Shown: positions 1 through 64,000 of the stretch, piece after piece | Layout of the letters: each line of letters begins with the position of its first letter | Numbering within the stretch: the first letter of the stretch is position 1 | Origin: Odontesthes bonariensis | Lineage: Eukaryota > Chordata > Actinopteri > Atheriniformes > Atherinopsidae | DNA length: 64,000 nucleotides | Assembly (NCBI RefSeq): GCF_027942865.1 | Contig: NC_134509.1 | Span: 28,714,197-28,778,196 of the forward strand | Direction of reading: 5' to 3' | Notes under the pieces: model-generated | Told to the model about the DNA's origin: nothing | What the model saw: the letters and a program-made list of their open reading frames with translations, nothing else | The model's database searches: none | Position numbers and translations under genes: made by a program

Positions 1-135
1 AATGTACTGATATATCGGCCTAATTCTGGTATCAGCCGATATTCAGCTTGTTGACCTGTCGGCAAAAAAGGAAAACACGAACCGTTGGGAGTAGCTGATG
101 TTTATCTGATGTTTTACTGACCCTGCTCAGAAACA
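1..135. repeat. Possible degenerate interspersed repeat at the left edge
   Basis: The first ~60 bases contain near-palindromic words built on ATATCGGC / GCCGATAT, which recur in many teleost interspersed repeats. The element runs off the window, so neither family nor ends can be set. The call rests on resemblance only. Confidence 0.3.
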
Positions 136-1633
136 AACAGGATTAGCCTGCAGCTGCAGACTCAGCAAAAACCCAATAAGTGACAAATAAGTCTAATTCC
201 ATAGCAGGCAATTTTTTTTTCATAAGAACATTTTGTTTGGCTAATTGAGTACAAGTGAGGAAGTAACACTTTAACAGGTTAAAATGGCTTTTGAAACTGT
301 TCTTTTTCACCTAAAGGATTGTATTCATGTGACGGTTTGCACTGAAGGTTGGTTAATACTTTTGCGTTCATTTAATTAACTAGTTGTTCCATTTTTTATC
401 TTTCGTGATGCATATTTGTATTGTTTAACTGACATCAAAATATGTTGATGAAGATTCTGTCATCCAGTTCATGGTAATCATAAGAGCTTGAATAAAGGCA
501 ACTGGACTTGTTTGTGGATCTTGAAAAGGCTTCTTCAGTTCTGAACTGAAAAAAAAAACAAAAAACATAAGAATGACCAGTCAAAAACTGGTTAATTTTT
601 AAGTTTTTGTCTCTAAGTCACTTTAATCTATTTTAAATTCCTTAATAAAATCATCTTCTTTAATCTGAAGCAGTTCTGAAGTTGATTCTTTGTAAAGCCA
701 GCATCTAACTAAGCAGTCAGGGACTAAAGAGTCAGGGAACAGACAGCAAGAATAAGTTGTGATTTGTAAATGTTTTCTACTTGTAAATAATCTCTCTCAC
801 TGTGAAGAATTTGAGCTTTGTTTTTGTTAAATAAAAAAAATAAAAAAACCTGACATGATTCAATTTGTCATATGTTGTTCATCTGAGGTTGTAATTACCT
901 GATTTTAAGACCTGGCATAGACCAGACGATTTTATAATGTCCTCATACATAAATCCTTAGAAGTCACAGAGAGTGTACTGTTTTGTTAACATAACGGAAG
1001 TCTGATGTCACGTCTCCCAAAATCACGGAGCTTCTCAGTCAGTAATGCTCTGCTGGAAACTTGCAGGTTGATAACTAAAACAAGCCTCTTATGAGCAGAT
1101 CAAACATAACCGACTGTCATCTTATACTCAAGGAAATGTGACCTTTCGTACAAAGAATGTGATGGTTGCCATTATTATACTCTTCAGTTATACTTATATA
1201 TATAATTGAAGAGTGTAGACTCTGAAGTACGTCCTTCTCATTGTGTATGTTTAACTTCATATGGGATGAAATGTTTAAAAAGATTTGCAAATTAGATGAT
1301 TATTTCCAAGTTTATTGACTATTACGTCACTTTTGGACCGGTCTTTAGAGAAGAAAGACAGAAAAGCAATAACAAGTTATACTTCCACATCAGAGTTATC
1401 TAAGGGGGCACAAAAAGTGAGAAAGAGGAGGAGAGATGAAAGAAAAAAAAAAAAGAGTTCTGAAAAAGAGGAGACAAAAGTAGGAGGGAACAGATTTGGC
1501 AGACAGAAAAGGAGCTTAGTGAGCAGTGATGAGAAGTGGGGTGTGTCATCAGCGATAAATGAGCTCAGCGAGTCTTGTAGGGATCACTGAGCTGTGTGAA
1601 CCCAGCAGGTCGGCCTCTCTTCAGCCCTGAAAG
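136..1633. other. Intergenic sequence upstream of the TAAR-like gene
   Basis: AT-rich, with no convincing coding exon. A short open frame at 1315-1590 is lysine/arginine-rich low-complexity sequence and is not supported. A 14-bp stem hairpin (1179-1192 pairing with 1201-1214, 13 of 14 matched, AT-rich loop) lies about 420 bases before the receptor start codon. The TAAR promoter must lie here, but no clear TATA box could be assigned. Confidence 0.5.
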
Positions 1634-2626
1634 ATGGACAGCCTGGACAGAGCTGAACTCTGCTACCTTCAGCTCCTGAGTTTGTCCTGCAGAGGTTTGA
1701 TGCGTCCTCGCTCCGAGGCTGTCCTCCTCTATGCACTGTTCTCCTCCATCTCTGTGCTCACAGTTGTTCTTAACTTGCTGGTTATCATGTCCATCTCCTA
1801 CTTCAGACAGCTCCACACACCCACCAATGTGCTGATGCTCTCCCTGGCCGTCGCAGACCTCCTTGTTGGGTTGCTGGTGATGCCGGTGGAAACGGTGCGA
1901 CTCATTGAGCCCTGCTGGCTGCTGGGTGAACTCATGTGTGCGCTCTCGTGCATCAACAGCTTCATTCTCACCTCAGCCTCTGTGGGGAACATGGTGCTCA
2001 TATCGATTGATTGTTATGTAGCAATTTGTTTTCCTCTGCAATACTCTGTAAAAATCACTCACAGCAGAGCAGAGGTGTCAGTGAGTCTCTGCTGGGCCTT
2101 TTCTCTCATCTACAACGGGCTCATCTTAAAGGACTATCTCAGAGGGCCAGACAGATACACCTCCTGCTACGGGGAGTGTTTAGTGGTGATCAGCTTTGTT
2201 TCTGGAACTGTCGACCTCATGTTCACTTTCTTTGTGCCTTGCTCAGTCATCCTGATTCTGTATATGAGAGTATTTGTTGTGGCTGTGTCTCAGGCTCGTG
2301 CCGCGCAGTTTCACATCACAGCTGCTGCAGCTGGTACAGCCAAAGTCCCAGCAAAGAAATCAGAAAGAAAAGCAGCCAGGACTCTTGGTATCGAGATATT
2401 GGTGTTCTTGTTAACTTTCTGTCCATATTACTATCCATCTCTAGCAGGACAGGACATCTCAAACAATGCTTCATCTTGGGCAAGTGTGTCCTGGCTGCTA
2501 TATTTAAATTCCTGTTTGAACCCACTGATATATGCTTTTTTCTATGCCTGGTTTAGAAAAGCGATCTCTTTAATCATCACCCTGAAAATACTAAAGCAGG
2601 ACTCCTCTCAGGTGAATATACTTTAA
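1634..2626 (+). CDS. Trace amine-associated receptor-like GPCR (single exon, altered microswitches)
   Basis: A 330-residue class A GPCR in one exon, the usual TAAR layout. Seven hydrophobic segments lie near residues 27-52, 63-85, 100-122, 142-161, 184-210, 245-268 and 280-303. TAAR hallmarks visible: RPRSEAVLLY before TM1, FRQLHTPTN after TM1, LAVADLLVGLLVMP in TM2, and the TM7 fingerprint NSCLNPLIYAFFYAWFRK (residues 292-309). Cys10 and Cys19 in the N-terminus and Cys102/Cys178 could form the TAAR disulfides. The TM3 aspartate of amine receptors is replaced (INSF..LTSAS), while Asp194 sits in TM5, the arrangement known for the fish clade that recognises amines through TM5. Oddities: DRY is DCY (126-128) and the TM6 CWxP tryptophan is Phe (LLTFCPYYYPS). 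No N-terminal N-glycosylation sequon is visible. Expected role is olfactory amine detection coupled to a G protein; whether this copy signals is open. Confidence 0.9.
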   Translation: MDSLDRAELCYLQLLSLSCRGLMRPRSEAVLLYALFSSISVLTVVLNLLVIMSISYFRQLHTPTNVLMLSLAVADLLVGLLVMPVETVRLIEPCWLLGELMCALSCINSFILTSASVGNMVLISIDCYVAICFPLQYSVKITHSRAEVSVSLCWAFSLIYNGLILKDYLRGPDRYTSCYGECLVVISFVSGTVDLMFTFFVPCSVILILYMRVFVVAVSQARAAQFHITAAAAGTAKVPAKKSERKAARTLGIEILVFLLTFCPYYYPSLAGQDISNNASSWASVSWLLYLNSCLNPLIYAFFYAWFRKAISLIITLKILKQDSSQVNIL

Positions 2627-2905
2627 AGTCACAAAACATATTTAGTCTGAACAAACAACCTGGCAAAAAAAAGGTGGTTTATACTTAAACTGATGGGGCA
2701 GCCGGTGGTTTATGCTGTTTGAGCTACTGACAGTTTACATTTGTACCTTCCAGCCTGTTAAGCCTGTCAGAATAAGGACTCCTTTCTAACACTGACATTT
2801 TTTTTTAGGTAGTGCAATTTCCAGTCTGTGAAAGCTGCATCAGAGTGTGCTGTGCGAAGCTGAACCGATTGCACTGATGCAAACCTGTTATGCTCCCACA
2901 CAGGA

Positions 2906-2911
2906 AATAAA
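2906..2911 (+). promoter_or_regulatory. Candidate poly(A) signal of the TAAR-like gene
   Basis: AATAAA about 280 bases after the receptor stop codon, on the same strand. It is the first canonical hexamer downstream. Confidence 0.5.
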
Positions 2912-4828
2912 ATGTCCAATCGTCCAGAAACTCCTTGTCTTCCTTAAATAAACACAACGCAGAGTCGAGGGGTTATTTGGTCTTCCAAATAACCAAAGTG
3001 ACTGCAATTTCCCCCGTTATGTCCATAAGTACCATAAAAGTCCATAGGACTGAGGTATATTTGTCTAGGTAGCATAATTTATTGTAATAATTTTTTGTTA
3101 TTTTTTGCATAATTTGCCAATCAGTTAATATTACACCTTAACCATTATTTATTTATTTTCCTCATATTGTTCCAGGATTCTATGAAATAAGTAAACACAT
3201 AAGCTCTTAATGATAAGATTCATTCAATTTTCATTCTAAAGAATGTAATTAAAATGACAGCATATAAATCCAAGTCAAGTGTTTATTGAAGTTTTGGAAA
3301 ATATGACTTAGAAAAGCATAACCAGTTGTCAAACATGGTTAAGTGCAGCTTACTTATGTGAGATTTTTCTCTTTTTTAAATATAATACTGCACCATTAAC
3401 AATGAATGTGTCATTATACATTCTGCTACCATTGTCAACATTATATAAAAGATTTAAATCATTACAAGTCAATGATTGAGCACAAAAGGGTAAGTTATTT
3501 AGCTACATCAAATACTACCTGGAAAAATAGCAGGGTTGGTGGAGCCCTGGGTTTCATCTTTGCCTCGCAAGGCGAGCCCGAAAATCCTGCAAAATTCTTC
3601 CAAACTTCCTTCTCTGCATTAGTACGACGACGACTAAAGGGTACTTCTGTCAGAAACACCACCGTATTGTTGCACTCGACACCCGCCACCTTCTTCATAG
3701 AATGTTTTTTTTTTTTTTTTTATTTATTCAAAACCACAATGTTACAACAACAAGTAGAATGTTCATGGTCCCGCGCAACAGACATATGACGAAAGCACGT
3801 TGTGCGTCGTTTGTTCGAGCACATAAACCCTCATAGAAAATGTATTGGGAGCAGGATTTTTGAAAAAAACCGAGGTCCCATTCATGTCAATGGGAGCTTC
3901 CTGGTGCAAATTCGATCCTGACAGAAATCGCACAAAATGGGCGTAGCAACACCAGGCGCGACCTTAATCTGATTGGACAATGACATATACAACCAGTTTG
4001 CCTACAGCAGATCAGTCCCACCTTAGCAACTAGATAAAAAAAAAGAAAAAAAACTCCGTGTTTGGTAGTGCGTCGCACAAATCGCCCCTATGGAGCCGCC
4101 ACTGCTTTCTAATATAATCTGTAGCGGTTTAGAACTCAAGAACTAACCTGCAACCTGATGTGAAGGTGACTTTGATTTTCAACATTTACTCCATCAGTAA
4201 ACGTAATCTCTTCCAATTTTAGTTCATCCAAAATGAAAAAGGAAAAACAAAAACACTGAAAGTGATGGACATTTTCATCAGTATTTATTTAAAAAGGCTG
4301 ATGATTTATTTCAATTCGTATTCTTGCAAAAAAAATAAGATAAGATAAGCACTTTGTACTTTTACCTACAAGGTGGATTCATCTGCAGTGGTAAAAGCTT
4401 GAGTTACATGTACAAGAAAAAGATATTTCTCAATGTTTCAACAAAAGAAAAGCAACACCAGAGAATATTTAAAGCCTCTGGATAGTGGAGTTTCGGAGTG
4501 ACAAATGCATGAAATAATTTAGTAAAACTCTTGGCCCAAATCCTCTCCTCTTAATAGTGAAAAAGACATTTTAGTTGATTAAATTACTGATGATGGTTGG
4601 AAAGAGACTCCTCGTGATCTAAATAAGAGATCCTGAGGTGGGGTGATGTGTGAGGGAAAGTTTCGTGTGGGGGAAGAGAACCGCAATTATGACAGAATGT
4701 GCAAATAAAAAGCTGCTGGCTTTGTTTTTAATGAACGTGTGTGAATAGATGTAATAAAGAAGCAAAATGAAAGAAACAAAAAAAGGTTTATTTGTGTAAA
4801 AACTGGCAAAATATTTAAGCTTAAAATT
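2912..4828. other. Intergenic spacer between TAAR-like gene and nsmce1
   Basis: No coding exon recognised on either strand. Mostly AT-rich. The block 3530-4105 is different: more GC-rich, with a poly-T tract at 3704-3721 and a small palindrome (CCCATT...AATGGG) near 3877-3893, and it looks like an unclassified interspersed repeat. Confidence 0.5.
3530..4105. repeat. Unclassified repeat-like block
   Basis: Base composition and texture differ from both flanks, and the block contains words such as CAATGGGAGC that are common in fish repeats. I could not find terminal inverted repeats, a target duplication or coding remains, so no family is named. Confidence 0.3.
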
Positions 4829-4834
4829 TGGTTT
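4829..4834 (-). promoter_or_regulatory. nsmce1: Candidate poly(A) signal of nsmce1
   Basis: AATAAA on the minus strand (TTTATT on plus) about 50 bases after the nsmce1 stop. A second hexamer lies at 4788-4793; either could be used. Confidence 0.55.
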
Positions 4835-4882
4835 ATTACAAACGGTTTAAAAAAAGAATAAACACAGCAAATGCTGAAGTCC

Positions 4883-7462
4883 TCATCTCTTGGACTTGGA
4901 ATGAGGTCGTCTGACTTCTGCAAAGAAGAGAACAAAGATAATGACGATAAACAGTAGCAAATGTTTATATCTGCTTTCATGCATCTATCCCCATCTCTGC
5001 TATTCATACAAACGCAGGAGCTTATTTATATATTACACCACTGATTTCCAAATGTATAATTTACTTCTGTGACACAAAAATCTGCAAAGTGAGAGTTAAT
5101 CACCGAATATGAAGGAATATCTAAATAATATTATTTTACTTGTAATGTGTGCACAGATAGCATGCAGTAAAGAAATATACCGACCGGGGATTTCATGTGG
5201 CCAAAAGTCATCGCAAGCTGGACATCGTGGCTCTGTTCTTCCTTTGAAGTATCTGGCCACACATGGGTTGTGTATTTTTATGCCACAAGTGGGATTCTCA
5301 CAAATTTGGCACTGGGGGACAGAAGAGAGAGTCTCAGATCAGATGAATACTGTGAGCTAACATTACACAGGAAAAAAAAACAAAAAAAGTACATGAAGTT
5401 TGAATCTTACTTAATCTATCTGGATTGCTGACAATTCTAGGTCATTTTTAACTAATTCTAAACTAAACACACTGCTCAGATGTAGCCGGGCAGCTTCAAA
5501 CGGCGCATCAAAATCTTTTCAACTCTTAAAGCCCAAAAATGTCAGCATCTTCCTACTTTACAGTCGTTATAAGATTAAACGAGCACCTGAATTTATTCAT
5601 GTAGATGTCAAACGGGTGCAAGCGTAACAGTATAAGGAAGGGGTGCGACATAAAGCAGGGAGGCATTTACCTGGAAGGCGATGTTGTGACAGATGTGGCA
5701 CACCTTGACCTGGTCTTGGTACATTGCACGAATGTACGGCTCCATCTCTATGATACATCGGACGGACAGAGTGTACTCCCCCTGTTTCTGAGTTCATAAA
5801 AAGCACCCAGTCACACACTAGAGACGCATGAACCCAGTGGGAGCAAAAAGTTCTGGAAAACACAGGAAGGCGAGTGGAAACTGCTCCAATTTCAGGCGAT
5901 ACGTGAAATGTTATTCAAGCTGCTTTGAAAATAAAATGTAGTCCAAAAAGCGTTGTCATTGTGTCGAGCTGAAATAAACTACTTAAAAGATATATTCTTA
6001 GTTCATGTGACTGCGTACCCTGCCTGCCGCCTTATGGCAGCTGTTATAGGTTCCAGCCCCCCACAACCCTGAATAGGATGAAGCGTGTACGGAAAATGAA
6101 CGAATGGATGAACAGAGTTAAAAAGAGGCCACAGTTGATAAGTCCTAGTTTTAAAATGACTCTGACACACAATCCAGTCATGTTGTGAACCCCTGGTGCA
6201 CACGCAGTGTTTTTTACCTCACAGAACCATTTATCATTCACGAGTCGGGTCAAAAGATGCTCCGTTTCACTCTTCTTCAGCTTTTTGGAGGTCATGGAGT
6301 CGGTGCTGTTCAGGATCTCTGTGGAGGAGGCCTTGCCATTCTCAGAGCTCACAATCAGGTCCACCTAATCAAATATTACACCACGCTTACAGAAATATCT
6401 AGAAAAATCTGTCGGTGGAAATCCACAGGTAATATCCCGTGTGTGTTTGAATGTAATCACCTCTTTCACAGTCTTTACAAAAAGCATTTACACAATTTCT
6501 GAGAAAACTGTCCGGCAGAAGGGTGTAAGCCCAACTCACCGTTTTCCTGAACAGCTCGAGTTCATTGTCAGCATAATCTGACGTCATCCTGGTCACATCA
6601 GTTTCAGCTGTGTTCACCTGGACGAGATTAACTATTATTAACCAAGTTAACCCCGCTCAATGATCCACACAAACACACATCGAGCAACAACAAATCTTTG
6701 CAAGTTGAGCAAAGGCCACGAACCAATGCGTAGTACTGCTGACCATTGTCCTCAGACATCCCTTTTCTAATTTGCATGAACATTGGCTGCAGCTTTGAAT
6801 TGATGGTATCGATGAAGTCATCCAGTTTGTCAGGAACATAATGTGCTGCAAATAAAAGGGAGAAAGAGACACACACAAAAAAAGAACTATGTTTGATTAT
6901 ATCCAAAACGTATTTGTAGCTCTTGGCACTTTTTCCTAAAGTTAAACATTATCAGCCCTGCAAAGCCTTATGAATACAAGAGTTTAATAACGCCACTAAC
7001 CTGATGCCCGATGAATTAGTCATGGGATGATAGGCAGTGGAATAAATATAGAGAATAAGCCTGAATCTACCTGCAATATTTTTTACTTATGCTTTTCACA
7101 ACAAGTGTTATCAGATCCTAAATCATTGAGATTTCAGCGTAATGCTAATTTAAAATAGTTGGAGTCAACCTGAAAGCAAATTGCAGTACAGGAGTCTAAA
7201 TATTCCTGGTATTTCCATACAGTGCCAACATTCAGCCAATATGAACATTTTGGACTTCTGGATGGAGAAGTAACGCTGCTCTTTAATTCACTGACTGTGA
7301 AATACTGGACACGTTAAACTTTAAAAATAAAATAAATCACTCACCTTTGTGTGTTTCACAACAATATTGATAGAGGGCCGATGCTCCTGGCTCATCAGTG
7401 ACGCCACAGCTCATCATGGTCTGGAGAAACCTTCGATGGCTGTCTCCCATCTGTCGTGACAT
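4883..7462 (-). CDS. nsmce1: NSMCE1, RING-like subunit of the SMC5/6 complex
   Basis: Deduced 247-aa protein (human about 266) from seven exons that keep one frame: 7345-7462, 6724-6845, 6540-6617, 6218-6364, 5671-5787, 5185-5311, 4883-4917. Exon 1 begins [17 protein letters not shown]; later exons give [28 protein letters not shown] and [13 protein letters not shown], all matching the winged-helix Nse1 core. The C-terminal RING-like zinc domain is split across two exons: VCHIC in 5671-5787, then [19 protein letters not shown] and [15 protein letters not shown] in 5185-5311. The spacing of the second Cys pair (CENPTC) is two residues longer than I recall for human (CETC). The tail is short, ending in HSKSKR. 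Nse1 binds Nse3 (a MAGE protein) and Nse4 and supports DNA-repair ubiquitin ligase activity in the nucleus. The start is the first in-frame ATG after an intron acceptor, with the promoter and a noncoding exon probably near 7984-8110. The last exon is the least certain because it is only 35 nt. Confidence 0.93.
6008..6110 (+). repeat. Short interspersed-repeat tail in an nsmce1 intron
   Basis: The string runs from CTGCCGCCTTATGGCAGC through CCCCACAACCCTGAATAGGA to a tail with ATGAACGAATGGATG. This is the ubiquitous fish retroposon 3' end in which a CGACCCTGAAxAGGATAAGCG-like block precedes an (ATGG)n tail. Diverged, hence old. Confidence 0.6.
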
Positions 7463-7521
7463 GACTCTGGACAAAAAGAAATAGTGGCTGTATTATACAG
7501 GAAGAAGGTTGTCTTTCTTCG

Positions 7522-7525
<4 letters not shown>

Positions 7526-7562
<37 letters not shown>
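7526..7562. repeat. (TA)n microsatellite
   Basis: About 18 perfect TA units, lying in the first intron of nsmce1. Confidence 0.9.
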
Positions 7563-7566
<4 letters not shown>

Positions 7567-7983
7567 TCATTAAGGAGATTAATGTGGATCTGCAGCGTTC
7601 ACGGCGAGATGACATTTGGTAGAAAAAGTCGCCACGCTGTGTAAAATGAGTTTGGAAAAAGATTAGCAAATCTCCAAAATTATTCCTCCTGCATGATTCT
7701 AAATGAAGATACAGATCCATCGAATATTTTATTGAAATGACAGAAAGTTCATGGACCTTAAAATAGAAGCTAACGTTTCCTCATCTCCCTTAATTTAATG
7801 CGATAGTGAAAACTGAGGATACAGTCCTAACGTCTGTTGACTGTTAACGGTTTTTAACGGCTGTCACAACGCACAGATTTGAAAAGTACTGGTGGATCAT
7901 TAATTTTTTCCTGATTAAATTGCCCTCGTTTTACAATTAATGCAAAAAGAGCTTCTTAACACCTGAGTGTAAAGTAAGTTTAC

Positions 7984-8110
7984 CTTCTCCCCTCCTTCCC
8001 ACGGCGCGCCTTCCGTGTTTGGTTTTCTTTTCTTGGTATATGAGGTGTGTTACTGCCCCCTGCTGCTGCGGAGGCTCCGGCGCATTCTACAACATGCACG
8101 TGGTGGTTGG
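7984..8110 (-). promoter_or_regulatory. nsmce1: Probable nsmce1 promoter and noncoding first exon
   Basis: A GC-rich patch in an AT-rich setting, containing GGCGCGCC, and read on the minus strand it ends in GGGGAGAAG followed by a donor GTAAAC at 7983. That fits a 5'-UTR exon spliced to the coding exon at 7462. Inference from composition and the donor only. Confidence 0.45.
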
Positions 8111-8301
8111 GATTTGCACCTATTTTGCTGTCTATCATTATTTTACAACCAGGGGTACTAGTTAGTCATTAGTTAATACCTTTTTACCATACGTGGGATA
8201 AAATAAGAAACTGTTTTGAAAACAATGCTGTTAACTATTAAGAGTTTGAGTGTGTAATAGTGTCAGCAGTTTGCTCTTAGGACATGAGAACTGTAGTTAT
8301 A

Positions 8302-8775
8302 CAGTACAGCCATGTGACAAAGTACACCCCTTAAAGATATATCAGATACTTACAGAGGATTTCATGGTGGACTGGCTGCAAGGTGTCCAGGTCCTGTGGC
8401 TGCAAAACAAGCCCAAACCATCAGCCCTCCTCCACCGTGCTTGACAGTTATGAGGTGTTTACAATGATATTCTGTATTTAGTTTTTTATTTATCACGGTG
8501 CTGTGGATTATTGCCAACCATCTCTCCAGATGTAGCTCTTGGTTCCAGTCTGAAATGTCTGCTCTTTTGAAGATTAGCAACTTCCTTGAATGTTTTCTTC
8601 CTCTATAGACTGATGAACTCCAAATAGTTTGAAAATGGCCTGAAAAACCTTCCCAGATTGATGGGCAGCAACATTTGATTCTCGAAGATCATTGCTGATG
8701 TCTTTCCTCCTTGGCATTGTAACACATATCTGAGTGCTCAGAGTAGCAAACTGATAAAACATCTGCTGCAAGGAC
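8302..8775 (-). mobile_element. Tc1-like transposon remnant
   Basis: The left end CAGTACAGCCATGTGAC follows a TA dinucleotide and resembles Tc1-type termini. Minus-strand translation gives the transposase N-terminus MPRRKDISNDLRESNVAAHQ (8720 down) and, from 8580 down, a central fragment with HLITVKHGGGGLMVWACFAA. The helix-turn-helix to catalytic core portion between them is missing, as are the right terminal repeat and the C-terminus. An old internally deleted copy, not functional. Confidence 0.8.
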
Positions 8776-8841
8776 CGAAAATATCCTGTTGGGTGTTGTA
8801 TCAGGTTGCATTAATCAAACAACAAGACTTATTCTAAATGC

Positions 8842-10312
8842 TTTATTTCTCTAACAAATTAAATAAGAACATATGATACAAGGTGTCTGAGTTTTTGATT
8901 ATAATATAGCCTATTATCAACATTTAAATACAGTATCAGATGTCATCAAGCTTTACTGCAGCATTTAGCCTAATATTCCTCAACATTAGATCATTTCCTT
9001 TGAGGCTTTTTATCACCAAGTTCAAGTTCAAAATGTGTCAGAAAACAGTTGAGCTATCATAACTGTGCATATCAGGGCAAAATAGTGATCAGTGTGTTTG
9101 CATCCACGCAAATAACTATTAAGGCAACAATATGAGGGTAATGGTGTCACAAAATTGTTTCAGAGAATTCTTCTTTGAGTTTAGATAAGTAATGCTGTGA
9201 AAGTGTTCATTAAGCAGCAGGAAACCTCTAAAAACAACCAGAGACAACTGCTGTGTGATATTTGGGTCTGCTATTTGGCTTATTTTGATTTTTAAACAGA
9301 TTTATTTAAATGTACAGTTGGTAAATTGTTGCAGGGTTGTCAGAGTACTGCCTTAATATGTTAAATCAAATGATCACGGTCTATGCAAACACGCTGATAT
9401 ACACACAGCGTACAGTTTCTGCTCAGTGTCAAACCAAACAACTACATAAAGAATAAACCACTTTCCGCAGTTATAATGCACAGTGAATGTTCCCTGTCCA
9501 TTATTGTTAAAATCAAAATTGGCTTTGTTAAATTGCAACCAGGCATGCCTTGGACAAACTTCCTTGTTAATATTAAACTCCCAGATGTACAACCCATGTG
9601 TATGTTAAGAACAGCCTTTCCGATGTAAACAGGATCCTTACCATGCAGTGACTGACTGCACAGCATCTTTGTAGAAAAGGAGGCCTTTCATCAATCATAA
9701 AGCAAGAAATGGATAACGCTCTTACAGGGGGGCAGTACAAATGCCAATAGCATTTCACGATATATCTTTTCCCACTGCATCGACAAACATATGCCTGGGA
9801 ATAGTGTGTTAAGCAATTTGTACTTTTTAAAAAATGTATTCACATCAAACAGTTTGATCAAGTGCGGGTGTTCTTCACTGAGCAAAGGGACATCAATCCC
9901 AAAAGGAAACAAGACTCTTGGTCATCAATGCCAAATAAAATCTGGATAAACAGAAAGCACCAAGAAAGTTATCCATAAGGTGATCAATCCTAGCATGTGT
10001 GGCTCCCGCATGTGGTGACGTTTTACATTTTAGATGGGCTTACGTATTTTAGCGCAGCATTTCCATCACCATCTTCTTATTTCTCCAAAGTGCCAATTGT
10101 TGACTCGGTGTGCTTTTGGCCCCGGGTAAAGTCTTTTTGTTTTTTTGTTTTTTTTATTCAGTTGGCAGCAGTTGGGGTGAGAAAACAGCAAAACCTGAGG
10201 ACCAAAGATTTGATGTAAAGAACAGAATGAAAAGATAACAATCGTCATGTGACTGTGTGTGTTTTTCTGACTGGCTGTCCATGTAGTGGTAGTGGTCTTT
10301 TTACCTTGTGTT
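8842..10312 (-). other. vps37a: Probable vps37a 3' UTR and downstream flank
   Basis: This follows the vps37a stop codon. Minus-strand AATAAA hexamers lie at 10153-10158, 9301-9306 and 8842-8847, so the mRNA end could fall at any of these. Several short open frames in different phases overlap here, but none shows a recognisable domain or splice structure. Confidence 0.5.
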
Positions 10313-13300
10313 CTAGTGGCCGGTAGGAAACTGTCCATGTATGTTTATAGACTGTTGCAACTTCTCCTCTTTGGCCCTTCTGCTGTGGCAAAGCTGCAAA
10401 ACAACAAAAACAACAGCATTAAAGCATCTTTCTTCCTCCAATGTGATACATCGTACTCCTTACAGCATTCAGGCTTGATGATGACAATCTTCTCTCACTG
10501 TTCTCTTTTCCATGAAGTTGGTCAGGAACTCATCAATGTCAGTGCGTCCCTCCAGAAAGTTTTCGGCCGTCTCCTCCGACTCCTCCTCAGCCTGGTGGGC
10601 TGCAACTTTTAACCGAGCCTGTAGAGTGCTTAAACTGCAACTCTAGTTGGGGATAAAATACACAAAAATAAGAGAAGATACAATTTCAGTGGATAGTTTT
10701 AAAAAAAAGACAATCTCTTCAAAATTTGTCACATTAGATCTTTAAAAAAATTTGACGTGGTCACAGGCTACCGTGGGGTCAGTGGTACTTAAATGTTGTC
10801 ATTAGGGGCTGTTGGGGCAATTTGTTGTGATCCTGCAGAGTTGTCTGCTGACTTGATTCTGAGTGCACATGTGTGAAATGCCGCTTTCTATAAATGCTGA
10901 TCTACTGGAATGAGGTCCTCAAAGCTGACCATATTATAGGGACAACTATCAAGCATTTGACCACATGCTCAGTATAAATGGGCCCTTAAACTTCTTTATT
11001 TACCAAAGAAAGGATGGCTAACTAGTAGTGGGAATCTATTTGAATAAAACCAGAAGGAAAGCTTCTCAAATTTCAAGTGACTATGAGTAGTAAGAGATGC
11101 TTTTATGAAAGCTTTTCTTCTTGTGCTCTTCAGTAGTTCCTGGTCTCACTGACACTTATCTGTCAATCATGCTTAGCTTAAATCAAAAGTACTACAACTC
11201 TACTCTTTGGCTCCTACAATCAAATGATCAACCAAGAACTGTCAGCTTGAGTAACTAAAAATGAGAAAATAAAATTGGAAAAAGCACATCAAATTATCAG
11301 AGGCTTCAATCAGAAATTTGCATCAGCTCAAAAAGTTTGTTTTCAATGAAACCAGGATGTGATGAGTTACCTCACTGAGCTCATGCTGTCTCTGCGTCTT
11401 TGTCTCAAAGGCTGCCTTCATCTGAGTCAGCTGTTCATACTGTCCACACAATAGAGAGCAAACACACGTCATGAGCAGCGCAACAAAGGTGTGAATGTGT
11501 TCGCTGTGCATGTATGTGTATGAAAGAAATGGATTAAGAACTAACCTTGTAGAGCATCTCTTGTCTTTTTCCTTCCAGCTGTGGCTCCATGTGAAGGTTT
11601 TTCTCTGCAAGTAAGAAAAAAATAAGTCTTTATGAAGCTACACTCAATTAAAGCACCTTCATCATCTTCTGTCCAGACAGGAGAGGAACTTACTAGCCAT
11701 CTCCACTATACTGGTGACTAGCTCTTCTTTATCACTGGTGATCTGTTTGAGTTGTGGCAAACTCACAAAGAACTCCAGTAAAACATCCTCGTTTTCAGAC
11801 ATCTCCGACAGCTGGGTAAGGCTTGGATAGGGTGAAGCAAAAGTTGGACACATATAACAGCGGACATACCAATACATCAGATATGGGTTTAAAACTGTTT
11901 TCTCTAAAGTTCATCATAACTTGCTTAAACTGTGTCTCAATAATAAATGATTAAAAACATGTTGAGTTAATAGACTGGGATACTTTACTTCATATCACAG
12001 ACTTCAGGGAAAGACTCAGGAATTTCAGGCATCTTGTACATGTGCCCATTCAGTCCAGCCTGAAAGAAACAGCAATAATATAAACATCATACATTACTCA
12101 TTTAATTTAGTTTAAAGTGAAACACTTTAATTAATATTAAAAATAACCTTTTTTTCAAATTTCCCAAAACTGTCACTATGCTCGGACAGTTACTTTTTTT
12201 TTTTGCCAGGAAAGTAAAACTCTTGATCTAAAATCACTTTTCTATGGGTGCTCTGTTACAGAAAATCTGGGGAAACAACATGGTTTATCTGCCTCCTCCC
12301 AGAGTTTCTAATGTGATTTGCAAGAATCCACATACCTGATTGCAAAGGAGCGGTAATACAATCTTTACACCCTAAGTAGCATATTTACACATTTTTAAAC
12401 ACGGTTATCAAATCAAATCAAACTTTATTATATGGCACCTTTCATACTTAAAAAGCAACACAAAGTGCCTCACAGAGGCTAAAAACAACAATGACAAAAC
12501 AAAAAAAACCTTCCCACCCCCATAAATACCCAGAGACACACACAGACGTCTCAACACACAAGCTCATTAGAGCACCTATTAGACAGAGACATGGCCGGGC
12601 ACTGAGACCTAAGGCAAGGAAAAAGCCACCCTTGGGGGCCGACCACACTAAGAGGGCTCCCGGCCCACGACTACAGGGAGCACCCCACAGAGACAGCCCC
12701 GACCGGGCAGACAAGAGGCCCCACACCAAGGTGCAGAGCCCTCCAGCCACCCGGGCCAGAACAGTCCACAGGACAGCACCCCCATCACCGGACCAAAAGC
12801 AGCTCCCGGTGTGGTAGGCCCCCATTAGGAAACACTGAAGCTAAAAACTGAAAGACTAAAGCAGTAAAATAAGATAAAGGGGTTATAGCCACTATAACAA
12901 GCTAATAACATCCTTTCCCCGTTGCCAGTAGCAGAGGCGTTTACCTTGAAGCCTGTAAACTACGGCAGCATCAAGGGATGGCGTTACACTGCCTTCTGGA
13001 GGTAATGTTGGACCATGATTTGCAGTAAGCATGACTTGTTTGACTAATATTTTTGACTGGACCGCAACCATCAGCCCACGCAGCAGGACTGATAGTGAGT
13101 TGCCGGCTGTCATCCAGTCAGGGAAGTATGGAAAAATGTTCTCTCTTTTTGACTGACAGTATTTGCTGTGAGTTTGAAAGCCTTCATGTGAGCCGTTTTG
13201 GTTGGTAAATGTGTTTCTATAAAGAAAACGTAAACTGTGCCCATTACTATAGCCTCAAGCACAACACCCTTACTGAAATGGCATCTGATTGAGCTGCAGA

Positions 13301-16300
13301 GAGGGACATTTAAGCTGAATTTACTACCTTCTCAGGTTTACAAAGTTCTGCTTAAATTGGAAAATATATTTGCCTGAAACTGTTGACTCAGCCTTTCTCC
13401 TTAAACAAATTCTTGACAGGGATGGGAAACTTGGTCAGTGCTTGGGAGACTCTAGCTTTACCGTTTGCTTTCAGAAGACGTTTCTACTTGGTTTGGAGAA
13501 TCAAATTCTTTGTTTTCAGAGCCGAGGACTTTAACAATGACAGAACTACAAAAATTCATGCAAAAATGTATGCTACCAACCCACTTCATTATGTTATAGA
13601 TCAGCTGTGTACCTGTGAGTCTCCAGTTGGTACAGGCAGTGGTAGGTCAGTTATCAGTCCATAAGGGGCTGGAACTCGAGGGGGCCCATGAGAGATATCC
13701 ACCCCTGGGTGAAGCATGGGGGCTGGTGATGGAGCTGGACCTGGACCAGGGGGTGGTGTCTGACTGGGTCCCACGTGGCGGGAACCATAATGAAAAGGCT
13801 GGCTGGGGTAAGGAGCAATGCCTGATGGCTTGTACATGCTGCTGCAGCAAATTTGGGAAGAAGAAAAAAAACATATCAAAGACCCCAGGAAACAGTTTCT
13901 GGGAGTAAAAAAAGAGAACATTCCAAAATTCCCATTATAAACGTCAAACTGCTTTGAAGGGGTACTTGATGCATTTCACAATAAAAAGCAATACAGCACA
14001 CATATTTACATAAGACCAAGCTTGCAGATCACCTGAACCTCCCATGAAAAAGTGTCTGACCATTTCAGGGAATGAAAATGGGAAACTCACTATGGAAAGC
14101 CAGCAGAGCCAGAAGACATTAGGGCGGGAGGACTTTTCCAGAACTCGTCCAGTAGACTCTGAATCACCTTACCCAGGTCTGAGTGCATCCCAAACTAGAA
14201 CACACACAATAAGAAAAACTAAACACTTACATGAAAGTTAGAATAAACCATGGATGGGCATTTAAATTGTAATGCAATGGATATATTTTCTCATTACAAA
14301 AGAAAGAAGCAAAGCAAGAAACAGAAAAACAAGAAAAGTTCTTTCCTCAGCTGATTATTATCAAGTTTGCACAACACTGGGAGAAATCTGGAGAGGACAT
14401 TCTCTTAGTTTGTAAAGGTCATGTTTACGTTACTGCTCAGCAATTAGATAACTGGGTCTGTACATTTTATTATTATCAGCATGTAAACCAGTCAGAAGAA
14501 ATGATGACAGATGGGGAGGAGTGTCCTCTAAAATGGAGGGCATCCAAATGAGTCCAATGTGTTTGAATGCTGCTTGAGTGGTTGTATCAGAGTGGGATAT
14601 CTGACACATGCTATTCTATTCAATCAATGTATTTACATGCAATTTAGCATCTCTGATCAATGTTACAATGGTGCTTTTTAAGCTTTTGCTTGTGCAAACA
14701 ATGTACCATGATTTTAGAAAAGAGGATAAGACCGTATCTAGGGTTTGGTTAAGAAAACAAAGGCAGGGGTTTGAATGCTGAGAGATCAAACAAAAACCTG
14801 ACAAATGCAAATGATAGACATACTTAAAGGAATACTATGTAACTTCTCAAAAAGCCCATTATGGAGCTCCCCCTACAGGCTGTTCCGAGAGCAACTCTAG
14901 TCCGGTCTCTTGCTTTGTCGGCCTCTCTCTTTCTCTTCCTTGCTTCATCAGTCAACGTCTTCTTCTGTTTCTTCGGTGTCTCTGCCATGATGATCGTACT
15001 GACAATGTTGCGGTAGCTTAGCCTTATACCTGGGAGCGTGAGAGGGGTCTATTTGTTTTTGCGGTAGGTGTGCCAGAAAGCAAGTCGAAGTACTTCCACT
15101 CAGCTCCTGGGCCGGTCCAGCAAAGTTACATAGCGTAGTTTTTCCAACTCAGACGCCCGAAGGGCATAGGAGACAGGCCAATCGTAATATTAAAACTCAT
15201 TCTAGCCGCACAATTTTTTTCAAGCTGTTATTTTAAGGTAGAAATGTTACATAGTATTGCTTTAATAGACATACTTGGACACGACTGTTAGTCCAAATTA
15301 AACACGCAGGAACATCATAGACGTATTTTTGGTCAGAACTACAAAGTTAGGTCATTTGCACTGAGCATGCAGCAGGAGACCACAAACAGTTTTAATTTTC
15401 TGTTCACATGTGACTCAACCTTGTATAAACCCACTATCAAATCATGGAAATCACCTTTTTTTAACTGACTAATTTCAGTTTCAGTTTTAGACAGATGACA
15501 GATTTCATTACTTTGGATACTACTATGAGTAAAGATCCTTCACTTAATCTTAAGCTTTATGTACTTATTGGAGTTCTAATAATACTTTCCATGGAGAATA
15601 AATATTGTGTTAATCAAGCTGCGTTATTATTAACCAGGCAATAAACTCAAAGCAAATGAGGTTATGTCAGAGCGACAGCAGTCACTTCTGTTAACGTTAG
15701 GGTTGTCAGATTGATCTAAATTGAAAAAAAAACCTCACTTTGTGTCCTGATTCTTCTATCAGCTGCACGGTAACCCTTTATTCAGCCGATAAATTTACCC
15801 AAGTTTTACTTAAATGCTTCATGTCTTAGATTGGAAAGAACTCACCCTTGAACTACGGCAGTTACTTACATTAGTGATGAGGGGGCTTGTGATCATGGTG
15901 CCATTATTGCTGTCAACTAAATGATGACCAACAGGAGGATAGACACTAACCACCGGCTTCTCCTGAGGGAACTGAGGAGGCAGCAAACTGAAAGGATGAG
16001 AAATAAAGAGGGGTCTATGTGTTACAAGCACTGTATTAAGACGTTATAACTGCAAATATAACTGATGTTTCAAAACAAGTAATAGGAAGAAACTAAAACA
16101 CAACTTAACACAGCAACAAAGTGGTGACTCAACACAAAAGCGAGTATTTTTTATCATGGATGGTTGGATGAAGGGAAAAAAATGTCATACCAAGCAAATG
16201 AAAACACTGATAAACAAAGAAACTAATTATATTTAAATAGCAGTATTGTAGATGTGATCCTTTCTGCACCGGAACTAATCCTCTGAAACTCGGCACAACC

Positions 16301-19300
16301 TTATACTCTTCAAAGGTTAAGAAAATGTCAGTCTTTTCACCAGTGGGAGAATGTAATAAATACTTTCACTAGAATCTTTTGTAAGCAAAAAGGATGTTTG
16401 AGTTGTTCACTACTATTTATTTTCTTGCTTTTTTTTTTTTTTGGTGTTAAGCTAAGCAGTCTTTTGAGTTCTGTTTAATGTAAGAAAAGATTTGTAACCT
16501 ACAGGGTGTATACAGGTATAAACAAGTTAAATTTAAGACTTTTTAAGATCTTTTAATACCACTTCTAAATGAAATTTAAGACCAAACGTACGATGGAAAT
16601 ACCAAGTATTTCCAAGTAAACACTGACAGTATGGTAAAATGACAAATGACAATTGAGTTTAAGAACATCGGCTAAATGTGTGCAGTGTTTCCCACAGATG
16701 TGAAGGCAATGTGTGGTGGTGGGCCACGGGGGGGGGGGGGGGGTAATTCCTTCGTTAATAATTGGTCACACAGAACTTTATTGTATTAACACATAAGAGC
16801 CCAGACCCATTTCTACTTAAATGAAAATTAAAGGGGTTATAACACAGACTAAATAGACCACATAGAACCAATTTCAGAATTTTTTTTTCCAGAATACCAC
16901 CCCCCCAGTCAGAGATCTGTAATGTGACATATATGTCACATTGGGACTTAAGAACCTGGATAATTTCTCCATCAAGGAAAATTATGGGGGATGTAAGGAT
17001 GTGTGACACCTGTGTCACAATGGGTGACAAAGGTGCGGCTTATCTGCAGATTTTCACATCTTCATTGTAAACAAATGAATAACATAGCTAATTACACTGG
17101 TCGGACTGTTCAGCTGTTTCAGACTGATACCTCGGGTTCAGGCTGGTCCTCATCCTCAACACGCACGTCTCTTTTTCAATCGCGGCAAATATTTTTCAAT
17201 ACTCATCTGGATTGAAGCAGCAAACATTCAGTGTAAGAGTTTAAAAAAACTACTTTATTTGATTCACAGCTGCTAGTGTTTAGACCTCGACAACCCAACT
17301 ACATTTTTTTTTTTACGACAAACTTTCGACTAGTTAACTTTATAAAGAAGGCGTAATCGCGTGTTTGCTATGGGACGGGACGGGACGGGACAACATTGTA
17401 TTCAAAATATAAAATATTTTATAGGACTTTTTAATGTGTGATTTTATAAAGGTGCACATGATACCATCCTTTCGTGAATTTCGCCAGCCGTCTTCTTTCG
17501 GTTGAGCCAGAGCTATAGAGCTAATCTAATGCGACGCTGAAGCTAGCAAGCTTCCAGGGAAGCGCAGAGGGGAGGGGCTGTGTGTGTGTGTAGGCTATGC
17601 GAGAGAGACGCGAGGGACAGAGAGACTGAGGGAGAGCAGGTTAAGGAAATGCAGCTGAACGAATACGAGTAAAAAAATAAAAAAATAACGAAACGCAATG
17701 TGGCGGCCGGTGTTGAATCTGTGGCGCACCGCCACAAATTAGTCTATGTGTGGGAAACACTGGTGTGTCATGCGAAAAGATCACAAAAGTGTCATCACTG
17801 TCCTAAATTAAATTTATTACAATATTTTCAGAACATTTAAGTCCCATGAACAAATGCTTATAAAATCAAGTAAATATATAAAAAAAAAATAAAAAATACT
17901 GTTCCTTTAGAGCAAAAAGAAAAATACACAAATATTTAAGACCCATGTAATCTGAATTTAAGACAATTTAATACTTTTTAAGGTCTTATTTTCAGGAAAA
18001 TTGATTTACGACTTTTTAAGACTTTTTAAGGACCCGCGGCCACCCTGAACCTAGGTTGAACCACATCTGTTGTTGACTACCTTAAAATCTTACTCTATGT
18101 TATAAGATGTACTCACATGTTAACATTAATGGTGGAGTTGTTGATTGTGAATGGTATTCTGTACTCCACATCCTTCTGGATTTCAGCGAGGCTGTGGACA
18201 GACACAAACAGAGAAATGTCAGCATCTCCAGTCTTGAATCATTGGTCATATTCAGCATTCAGAAAAATATATTAGAAACAAGAGACAGGGAAAGTGGCAG
18301 AGCTGACTATGCAGTGCATCAATCCAGTTGCTGCAGCTTAAAAGATATTCCATCCATTTCCTATACCCACTAAATCAAATTTAGGGGGGGCGTCTAGAGC
18401 CTATCCCAGCTGTCATTGGACAAGAGGCGGGGTACACCCTGGACAGGTTGCTAGTCCATCACAGGGCCACACAGAGAGAAACGAGACACACACTCACTAC
18501 AAGGGACAATTTAGAGTCACCAATGAACCTAACATGCATGTTTTTGGGTGGTGGGAGGAAGCTGGAGAACCCGGAGAGAACCCACGCATGCATGGGGAGA
18601 ACATGCAAACTCCACACAAAAGGCCCCAACCAGGAATCGAACCTGGGACACTCTTGCTGTGAGGCGACGGTGCTAACCACTACTTCACCGTGCCAAACAT
18701 CAAGCTGAATTTTATCGCCTCGTAAAACCACCTGATGGCAAAGATTTTTCAACCAAAATGTTTATATGTGGTTTATACGATGCAATCATACTCCAGTACT
18801 CACAAATATCTGATACCCAAATAATGCTCTTCACTGGTAATCTGTACATGTACAGCAATTGTCCTATTATTGATCCAATCGTAATACGACACTATTTCAA
18901 TGATGGCATTAAGATGAGTTGCAGATAAGATGTTCAATTCATATTCCTGCACACGTCATTAAATACAGTCTGATTAAAGACCCAAGTAAGTCATCATTAC
19001 ATCCTCCTATGCCACTGCAATGTTTTTGCTCATCAAGTCTTCATTCTATCCATATCTCCAGTAACACAGGTTTCTTAAAGACCGCTAATTGCTATAAAGA
19101 TTTGACTGCAAATGTAAGTAATGCTTCACTAGCCCTGAAGTTGGTATGAGATTTTAAAATAGGTTCTCCCCATCTAATAAAAAAAAATACCATTAAACTT
19201 TACAAGAGCTGAATAATTTGTACTATTTTGCCCCCCAAGCTACTTCTTTCATTAACATCCTTCCCACAGAATCACAAGTTTCACATTAGTGTATGAAATC

Positions 19301-20138
19301 CAATGAACTCCACTTGAAATACATGGTGTCCTCACTAAAACGGTGAAACTAAATTCCACAAATTCAACATACTTGAGTACCAAGAACTCTGTACACGCAG
19401 CTGTCAAAATAAAGACTACATTAAGAGTGTGTTTATAAGTTGATGTGTACCGGATTGCCACAATAAAAGGTAACTGAGGTACCTACACTCCTAGTAAACA
19501 AAGGTTAATACTTTAATCTCCCAGGTAACAAGCTCATCCTAAAACTACACGCGCGACAAACAGTGGAGTGATCACAGGACACGACCAGCCAGCTACAACT
19601 TGTGTAATCAGCACTAAAAATAGACACCGCAACTGTGCCAACTGGTTTGATTAGCTATGGAGCTAACACAGAACCTAAGAGAATCAGCTAGCTGATTAGC
19701 AAACACAACCGTCAAAAACTACACATGTGGCTCTAACGCAATGACAGTGAAACAAGGTAAAATCGCGTGGCATAATTTTGACACATACATAGAACAGCAG
19801 GGACAATTCAGAAGCAGTGATATAGAAGCGTCATTTAATTTTAGCTTAGATGTGAGCCAGGTGGCTAGCGGGAGTTAAATGAACGTTTCCTGTCTATGAT
19901 TCAATTGGCAAAGCGGCTATGAAGCAACGCGGTAATCGTGTTATTTGATAAAAACAACTTCAATGTTTACAAGCTCATCTCCATCGTCAGAGCTGGACTT
20001 TGAGTGACTGACCCTTGTTCATGTTTACCTGGGGTGAGCGGCTTTGAGCGACTCAATCTGCCGCTGTCTCTGTTGTTGTAGGCTATTGAGAGGAGGGAGA
20101 GGTCCGGAGCCTTTGGACAGGGGGAAAAACCAGTTCAT
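10313..20138 (-). CDS. vps37a: VPS37A, ESCRT-I subunit
   Basis: Deduced 387-aa protein (human 397) from eleven exons in one frame: 20029-20138, 18117-18191, 15870-15987, 14091-14194, 13613-13841, 12003-12059, 11694-11811, 11546-11604, 11371-11439, 10499-10642, 10313-10393. The start MNWFFPLSKGSG is the only in-frame ATG in exon 1 and fits the family. Residues ~20-136 form the UEV-like domain (AEIQKDVEYRIPFTINNSTI, LLPPQFPQEKPVVSVYPPV, LGKVIQSLLDEFWKSPP). Residues ~137-212 are a Pro/Gly/His-rich linker. From ~232 comes the Mod(r)/VPS37 coiled-coil domain (EDVLLEFFVSLPQLKQI, QLTQMKAAFETKTQRQHELS, LQARLKVAAHQAEEESEET) ending CHSRRAKEEKLQQS...PTGH. VPS37A joins TSG101, VPS28 and MVB12/UBAP1 in ESCRT-I, sorting ubiquitinated cargo at endosomes and acting in phagophore closure. 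Exon 6 uses a weak donor (GTCTGT), chosen because it alone keeps frame. Introns are rich in transposons. Confidence 0.96.
12412..12830 (-). repeat. LINE-derived 3' end, antisense in vps37a intron 5
   Basis: On the minus strand the piece ends with AAGTATGAAAGGTGCCATAT followed by AATAAAGTTTGATTTGATTT, the terminal block typical of fish L2/CR1-type LINE tails. The GC-rich upstream part (12520-12810) is long enough to give spurious open frames on both strands. No reverse transcriptase motif is present, so this is a 3'-UTR-only copy. Confidence 0.55.
14824..15265. mobile_element. TTAA-type MITE (442 bp)
   Basis: The ends are inverted repeats: TTAAAGGAATACTATGTAAC on the left and, read in reverse, TTAAAGCAATACTATGTAAC on the right (19 of 20 match). 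Both begin with TTAA, the target duplicated by piggyBac and Kolobok transposons. No coding capacity. It sits in a vps37a intron. Confidence 0.75.
16502..18047. mobile_element. DNA transposon interrupted by a second transposon
   Basis: The ends are CAGGGTG...CACCCTG with AACCTA directly repeated on both sides (16496-16501 and 18048-18053). Both subterminal regions carry motifs such as TTTAAGACTTTTTAAG, in opposite orientation. Without the insert at 16683-17762 it is about 466 bp and noncoding. The 6-bp duplication is not the hAT norm of 8, so I leave the superfamily open. Confidence 0.7.
16683..17762. mobile_element. hAT-like non-autonomous transposon nested in the element above
   Basis: Left end CAGTGTTTCCCACAGA, right end in reverse CAGTGTTTCCCACACA, a 16-bp inverted repeat with one or two mismatches that begins CAGTG as many hAT elements do. 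About 1080 bp. A G-run (12 or more G) is at 16729-16742 and a GGGAC tandem at 17370-17390. The flanking 8-mers do not match cleanly (only GTGTG is shared), so target duplication is weak. No transposase frame recognised. Confidence 0.7.
18351..18694 (-). mobile_element. tRNA-headed SINE-like repeat
   Basis: Read on the minus strand it begins GGCACGGTGAAGTAGTGG, with an A-box-like TAGTGGTTAGCAC and a B-box-like GGTTCGATTCC at 18630-18645. It continues with the well-known fish body (GAGTTTGCATGTTCTCCCC, CCTGTCCAGGGTGTACCCC, CAGCTGGGATAGGCTC) and ends in a GGAAATGGATG tail. Its length of 344 bp fits a near-complete copy. It lies in vps37a intron 1. Confidence 0.8.
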
Positions 20139-20560
20139 TCTCTCCGGGGAAAACCACTGGTTGAACTTGGTGGACAAAGTGTGAAGGCCAACGAAGAAGA
20201 AATGGTGGAAAAAGTTAGCATGAGCAGCACAAGGTGTGGAGATTTGTGGTGCTAACCCCTGTTAGCTGGTCGTCTAAAGACTCGGTTTGCTGTCCACATG
20301 AAGCGTACGCTGTTTTACATTACAAAGTTGGAAGTATATCCTTTGAAGTTGGGTAAAGGCTTAGTTCCGTTCTATTTCAGACAGCTTGTATCTTATTTCT
20401 GACCCGTCATTAGTATTACTGAAGCAAGAGATGATAGCTAAAGACAGCACCCGAGCTAAAAACAGCTTGGTCAACTTATTTACGTATCACGTCACACAAA
20501 AAGTTACGTCCTACGTAACTTCCGGTTCTCGTCAGCCTTTTCAAAGTAAAGAAAAATTGA
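20139..20560 (-). promoter_or_regulatory. vps37a: vps37a promoter and 5' UTR region
   Basis: Upstream of the start codon, an ETS-type core (CCGGAAGTT on minus, near 20518-20526) lies next to CRE/E-box-like words (CACGTCAC at 20488-20495, two TACGT-containing motifs at 20506-20518). There is no TATA box in the expected place. This is the pattern of a housekeeping promoter. In human the same promoter is shared head-to-head with CNOT7; no CNOT7 exon is seen here on the plus strand. Confidence 0.5.
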
Positions 20561-20664
20561 GACGTCTCAGACTTTTTATACACACAAACATATTTATATT
20601 ATGTATAAATATATAATTGTTTTTATATACATATATAAATGGTACACAAAACGTGTATAGGAAA

Positions 20665-21120
20665 ACTATGACGTCTAACTGGTTCTGATTTTCAGTATCT
20701 ATTTGTCTCAAAAATACAAAAATGTAGACTTCACTACTAGTGTGAATGAACAAATATCAGTAGAACCTGAATCCTTTTCATTTTTAAGTAAATTAGCATA
20801 CTTAACATGAAAAACTACAATTACATAACAAGGTTTTATTGACATGCACTGTAAAAAACTCTCAAATTTAATGTGAATTCTCTCTTTTTACATGTAGTGA
20901 TAACCACAAATATTCCCTTCCTCAATACTTTGTAAAGAAGTAAAGAGCAATCATCAATGACAGAAAACATGAAATTAATCATTATTTTCTGTCAGATTCC
21001 TGCTCAGAAAGGAATATCACATCTCTAAATCATGACTGGCAAAACAATACACTTTGGAAACACATTTCTTATGTTATAAACTATAGAAATGACCCCTTAA
21101 AGTAAAGTCTTAATGAAAAA
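20665..21120. repeat. Diverged outlying fragment of the tandem-array unit
   Basis: The stretch TCAATACTTTGTAAAGAAG...ATCATCAATGACAGAAAAC and the following ~200 bases (to GTAAAGTCTTAATG) align with the array unit, but with many substitutions relative to the core copies. It is the leftmost recognisable piece of the array. Confidence 0.75.
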
Positions 21121-21557
21121 ACTGGGTCAAAAATGCATCTCACTCACAGCACTGTGAACCTTACTCAGGGTTCGGACAGACGGGGTAATATTACCTGCTT
21201 CAGATGGAAGGGCTTTCCAACTAAATCCAACACATTTCTCCTCCAGTTAAAAACTGTATTCAGCAGCAACAGGTTTCCTTCAGGCCAGTTTTAAAACACC
21301 CTTATGTCAGCGATACACTTTTCAGTTTAGTTTAAATGCTGTTGGCAGCTTGTAATCAGAGTCCAGTGGCTTCTTTAGAGTTTCAGTGCGTGTGAGTGCT
21401 CTCAGCTGCCCGAGGTTCGGTTCCTCGGCCTGTTTTAATGTTTAGCACCACACAGCTGTCAGAGTATTTTCACAACTTTGTGCTATAGGGTTTGTTCACA
21501 AAACAGCCAGGTAATCCAATCTGGAAGGACACCATTTTTTCTAACTTGTATAGCAGT
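21121..21557. other. Spacer between diverged array fragments
   Basis: No gene and no clear match to the array unit or to a named repeat. It may be decayed unit sequence or original intergenic DNA. Confidence 0.4.
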
Positions 21558-22104
21558 GAGCTGTGCTGATGTTGTATATTGTGTTAGTAAACAGCTGTAA
21601 CATCAGCACATTAAACGATGAAACATAAACCTTGTGAAGCAGAAATGGGCAAATCTGTACCTTGTCACTAATGTCATGTTCAACAAAGATTTCAAAATGT
21701 CATGAGCTAATCCTTCATTGAGACACAGACAAAAAGGTTTTGACTATGATGTCTAACTGGATCTGACTTTCAGTATTTATTTGACTCAGACAGGTGTCAG
21801 ATGACTCAACAAAGCTTCATGAACATGCATTATCTGTAACTTGAATTCTAGAAATTAGTTATTTCTTTCCAACATGAAAAAATAACCACTCTGATCATAC
21901 TCCCTTCTTCAAAACTCCATAAAGAAGTAAAGAACAATCATCGATGACAGAAAATATATGACATGAATCATTATTTTCTGCCAGATTCCTGCTCAGAAAA
22001 GAATATCACATCTCTTCATCGTGGTTAGCGAGACAACACACTTTGGAAACACATTTCTCAAGTTATAAACTACAAAAAATTATCCCTGAAAGTACAGTCT
22101 TACG
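21558..22104. repeat. Array unit 1a: diverged left half
   Basis: This matches the unit from its anchor to the AGTCTTA phase, with many substitutions and small gaps. It ends abruptly at a CAGTGTTTC element; beyond that the sequence resumes at an earlier phase of the unit. Confidence 0.85.
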
Positions 22105-22388
22105 CAGTGTTTCACGCAGCGCATTATAGTCAAGGCGGCCGCCTTAGCAAACTCGCACTGCCGCCTTGCCAACGTTCCCAAAAAAAAAAAAAAAATTTTT
22201 TTTTTTTTAAACCGAAGTAATAATGCTTTGCCAGGCTCAGACATTAAAAGACAGCATTGATAACATTGAATTGCGACACCTACTGGTTGTTAATGTAAAT
22301 AGTTAATAATGTAAATAAAAAAGTGTTACAGCTCTTAAACAGCTTCGTTATTGCTCTAACAGCCCCCGTCCCATTCCAAGTGCCACTG
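22105..22388. mobile_element. hAT-like fragment within the array
   Basis: Begins CAGTGTTTCACGC and ends near CACTG, like the hAT-type element in vps37a. It holds a GGCGGCCGCC word and an A-run/T-run hairpin at 22180-22209. The flanks belong to different phases of the array unit and show no target duplication, so recombination or deletion followed insertion. Confidence 0.5.
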
Positions 22389-23537
22389 ACTTTAAATATT
22401 TGATTGACTCAAAGCAAAATGTCCGATTTTTCAATATTGCTTCATCAAGATGAATTGTGATCATCTCCAAATTTAGTTATAATTTATTGTTTTCAACATG
22501 AAATAAAAACCACTCTGATCATATTCCCTTCCTCAATACTCCACAAGGGAGTAAAGAACGGTCATCAATGACAGAAAACATATGAACTGAATCATTATTC
22601 TCTGCCCGCTTCACGCTCAGAAGGAAATATCGCATCTCTTCATCGTGGTTAGCGAGACCATACACTTTAGAAACACATTCCACAAGTAAGAAACTATAGA
22701 AATGATCCCTGAAAGTATAGTCTTAACTTTCTCTTTGACAGAGAGAGGGTCTTATTCACAGCACAACCACTTTCAGTACGGGTACAATTATTTTGTCAAC
22801 CATGCCCTAAACAACCAGTTCAAGAGAGTTTAACAACCTACAACCCTTCGATAATACAGCTTCACTTTGGACTGTTTTGAATCTAACTTATTTTAAACTG
22901 TAATGTAATTTCGAGGTACCCAGAATGCTTTGCGGGAACTGTGACTTACATTTAGACATTTAAACAATTCAGTAATGTTTTCCAACTTCATACGAGCCAT
23001 GGCGCTAATCTTTACCAAGTTATTATTCAAATAAACTGAAGACACATTTCTTTAGATAACAGGAGTAATAGTTATTTTGATTATACGCCAAACACACGCT
23101 TACACGGTGCGTCGTTTTTAATGCTCCTGAAAGCAAGCTGGTAAAGAAGAAGTGTTCCGGTTATATACATATAACCCAGTACAATACAGGACAATTAAAT
23201 AGTTTGGTTTAAACGTTGACTAAAAACTATACCATTGAAGGCGCACAAAATCCTGAATACATGACGTTGAAAACTGCTCACAATCTTCTAACCACAGCAT
23301 TACCAGATCTGTTCTAAATTTTACAGGATTAAGTAGCAGCAGTTTCCCTGGTGTAACACAAATTTCTTTAGCTAAAAATATAAATAAATTAATCATGTTA
23401 ACTGAACAAAAGCTGCTGATCTTTTATGTATTCTTTTTCAAAAATTCCCACTGAGTTGTATTATGACTTTTAAAACATTTGACAAGCAATAAGAATTAGC
23501 TGCTGAATTATAAAGAAAGTCTGATTAACATGAAGTT
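22389..23537. repeat. Array unit 1b: unit lacking its first ~230 bases, no transposon insert
   Basis: It resumes at the GACTTTAAATATTTG phase and runs to the end of the unit. It keeps the empty target site TATAACCCAGTACAATAC at 23168-23185 that is filled in the next three units. It has the TTGGAAAAC-type variant of the candidate minus-strand exon. Confidence 0.9.
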
Positions 23538-24369
23538 GAGCTGTGCTGATGTTGTATATTGTGTTAGTAAACAGCTGTAACATCAGCCCATTAAACGGTG
23601 AACGATAAACCTTGTGAAGCAGTCTTGTATCACAGGAAATGATCAAATGTGTAGCTTATTGTCAGTGATGTCATGTTCACCACAGATTTCAAAACGTCAA
23701 GTTAATTTAATCTTTCATTCAGACACTGAGAAAAAGAAAATGAAATAATAGATGAAAAATGAAATAATAATAAATGAATAGAAAATGATCATATCCACCC
23801 TGGCTCTGACTTTAAATATTTGAGTGACGGAAAGAAAATGTCCGATTTTTCAGTATTTCTTCATCAAGATAAGTCGTGAGCATCTCCCAATTTTAGATAG
23901 TATTTATCTTTTTCAACATGAAATAAAAACCACTCTGATCATATTCCCTTCCTCAATACTCCACAAGGGAGTAAAGAACGGTCATCAATGACAGAAAACA
24001 TATGAACTGAATCATTATTCTCTGCCCGCTTCGCGCTCAGAAGGAAATATCGCATCTCTTCATCGTGGTTAGCGAGACCATACACTTTAGAAACACATTC
24101 CACAAGTAAGAAACTATAGAAATGATCCCTGAAAGTATAGTCTTAACTTTCTCTTTGACAGAGAGAGGGTCTTATTCACAGCACAACCACTTTCAGTACG
24201 GGTACAATTATTTTGTCAACCATGCCCTAAACAACCAGTTCAAGAGAGTTTAACAACCTACAATCCTTCTATAATACAGCTTCACTTTGGACTGTTTTGA
24301 ATCTAACTTATTTGATACTGTAATGTAATTTCGAGGTACCCAGAATGCTTTGCGGGAACTGTGACTTAC

Positions 24370-24420
24370 ATTTAGACATTTAAACAATTCAGTAATATTT
24401 TTAAACTTCATACGAGCCAT
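24370..24420 (-). other. Candidate first coding exon in each array unit (unit 2 copy shown)
   Basis: On the minus strand a strong-context start (GCGCCATGG) opens 17 codons, MARMKFKNITELFKCLN, which end exactly at a consensus donor GTAAGT. Equivalent sites exist in all the core units; some units encode LEN in place of FKN. A CCCAGAATGCTTTGCGG word resembling the ZNF143/SBS element lies just downstream (24339-24355), and a CCGGAAC ETS-like core lies upstream. I do not recognise the peptide. It could be a captured first exon of a host gene or chance. Confidence 0.3.
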
Positions 24421-24598
24421 GGCGCTAATCTTTACCAAGTTATTATTCAAATAAACTGAAGACACATTTTTTAGATAACAGGAGTAATAGTTATTTTGAT
24501 TATACACCAAACACACGCTTACACGGTGCGTCATTTTTAATGCTCCTGAAAGCAAGCTGGTAAAGAAGAAGCGTTCCGGTTATATACATATAACCCAG

Positions 24599-25585
24599 TA
24601 GCCTGGGAATTCCCATGCTGCTTTGCGCTCGATTTCATTCTCACTGCAAAGTCAGCCTGGAAATCACCGCCCTTATTTTTGCTAGAGTTTGGGAACCAAT
24701 CACAGAACGGGGGGGGGGGGCGCGGCGCAGCAAGACGATGACGACGTCTATGCGCTACACCGAAGCTTGTAGAGCGTTAATCCAACATGACAGCGGACAC
24801 AACGTTACCGTTCAATGCAGCCTTAGAAAGTGTTTCGGAGTAGATTCACCCTAGGGTCATTTGAACCGTGACATCCAGCCAAGTAGCCCACCCGAAGTTT
24901 TTCCGATATTGGCTGAACATCAGCTGAGTTACCGAGTTATCCCAAATAGCTTAGTACAAGCGCTAACGGACCCTGGCAGTATCTCCAAAATTACCACACT
25001 AGAATCACATGTCATGACACCAAACTTCTACAGTTGTACAAATATGGTCTGTACTCACAAAACGATGCATTTGGAAGTTTGTACATAGTTCAGGAGTTTA
25101 TTATTATCATCAACACAAGCCTGATAGCTTTTCTGCTGCTAAAGCTTCGTTAACGTCACTTCTGGGAGCTGGGAGCTTCAAAGTAAGATGAGGGTTGATC
25201 TACTACTGTAGACAACAAAGCAAGGCTGCTCAATTTCTCCATTATTAAAATAAATTCACAACTCTACAACATAAAAATTCATGTAGAATATAGCATATAG
25301 GCCTACTTTGTTAAATTTAAGTAGCTTAGAGCGCAAGTTTACTTTTATTTTCCATTTTTTTCTTCTTCCTCGTCGAATTTCTGTCGTCATCTGGTATAAG
25401 TGATACAATTGGCTATGAATCGCGCGCAAAGCAGCATGGGAAGAACCTGACGTCATTTGATAGACATTCGTAGCGCCCAATAAACGGCTCTAGGCATTCG
25501 TAAACCACGCCTCAAATACGAGAAAACGCACACCTAGTTCCCAGACCACCATCTCATCGAGATTGTGGACGCGTCAGCCAGGCTA
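24599..25585. mobile_element. Non-autonomous TIR transposon, copy in array unit 2 (987 bp)
   Basis: Ends TAGCCTGG...CCAGGCTA (8-bp perfect inverted repeats), flanked by ATAACCCAG on both sides (24590-24598 and 25586-25594). A 9-bp duplication fits MULE (MuDR) transposons best, though Merlin also makes 8-9 bp. If TA is counted as target, the flanking repeat is 11 bp. A subterminal inverted pair, TTCCCATGCTGCTTTGCGC at the left and its complement near 25425-25442, lies inside. A G-run of 12 is at 24709-24720. No transposase is encoded. Confidence 0.85.
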
Positions 25586-25952
25586 ATAACCCAGTACAAT
25601 ACAGGACAATTAAATAGTTTGGTTTAAACGTTGACTAAAAACTATATCATTGAAGGCGCACAAAATCCTGAATACATGACGTTGAAAACTGCTCACAATC
25701 TTCTAACCACAGCATTACCAGATCTGTTCTAAATTTTACAGGATTAAGTAGCAGCAGTTTCCCTGGTGTAACACAAATTTCTTTAGCTAAAAATATAAAT
25801 AAATTAATCATGTTAACTGAACAAAAGCTGCTGATCTTTTATGTATTCTTTTTCAAAAATTCCCACTGAGTTGTATTATGACTTTTAAAACATTTGACAA
25901 GCAATAAGAATTAGCTGCTGAATTATAAAGAAAGTCTGATTAACATGAAGTT

Positions 25953-28341
25953 GAGCTGTGCTGATGTTGTATATTGTGTTAGTAAACAGCTGTAACATCA
26001 GCCCATTAAACGGTGAACGATAAACCTTGTGAAGCAGTCTTGTATCACAGGAAATGATCAAATGTGTAGCTTATTGTCAGTGATGTCATGTTCACCACAG
26101 ATTTCAAAACGTCAAGTTAATTTAATCTTTCATTCAGACACTGAGAAAAAGGTTCTTAGAAAATGATCATATCCACCCTGGCTCTGACTTTAAATATTTG
26201 AGTGACGGAAAGAAAATGTCCGATTTTTCAGTATTTCTTCATCAAGATAAGTCGTGAGCATCTCCCAATTTTAGATAGCATTTATCTTTTTCAACATGAA
26301 ACAGAAACCACTCTGATCATATTCCCTTCCTCAATACTCCACAAGGGAGTAAAGAACGGTCATCAATGACAGAAAACATATGAACTGAATCATTATTCTC
26401 TGCCCGCATCACGCTCAGAAGGAAATAGCGCATCTCTTCATCATGGTTAGCGAGACCATACACTTTAAAAACACATTCCACAAGTAAGAAACTATAGAAA
26501 TGATCCCTGAAAGTATAGTCTTAACTTTCTCTTTGACAGAGAGAGGGTCTTATTCACAGCACAACCACTTTCAGTACGGGTACAATTATTTTGTCAACCA
26601 TGCCCTAAACAACCAGTTCAAGAGAGTTTAACAACCTACAATCCTTCTATAATACAGCTTCACTTTGGACTGTTTTGAATCTAACTTATTTGATACTGTA
26701 ATGTAATTTCGAGGTACCCAGAATGCTTTGCGGGAACTGTGACTTACATTTAGACATTTAAACAATTCAGTAATATTTTTAAACTTCATACGAGCCATGG
26801 CGCTAATCTTTACCAAGTTATTATTCAAATAAACTGAAGACACATTTTTTAGATAACAGGAGTAATAGTTATTTTGATTATACACCAAACACACGCTTAC
26901 ACGGTGCGTCATTTTTAATGCTCCTGAAAGCAAGCTGGTAAAGAAGAAGCGTTCCGGTTATATACATATAACCCAGTAGCCTGGGAATTCCCATGCTGCT
27001 TTGCGCTCGATTTCATTCTCACTGCAAAGTCAGCCTGGAAATCACCGCCCTTATTTTTGCTAGAGTTTGGGAACCAATCACAGAACGGGGGGGGGGGGGG
27101 GGGGGGGGGCGCGGCGCAGCAAGACGATGACGACGTCTATGCGCTACACCGAAGCTTGTAGAGCGTTAATCCAACATGACAGCGGACACAACGTTACCGT
27201 TCAATGCAGCCTTAGAAAGTGTTTCGGAGTAGATTCACCCTAGGGTCATTTGAACCGTGACATCCAGCCAAGTAGCCCACCCGAAGTTTTTCCGATATTG
27301 GCTGAACATCAGCTGAGTTACCGAGTTATCCCAAATAGCTTAGTACAAGCGCTAACGGACCCTGGCAGTATCTCCAAAATTACCACACTAGAATCACATG
27401 TCATGACACCAAACTTCTACAGTTGTACAAATATGGTCTGTACTCACAAAACGATGCATTTGGAAGTTTGTACATAGTTCAGGAGTTTATTATTATCATC
27501 AACACAAGCCTGATAGCTTTTCTGCTGCTAAAGCTTCGTTAACGTCACTTCTGGGAGCTGGGAGCTTCAAAGTAAGATGAGGGTTGATCTACTACTGTAG
27601 ACAACAAAGCAAGGCTGCTCAATTTCTCCATTATTAAAATAAATTCACAACTCTACAACATAAAAATTCATGTAGAATATAGCATATAGGCCTACTTTGT
27701 TAAATTTAAGTAGCTTAGAGCGCAAGTTTACTTTTATTTTCCATTTTTTTCTTCTTCCTCGTCGAATTTCTGTCGTCATCTGGTATAAGTGATACAATTG
27801 GCTATGAATCGCGCGCAAAGCAGCATGGGAAGAACCTGACGTCATTTGATAGACATTCGTAGCGCCCAATAAACGGCTCTAGGCATTCGTAAACCACGCC
27901 TCAAATACGAGAAAACGCACACCTAGTTCCCAGACCACCATCTCATCGAGATTGTGGACGCGTCAGCCAGGCTAATAACCCAGTACAATACAGGACAATT
28001 AAATAGTTTGGTTTAAACGTTGACTAAAAACTATATCATTGAAGGCGCACAAAATCCTGAATACATGACGTTGAAAACTGCTCACAATCTTCTAACCACA
28101 GCATTACCAGATCTGTTCTAAATTTTACAGGATTAAGTAGCAGCAGTTTCCCTGGTGTAACACAAATTTCTTTAGCTAAAAATATAAATAAATTAATCAT
28201 GTTAACTGAACAAAAGCTGCTGATCTTTTATGTATTCTTTTTCAAAAATTCCCACTGAGTTGTATTATGACTTTTAAAACATTTGACAAGCAATAAGAAT
28301 TAGCTGCTGAATTATAAAGAAAGTCTGATTAACATGAAGTT
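25953..28341. repeat. Array unit 3, with transposon insert
   Basis: 2389 bp. Almost identical to unit 4 except for the G-run in the insert (23 G here, 12 there), which accounts for the 11-bp length difference. Confidence 0.95.
26977..27974. mobile_element. Same TIR transposon, copy in array unit 3 (998 bp)
   Basis: The same insertion site, ends and flanking ATAACCCAG repeats as the unit 2 copy. The G-run is 23 long, accounting for the extra 11 bp. It is a duplicate of one insertion event, not an independent insertion. Confidence 0.85.
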
Positions 28342-30719
28342 GAGCTGTGCTGATGTTGTATATTGTGTTAGTAAACAGCTGTAACATCAGCCCATTAAAC
28401 GGTGAACGATAAACCTTGTGAAGCAGTCTTGTATCACAGGAAATGATCAAATGTGTAGCTTATTGTCAGTGATGTCATGTTCACCACAGATTTCAAAACG
28501 TCAAGTTAATTTAATCTTTCATTCAGACACTGAGAAAAAGGTTCTTAGAAAATGATCATATCCACCCTGGCTCTGACTTTAAATATTTGAGTGACGGAAA
28601 GAAAATGTCCGATTTTTCAGTATTTCTTCATCAAGATAAGTCGTGAGCATCTCCCAATTTTAGATAGCATTTATCTTTTTCAACATGAAACAGAAACCAC
28701 TCTGATCATATTCCCTTCCTCAATACTCCACAAGGGAGTAAAGAACGGTCATCAATGACAGAAAACATATGAACTGAATCATTATTCTCTGCCCGCATCA
28801 CGCTCAGAAGGAAATAGCGCATCTCTTCATCATGGTTAGCGAGACCATACACTTTAAAAACACATTCCACAAGTAAGAAACTATAGAAATGATCCCTGAA
28901 AGTATAGTCTTAACTTTCTCTTTGACAGAGAGAGGGTCTTATTCACAGCACAACCACTTTCAGTACGGGTACAATTATTTTGTCAACCATGCCCTAAACA
29001 ACCAGTTCAAGAGAGTTTAACAACCTACAATCCTTCTATAATACAGCTTCACTTTGGACTGTTTTGAATCTAACTTATTTGATACTGTAATGTAATTTCG
29101 AGGTACCCAGAATGCTTTGCGGGAACTGTGACTTACATTTAGACATTTAAACAATTCAGTAATATTTTTAAACTTCATACGAGCCATGGCGCTAATCTTT
29201 ACCAAGTTATTATTCAAATAAACTGAAGACACATTTTTTAGATAACAGGAGTAATAGTTATTTTGATTATACACCAAACACACGCTTACACGGTGCGTCA
29301 TTTTTAATGCTCCTGAAAGCAAGCTGGTAAAGAAGAAGCGTTCCGGTTATATACATATAACCCAGTAGCCTGGGAATTCCCATGCTGCTTTGCGCTCGAT
29401 TTCATTCTCACTGCAAAGTCAGCCTGGAAATCACCGCCCTTATTTTTGCTAGAGTTTGGGAACCAATCACAGAACGGGGGGGGGGGGCGCGGCGCAGCAA
29501 GACGATGACGACGTCTATGCGCTACACCGAAGCTTGTAGAGCGTTAATCCAACATGACAGCGGACACAACGTTACCGTTCAATGCAGCCTTAGAAAGTGT
29601 TTCGGAGTAGATTCACCCTAGGGTCATTTGAACCGTGACATCCAGCCAAGTAGCCCACCCGAAGTTTTTCCGATATTGGCTGAACATCAGCTGAGTTACC
29701 GAGTTATCCCAAATAGCTTAGTACAAGCGCTAACGGACCCTGGCAGTATCTCCAAAATTACCACACTAGAATCACATGTCATGACACCAAACTTCTACAG
29801 TTGTACAAATATGGTCTGTACTCACAAAACGATGCATTTGGAAGTTTGTACATAGTTCAGGAGTTTATTATTATCATCAACACAAGCCTGATAGCTTTTC
29901 TGCTGCTAAAGCTTCGTTAACGTCACTTCTGGGAGCTGGGAGCTTCAAAGTAAGATGAGGGTTGATCTACTACTGTAGACAACAAAGCAAGGCTGCTCAA
30001 TTTCTCCATTATTAAAATAAATTCACAACTCTACAACATAAAAATTCATGTAGAATATAGCATATAGGCCTACTTTGTTAAATTTAAGTAGCTTAGAGCG
30101 CAAGTTTACTTTTATTTTCCATTTTTTTCTTCTTCCTCGTCGAATTTCTGTCGTCATCTGGTATAAGTGATACAATTGGCTATGAATCGCGCGCAAAGCA
30201 GCATGGGAAGAACCTGACGTCATTTGATAGACATTCGTAGCGCCCAATAAACGGCTCTAGGCATTCGTAAACCACGCCTCAAATACGAGAAAACGCACAC
30301 CTAGTTCCCAGACCACCATCTCATCGAGATTGTGGACGCGTCAGCCAGGCTAATAACCCAGTACAATACAGGACAATTAAATAGTTTGGTTTAAACGTTG
30401 ACTAAAAACTATATCATTGAAGGCGCACAAAATCCTGAATACATGACGTTGAAAACTGCTCACAATCTTCTAACCACAGCATTACCAGATCTGTTCTAAA
30501 TTTTACAGGATTAAGTAGCAGCAGTTTCCCTGGTGTAACACAAATTTCTTTAGCTAAAAATATAAATAAATTAATCATGTTAACTGAACAAAAGCTGCTG
30601 ATCTTTTATGTATTCTTTTTCAAAAATTCCCACTGAGTTGTATTATGACTTTTAAAACATTTGACAAGCAATAAGAATTAGCTGCTGAATTATAAAGAAA
30701 GTCTGATTAACATGAAGTT
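28342..30719. repeat. Array unit 4, with transposon insert
   Basis: 2378 bp, the third consecutive unit bearing the insert at the same base. Its close identity to unit 3 points to a recent duplication of the composite unit. Confidence 0.95.
29366..30352. mobile_element. Same TIR transposon, copy in array unit 4 (987 bp)
   Basis: Identical ends, site and target duplication, with a 12-G run. Again a passenger of array amplification. Confidence 0.85.
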
Positions 30720-32102
30720 GAGCTGTGCTGATGTTGTATATTGTGTTAGTAAACAGCTGTAACATCAGCCCATTAAACGGTGAACGATAAACCTTGTGAA
30801 GCAGTCTTGTATCACAGGAAATGATCAAATGTGTAGCTTATTGTCAGTGATGTCATGTTCACCACAGATTTCAAAACGTCAAGTTAATTTAATCTTTCAT
30901 TCAGACACTGAGAAAAAGGTTCTTAGAAAATGATCATATCCACCCTGGCTCTGACTTTAAATATTTGAGTGACGGAAAGAAAATGTCCGATTTTTCAGTA
31001 TTTCTTCATCAAGATAAGTCGTGAGCATCTCCCAATTTTAGATAGCATTTATCTTTTTCAACATGAAACAAAAACCACTCTGATCATATTCCCTTCCTCA
31101 ATACTCCACAAGGGAGTAAAGAACGGTCATCAATGACAGAAAACATATGAACTGAATCATTATTCTCTGCCCGCATCACGCTCAGAAGGAAATAGCGCAT
31201 CTCTTCATCATGGTTAGCGAGACCATACACTTTAAAAACACATTCCACAAGTAAGAAACTATTGAAATGATCCCTGAAAGTATAGTCTTAACTTTCTCTT
31301 TGACAGAGAGAGGGTCTTATTCACAGCACAACCACTTTCAGTACGGGTACAATTATTTTGTCAACCATGCCCTAAACAACCAGTTCAAGAGAGATTAACA
31401 ACCTACAATCCTTCTATAATACAGCTTCACTTTGGACTGTTTTGAATCTAACTTATTTGATACTGTAATGTAATTTCGAGGTACCCAGAATGCTTTGCGG
31501 GAACTGTGACTTACATTTAGTCATTTAAACAATTCAGTAATGTTTTCCAACTTCATACGAGCCATGGCGCTAATCTTTACCAAGTTATTATTCAAATAAA
31601 CTGAAGACACATTTCTTTAGATAACAGGAGTAATAGTTATTTTGATTATACACCAAACACACGCTTACACGGTGCGTCATTTTTAATGCTCCTGAAAGCA
31701 AGCTGGTAAAGAAGAAGCGTTCCGGTTATATACATATAACCCAGTACAATACAGGACAATTAAATAGTTTGGTTTAAACGTTGAATAAAAACTATATCAT
31801 TGAAGGCGCACAAAATCCTGAATACATGACGTTGAAAACTGCTCACAATCTTCTAACCACAGCATTACCAGATCTGTTCTAAATTTTACAGGATTAAGTA
31901 GCAGCAGTTTCCCTGGTGTAACACAAATTTCTTTAGCTAAAAATATAAATAAATTAATCATGTTAACTGAACAAAAGCTGCTGATCTTTTATGTATTCTT
32001 TTTCAAAAATTCCCACTGAGTTGTATTATGACTTTTAAAACATTTGACAAGCAATAAGAATTAGCTGCTGAATTATAAAGAAAGTCTGATTAACATGAAG
32101 TT
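30720..32102. repeat. Array unit 5, empty site
   Basis: 1383 bp with the uninterrupted target site near 31733. It shares AAACAAAAACC and GAGAGATTAAC variants with unit 6, marking the two as a duplicated pair. Confidence 0.95.
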
Positions 32103-33485
32103 GAGCTGTGCTGATGTTGTATATTGTGTTAGTAAACAGCTGTAACATCAGCCCATTAAACGGTGAACGATAAACCTTGTGAAGCAGTCTTGTATCACAG
32201 GAAATGATCAAATGTGTAGCTTATTGTCAGTGATGTCATGTTCACCACAGATTTCAAAACGTCAAGTTAATTTAATCTTTCATTCAGACACTGAGAAAAA
32301 GGTTCTTAGAAAATGATCATATCCACCCTGGCTCTGACTTTAAATATTTGAGTGACGGAAAGAAAATGTCCGATTTTTCAGTATTTCTTCATCAAGATAA
32401 GTCGTGAGCATCTCCCAATTTTAGATAGCATTTATCTTTTTCAACATGAAACAAAAACCACTCTGATCATATTCCCTTCCTCAATACTCCACAAGGGAGT
32501 AAAGAACGGTCATCAATGACAGAAAACATATGAACTGAATCATTATTCTCTGCCCGCATCACGCTCAGAAGGAAATAGCGCATCTCTTCATCATGGTTAG
32601 CGAGACCATACACTTTAAAAACACATTCCACAAGTAAGAAACTATAGAAATGATCCCTGAAAGTATAGTCTTAACTTTCTCTTTGACAGAGAGAGGGTCT
32701 TATTCACAGCACAACCACTTTCAGTACGGGTACAATTATTTTGTCAACCATGCCCTAAACAACCAGTTCAAGAGAGATTAACAACCTACAACCCTTCTAT
32801 AATACAGCTTCACTTTGGACTGTTTTGAATCTAACTTATTTGATACTGTAATGTAATTTCGAGGTACCCAGAATGCTTTGCGGGAACTGTGACTTACATT
32901 TAGTCATTTAAACAATTCAGTAATGTTTTCCAACTTCATACGAGCCATGGCGCTAATCTTTACCAAGTTATTATTCAAATAAACTGAAGACACATTTCTT
33001 TAGATAACAGGAGTAATAGTTATTTTGATTATACACCAAACACACGCTTACACGGTGCGTCGTTTTTAATGCTCCTGAAAGCAAGCTGGTAAAGAAGAAG
33101 TGTTCCGGTTATATACATATAACCCAGTACAATACAGGACAATTAAATAGTTTGGTTTAAACGTTGACTAAAAACTATACCATTGAAGGCGCACAAAATC
33201 CTGAATACATGACGTTGAAAACTGCTCACAATCTTCTAACCACAGCATTACCAGATCTGTTCTAAATTTTACAGGATTAAGTAGCAGCAGTTTCCCTGGT
33301 GTAACACAAATTTCTTTAGCTAAAAATATAAATAAATTAATCATGTTAACTGAACAAAAGCTGCTGATCTTTTATGTATTCTTTTTCAAAAATTCCCACT
33401 GAGTTGTATTATGACTTTTAAAACATTTGACAAGCAATAAGAATTAGCTGCTGAATTATAAAGAAAGTCTGATTAACATGAAGTT
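32103..33485. repeat. Array unit 6, empty site
   Basis: 1383 bp, near-identical to unit 5, with an intact target site near 33117. Confidence 0.95.
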
Positions 33486-34884
33486 GAGCTGTGCTGATGT
33501 TGTATATTGTGTTAGTAAACAGCTGTAACATCAGCCCATTCAACGGTGAACGATAAACCTTGTGAAGCAGTCTTGTATCACAGGAAATGATCAAATGTGT
33601 AGCTTATTGTCAGTGATGTCATGTTCACCACAGATTTCAAAGCGTCAAGTTAATTTAATCTTTCATTCAGACACTGAGAAAAAGGTTCTTAGAAAATGAT
33701 CATATCCACCCTGGCTCTGACTTTAAATATTTGAGTGACGGAAAGAAAATGTCCGATTTTCCAGTATTTCTTCATCAAGATAAGTCGTGAGAATCTCCCA
33801 ATTTTAGATAGTATTTATCTTTTTCAACATGAAATAAAAACCACTCTGATCATATTCCCTTCCTCAATACTCCACAAGGGAGTAAAGAACGGTCATCAAT
33901 GACAGAAAACATATGAACTGAATCATTATTCTCTGCCCGCTTCGCGCTCAGAAGGAAATATCGCATCTCTTCATCGTGGTTAGCGAGACCATACACTTTA
34001 GAAACACATTCCACAAGTAAGAAACTATAGAAATGATCCCTGAAAGTATAGTCTTAACTTTCTCTTTGACAGAGAGAGGGTCTTATTCACAGCACAACCA
34101 CTTTCAGTACGGGTACAATTATTTTGTCAACCATGCCCTAAACAACCAGTTCAAGAGAGTTTAACAACCTACAATCCTTCTATAATACAGCTTCACTTTG
34201 GACTGTTTTGAATCTAACTTATTTGATACTGTAATGTAATTTCGAGGTACCCAGAATGCTTTGCGGGAACTGTGACTTACATTTAGACATTTAAACAATT
34301 CAGTAATATTTTTAAACTTCATACGAGCCATGGCGCTAATCTTTACCAAGTTATTATTCAAATAAACTGAAGACACATTTTTTAGATAACAGGAGTAATA
34401 GTTATTTTGATTATACACCAAACACACGCTTACACGGTGCGTCGTTTTTTTAATGCTCCTGAAAGCAAGCTGGTAAAGAATAAGCGTTCCGGTTATATAC
34501 ATATAACCCAGTACAATACAGGACAATTAAATAGTTTGGTTTAAACGTTGACTAAAAACTATATCATTGAAGGCGCACAAAATCCTGAATACATAACGTT
34601 GAAAATTGCTCACAATCTTCAAACACAGCATTACCAGATCTGTTCTAAATTTTACAGGATTAAGTAGCAGCAGTTTCCCTGGTGTAACACACGATGGCGG
34701 CATTTCTTTAGCTAAAAATAAAATAAATAAAATAATAATGTTAAATGAACAAAAGCTGCTGATCTTTTATATATTCTTTTTTTAAAAATTCACACCAAGT
34801 TGTATTATTACTTTTAAAACATTTGACAAGCAATAACAACAATTACCTGCTGAACTATAAAGAAAGCCTAATTAACATAAAGTT
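33486..34884. repeat. Array unit 7, right-terminal copy, empty site
   Basis: About 1399 bp. The left part is close to the core units. The right part is diverged, with an added ACGATGGCGG-like stretch near 34691-34700 and several substitutions, and similarity ends at about 34884. The right edge is thus aged too, though less than the left. Confidence 0.92.
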
Positions 34885-35303
34885 CCTACAGCTTTCATCT
34901 CAATTCTGACAGTTTATTCGCTTATTGTTCTCATTCAGTATTCATTAAACGGATAAAAACACGGAAGAAAACAAATTAAAACACGAGACACGTTTTCCAC
35001 AATGTTACCGCCGCTCTCTATGTTAGCTTGCTAAAATCGGCTAACGACGTCATTTTCACTCACAAAGCTTCAAATAGTCGTTAAACGTCGATGTCAACTT
35101 GCTTTTTATTCTTGACAGAGTAGATAAAACTTACCAGTTACCAGTAACAGGGGTTGGTACATTTTTATGTCTCTGTGTTGCATTTTAATTTTTTACAAAT
35201 AAGTAAGTGAGCGGCAGGGTCCTTCCAACTGGTAAGCGGTTGAACGAGCGATGGTGTTGCGCATGCTCAATGGACACCACGGACTCTGCACGTTGTAAAA
35301 TTG
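34885..35303. other. Unique spacer between the array and the micu3 3' end
   Basis: AT-rich with a few CpG-containing words (ACCGCCGCTC, GGCTAACGACGTC) near 35005-35050. No exon or repeat recognised on either strand. Confidence 0.5.
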
Positions 35304-36418
35304 TTTATTCATGCATGAAAATTCATTCACCAAATCGAAGAATTAGACGAACACACGAGTATTACAAACATGAGAGTTCTTAACACCATGACAAATATTG
35401 CATTCCTTACATCCGATTTCTTTTTCCCAATTTCTTCATCTTAAACTTATCTTATTTATCACAAGACTTCCAAGTGACATGTAGCAAATATTACAGATGG
35501 TATGAATCACATTTAATACAAATAAAGCAATCTTTGCACTGTTTTGTTATATGTCGTCACAGTTACTTTACTAGTGACAGCAACTCATTGAGTAAAATGC
35601 TGTAGAAGTCTGGGTTTCTACGTGAGACTTTTCATATGAAAAGAGGAATGGTAAGAAGGCACCTATTGCTTCCATACATGCAGCTCAGACTAAAACACAA
35701 AACAAAACAGGTCAAGAAACTAAAGGATAAAATATGGATAAAACATTGATGTTTTTCCTTGTCATGTAGTCAAATGTCAAATCCAGGTCAAAGACATCCC
35801 AAATGTTATTTTAATAGAAGATTAATGAAGTATTCCCGACTGTAGCAGCAGTGTTTAAGCACTCAAGTTGCATAATTAAATTTAGCAGTTTTAGCATTGT
35901 GCAGTTTTTGTTGTACATTACCGTTCTAAACTTTACATGGATGATGTAACCGTTATCATACAGAATGTATCCGATTACTCTTGTGCTCTTTCAGTTGTCA
36001 CAGTGTTATCGTGCAGCAGTCTAACTATTGGTAGGAAAAAGATAACATCAGTTGATGGTGGAACTTCAACAGCTCAAAGATGTTGTGTTGTTACACTGTC
36101 AGAATAAGTGAGGCATTGAAATGGTAATTCTCATTGCTTGACGTTGATACACAGGCTGATACAGGCTTTATACGCCATAAATAATGTGTGCGATGATTAG
36201 CATCAAATCAAGATGCAGGCTGAGAAAATAGGAACTAAAAGAGGAATGATAAGGAAAGAGGCTTATAAACAGCACAGAGAGGATCAGTCAGTGCGGTTAT
36301 GCTTCTGATGATGATCTGGTTCGGAGGTTAGCTGGAGATTTCCTCATGAAAACGCACTGCTGCTAACTGAGGTTCCTGACGGATCAAAGTCAGAGCTCGG
36401 ATAGATATATTCCGTCCT
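35304..36418 (-). other. micu3: micu3 3' UTR with candidate poly(A) signal
   Basis: A minus-strand AATAAA lies at 35304-35309, about 1.1 kb after the distal stop codon of micu3. No other canonical hexamer lies between it and the distal stop in a better position, and no coding sequence is seen between. The extent is inferred. Confidence 0.5.
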
Positions 36419-36517
36419 CTATGGCTTCTCCTTGAACCTCTTCCACAGCTTGTGCACATGTCTTCTGGCTTCAGCGCGGACACAGCTGGAGAAGGAGTCG
36501 TAGTGTTGGCCCTTCAC
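36419..36517 (-). CDS. micu3: micu3 alternative last exon, MICU2-like tail
   Basis: It also begins in phase 0 after a CAG acceptor and stays open for 32 codons: [19 protein letters not shown], then [13 protein letters not shown], then TAG. The pattern F-x-x-C-V-[RK]-x-E followed by V-x-x-[LV]-W-K parallels, from memory, the end of MICU2 (YWKCVKKE...VKEVWKQ) more than the short MICU3 tail. Skipping the 36810-36878 exon would give this C-terminus. Splicing is inferred, not shown. Confidence 0.6.
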   Translation of the reverse strand: MKGQHYDSFSSCVRAEARRHVHKLWKRFKEKP

Positions 36518-39500
36518 CTGGTGAACACAAATTTCTACTGTGAGTGTAAGACGTGATGAACAAATCCTGATCCATTCTGTTGATTAGGATAGGACACCAT
36601 CAGATGTGTGGCATGTTACCTCAACAATCTCAACATGCTACAGGTTAATGTGACATGTTAGAGAAGTCAAGAACCACCTCTAAATTAAAAGTAAACTTCT
36701 TTACCTGGATTATAATAGATTTTTAAGAAGCATGTTGAAACTTTAAAAAAATTCAATTCAACCAATTCTGTAAACACTTTTTGTTAATGGCTGTAGTTGT
36801 AAGAGATACTTATCTGCTCGCCAGCTCCTTCTTCAGGCAGGATCTAAAGGAGATGGCTCGCTCCACTGACTTATAGCCCTGAGATGTCAGTAGATGGTTG
36901 TCATGACAGAGAAAAAATAGTGGAGCAAGAAAACAAAAACAGATATAGAAGGACGGAGAGGGGGGGGTTGAGGAGAAAGTTTGACTTAAAAAGGAAATTC
37001 AGTACTCAGCCAAAGCAAAGACAGAGAAGGAAAGAAATTGAAAATTAGAACATTATTAAAAAGCCAAGACTGTGAGGCCAAGTAAGCATTAAAAAGCATT
37101 AAAAGAACGCCATAACACCATAAACAGAGCTACTGCTGGGCTTAATGTTAAGCTCTGCAGCGTGTAGGGATCCGAGCTGCAGTATCAAAACACACCACTG
37201 GGTGGCAGTGTGAGGTTTAAGAATAACACCAAGAAGTTAATCAGCGTGACTTCGTGTTTGGAGTTTTTATCATTTCAAGTGATTCACTGAAGGAGGAACC
37301 AGTGAGGACTGTTGCTCTATATAGCTCAGACATTATGTTTAATTAGAAATAATCGGCAATATTGTAAATATTTAGTTTAAACTACCAGTTGTTTATCAGA
37401 CTACAGTTTTTGTGACTTTTAATTGATAGATTTCCCTCTACACAGTCTAGATTTAGAACAGGTTGACTATACTTTCACAATAAAACATTTTTTTGTTAAC
37501 CAAATAACTCATTTGCCACAATGACCTGATCCTATTTGCAGAGGCAAGGGAGAGAGCAGCTTTTTTTGTTTTAGTCCTTTTAAAATATATTGAATCAATA
37601 TTTGTTTTGTGTTTTCTGTTGCTTGCTTGACCTCTGAGTCTCAAAAAGACTCTCACTATTTCCTCATTTTATCATTGCTGTGGCTATGATTTGATCTTTT
37701 TCAAAAAGGCCCACGAGTACTTTTTTCTAAACAAGCTGAAAATTCCTCACCCTGGCTCCCCTGTGCAGCCGGTCCTTCATGATGCCGATGAACTCCTTGT
37801 AGGACAGCTGGTCATCGTGATCAACGTCAAAGATCTTGTAGATGGTGTTCACGAGGTGACGTGTCAGCTTGAGGCCCGTGGCCACATACACTGCTCTTGC
37901 AAACTCATCTAGCAGGACAGAAGGTTAAAACCATTACTTTGGCTCTTACTTTACAGAAACTTTCAGCACCTGCAGATTCAACCAGTTTTTACTACCTTGT
38001 CCAATGGAACGTGAAGCAAAGTTGTACATCTGCATGGCAATGGCAAAGTCTTCCAGGTTGTTGAGAAATTGGAAGAATGATCTGAACTCATCAAATGTGA
38101 TTCCCTGAAACATGAAAATAAACCACACGTGAACCAACCATACAATGCCAGAGAGAGAAGAGTACCGAAGAACATGTCATCCTCTGGAGGAAGAAGCTTG
38201 AAAATGAGAATAATGACTTTTTTAGGCTGTTGCAGACTTTTTTAGCCAGTATCAAAGGGACCATTTGTGCATAAAACATTCCTTGTGGCACATTTGTCCT
38301 GTTGTCGGGAAAAAAAGGAAAAACTCATGCTATCAGTCCGTAACCAAGTGATTCCATGAACTAGTCCCATTAATGACAGAATATGTCATTAATGACAGGG
38401 TTGCATGCATAAAATGAAATAAGTTAAACAGCAACCAACTTTTACGAATTGAAAATGGGTTCAGATGTCTTGTGGTTGCACATTGTAGATAAAGGAAAAG
38501 AGCGAGACCTGATAATTATCTCCTCGATATGATATTAAAATGAATGACGGAGCTCATGTGACCAAACTTAAAGCTTATAAAGGATGTCCGTTGCACCACA
38601 TGCTTTTTGATGTGAACAGCTCAAACCTGTAACAAATAATTTAATTAAGAAATTCCAATAAACACATTTAAGCAAATAAAGAAAAGCAGTACAGTGAATT
38701 CACATGAGGAAATGCAGATAAAGACGAAGATGACAATGAATTTACCTAAAGAAAAAAAAAAAGAAAAGGAAAAACTGACAGATTGCAGGTTGTGTATTTC
38801 TATGAGGCAGAGACAAACCTCCTGCTTCTTCCACAGCATGAAAAGAGAGGAGGGACAGAAATAGAGTTGGGTTGCATCCGGACACAAGGATGACATGCCA
38901 AAGAATAGCTAGCTTGCTAGCATAGCTTGACAGTTGCTACAAAGATACATAGAGTAACAGCAAACACACCAACAAACGTTCAAATGTAGCTGAAAAGGCA
39001 GTCAAGTGTGTGTTTGTGTGAATGTTTGTGTGAGGTCAAGTGAAGCGAAGCTGCGCTGAAGTGTGGAGAGCCACAACAGCCACAGGTGGAGTCAACAGTG
39101 GAAAATTATAGGTGCTGTAGATTGCTGGAAGGCAGGATCACTCATTGAGGAGCAGAAAAGAAATTTCACAGATGGGTGAAGATCAGGAAATATATCTCAT
39201 GTTATCGCCAGAATAACCATCTCAAGTGCTGTCTCCATGTTCTATACCAAGTAAAAAAAACTGTGTGCACGTATGCGCTGCACCTTTTCATCAGGAATAC
39301 ACTGGCGCACGTTCTCCAGGTAGGCACTGATGTTTTCCACATTGGTGAAGCGCAGCAGGATTTTGGCAAAGTCTTCCTCGCTGATGGTGGTCATCCCCTT
39401 GGAGTAGGTCAGAAACTCTATTTCCAACAGCTCTGTCTGGAGGTTATCCATAAACCTGAGATGAGGAAAGGAGGAGAAAGTGAGGTAGGAATAAAAAAGA

Positions 39501-42500
39501 AAAGACTAGTATGGGGTTGAAATTGTGCCATGCACTACAAATCAATTCAAGCACCTGTAGAAGTCATCAAAGGTAAGTTCTGCCTTTCCTTTCTTTCCAA
39601 AGAAATGGACCAACAGCGTGGTGTCAATTGTGATGTTCTCATCTGATCGCTATGGGATATGGAGGAATGAGAGAGATGATCAATGATTAATCAAAAATCA
39701 CAAACACTGTGGTTGGAGGAGCAGCAGTGGGCAGGACGAGTCCATCACTTATCCAACATGGCCACCGCTGTGCCAGGCGAGCAGGAAGCAGGATTCTGCT
39801 GTACATGTGCATAACATGCGTCGAAAAGAGCAACAGCAAAATGTCAATAAAAGTCATCTGACCAAACAGTCAGAAGCCATCATGACACCAAACTAACCAG
39901 TCTGGGCAGCAAAATGTAATGTGAAGTAACTATTTAACAAGATAAAGCATGATAAAGTATGTTCAGAAATAAATGGAGGAGGAAACTAAAGTTAAGAGGT
40001 AAAAACAAGAAGGTTTTCTGTCTCTTTTAGTTCTAACAATCAAGATTATTGTCATACTTTGTCTTTTAAAAAGCAAAGCAGGGGAATCAAATAAGTGATA
40101 TGGTGCAAATCTTTATCTGTGCAGTCGAGACTGGTGAGGTTGTGCTTTAGCAGCATGAGAGTGACTGACTGATGAACACAAGACGAGTGCTCGGGTAACA
40201 GCCCCAAATGAAGACACAGAGAAACAATGTAAAACACAGTCATGCCTACAACCATCGAGTCAGTGGAAGGGTAAGGATGAAGAAGGTCAGCACGGAAAAC
40301 ATGTAGAGTATGCTAAACAAACTTATGGAGGAACTACTAAGAGTGACTCTGCTACATAACAAAGAGCTGGGAAACACACACAGACACATTAAGGCCACCA
40401 CATTCCATGCATTTCTTTGCAAATGCCACACAGAGACACCTGAAAAGAAGATCACTCTGCAAATAGCAACACTATACAAAACCCACACAAGCACAGATGC
40501 AGGAATTCTTTTTTCTTCCACCTTTTTCCGTGACGTGATGAGGATCTCGGCTGTCACCTTTGCAGCTTTGAAGAGTTTTTTTTTTTTTTTGTCTTTTCTC
40601 CCTCCTCAAGTGTTTGGAGTTTGTGTTCACTCAGTGATCCTGATCATTTGAAACCCATCCAAAGGGCTTCAGGCTGTAACTTCTGTTTGCTCGCTTTGTT
40701 ATCTGCTGATTAACATTTCCCAAATCCCTTTCAACAACAAGGTGACAGGAGCAGGTTTTTTTTAGCCTTTAAGAAACCTGTGCCTAAGTACATTATTAAT
40801 TATTTATGCTGGTTAACATGTAAGTACCTCAGAAAAAGGTGATTGGGCTTTTTAGCATCAGGGCAAAAAGAGAGGACTTTAAAAGCCCAATTTGTTTTTT
40901 CTCTCGCTGCCCGCCATGCCCCACCAAGCCAACCCCAGTGTCAAATCCTTGGCCATGCTGGGAAGTATGCAGACATCAGATTGACTGAAATCTCATGTCA
41001 TTCTCAGGAGGAGGAGCGTTTAGGCCATTTCCATCATCATCATCATCATCAAAAAAAATCATCATCAACACGATGCCATTCGTGGATCTACCTCAAGGGT
41101 AAAATCCTAAAGTCCAATGTGGGACAAGAAGAAAATGTCAAACAACATGACAAAGATTTATATATGGAAAGAAGTCAAAACATAGTTTCTGTTGTGCTTG
41201 TTTGCTGTGACGAAGTGTGTGAGCATTCAGTTAGAAATGAGCAAATATCTGTGACTGAGCTTATGGAAAGAAAACGAGTGATATGGATGAGAACAACCTC
41301 TGCTGAAAGATTATATAAATAGTTCTACGAGGAACACTGTCTCATAACTTGCATAAAAAATGTCCAATACAAGATGTTTTCACAAAAACTTGGAGTACTT
41401 ATTATCAAAGCAGATTATTAACTGTAAATAAAAATGTCCTCTGTGCAAGAACATCCAAAGTAAACGTTTGTATTGGAACATCAGCTCCAAACATTTAGTT
41501 GTTTCTGATTCTCTTTACGGTCCAATCTCACTGTCTCTGACCACGAACAACGGAAGACTTCCTTCATATAAACACAAGGAACACAAAGATCACTCAGACT
41601 TATCATTTCAGTGTCTTGTTTTCCCTGTCTCAGTTACCCAGGAATCTTTTTATTAAGCCTCTGATTACGGACAACCAGCACAAAATTACTTTTTCTCTTT
41701 TATCTTTAAACTGACACATTACTGATGTCTTTATGACACATGAGCTGTTCAGACAACTAGACAGCATCCAGGTGTCACGTCTCCGCTTCTTTTCCCTCAT
41801 ATGTGGCTTCCCCTCCTCTCATGTCTCTCATTTGAATTTTTTTTAATGTTGTTATTGTTATAATGTAAGTCATTAGCTTACATACAGTAAAATGGGGATC
41901 AAGGAATTCATAATGGATGAAGTTCTTATCACCGGGCTGTTACACAAACAAATCCACAGTTTGAGCAGAGTAACTGAAAAATGGTCAGGATATTTCTTGA
42001 ATATAAAATGGGTCTGCATAGTAACAACTTTGGTGTTTTTAAAGTGAAAGTAGAACAGAAGGGAAGGCACAAATGGATCCATCCCACAAATGGATGGCTT
42101 GGGCTCATTTTGGGGGTTTAATCCTGTTCTGTGGGTTAGGGTTTAGGGAAAGCTGATATCACAGTTCAGACTCTAATGATGTAATTGATGGCAATTGGCA
42201 ACTCATAATTTCTCATGTCTGACTAAGAACATGTCACAAGAAATTGGATTTTGTTTCTAAACCCAATATGTTCCCAAATCCAGCATCATCATTCCTCACG
42301 AGGGCAGCTTGCACAGTTATTGCCCTTGATCTAATAAAAGATTAGACAAAATACATTTAATGTAGCTCACGTTTGTTCAGTTAAGGAGGCAATCATTTAA
42401 ACTCTTTTCAAAACTAAATTTGTGCATGTAACACACCGAGGTTAAACATTACATGCTTTTAAACTTCTGACTTCCCACTTCTGTTAGACTTAATTTACGA

Positions 42501-45500
42501 CTCACAAATGATGTCATCAATTCAGAAACATGCCTTTGACAGCAAACACACGGACTTCCTAACTAAACTAAGAAAAAGATATCGGTTCTATCTTGTGTCA
42601 AACCGAAGGCAAAAGTTTCATTTTGCTGTGCTAGAACTGAACTCTGCACTCTCTTTGTTACTTTATAGTTTTATTTTTTTCCTTTCTCAGATGTAAACTC
42701 ACAACAAGCTTATCATTCCTGGAAGTGCAGCAGCAGTGGCGTGAGCTCATCATCCCTGTGACAACGTAATGGTTACCACGCCTATGAGGCACGAGCCAAC
42801 ACCTGGTGTATGCATGTGTCTATTTGTCCATCTGTGTGTGCTTGTGAGCTTAGACTGTCTTTGATCACGAAGCAGAGGGTAAAAACAGTAATTACTGATG
42901 TAAACGCTAAACGTTCTTCCTCACCCTCCCTATCTGTGAGTAATGTTCCAGAGGAAGAGCTCATTGTCGGTCTTTAGTCAAGTCAGTCAGTCAAACCGTC
43001 CAGCCGAAAACACATCTCACCCATCTTCCCCCTCTCACGGCATACCCAGTTTTCCTACATGCACCTCTGTCTCCCACCCTCACTTTTTTTTTCTTTCCCT
43101 CCCTTATCACTTCTCTGTTTTCTTCTGCTGCCCCTGCTCTGACTACTCTGATTTCCCTTCTCCTCACACTACCCGTCAGGACCTCCTTCACCTGACAAAC
43201 ATAGAAGGGATTTGCTTTTTCTTATCCTCCCTCCCTCTCTGCCTGTCAGTCAGTCCCTCCTTCTCCAGACAAAAGCAAAGAGGTATAATGGTGACTAATC
43301 TGTTGAGTAAACACATCTTTCTTTAAAAACAACCTGCTTCTTTCTTTTCTCCTAAATGTACTTCCCAAACCTCTTTTCTTCTCACCCACTTTGTTCCTCG
43401 ACATTTGTTCTGTCTCCTGACCTGTGTCATCTTCTTCTGGCCTCTCTCATCTGTTTGTTGACGCTCTGATTATATCTCTTCCTATTTTTTTTCTCACCCT
43501 CAGGTTTTCCTCTTATCAGATCATATTCTTATGGGTTTCTTGCAACTTTTTCATTTGTACACATTTCCTGCTTTGTTTCACCATTTTAATTAATTAATTA
43601 ATTAATTCAGTCATGTAATTTGTAATCCTTTGCAATTCGGATATCTTTCTTTGTTTTCCTGACAGCCCCTTCCCCTCTGTCTGATTCATCTGTTCTGTCC
43701 ATCCCGGCAGATGAAAGAGTGCTTGGTGTAAATACAAGTTCGGCCCCATTTTGCTGCACTATCATTACCTCCAGCCTTAGCTTCCGCAGCTACCACAGCA
43801 CCCAGCCTGTCATTAGTGAGCTAACCTGTTAGCTCTGTGTTAGCTGTTATTAATCATTACCAGTCACCATTTGTTGTCAGAGTTATGATTTGAGTTAAGT
43901 TAGTTTTTGAAGAACAACAGCTTTGCTAATCGTGATTTGATTTCTGCCCTGTTTGTCTTTTAGTTTTCCACAGATTTTATTCATCTTGAAAACATCTGCC
44001 CACCACTTTGGCTGAAATAGACTGATATATTCTGATTGCTAGTACTCTAGACTGACTGTAACCTTTCAATCCCAAGGGCCAGCTTTTCTAGCGCCACCAT
44101 AAAGTAGGCATTTAATTTTTTTTTGTGAGACATTTCAGCCACACCTGAATGGGTGACATGTGGGAATAGATATTCCTAATCATCACAAAATCAACTGTAA
44201 TAACTTCGGTTTTATACCTTTAGATCTAGTACCTGTAAACATTGGAAAATACCTTCCAAATATCAACATGTTAGCACTATCCTCAGATTGGATTCAGTCA
44301 GCTTTTCTATGTGCATTTTGAAGTTGTGCATTAGAACAATTTGATGTCAAAGAAAGAAAAATGCCATCATTAAAACTCAAGAAAAATCCTTTAAGCTCAC
44401 TTTAGGTGGTTTGCCCCTTTTGGAAAAACAACACTCAAAAAGTTGAAAAAGAGTTTGAGGTTTAGTTTATGTTTATCAATGACTTTATTAATGCCATGTG
44501 AAACATAAACTACTCCACCACCTTCTGACAACTCAATTCAGCCTTGACTCCAAACAAGGTCTTGGAGACGTGCCCTCAACAGCATTTCAAAAGTGTGCTT
44601 CCAATTTGCTTGAAAAGCAAATTTTTCAATCAAATATACTTAATTGTGTAAAAATAACATTTGAGATGTAAAATTTTGTAAGTTTTTATAAAATCTGCAT
44701 GATTCAATATGAGGATGTAATGCTGTAATGTTCGGGCACTTTGTATGTGCTCTGAAGTCAAGTTTTTCATCATTGTGCCAGTGGAATTCTATAATTCTAA
44801 TCATTTTTGGTGTAACGTGACAATGATCTGACACCAAAGCTACAAAACTTGCCACAACACAGCACAGATACACATACAAAGCAGAATGAAGAGACCAGCT
44901 GATAGGTAGCAAGTGAGAAATAGAAGACGTTATTAAAAGACTGACATTATATTTTTTTTAAATCAAAAATTTGGAGGAGGCTTAGATTATTTCTTAGCTT
45001 GTCAAACAAAGGCAAAAATAATTTCCCACAAATTGAATGTGATTTAAGACAAACAGCATGTGTGTATTCAGATGATTACAGAGATTTTTGGAGCTCATCT
45101 AAACAGAAATGATTTCACGCCAAGCAAAGGAAAAGAGGAGTCGAATGATTGTAGTTTGAACACTTAACTAAGAGACTGTAATTTATCTAAACTGATAAGG
45201 AAAGGTACAAAGCATAATGATATGGGACAAAAGAGCAAATCTGGCGAGGAATAGGAGGTATGTCTGAACATTTAGGAAATGTTAGGACAGGAAAGAAAGA
45301 GAGGAGATGATGTGTGAGTCTATCATCAATATCAAGCTGAGAATGACCAAGAAATAATGACAAACATATAAATATGTATATATATATGTATATATACATA
45401 TATGTGTATGTGTGTGTGTTACACTTGTTTCTGTTTTGATGAAGGAATTTAGTTATTTTGGACAAGTGCAAGGTAGAAACATCACTCTGAACCTTTGATG

Positions 45501-48500
45501 AAGAACTAAAGAAAGACAAAGAATGAATGAAGAATGGAGGAATGAAGGGACAACTGGTTCTGTGTACCTCAGCCAGGTCAGAAAAGAGGACTTGAGTGGC
45601 ACTTCGCCTCAAAACGTCCCAGTAACTCCGCGCCACAAACTCCCCACTGTCTTTTTTTAGCACCTGTGGGAGTGGTCAAGCAGGGCCAGGGTCAGTTCAT
45701 CCTAATTCAACCAAAGTAAAAGTTTATAGTGTCGATTTTTTATTGTATGCAAACATGTTCACAATGTTATATTTCTGAATCTACATTCAAAGCGTAAATA
45801 TCTTTGGATATTCTTAAACGGTGTAACATACAAAAGCATTCATGAGTGAAAAATGGGTCTTTACATAATTCTCGTAACATCTGGCACTCACTCCTCTCAC
45901 CAACATATAAAACCCCATTAATTCTGCTGAGTCAGAAAAAGGAACAACAAATGGGGCTGGAAGCATTTTTCCTCCGTAAAAAATGCCCGAAACAGTTGTC
46001 ATCCGATCAAAATTCCAATATCAATTTATAACTTTTACTTAGCTTACACCAGCCACAAAAAATATAAGCATCAAAGATGGTGACATTTGAGAAAGGAAGA
46101 GTGACATTACACACAAAAACTCGATTTACCTCATGAAAGGTTATCAGTTAATGAAAAAACTGTTTTTTTTTTTAAGGAATCTCTTAAACAAATATACATT
46201 TTCTTAACTGAGGAATTCCTCTGGTAAAGCTATACTATTATAACAGCTCTTACTTATAACAGGAGAAAACAGCTGCTTCAGTTACAACATATTCTGTTGG
46301 AATAAAAGCAAACCCCAGCGTTGAGCTCCTGACCACCCACCTTGCCTTTTCTCTCCAGGGAGAATGCAGTGGCAGCCATTTTAACATGACCCTGCACCGC
46401 TTTTAACTTCCCAGTGACAATGCAGCTATCCATCACAATGCTGACAGGGCAGGGAGTGTGTAAGTGTGTGTGTGTGTGTGTGTGTGTGTTAAAGACAGAG
46501 AGCAAGAGAAACAAAGTAAGTCCAGAAGAAGACTTGTGGCTGGTAGCTTACAATTACTGGACCGCACACATCTCCTAACATTTTCACTTGATCAGAAATA
46601 TTAATTCCTATTGAAAGTAGGCAGTCATCTGTGGCAATAACTATATCTCAAGTGGCATAAAGAACATTTGTACAGCATTGAGTAATGCATTAAGTATTCA
46701 AATCTCATCTGTTATCATCATTTGGCTGGTTTTAGATGGTCAGTAGTGTAAAAGACCCTCTCTCTTCCTTTAAAATGTAACGATCAAGAATGTATTTGGA
46801 AGTAAATATGAAACATAAGCTATCTATCTCATTTTGGATGCCACAAATCAGACATATGTAACTTTGTTTTTGTTATACTGTGAATATCTTCAGATATTAG
46901 GAACAAGTTTCAGTCTGTAGCTCAGGCTGATCCATAAGAAAATCATCTGCTCTCTAAGTATTAACAAATGGCCCCCGAAAGGAACACTCACACATTTCCA
47001 AACAAACAGCACAAGTCCTAAAACGGTCTAAAATGGCCAGAGTCTGATTGTGTTTAAAGCTTTAGAGCACCTCAGGTCGTTCTAAATCACATCTCTCTCT
47101 TTTTGTGAGAGTTCATCTCTGCTGACCCCTTAAATCTATTACTCTTTTTCTGCCATTCTTCTGTCCATTCATCCCACAGCCTCCACCGTCCTTCGATAAA
47201 TCAATCGGCTGACCTGACAGATGGACACCCAATCTCAAATCTTTCTCTGTCGCTCTCTCTTTACATTCATCCTTTCAAGGAGCCAACAGAGTATGTTTTC
47301 AGTGATCACAGAGGATCAGGTGGACTGTGTGAGGGTTAAGGCTTTTTGAAAGAGCGGGTCAGTGGACGACAGGGGCATTTAAACACTAATTTTGCTGACA
47401 TCTATTCAACATAAGCTAAATCCTTTTTAAAATAAAATTTTAGGACTTTTTAAAAATTTGTTTGACCGACATTGAAAGTCTTATTTTCTCTTTCGTGGCT
47501 AAATTACTTTATAGTACTCTCACGCCTGTTCTAACAGATATTCCTGTGAGATCAGGCACTTCTGCAAACTCATTCAAGTTACTAAAACATGTCCAATATG
47601 ATTGTAGTCATTTTATACTCCACCTACGAAGTCTCCCACAGCTCATGCTTACCCTCAGATCTCACAATTTAGTTTGCAGTATGCCAAACTAATCAACAAA
47701 CACTATAATGCAATTTTTTATTCATGTTTTATGATATAGACAGATCAGAAAAGAAAAGCCTTTGGTGTGGACTTCTGGTGTCTTTGCAGACCTTTTAAAC
47801 GCATAAAAAAGATATTTAAAACTCTGAAAGAAAGGGGAAAACTAAAGTCCTCCAAACTAGAGTCTCCGCATGGAATACACACACATATACACTTCATCAA
47901 CTTGTGAACTTCAAAGGTCCAGTCACCCTGATCCTCTGTGTGAGGCTTGTTGTCCCTCTCATAACTGATTGCTGGGTGTAATCTCATGTTTAGCAAACAG
48001 ATAATGGGATTAGTCCTCTCAGCTAACTCTTCTCAAGAAAGAGTCTCAAAAAAGCCACAATGAAAATATCCCATTAATGAAAACAAAAAGACTTGTATTC
48101 AGTTGGAAATATTCTGAGGCGTCTGTAAATACTTTCAGGTTATAATCCCCCATGTGTTTGCTGTCCTGGTTCATAACCGAGTTAAACTGTAAACCACGCT
48201 GACAGACACATCCACTTTTCTGCCCTGCTGCCCATTGCACCATCTAATTCTTCATCTTTCTACAGAACAGGAAAGGAAACTAAGGTGTCATGGTTTTGGA
48301 TACATACGCTGTTCATGGGGGCAACCTGATATCCATACAGCTGCATACTCTAACACACAGAGAGAGAAACGAGGAAGAGAAAGAAGAGGTCAGAGAATGT
48401 AGTCAGAGAGGAGGAGGAAAAGGAGGAGAGAAGGTAAAAGACATGTTAGTACATGCAAGAAAAGAGGATGTGCCATGTACTACACATCTGCAATTACATT

Positions 48501-51500
48501 TTAGAAAGCACACTTTGCATTTACAATACTGCACCTCACAGAGAGGATTTATGAGATGATGTATGTGAGGGAAACAATTATCAAGATCCTTTCACTTTAT
48601 AGTAGGTTTAAACTACAAGGTTTTATAAGTTGTCACTGTGATGACTTTATAATGCTTACAGTTGAAAAAAAAATCATCTTACTGTGGATGTATAAAAAGT
48701 AAACAAAAGCATCACATTGGTAAAACAGCAAAAACATATCAGTGATAAGCTGATACTGATCCACTGCTAATATATAGGTGGCTCTATTAAAAAAAATGTC
48801 AGCGTGATGGATTATGAAGTGGCTAAAAGCTGCACTTTAGCAGCCATCAAGCCTGACAAGTAGAGATATGAGCGACAGAAGCAGTGTAGTAAAGCAAGGT
48901 GAACAGTTGTTTCAAAACTTCAATCACAGAAGTGATCAGAAAGACATTTTACAGCTCATCAAACTTATCATGTACACAGTATGGTTAACTGTCACAGTAA
49001 TAACAGACGAGTTAGCACGTAGTCAAAAACTAGCATGCAGTCAAAACTAGTCGCATAAAAGATTTAGTTAACTTTCATTCTTGCTTCGCCACAAATTTGT
49101 GGGAACTTGTGTCATTTTCAACACATCCACATGCAGAGTTTGACTCAACACTTCGCTTTCAGATATTTTAAAAGGAAATGTTGAAGCATTTCTCACTCAT
49201 GGATATAGTAAAATGATCCTTTGGGGGGGAAATCCCTTTATAATAATGATTAACTGTTATTGTTAAAGTAACCTCAATAAAACCAGAACATTTAGGACAT
49301 TTGTATCTCAAGTTTACCCCATCAGTGAAAGCAGCATTATTAAAGACCACATCCATACAGACATGGCTGTTTCACTGTTGGTTGTGTGAAGGTAATTAGC
49401 AGTTTCCGTCTAAACAAAAGCCCATACACATCTGTAACCCACTTTCTTACCAACTGGGCAGACTTCTCAGCATCTCCCTTCCTTCCTTTCTTCTCATTTT
49501 TCTTCCGGAAGATCTCCTGAAGCTGAAATGAGACAAGGGATGAGGATTTCATTAACAAACCCAAGTGTTGCTGGAACCTTAAATGCTCACATGTACAAAC
49601 ATTCTCTGAGTTCACAAGGTCATTCAAGCAGGTGGTCTTTCATGCAGGTCTGTGATGTGATTCGAATGACGGTCCTCTGGCAAGACGATAAAGAACGGTG
49701 GTTTTTTTAGTTTGACACAGTGATTTATGTTCACAGATATCAAAGGGCAGATGAACACTGACTCCAAGTCAACGTGACAGAAAGCTGCAGCTGCAAAGCA
49801 ACCAGTATCAGGCAAGCGATCGTTGCTTGGTGGTTCATTTTCAGTGAACTGGTCATACGAAAACATCAGCCGTTTTCATTTTCTGTACGTGTCACAATGT
49901 TTAACTTTACTAAATCAAAAAAACATGCCAACAAATTACAGTAATATTTGTTTGGAGTTTATCTTAATAAAACATTTCCTTCATCTGACGATCACTGCCA
50001 CTTGTTTGGAGAGCAGAGAAGTCAGTGATCATTACCAAAGACTCAATGTGGGAATTCTTTTTCTGTCCAACACCTGCCTGCCTCCCACAGGATTTAAAGC
50101 CATTACCACTCCCTCCTGCTGATGTGCCATCCCACTCCCACCCACCTCCACACAGATTCTGATCCCTTCCTGCCTGCAGCAGTGTTTTTAGCTGAAAATC
50201 TGTCCTTCCCATCCTACAGAGAAAGTAGCACATGTAAAGCCCTCAAGAAATGCTACAATTACGCTACTCAGCTGTTTAACAAGGGGGAGCCATAATCTGA
50301 CTTTCACATGGAAAAAAACTAAAAAAAAACAAAAGGAAAAATTAAGTTAACCAGATTTTTTTAGGCAGGAAAATCAGATATTGGACACCACAAATTGTCT
50401 GCATTCATTTCTAAAATATGGACAAGAGAAAGCACTTTTGATAAAACTAACATTTAAATGAAATTATCATAAAAATGCAAAATACATGCATGGATAGAGC
50501 CTTTAATATCAGCCCTTTTTATTTCCAAATTTCAAAAATAAAAATTACCTTATTCCTGATCATTATGACAATGATATTCCATATTAAGATCGTGGGATCT
50601 CAGATCTCAAACGTTTTACTACCAAATATTGAATAAATGAAATTTTCAAATGGATGCTTTTGTCTTTTGTCCCATTATAATCACAGATACTCACCTCACA
50701 CTGGCTCTTAATACATTTAATGTCCTAAACAACATGTCTTAGCTGTGATAGGAGCAGAGAGGGCTATTAATATTATTATGCAAATTCAGATGGTTTCTCT
50801 CTCAGTATCAGCAACTCACCACCAAGAACTCCCTCTTGTCCACCATCTGGTTGCCGTCCGCATCAAACATATTGAAAGCAATCTTAAAGCCAGCATGAGG
50901 CTCTGCAGAACAGATAGGAGAACACATAGGGTGTGAGTGTGTGCTTGTGTTTATTAAAGGCTATTTTAAAGCTATAAATAGCAAGAGAAGAAGTGGCACA
51001 TAGCATAGATAGGAGAGAAGGAATGAGACAACAAATCCATGTGGACTGTAAGCTACAATTAAATCTCAGATTATTATCTGGCACTCCTGTAAGTGATCAA
51101 ACACAAATGTTGATCTGCAAAATCAAATAAAGCTTTGCATCATTTAACATTTATCCTCAATATAAGACATTACATTAAGGTTAATAAGACATTACATGGA
51201 CTTTTTTCCATGCAAGGAGCAGGTTTGCACACTTCAGTTTTTTTCCTTTTTTGTGATATTTCTCTTGCACTTGCTGTCAGCTCCTGACAAAATAGCAAGA
51301 AGTTGAGCTTTCTTTCCTCCCAACCCATCTAGCACGCTTTCTTATTAATCAATTACTTGCTTAATTTTCAAGAGTTCCTCGTCATGCCACCAAAACTGTT
51401 CTGGGCGTCAGGGTGAAAAAGATAATTTCAAGGTGTTGTGGAGTGTCTGGTACTGGGACATTAGCCACAAATTCATTTGTGATAGCTAGGATGCAGGTTT

Positions 51501-52722
51501 CCTGAGCAGAAGATTGCTCTGTAACAAGACTGTTACTTGGTTGTCCTCACCGGCTCCATGCTAAGCATCCTGGACAACAAGTGAGTTTAACAAATGAAAC
51601 AAATGAATGATCAGGCTTCTTTTAAAGGGGACATATTAAGGAAAACAATCACTTTTTTTCTGTGTTTGAGAGCATATATTTGGGTATCACTACCAACTGA
51701 CATTTTGTTTTTTGGCTTCTTATAACTATGAAAATGTTATATTTAGTGAGCTGTTCAGATTGTGCTGGGATCATTTTACAATGTTATCCATCCTCCTTCT
51801 TCTGTATCTCCACTATTAACATCAAATCTCATCATGAGCTACAAGGTTCACTTAATATAGGAAAACGTAGAGCTATCAATGCTCTACCAGTAGCCTACTG
51901 TGTGTAATGCTTTACATCCTACCATGGAAATTTGACCTGTTTTACCTGTTGTAAGTTTGAAATCCAGACTTGTCTTTAGTCACTGAATGCACCATATGTA
52001 CAAGTCCAGTAACAACCATTTTTGAAAACAAACACTGGGGAAATATATATTTGCCATAAGAGCAACAGTTCTTGAAACGTTAAACAAAACACAGAGGAAT
52101 GGAGCAACAGTGAAGTCAAGAGTTTGCATGTGACGGAGGACTCGTGACACACGTTCAACATTTATTTTGACGTACATTTTATCGCATACAGATTATTTCA
52201 AGTTTTGGCTTGTCAGCTTAATTTAATCTGTAAATATACGTTCCCTTTTAGACGCTCGCATTGTGTCATGTTCTGACCACATTTTAAATTCCTTTCCAAA
52301 ATGAACACTTTACTCTTGAAGTGAGAGCACAATTGAACTAAAATAAATCGGGATCAAGATCGGATGAAAAAGTGAAGCACAAGTTAAGAGAAAAGAGGAT
52401 GTGTTAAGACTGAACTGACTCACTTGTCAGGATGCAGAGCAGGAACAGGTACTCTGTGTATGAGATGATGCCTGGTGATGAGATCAAGACAGGGAGTTAA
52501 AAAAGGTCACATTCAAGACAGTCCTGCAGTGTTTACAGATGTTCAAAGCCCTTGGGCCTCTTGAGCCGCACACACAGTCAAACACAATAACACACATAAT
52601 CCTCCCTTTCATGAAGATAGCATCTTAAAATGTGTCTTCTCCAAGCTGAGCTGCCAACGGCCATTTGGCCCCACACACCGTCTCTTTCTCTATACCAGAA
52701 GTGTCCAGGGTGAAGACGCAGG

Positions 52723-52794
<72 letters not shown>

Positions 52795-55700
52795 TGTTTG
52801 GATAAGCAAGTGAAAAATGTTTTAGGAGGAGGGCCTTTCTTGCCTCTGGCACATTTAGAATCTTTGTCGATCCATGTCAGCTCTCTGTCCTTTTTTCTTT
52901 TTTCACTTTCTGTCTGATAGCTTAGATAGTTCAGGGTGACTCGCCTGAGTGTTATGGAAGACTGCTCTCCCTTTGGTGTGTATGTATGCATGAGTGTGTG
53001 TGAAGGTGAACATGACACCAGTTGGAGCCACTGTGAGCCTTGTGTTTTGCTAATGCTTGACTGCTTTGTGTTGGGGAGCTGGTTTGGAACTGAATTCTCT
53101 TTTCCCAATGTAGCCTGAGCTCTGCAAAGACCAGAACATACACTCTAAATCTGCTCAGGTTTCTTCATACAGTCTGTGTGTTTATACTCCCATGCTTTCA
53201 GTGACTTTTTAATGAATGTAAGGCGGGTGAATGTTGATTTTCAGGTGGTAGTTATCAAGGGGAAAAAACTGAGAATGAAGAACATTAATTTACAATGTCG
53301 ATTTTCTCATTTAAAACTATCAAAAACCATTCCACTACCTCTGAGTTTTGACATTTAAGCATTTTTGTTTTTGTCAGACTTAAAGTGTGCGAATCTCTGG
53401 TCGTGCTTTAAACTGGTTCAAGTCCTATCTGGAGGACAGGAAATATTTTGTTGAAATTGGTAACTGTGTCTCAGACCAAATGGCTATGACCTGTGGGGTT
53501 CCCCAGGGGTCAATCCTGGGACCCGTATTGTTCAATCTGTACATGCTTCCACTAGGCCAGCTAATACGCAGCTATAATGTGTCCTACCACAATTATGCAG
53601 ATGACACTCAGATCTACGTGTCACTGACGGCAGGAGAACACGGGCCTATAGATACACTGTGTCGCTGCATCGAACAGATCAGTGTGTGGATGCAAAACAA
53701 TTTCCTCCAGCTAAACTCAGACAAAACTGAAATCATTGTCTGTGGCCCACAGAAACAAAGAGAAAGTGTTATCAGTCACCTTGAGACTCTCTCTCTAAAA
53801 CCTAACTATCAAGTTAGAAATCTCGGGATAATATTGGACTCAGACCTGAACTTTAACAGCCACATTAAATCTGTAACAGCAGCAGCTTTTTACCATCTAA
53901 AAAACATTGCCAGAATCAAAGGAATAGTGTCTAAACCAGACTTAGAGAGACTGATCCATGCGTTTGTCTCCAGCAGGTTAGACTACTGTAACGGCCTGCT
54001 CACTGGGCTCTCTAAACGGGCTGTAAGACAGCTGCAGTACATCCAGAACGCTGCTGCTCGAGTCCTGACTAGAACCAGGAAATACGACCACATTAGTCCA
54101 GTGCTCAGGTCTCTGCACTGGCTTCCTGTCGCTCAGAGAATAGACTTTAAAACAGCTCTGCTTGTGTACAAGTCTCTTCACGGTCAAGCGCCAAAGTACA
54201 TCTCTGACATGTTAGAGCCATATGAACCAACTCGGGCTCTGAGAACCTCAGGGAGGGGTCTCCTGCTGGTGCCCAGAGTCAGGACTAAACAAGGTGAGGC
54301 TGCGTTTCAGTTTTATGCTCCTAAAATCTGGAACAGCCTTCCAGAAGATGTCAGACAGGCCTCAACTCTGACAATGTTTAAATCCAGGCTGAAAACAGTT
54401 CTATTTAGCTGTGCATATGACACCTGAAAGTATTTTATCTGCACTCTTCACTTTTTAATTACTTAATGATTATTTTAATGGGTTTTAAATTTCTTTCTTT
54501 TTTAATTTCTTTCTTTTATTTTTTTTATTTCTTTTTAATGGTTTTATTGCCTTCTTGTGATTTTATGTAGCTGTAAAGCACTTTGAATTGCCCTGTGTAT
54601 GAATTGTGCTCTATAAATAAAATTGCCTTGCCTTGCCTTGCCTAATCAGTATTATCCACGATATGAAGCAGAAGTTACACAGAGGATTTTAATGTCTCCA
54701 TGTTATAACCTTTTGCTTCCACTTGGGGGCAGAAAATACACTCTGAGGCTTGCTCCTCTTGGTTGAATTTGAGCGATCTTTGTTGGTCCTTTAGCTTTGC
54801 TCTCTTGTGGAGAAAAAGCTGCTTTATGTTGGAAACTGTCAAAATAATGATGATTGTGCAGTGCAGCTATTGTCTGCTTGTCACCTGTGCTTCTTTGCTC
54901 TTTATCACTAACTTTCAATCAGCATTAGACCTATGTCTGTCATCATCTCTGATGGCTATGCGTTAAGTTTTGAGAAGAATGCATGCAATCTTTTCCGCAT
55001 GGATTGAGTACCCGAAATTCTTCACTCTGCATGGGGTGTGATCAATGCAGACAGATGCCTACTTGCAACAATAAGCTGCCCCAAGTGAGAAATGGTGAAG
55101 GAAGGGCATCCAGCGTAAAACATGCGCCAAATCGATGAAGAGGAGATTGACTCGCTATGGCGACCCCTAATAAAAGGGAGAGGCCGAAAGAAGAAGAAGA
55201 AGAAGAAGAAGAAGAAGAAGAAGAAGAAGCAGTGAGAAGTGGTGAGCTCCTTCTAATTGTCAGCAGGGGGATGGAAAATGGTGATGTTTTGTATAAAAGT
55301 CTACAAGGAAATTAGCCCATTTTACACTTTATGCATTACATCAGCAAAATATTCCTAATAACTTTTTGTTCTGAGTAACTAGTTTCAAGTCTTTTTTTAA
55401 AAAAAACAATGTGTTTTGCAAATAACAATACAATTTAGGGTAAAATAAGACTATAAAGGTGAATATGCAATAGGTGTGCATAGTTGGCACGTGCATCAGT
55501 GTGATAACATCTCATCTAGTTTAAGAAAAATAAATGCAGATGGAAAAAATGGTAAATAACAGACCTGAAAATGGTAATTCCGTAACCAGAGATATCTGGT
55601 AAATCTGATAGGCTAGAAAAAATTCTGCATGTACTTCTCATAAATAGCTAAGCCGAGTTTTTTGTTTAATGGTGTATTACTTTTCAGGTCTATTTCAATA

Positions 55701-56952
55701 CCGGATAATGACTTAGATAAAGATCTAAAAGAAGACAAGGGGAATTTTAAAACCTTCTCAAATCCCAAATAATAAGACATATGATCAAACCAAAAGACAT
55801 TTTGGTTATATATAACACTAAACCGCAGGTACATGTGATTTATTATCCAAAAATGGTAACAAACCATTATTCTCAGAGGTACAAGAATGACATGTGTTAA
55901 TGTGCAATAACATCTTTAGCATTTTTGCATCAAAACACAACAACAAATAGAGACGAATGTTAAATGGTTTGGACGCACCTACATTTTGGCTTTTTCTTGG
56001 AATAAGTAATACAGTACATTATTTAACAAAGGCATAAGTTAAAACTGAAACTACATTCAGACCACCGGATGTGTCTGTTAGCTGACATATGGATCTACTT
56101 TGTACCGGAAATATCTGTTATGGCACAGCCTTGTATAGTATCAATAATCATACCACTGTACATTTTCTGAAGCCAAGTAACAAAATAACTGTGTAAATTA
56201 CAAACAAGCAGCAGATCCCAACAACATAAACACGCACAGAACAGTGAGCGGTGTTCAGGTAACACTCTGCATTCCTCTGTCTGAGACACAATTCTGTCAC
56301 TGTCAAAAATCCAAAGGCATTCAAACAATTTCAACTGTCCTCGCTCATTATGGCATGAAGAAGCAAGCCTGTACTGACACACAGGGCTTACACACAAGAT
56401 ACTCTTGGAAAAGCACTAAATTACATATAGTTGAAGTAACAAATACGTGTTTTAGAAGTAATACATGAGTATAAATACGAGTATCTCTTTCTGACTACTC
56501 AGTCTTGTCTTTTACATAAATCTTTTACAATCTATCCATTCTTGTATTTCTCTACATTCCACCACTTGTGTTGTTTCTCTCTTTTTTTTTTAACTTCCTG
56601 ACTCATTAAACTCTTCTTTTCCCTCTCCATCTCCCAGATAAAAAGAGGAAAGAAGGCAGTCCACCTGGATACTTGTCCCTACAGACTTATTCAAGTAGCA
56701 CGGTGAATATACTTCTGTTAATATGAGAGAGGGGATGTATCACACATGGTGTGCTATATTTAGCATCCCCCAGTGTGTGTGTGTGTGTGTGTGTGTTGAT
56801 CAGCGTAATTATCACTATGGGGACTCAGTCCCTGACTGTGTGATTCCTCAGTTACATATTCCTGAAGCAAATGCTTAATCAAGGTAAGCTCATCTCCTCT
56901 TTCTCTCTTTAGAGAAGTATAAATTGGGATGGTTTTAAAGAGGAGAGGAGAG

Positions 56953-57038
<86 letters not shown>

Positions 57039-60000
57039 AAAAAAGACACAAGAGAAAAAGAAGAGATTTTTTTTCAGCAGGTTGTTTGGCGGCAAGCAGG
57101 GACAGCATGACACCAATACCGGATTAGAGACACCCACAGTGACACAGATATTCACCAGCATTATTTAATAAAAAATCAAAAGGTAGGCCGTGGTAGTCGG
57201 CACATAAGCACAGTACAGAAAAGCCTGTAAAAGTCATGTCATAATTCTGCAATAAACTTACTAAACTTTGCAGTCTTGTCTTCATATGTCTCACCTATCG
57301 TGAGAAAATCAAACTGTACATAAGCTGTAGTGAAATTATGCACGTATTAAACTTATCTATGAAGCTGAAAGCTCCAAATCTTTGTCAGTCCACATTCAAT
57401 GAACTTGATACATATTTTCATCTGACTGTTACTTATTTACTCTGGAGAAAGAGAACACCGTATTAATGTTACAAAAATAAGCAACCTGTAGTCCTTGTGT
57501 GGAAATCTTTTCTGAAATATCACCAAAGCAACCTCTAAAATGGTATTCTGTAATAAGACTTCAACATTCTCTCTTTAAGGCCAAACGTGACCTTTTTGGA
57601 TTCTAACCAAATAGTTGTGTTGGCTAAACCTAAAGACAGAGCAAGTAAAACAGCGAGTGACACTGAAAGAAAAGACCGAAACCAATGAAATCAATTAAGA
57701 ATCGTCTTCTTGAACTTAAAGATCCACTTCCATCGTTATTTCATTTACAAATATACATATTACTGTGGTCACCACTATGATTGAATGCATTGTGCATCGT
57801 TTCTGTCAAAAATATCGTCGTTGTCTCCTTGTTTCAAGCTGTTTTGTGTGAGCTAGAATTGGCCTGTGTGGCAAACGACTGGCTTTTCCGGTTTTCCTCA
57901 TGAATATCCGCGACGTGACAATAAGGCACCTCTGATTGGTTTCTAAAAAAAAAACGTTACAGGGCACAACCCCCTAGACCCCAGCTGAGCTGTGCCACTG
58001 CCAGCCCGCAGCGCGCTATGTTTGAACTGTGCCTGGAGTTTCTTGCTGCACTGCAACGATTGGCAATCATTGCTGTGAATTTGTGAAAGTTGGCGAATAA
58101 AATCATGTCTTCATGTCTTCATGTATTCGCGGAGCGCCTGTCCATTAGATTAGCTGTGGCCATGCCATACAAGGCTATGGGCGAGGCTTACGACCGAGTG
58201 ACGAATCAAAGTTTCACCTTCTCTCACGTGCTCATTTGTCTGTGTCTCTAAGTGGGTTGACCCTTCAATGACCAGTGCATCCCAAGTAGATCGAATTACA
58301 CTTTGGCGCGGCGCATACTCATATGACTTGTTGTGACCTACCACATTTTAAAATGAGTGACACAAAAGTGGTTTCCAGCAAAAGTTGGCCTTTAAGTTGA
58401 GTTTTTTTGTTCTGCTCCACCCTCCTTATTGGAACCATGTCACTTGTTAATGAGAATCTTCGCATTGACGTTTGAAAAACAGTGTTTATAAGCCTTTAAG
58501 TGCACATGTGCATATGCTTTGGTGGATCCAAAAGTACTTCAGATTTTTTTTTTCAGGTTTAGTGCATGTTTTACTGTTTTTTTAGCGGTTCAGAGTTTTG
58601 AGGGTCCAAACTGTTTCATAGTTGGCGTGTGAATTAGGAAAAGGTTGGGGTTAGAAACAGAGTTGTAAAGGTTTAGAGACAGGAGACTACATTATGTGAA
58701 TGACAAGAGGCCACCGAGACAAACAAGGAAGTGTCTGCGTTTATGTGTGTGTGAGTGTGTGTACTCTCTGACCTCGTTCTCTCAGGTTGCGGAACAGTTT
58801 AGAGGATCCTCTCCATACTGGGGGAGTGTCCGAGAGGATCTTTTCCAGCTCCTGACACATACATGCAAAAACACATGATCAAAATTACACTGTAAAAACA
58901 CAAACTTCCACCTTCCAACTTAAGCTTCTACATAGAAACAGATAGAAAGCTAGAAAGACAGATGAGCATGCTAAGAAAAATGGAAAAATATTGGCAGGGT
59001 TTTATTTTGACGTTGCAACTGAAATGTTGATTTTTGAGCATTCAAGCAGAGAAAACCTGAATTTTAAGGAAAGCAATGACTAAGGTGAGTACACTGACTA
59101 TAATCTATCTAGTTATATTTAAATTACCACCAGGTATGAGAAAATGTTAACAACAAAACACTATTACAGTAGAAGCACAATGTGGAGATTTTGAGCACAT
59201 GTGGTGCTATGAAGCAATATTTTTGTGGGTTTTAATGACTTCTGTATCTTGCTTAGATTGGTCAAAGTAATAAACTGGCAATGAATAAAAGAACATAAGG
59301 GCTTATGCATCTAAAATGAGATTGCATTTAAAATGTATATTATGCTGCTGGGAAATGCAGAATGACTTGTAATACTGTTACCAGGGCAATCCTGTTGTCT
59401 TTCTGTGTTTAGCTCCATTCTTTGTCTTATCTTCACTTTGATTTGGCTCCTTATGTGCGATCACCAGTTTGAACTGAACAGGCTCAACCCACAAATTGAA
59501 CGTTTCAGAAAATCCACCACAGCCTGTCAGCAAAGTGTGGTGTGTAGATCACAAATTTATGATGAATTGCAACAGCTCATTGCCTCAGATTGAGTTGTCA
59601 AAATGGCCAAACTGCCACTTTTGGTCACAGAGCATCTCTGTTTGTCAGTGGTTAAAACAAGTAGTATTACAAGGAAGTACAAAATGACCTCTTGGGATTA
59701 CATTTACATGTGTTCTTGCTAGATTTTGGAAAAATTACTATGCTAGTTTCCTTCAATTTTAGTGCCAGTGGCAACACTTTCATATATAATGAACAAATCT
59801 GTCCAAGATCAGTGCTACTGCAACAAAACTACCATGAGTATGACTAAAACTAAGCTCCTGACTTATACAGGAACAATGGATCAGATATACACTATTTGGT
59901 CAAAAACAACATGTCACCACCTGGATTTACATATGTAAATGACCTGGGGTTGCTTCAGTTGGTCGGATCTAGGTTCAGCAACTTAACATGTTCTAAAAAT

Positions 60001-63000
60001 GAAGTCAGCTGAATGACAAGGATTTTCCATCGATACGAGATAACAATGCCAGGAGTAATCTGGCTCAGGGAGCATAACATATCATTTTCAATCATGGACT
60101 GGCTACCTCAGAGCATAGATCTTAACCCCACTGAAAATCTTTCCCATCATCAATCATGGGGGAAAATAAATGCAACTCTAGGTGCAAATAAATGTTACGA
60201 TATTGCATAAGCTTGACTTTTTTTTTCTGGACAAGCAGTGTATCAATATTATTCCAAATGTTAACATGTTGACAGTATTTATGCTGCATGGTACCACTTT
60301 CTTGTTTCCTAGAGGATTTCAGGCCTGGCAGTAGAGTGTTACATCTCAACAGCAGACCACAAGTACAGTGCCTTGCGAAAGTATTCGGCCCCCTTGAACT
60401 TTTCAACCTTTTGCCACATTTCAGGCTTCAATCATAAAGATACATAATTTGAATTTTTTGTGAAGAATCAACAATAAGTGGGACACAATTGTGAAGTGGA
60501 ATGAAATTTATTGGATGTGTCAAACTTTAACAAATAAAAAACTGAAAAGTGGGGCGTGCAATATTATTCGGCCCCCTTGCGTTAATACTTTGTAGCGCCG
60601 CCTTTTGCTGCAATTACAGCTGCAAGTCGCTATGTCTTTATCAGTTTTGCACATCGAGAGACTGAAATTCTTGCCCATTCCACCTTGCAAAACAGCTCGA
60701 GCTCAGTGAGGTTGGATGCAGAGCGTTTGTGAACAGCAGTCTTCAGCTCTTTCCACAGATTCGATTGGATTCAGGTCTGGACTTTGACTTGGCCATTCCA
60801 ACACCTGGATACGTTTATTTGTGAACCATTCCATTGTAGATTTGGCTTTATGTTTTGGATCATTGTCTTGTTGGAAGATAAATCTCCGTCCCAGTCTCAG
60901 GTCTCTTGCAGACTCCAACAGGTTTTCTTCCAGAATGGTCCTGTACTTGGCCCCATCCATCTTCCCATCAATTTTGACCATCTTCGCTGTCCCTGCTGAC
61001 GAAAAGCAGCCCCGAATCATGATGCTGCCACCACCATGTTTGACAGTGTGGGGATGGTGTGTTCAGGGTGATGAGCTGTGTTGCTTTTACGCCAAACATA
61101 TCGTTTTGCATTGTGGCCAAACAGTTCGATTTTGGTTTCATCTGACCAGAACACCTTCTTCCACATGTTTGGTGTGTCTCCCAGGTGGCTTGTGGCAAAC
61201 TTTAAACAAGACTTTTTATGGATATCTTTGAGAAATTGCTTTCTTCTTGCCACTCTTCCATAAAGGCTAGACTTGTGCAGTGTACGACTGATTGTTGTCC
61301 TATGGACAGACTCAGCTGTAGATCTCTGCAGTTCATCCAGAGTGATCATGGGCCTCTTGGCTGCATCTCTGATCAGTCTTCTCCTTGTTCGAGATGAAAG
61401 TTTAGAGGGACGGCCGGGTCTTGGTAGATTTGCAGTGGTCTGATACTCCTTCCATTTCAATATGATTGCTTGCACAGTGCTCCTTGTGATGTTTAAAGCT
61501 TGGGAAATCTTTTTGTTTGCTGCACTGAAAGTAAAGGGGCCGAATAATATTGCACGCCCCACTTTTCAGTTTTTTATTTGTTAAAAAAGTTTGACATAGC
61601 CAATAAATTTCATTCCACTTCACGATTGTGTCCCACTTGTTGTTGATTCTTCACAAAAAATTTAAATTTTATATAGTTATGTTTGAAGCCTGAAATGTGG
61701 CAAAAGGTTGAAAAGTTCAAGGGGGCCGAATACTTTCTCAAGGCACTGTATATCCCACCTTGTCTGTTCTATACATTCACTAACAATACCTATAATACAT
61801 TTTAAATAATTCTACATAAAAGACCTTTACCTAAACCATAGTCAAAAATTGTATTTAGACTCTGCAGTGAATAAAAAGTAGCAGATGTAACATGCAACAG
61901 ATGTCTGACTGCATCATGGAGGGAGCGGTAGAAAGAAGGATTTAAAGTGTGTCTCCCACCTGTTTGGTCAGGGACCTCCAGGGCTTCTTGTCTGCCAGGG
62001 ATCAAGACAAAAGAGGAGAGAAAAAGAAGGGAAAGAGGAGAAGAGAGTTTGGGTGGGCTCGGTCAGATAGCATCTGTATGATCTAGAAATGGGTCTTAAT
62101 GTGCAGAGTACAGTCACAACATACACACACACAAACATACACACACAGGCACACTCACTTTATATATACTCATCATCACAGGCCCATTTGTACTGTCTAA
62201 AGTGTACCGTGCTTGCCTTTGTAGTTTGTGGAATGTCCCAGTAAAAGCACATACTACTTTTGTTCTGTTTTATACAACAAAGTTCATCTAATTCAACTTC
62301 AAAGGGGGCATTAGAGTATGTCGGCTGCCGAGAGGGTACGAGCGGCTGTATCGTATGACAGCGAGCCAAGAGTAGATGTAAACACACACACATACAGGTG
62401 CACAGTTTGCACGCAATTCAATCAAATGCCCACTGAAAAAGAGAAACATCTTTTCTTTGTTTGTGGTAACCTCAATGTGTACTGACATTTTTAGACCAGT
62501 GGTCATACAGGAGTAATTTCAGTTTATTGCCCAGTTTAGATATTTACAGGATAAGAGAGGGTACATGAGAGCAAATGGAATGTCAGTCTGTGTGTGTCTG
62601 ACTAACATTGACCTCAGACTAAACAATAGCTGTAAAGCCATCTGCTTTGAGGCTGGCTGGCTGGCTGGGGCTAATCTGTTACAACTGGCAGTAAGCTGAC
62701 AGAAACTGCAGATATATGCTTAAATTCATCATTTTTAAGTGTTTCAAGACGTGGTAAAATAAAAAATCTCTCATAACAAACAGTAACGTCCACACAGAGA
62801 AAACAAATGCAGATCAGAGATGAAGCTCAACAAACTTTCACCATTCATCCATTTTAAACAAGATTGCAATAAACTCCTTCAGTAAATAGATTTGTATCGT
62901 TGCTCAAAATGTGTTGTCGAAGTAATGAAATAACTCAAACAAAAGTTTAAAGAAATGTTCAATGTCTTCATTGACCAATCTCATGAGAAAATATGAAAAA

Positions 63001-63906
63001 ACTTCAATTTTGATGTCAGCAAAACAGACTGTAAAAAGTTGGGAGACAGCTAAGGGTGTCAGCATTGGGCATAAAAGGAGTCAAAGGCTCACTCTTTCCA
63101 AGCTCTATTGATGTGGGGTGACTCAGCACTTTCTGCCAACACTGTCAGAGATTCAAAAATATTTTCAAAAATGTTGCTACTCTCCAAACTATTGTGAGGG
63201 TCTCTGGAAAAATCTCAGTAAGTTGAGCCCCAGAAAAGAAACTTTCGTTGGATGTTTGTGACCTTCAAACACTAGGCAGAACTGTAGGAGAAACAAACAC
63301 CTGGATCAATGTAGCCACAAGAGCACAGGCGTACGTTAAAAAAAACGAGGACCCGAATCTGGTCTTTTAACTGCGTGGATTTACAATCTTCTTCTGTTCT
63401 TAACAAAAGGATGCAATTACCCCCAAATGTTTCACCTCCAATTTCCAGCCATTGTTTTTGTCAGTTTATGCAGTTTACTGCACTGAAAGCTCTGCTTTGA
63501 GGCATGGCTCTAACAGACAAACCAGGATGAGTATCTCTGTGATGATGCTGCACAGAAAACCTTGAAATGACACAAATGAATACAAAGGTTGGGCTTACTG
63601 TAAATAGAATTAAAGCTTAGTTAAGAAAAATAATTTTCTTTTATTTCAAAGCAAATATAGGCCATACGAAACATGAATAAAATGTATAAAAACAAAAAAA
63701 AAGGTTTGACATATGGCAAACTTTGTATCCGAGGCTTACCTCTATGACTGATACTTACTTCTTGGTTCGCTCATGGTAACCGACTCGATGAAGTTCTGCG
63801 GCGTCATGTACAGCTGTCCATCATACTCCACAGAGCTGAACATGCGGAAACGATATTCATGAGAAGACATGTACACATCTCCGTCCTCAAAGTCAAACGG
63901 ACGTGC
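36419..63906 (-). CDS. micu3: MICU3, EF-hand regulator of the mitochondrial calcium uniporter (5' exon(s) outside the window)
   Basis: Twelve exons in one frame: 63759-63906, 61960-61991, 58773-58851, 52424-52471, 50820-50902, 49451-49522, 48308-48349, 45568-45663, 39555-39649, 39284-39455, 37996-38104, 37751-37908, then one of two last exons (36810-36878 or 36419-36517). This gives about 400 residues of a protein that is about 530 in human; the missing N-terminus includes the mitochondrial targeting sequence. Matches include [55 protein letters not shown] and [20 protein letters not shown]. Two canonical EF-hand loops are intact: [12 protein letters not shown] (exon 50820-50902) and [12 protein letters not shown] (exon 37751-37908). 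MICU proteins pair by disulfide and gate MCU in the intermembrane space; MICU3 is known mainly from neurons and muscle as an enhancer of uptake. MICU3 fits better than MICU1 or MICU2 across all shared exons. Which teleost paralog (a or b) cannot be told. Confidence 0.95.
36810..36878 (-). CDS. micu3: micu3 last exon, canonical MICU3-type tail
   Basis: A 69-nt exon that joins in phase 0 after ...LHRGAR and reads [18 protein letters not shown] then LASR and stop, matching the end of human MICU3. The stop TAA is followed at once by GTATCT, a usable though weak donor. No AATAAA is seen between this exon and the distal one, so it may be a cassette exon spliced on to the distal exon, which would then serve as 3' UTR. 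Confidence 0.85.
   Translation of the reverse strand, partial: GYKSVERAISFRSCLKKELASR
40000..45560. other. Long micu3 intron, no further genes recognised
   Basis: No micu3 exon or transposon with clear ends is seen between 39650 and 45567. There are small simple repeats: (CAT)n at 41032-41050, pyrimidine-rich sequence at 43080-43270, an ATTA/TTAA run at 43588-43607 and a TATG/TATA run at 45367-45412. A 159-codon plus-strand frame at 40843-41322 shows no domain and is not called. Confidence 0.5.
46278..46460 (-). other. Exon-like island in a micu3 intron
   Basis: On the minus strand a CTGCCCTGTCAG acceptor-like tract precedes ~100 nt that are open ([20 protein letters not shown]) and end near a GTGGGT donor-like site. 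The length is not a multiple of 3 and no homology is recognised, so any use would shift the frame between exons 48308-48349 and 45568-45663. Could be chance. Confidence 0.15.
46467..46490. repeat. (GT)n microsatellite
   Basis: About 12 dinucleotide units in a micu3 intron. Confidence 0.9.
52726..52792. repeat. (GT)n microsatellite
   Basis: About 33 uninterrupted units, 250 bases from the micu3 exon at 52424-52471. Long enough to be highly polymorphic. Confidence 0.95.
53378..54643 (+). mobile_element. 5'-truncated L2/Maui-type LINE with open RT C-terminal frame
   Basis: A 346-codon open frame (53387-54427) begins inside the reverse transcriptase palm domain. It contains [20 protein letters not shown] (residues 35-54), the catalytic YADD (70-73) and the downstream thumb/C-terminal region ([37 protein letters not shown]) to its natural stop. 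The 3' UTR ends AAAGCACTTTGAATTGCCC...CTCTATAAATAAAATTG followed by a (CCTTG)n tail at 54620-54643, typical of L2-type fish LINEs. The endonuclease and the N-terminal RT are absent, so it cannot move by itself. No stop or frameshift in the remaining part suggests a fairly recent insertion. It is antisense to micu3. Confidence 0.9.
55080..55229 (+). repeat. Retroposon 3' tail ending in (AAG)n
   Basis: The string GTGAAGGAAGGGCATCCAGC, CATGCGCCAAAT and TGGCGACCCC...GAGAGGCCGAAAG followed by about 14 AAG units is the common teleost non-LTR 3' end. Only this terminal ~150 bp is present. Confidence 0.7.
56771..56796. repeat. (GT)n microsatellite
   Basis: About 12 units, in a micu3 intron. Confidence 0.9.
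56956..57034. repeat. (GA)n microsatellite
   Basis: About 39 units of GA, a long purine/pyrimidine tract capable of forming triplex or H-DNA. It generates spurious Arg-Glu and Leu-Ser frames. Confidence 0.95.
57716..58395. mobile_element. Probable TTAA-type MITE (about 680 bp)
   Basis: The left boundary reads AACTTAAAG and the right boundary is its exact complement CTTTAAGTT, with TTAA at both termini (57716-57719, 58392-58395). The interior is GC-richer than the flanks and noncoding. Another partly matching end lies near 57577 (TTTAAGGCCAAA), so the left border could be there. Family undecided between piggyBac and Kolobok types. Confidence 0.5.
59890..60240 (+). mobile_element. Degenerate Tc1-like element (351 bp)
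   Basis: Ends CACTATTTGGTCAAAAACAA and, read in reverse, CACTGCTTGTCCAGAAAAA, each next to TA (59888-59889, 60241-60242). Near 60100-60150 the plus strand still reads [14 protein letters not shown], the remnant of the [12 protein letters not shown] block that holds the catalytic Glu in Tc1 transposases. Most of the transposase is gone, so an old internally deleted copy. Confidence 0.8.
60366..61748 (-). mobile_element. Tc1-like transposon with IR/DR ends and broken transposase
   Basis: 1383 bp flanked by TA (60364-60365, 61749-61750). Termini CAGTGCCTTGCGAAAGTATT and CAGTGCCTTGAGAAAGTATT (reversed) start inverted repeats of about 215 bp, with a TTCGGCCCC motif repeated near each outer and inner end (IR/DR design). 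The minus-strand transposase shows a helix-turn-helix region ([20 protein letters not shown]), an AT-hook-like GRPSKLSSR, the first Asp in [12 protein letters not shown], the second in [10 protein letters not shown] and the Glu in SPDLNPIE: the DD34E triad residues all remain. The frame is broken twice: once before [10 protein letters not shown] (near 61050) and once just after NPIE (near 60760), each consistent with loss of one base. Inactive but recent-looking. Confidence 0.93.
61992..63758. other. micu3 intron, nothing further recognised
   Basis: AT-rich intronic sequence between exons 61960-61991 and 63759-63906. Contains short CA/GT stretches near 62120-62150 and 62385-62395 but no exon, RNA gene or bounded transposon that I can support. 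Confidence 0.5.
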
Positions 63907-64000
63907 CTGCAGACAAGAATCCAAAACAAAAAAAACAGAACAGACAGTTAGTCTGTGCCCTGCGTGATTAGTGTGATGAATAGGCCATCAGTCAGAATGT

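Follow-up and report, generated by a model that had tools for sequence, protein, structure and literature searches.

The 3′ end of a micu3 gene, which lies on the minus strand of the window (the whole 64,000-nucleotide stretch analysed here, from contig C4 of a 945 Mb genome), carries two successive candidate C-terminal exons, one with a standard MICU3 tail and, farther downstream, one with a longer tail resembling that of MICU2. A single donor (37751) faces two in-frame acceptors (36878 and 36517), and an intact coding end stands behind each of them (Table 1). Judged by their sequence, by where they lie, by phase and by codon composition, both tails resemble real MICU-type C-terminal exons, and both are probably used as alternatives. 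How they would be used is less certain, and we lean slightly towards two tandem MICU C-helix exons whose acceptors compete within one terminal region; what speaks against this is that the far exon was not found at a second micu3 copy of the same genome (on contig C18), and that its acceptor is weak. The coordinates and translations under which the two exons had been reported in the preliminary description were correct on re-reading.

Table 1. Features at the 3′ end of micu3 (positions in the window; splice scores in brackets)
Feature	Position	Strand	Remarks
Second EF-hand exon of micu3 (EF exon)	37751..37908	−	Phase-0 donor at 37751; best match MICU3
Near C-terminal exon, standard MICU3 tail and TAA	36810..36878	−	Begins at 36878 after CAG; 22 codons; TAA at 36812-36810; GT abuts the stop
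Inter-tail stretch	36518..36809	−	GC 0.34; candidate donors after 36705 (7.9) and 36620 (6.3)
Far C-terminal exon and TAG	36419..36517	−	Begins at 36517 after CAG; 32 codons; TAG at 36421-36419; weak acceptor (2.3)
Candidate shared poly(A) signal, AATAAA	35304..35309	−	GT-rich stretch after it; by inspection only

The joined translations of three micu3 exons (146 residues) match MICU3 of the PDB (6agi) at 5.5e-78, PDB MICU2 at 5.7e-45 and PDB MICU1 at 3.5e-21; along its EF-hand part the gene thus matches MICU3 above MICU1 and MICU2, and to judge from these alignments it is MICU3. The near tail is of the MICU3 kind, being short, with a G-Y-K start, a Cys and K-K-E-L. The tables of the PDB give the molecule and not the species; its MICU chains are presumably human. 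The MICU3 chain (6agi) stops at GYKT, and beyond this point the near tail is set against what we take to be the remainder of the human MICU3 tail. When searched in the genome at E 0.01, the EF exon is found at three places, namely itself, a copy on contig C18 (75% identical) and a copy on contig C21 (49%). Joined with its tail, the C18 copy has MICU3 as its best match (2.8e-21) and represents a second micu3, and the C21 copy is micu2 (8.5e-32). The near exon of the C18 copy encodes GVRAEEKFISFKFCMKKELSGK, followed by TAG; it is 69 bases long in both micu3 copies, and 28 of the 33 bases of its core are equal between them. Searched against viral contigs, the EF exon gave one distant EF-hand match (L010).

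Splice sites were scored with generic weight matrices, which rank sites but are not calibrated. On this scale, the donor of the EF exon (AGG/GTGAGG) reaches 8.9 and the near acceptor 5.5. The score of the far acceptor, which has AGs inside its pyrimidine tract, is reached by 20% of the AGs on the minus strand of the window. The same site (CACCAG/GTGAAG, 36518) doubles as a good donor, with a score of 7.6. A scan for ten poly(A) hexamers gave no hit between 36810 and 36518, in agreement with the earlier statement that the near exon has no poly(A) signal of its own, and the first AATAAA or ATTAAA downstream of the near tail lies at 35815. As no poly(A) signal separates the tails, the simplest arrangement is one terminal region in which the acceptors compete, and the poor donor found behind the near exon, considered below, also fits such a shared region.

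The near exon had been proposed to act as a cassette, ending at its stop and spliced to the far exon, which would then serve as 3′ UTR, skipping of the near exon leading to the far tail. The best argument for this arrangement is the GT right after the stop in both micu3 copies, which in the C18 copy forms a donor scoring 5.7 (TAG/GTAACA), and the equal length of the near exon in both copies and the lack of a poly(A) signal in the inter-tail stretch speak for it as well. Yet a stop is followed by GT by chance about once in sixteen cases, and in the window the resulting donor (TAA/GTATCT) scores only 1.1, a value reached by 30% of the GTs on the minus strand. The sequences flanking the near stop on its 3′ side are not alike between the two copies (13, against a shuffled mean of 12.1), and we therefore discarded a conserved intron flank as a sign of a donor at this place. 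Moreover, at the C18 copy no far exon was found that could receive such a splice, and an AATAAA follows 87 bases past the last sense codon. Of the original proposal, the GT after the stop thus stands, while the donor that it forms in the window is weak and a better one is found at 36705, 105 bases beyond the near stop. By the usual rule, a junction at this distance past a stop would expose a transcript to decay, a fate that the near form would face if the donor at 36705 were used. Altogether we favour competing acceptors and regard the cassette as the less likely arrangement, indeed as an unlikely one.

To recognise tails of this type we used a core motif (aromatic, one or two residues, Cys, hydrophobic, basic, any, Glu) that was drafted after the MICU tails had been seen. 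Of 5604 AG-preceded frames with >22 open codons, counted over the window and 13 other loci, 6 contain it. They correspond to four places, namely the near and far exons of the window, the C18 near exon and the micu2 tail. The motif revealed no third tail in the window and no second tail in the ∼18 kb behind micu2 or behind the C18 copy. Behind the latter, many coding-like frames are found, none of them with the motif. Protein alignment did not find the far exon at the C18 copy either (20 kb stretch, ∼18 kb of it downstream of the stop), and the DNA of the far exon has no match in the 7 kb behind that copy (score 22; shuffles reach up to 29). Conservation of both exons, which the preliminary description had named as support for a switch, was therefore not seen in the sole relative tested, the C18 copy, which shares the near exon only. 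The near tail is thus the form that the two micu3 copies share, and the far tail may be special to the micu3 copy of the window or have been lost in the other. Together with the weak far acceptor, this pattern would also suit a far exon that was once coding and has recently been abandoned, being now just 3′ UTR of the near form. We hold this to be less probable still than the cassette, as the frame, the stop, the acceptor AG, the Cys motif and the coding-like GC3 are all intact.

The far frame looks coding by its composition, and on all the evidence it very likely is coding, or was so until recently. Its GC content is 0.55 and its GC3 0.75, compared to 0.54 and 0.77 for the EF exon and 0.55 and 0.73 for the near exon, and GC3 is 0.36 in each of the flanks before and after the far frame. 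Among 1624 AG-preceded frames of the window open for >30 codons, which overlap and are not independent of each other, 14 reach these values of GC and GC3; two of them are the far exon, nine cluster at 1.8-2.0 kb on both strands of a receptor-like gene, and three are found elsewhere. The GC-rich open frame of that cluster (∼1811-2005, plus strand) presumably encodes a rhodopsin-type receptor akin to the trace-amine receptors.

When the far tail is joined to the EF exon, the alignment with PDB MICU2 (6xqn) extends as far as the W-K close to the MICU2 end, and its best stretch reaches 65.6 bits, versus 54.7 for the near tail. The two tails were also compared alone with MICU2. The far tail has an SW score of 42 with the printed PDB MICU2 tail, a value that 2 of 5000 shuffles attain (shuffle maximum 43), and of 37 with a second PDB MICU2 tail (14 of 5000 shuffles), while for the near tail the score is 25 with each of them (∼3% of shuffles). 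Among 2195 AG-preceded frames of the window open for >24 codons, the far frame also comes first against the printed tail (next other frame, 30), scores of ∼40 being possible by chance with a basic peptide like the far one, as a wrong-strand frame reached 41 (1509 frames). The elements held in common with PDB MICU2 are C-V-basic-x-E followed by V-x-x-x-W-K, and by inspection the Cys-Val-basic-x-Glu core stands 14 versus 15 residues after HRG in the far tail/MICU2 comparison. The last exon of micu2 in the same genome, VQPHNSVLGYWKCVKRETLKGAQEALGHTGSPI, resembles the far exon in intron position, in phase 0 (both as in micu3) and in its first residue, Val, but differs in its setting, as the far exon belongs to micu3 and follows a full MICU3 tail. 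In this comparison the SW score is only 19, with CVxxE alone aligned, and we therefore call the far tail MICU2-like and not a MICU2 exon; the resemblance to MICU2 noted earlier thus held for two PDB sequences and was not clear for the micu2 of the genome itself. That micu2 tail (L013 1807-1908) lacks the V-x-x-x-W-K end of PDB MICU2, indicating that MICU2 proteins do not all retain this helix end. The near and far peptides have S-F-x-S-C in common (SW 29, 0.7% of shuffles), whereas their exons show no likeness in DNA (13; shuffles reach up to 26), so that any duplication between them would have to be old. A random open frame with a random likeness to MICU2 is a very improbable explanation of the far exon, for although the frame is short, has no PDB match at E 10 when its peptide is taken alone and reaches only the above score of 19 with the micu2 of its own genome, its GC3, motif, place, phase and MICU2 alignment coincide, and we rejected this explanation on GC3, motif and MICU2 alignment jointly, each of which is weaker alone.

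If the acceptors compete, as we prefer to think, the near exon would provide the short MICU3 form, and the far exon would have kept or regained a long, amphipathic, MICU2-like form. The pair would have arisen when a tail exon was duplicated long ago, or the far exon would be an older tail retained behind a newer one. Splicing would pick the acceptor at 36878 or the one at 36517, and both transcripts would use a common poly(A) site. Use of the former would end translation at the near stop and turn the far exon into 3′ UTR, and skipping of it would allow the far tail to be made.

Both proteins would keep the Cys of the C-helix, behind which 20 residues follow in the far tail and 8 in the near one. 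According to the accessible text of two studies, this Cys is present in all human MICUs (PMC7055370), and Cys 413 of the MICU2 C-helix forms the heterodimer disulphide with Cys 463 of MICU1 (PMC4958273). As both tails keep it, the partner bound by this disulphide may stay the same, which weakens this route to the altered choice of dimer partner suggested in the preliminary description. Predicted alone with AlphaFold, the far tail forms one helix (residues 4-29) with a mean pLDDT of 85.5 (67 for residues 1-10; 95 and 97 for residues 11-30), which is permissive evidence, lone peptides being easily predicted as helical. Its hydrophobic moment is 0.53 and its charge +6 (near tail, 0.29 and +4); the far tail is thus predicted to be helical as well as amphipathic. 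What changes between the tails is likely the length of the helix and its contact with the membrane. In MICU1, the amphipathic C-helix lies at the membrane surface, flanked by EMRE subunits, and MICU1 without it binds MCU less well (accessible sections of PMC7442490). By analogy with this role, the mostly basic amphipathic helix that follows the Cys in the far form might tighten the hold of the protein on the inner membrane or on MCU-EMRE. The accessible part of one study found no effect of the MICU2 C-helix on the conformation of MICU2 (PMC4958273), which lowers the expectation of a function for the far tail. MICU3 raises mitochondrial calcium uptake in brain, and less so in muscle (available text of PMC8909990). 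We tentatively propose that some fish might use tandem tails to switch between two MICU3 proteins, with the short MICU3 tail or with a full MICU2-like membrane helix, so that the MICU1-MICU3 dimer would be held at the membrane either loosely or tightly, a choice kept in one micu3 duplicate and lost, or never gained, in the other.

We found no C-terminal splice choice of MICU3 in the open literature searched, including the accessible parts of PMC6471419, PMC8909990, PMC7206026 and PMC6506686. One of the closest known parallels is MICU1.1, a micro-exon form of MICU1 in which splice choice also alters a MICU protein by a few residues; unlike the tails described here, its micro-exon adds four residues and leaves the C-terminus unchanged (accessible text of PMC8909990). 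Drosophila MICU3, with its isoforms A and C, has more than one coding isoform (available portion of PMC6506686). The gene, the EF exon and the near tail are those of vertebrate MICU3, from which the locus differs in the second tail exon behind them, for which no counterpart was found behind the C18 micu3 copy.

Transposon-type frames lie within the span of micu3 (60703-61565, minus strand; 53384-54427, plus strand), which we take to be Tc1/mariner-like transposase frames and a LINE-like reverse transcriptase frame. Some 6.1 kb past the stop of the C18 micu3, a first-exon-like frame that starts with MAPSGSRSIKWGCWRVLYWIPVLFIALIVAWSYYAYVFQLCI (L014 7840-7966) is followed by a donor; it presumably corresponds to the first exon of a zdhhc2-type gene, and gave zero Pfam matches. 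Below micu3, nine matches to U3 snoRNA (Rfam RF00012) are arranged in tandem on the minus strand between 20903 and 34055 (scan of 20001-64000), mostly spaced by ∼1.4 or 2.4 kb. A 300-base stretch between matches is 100% identical in six units, which we read as a sign of recent amplification or homogenisation of the array.
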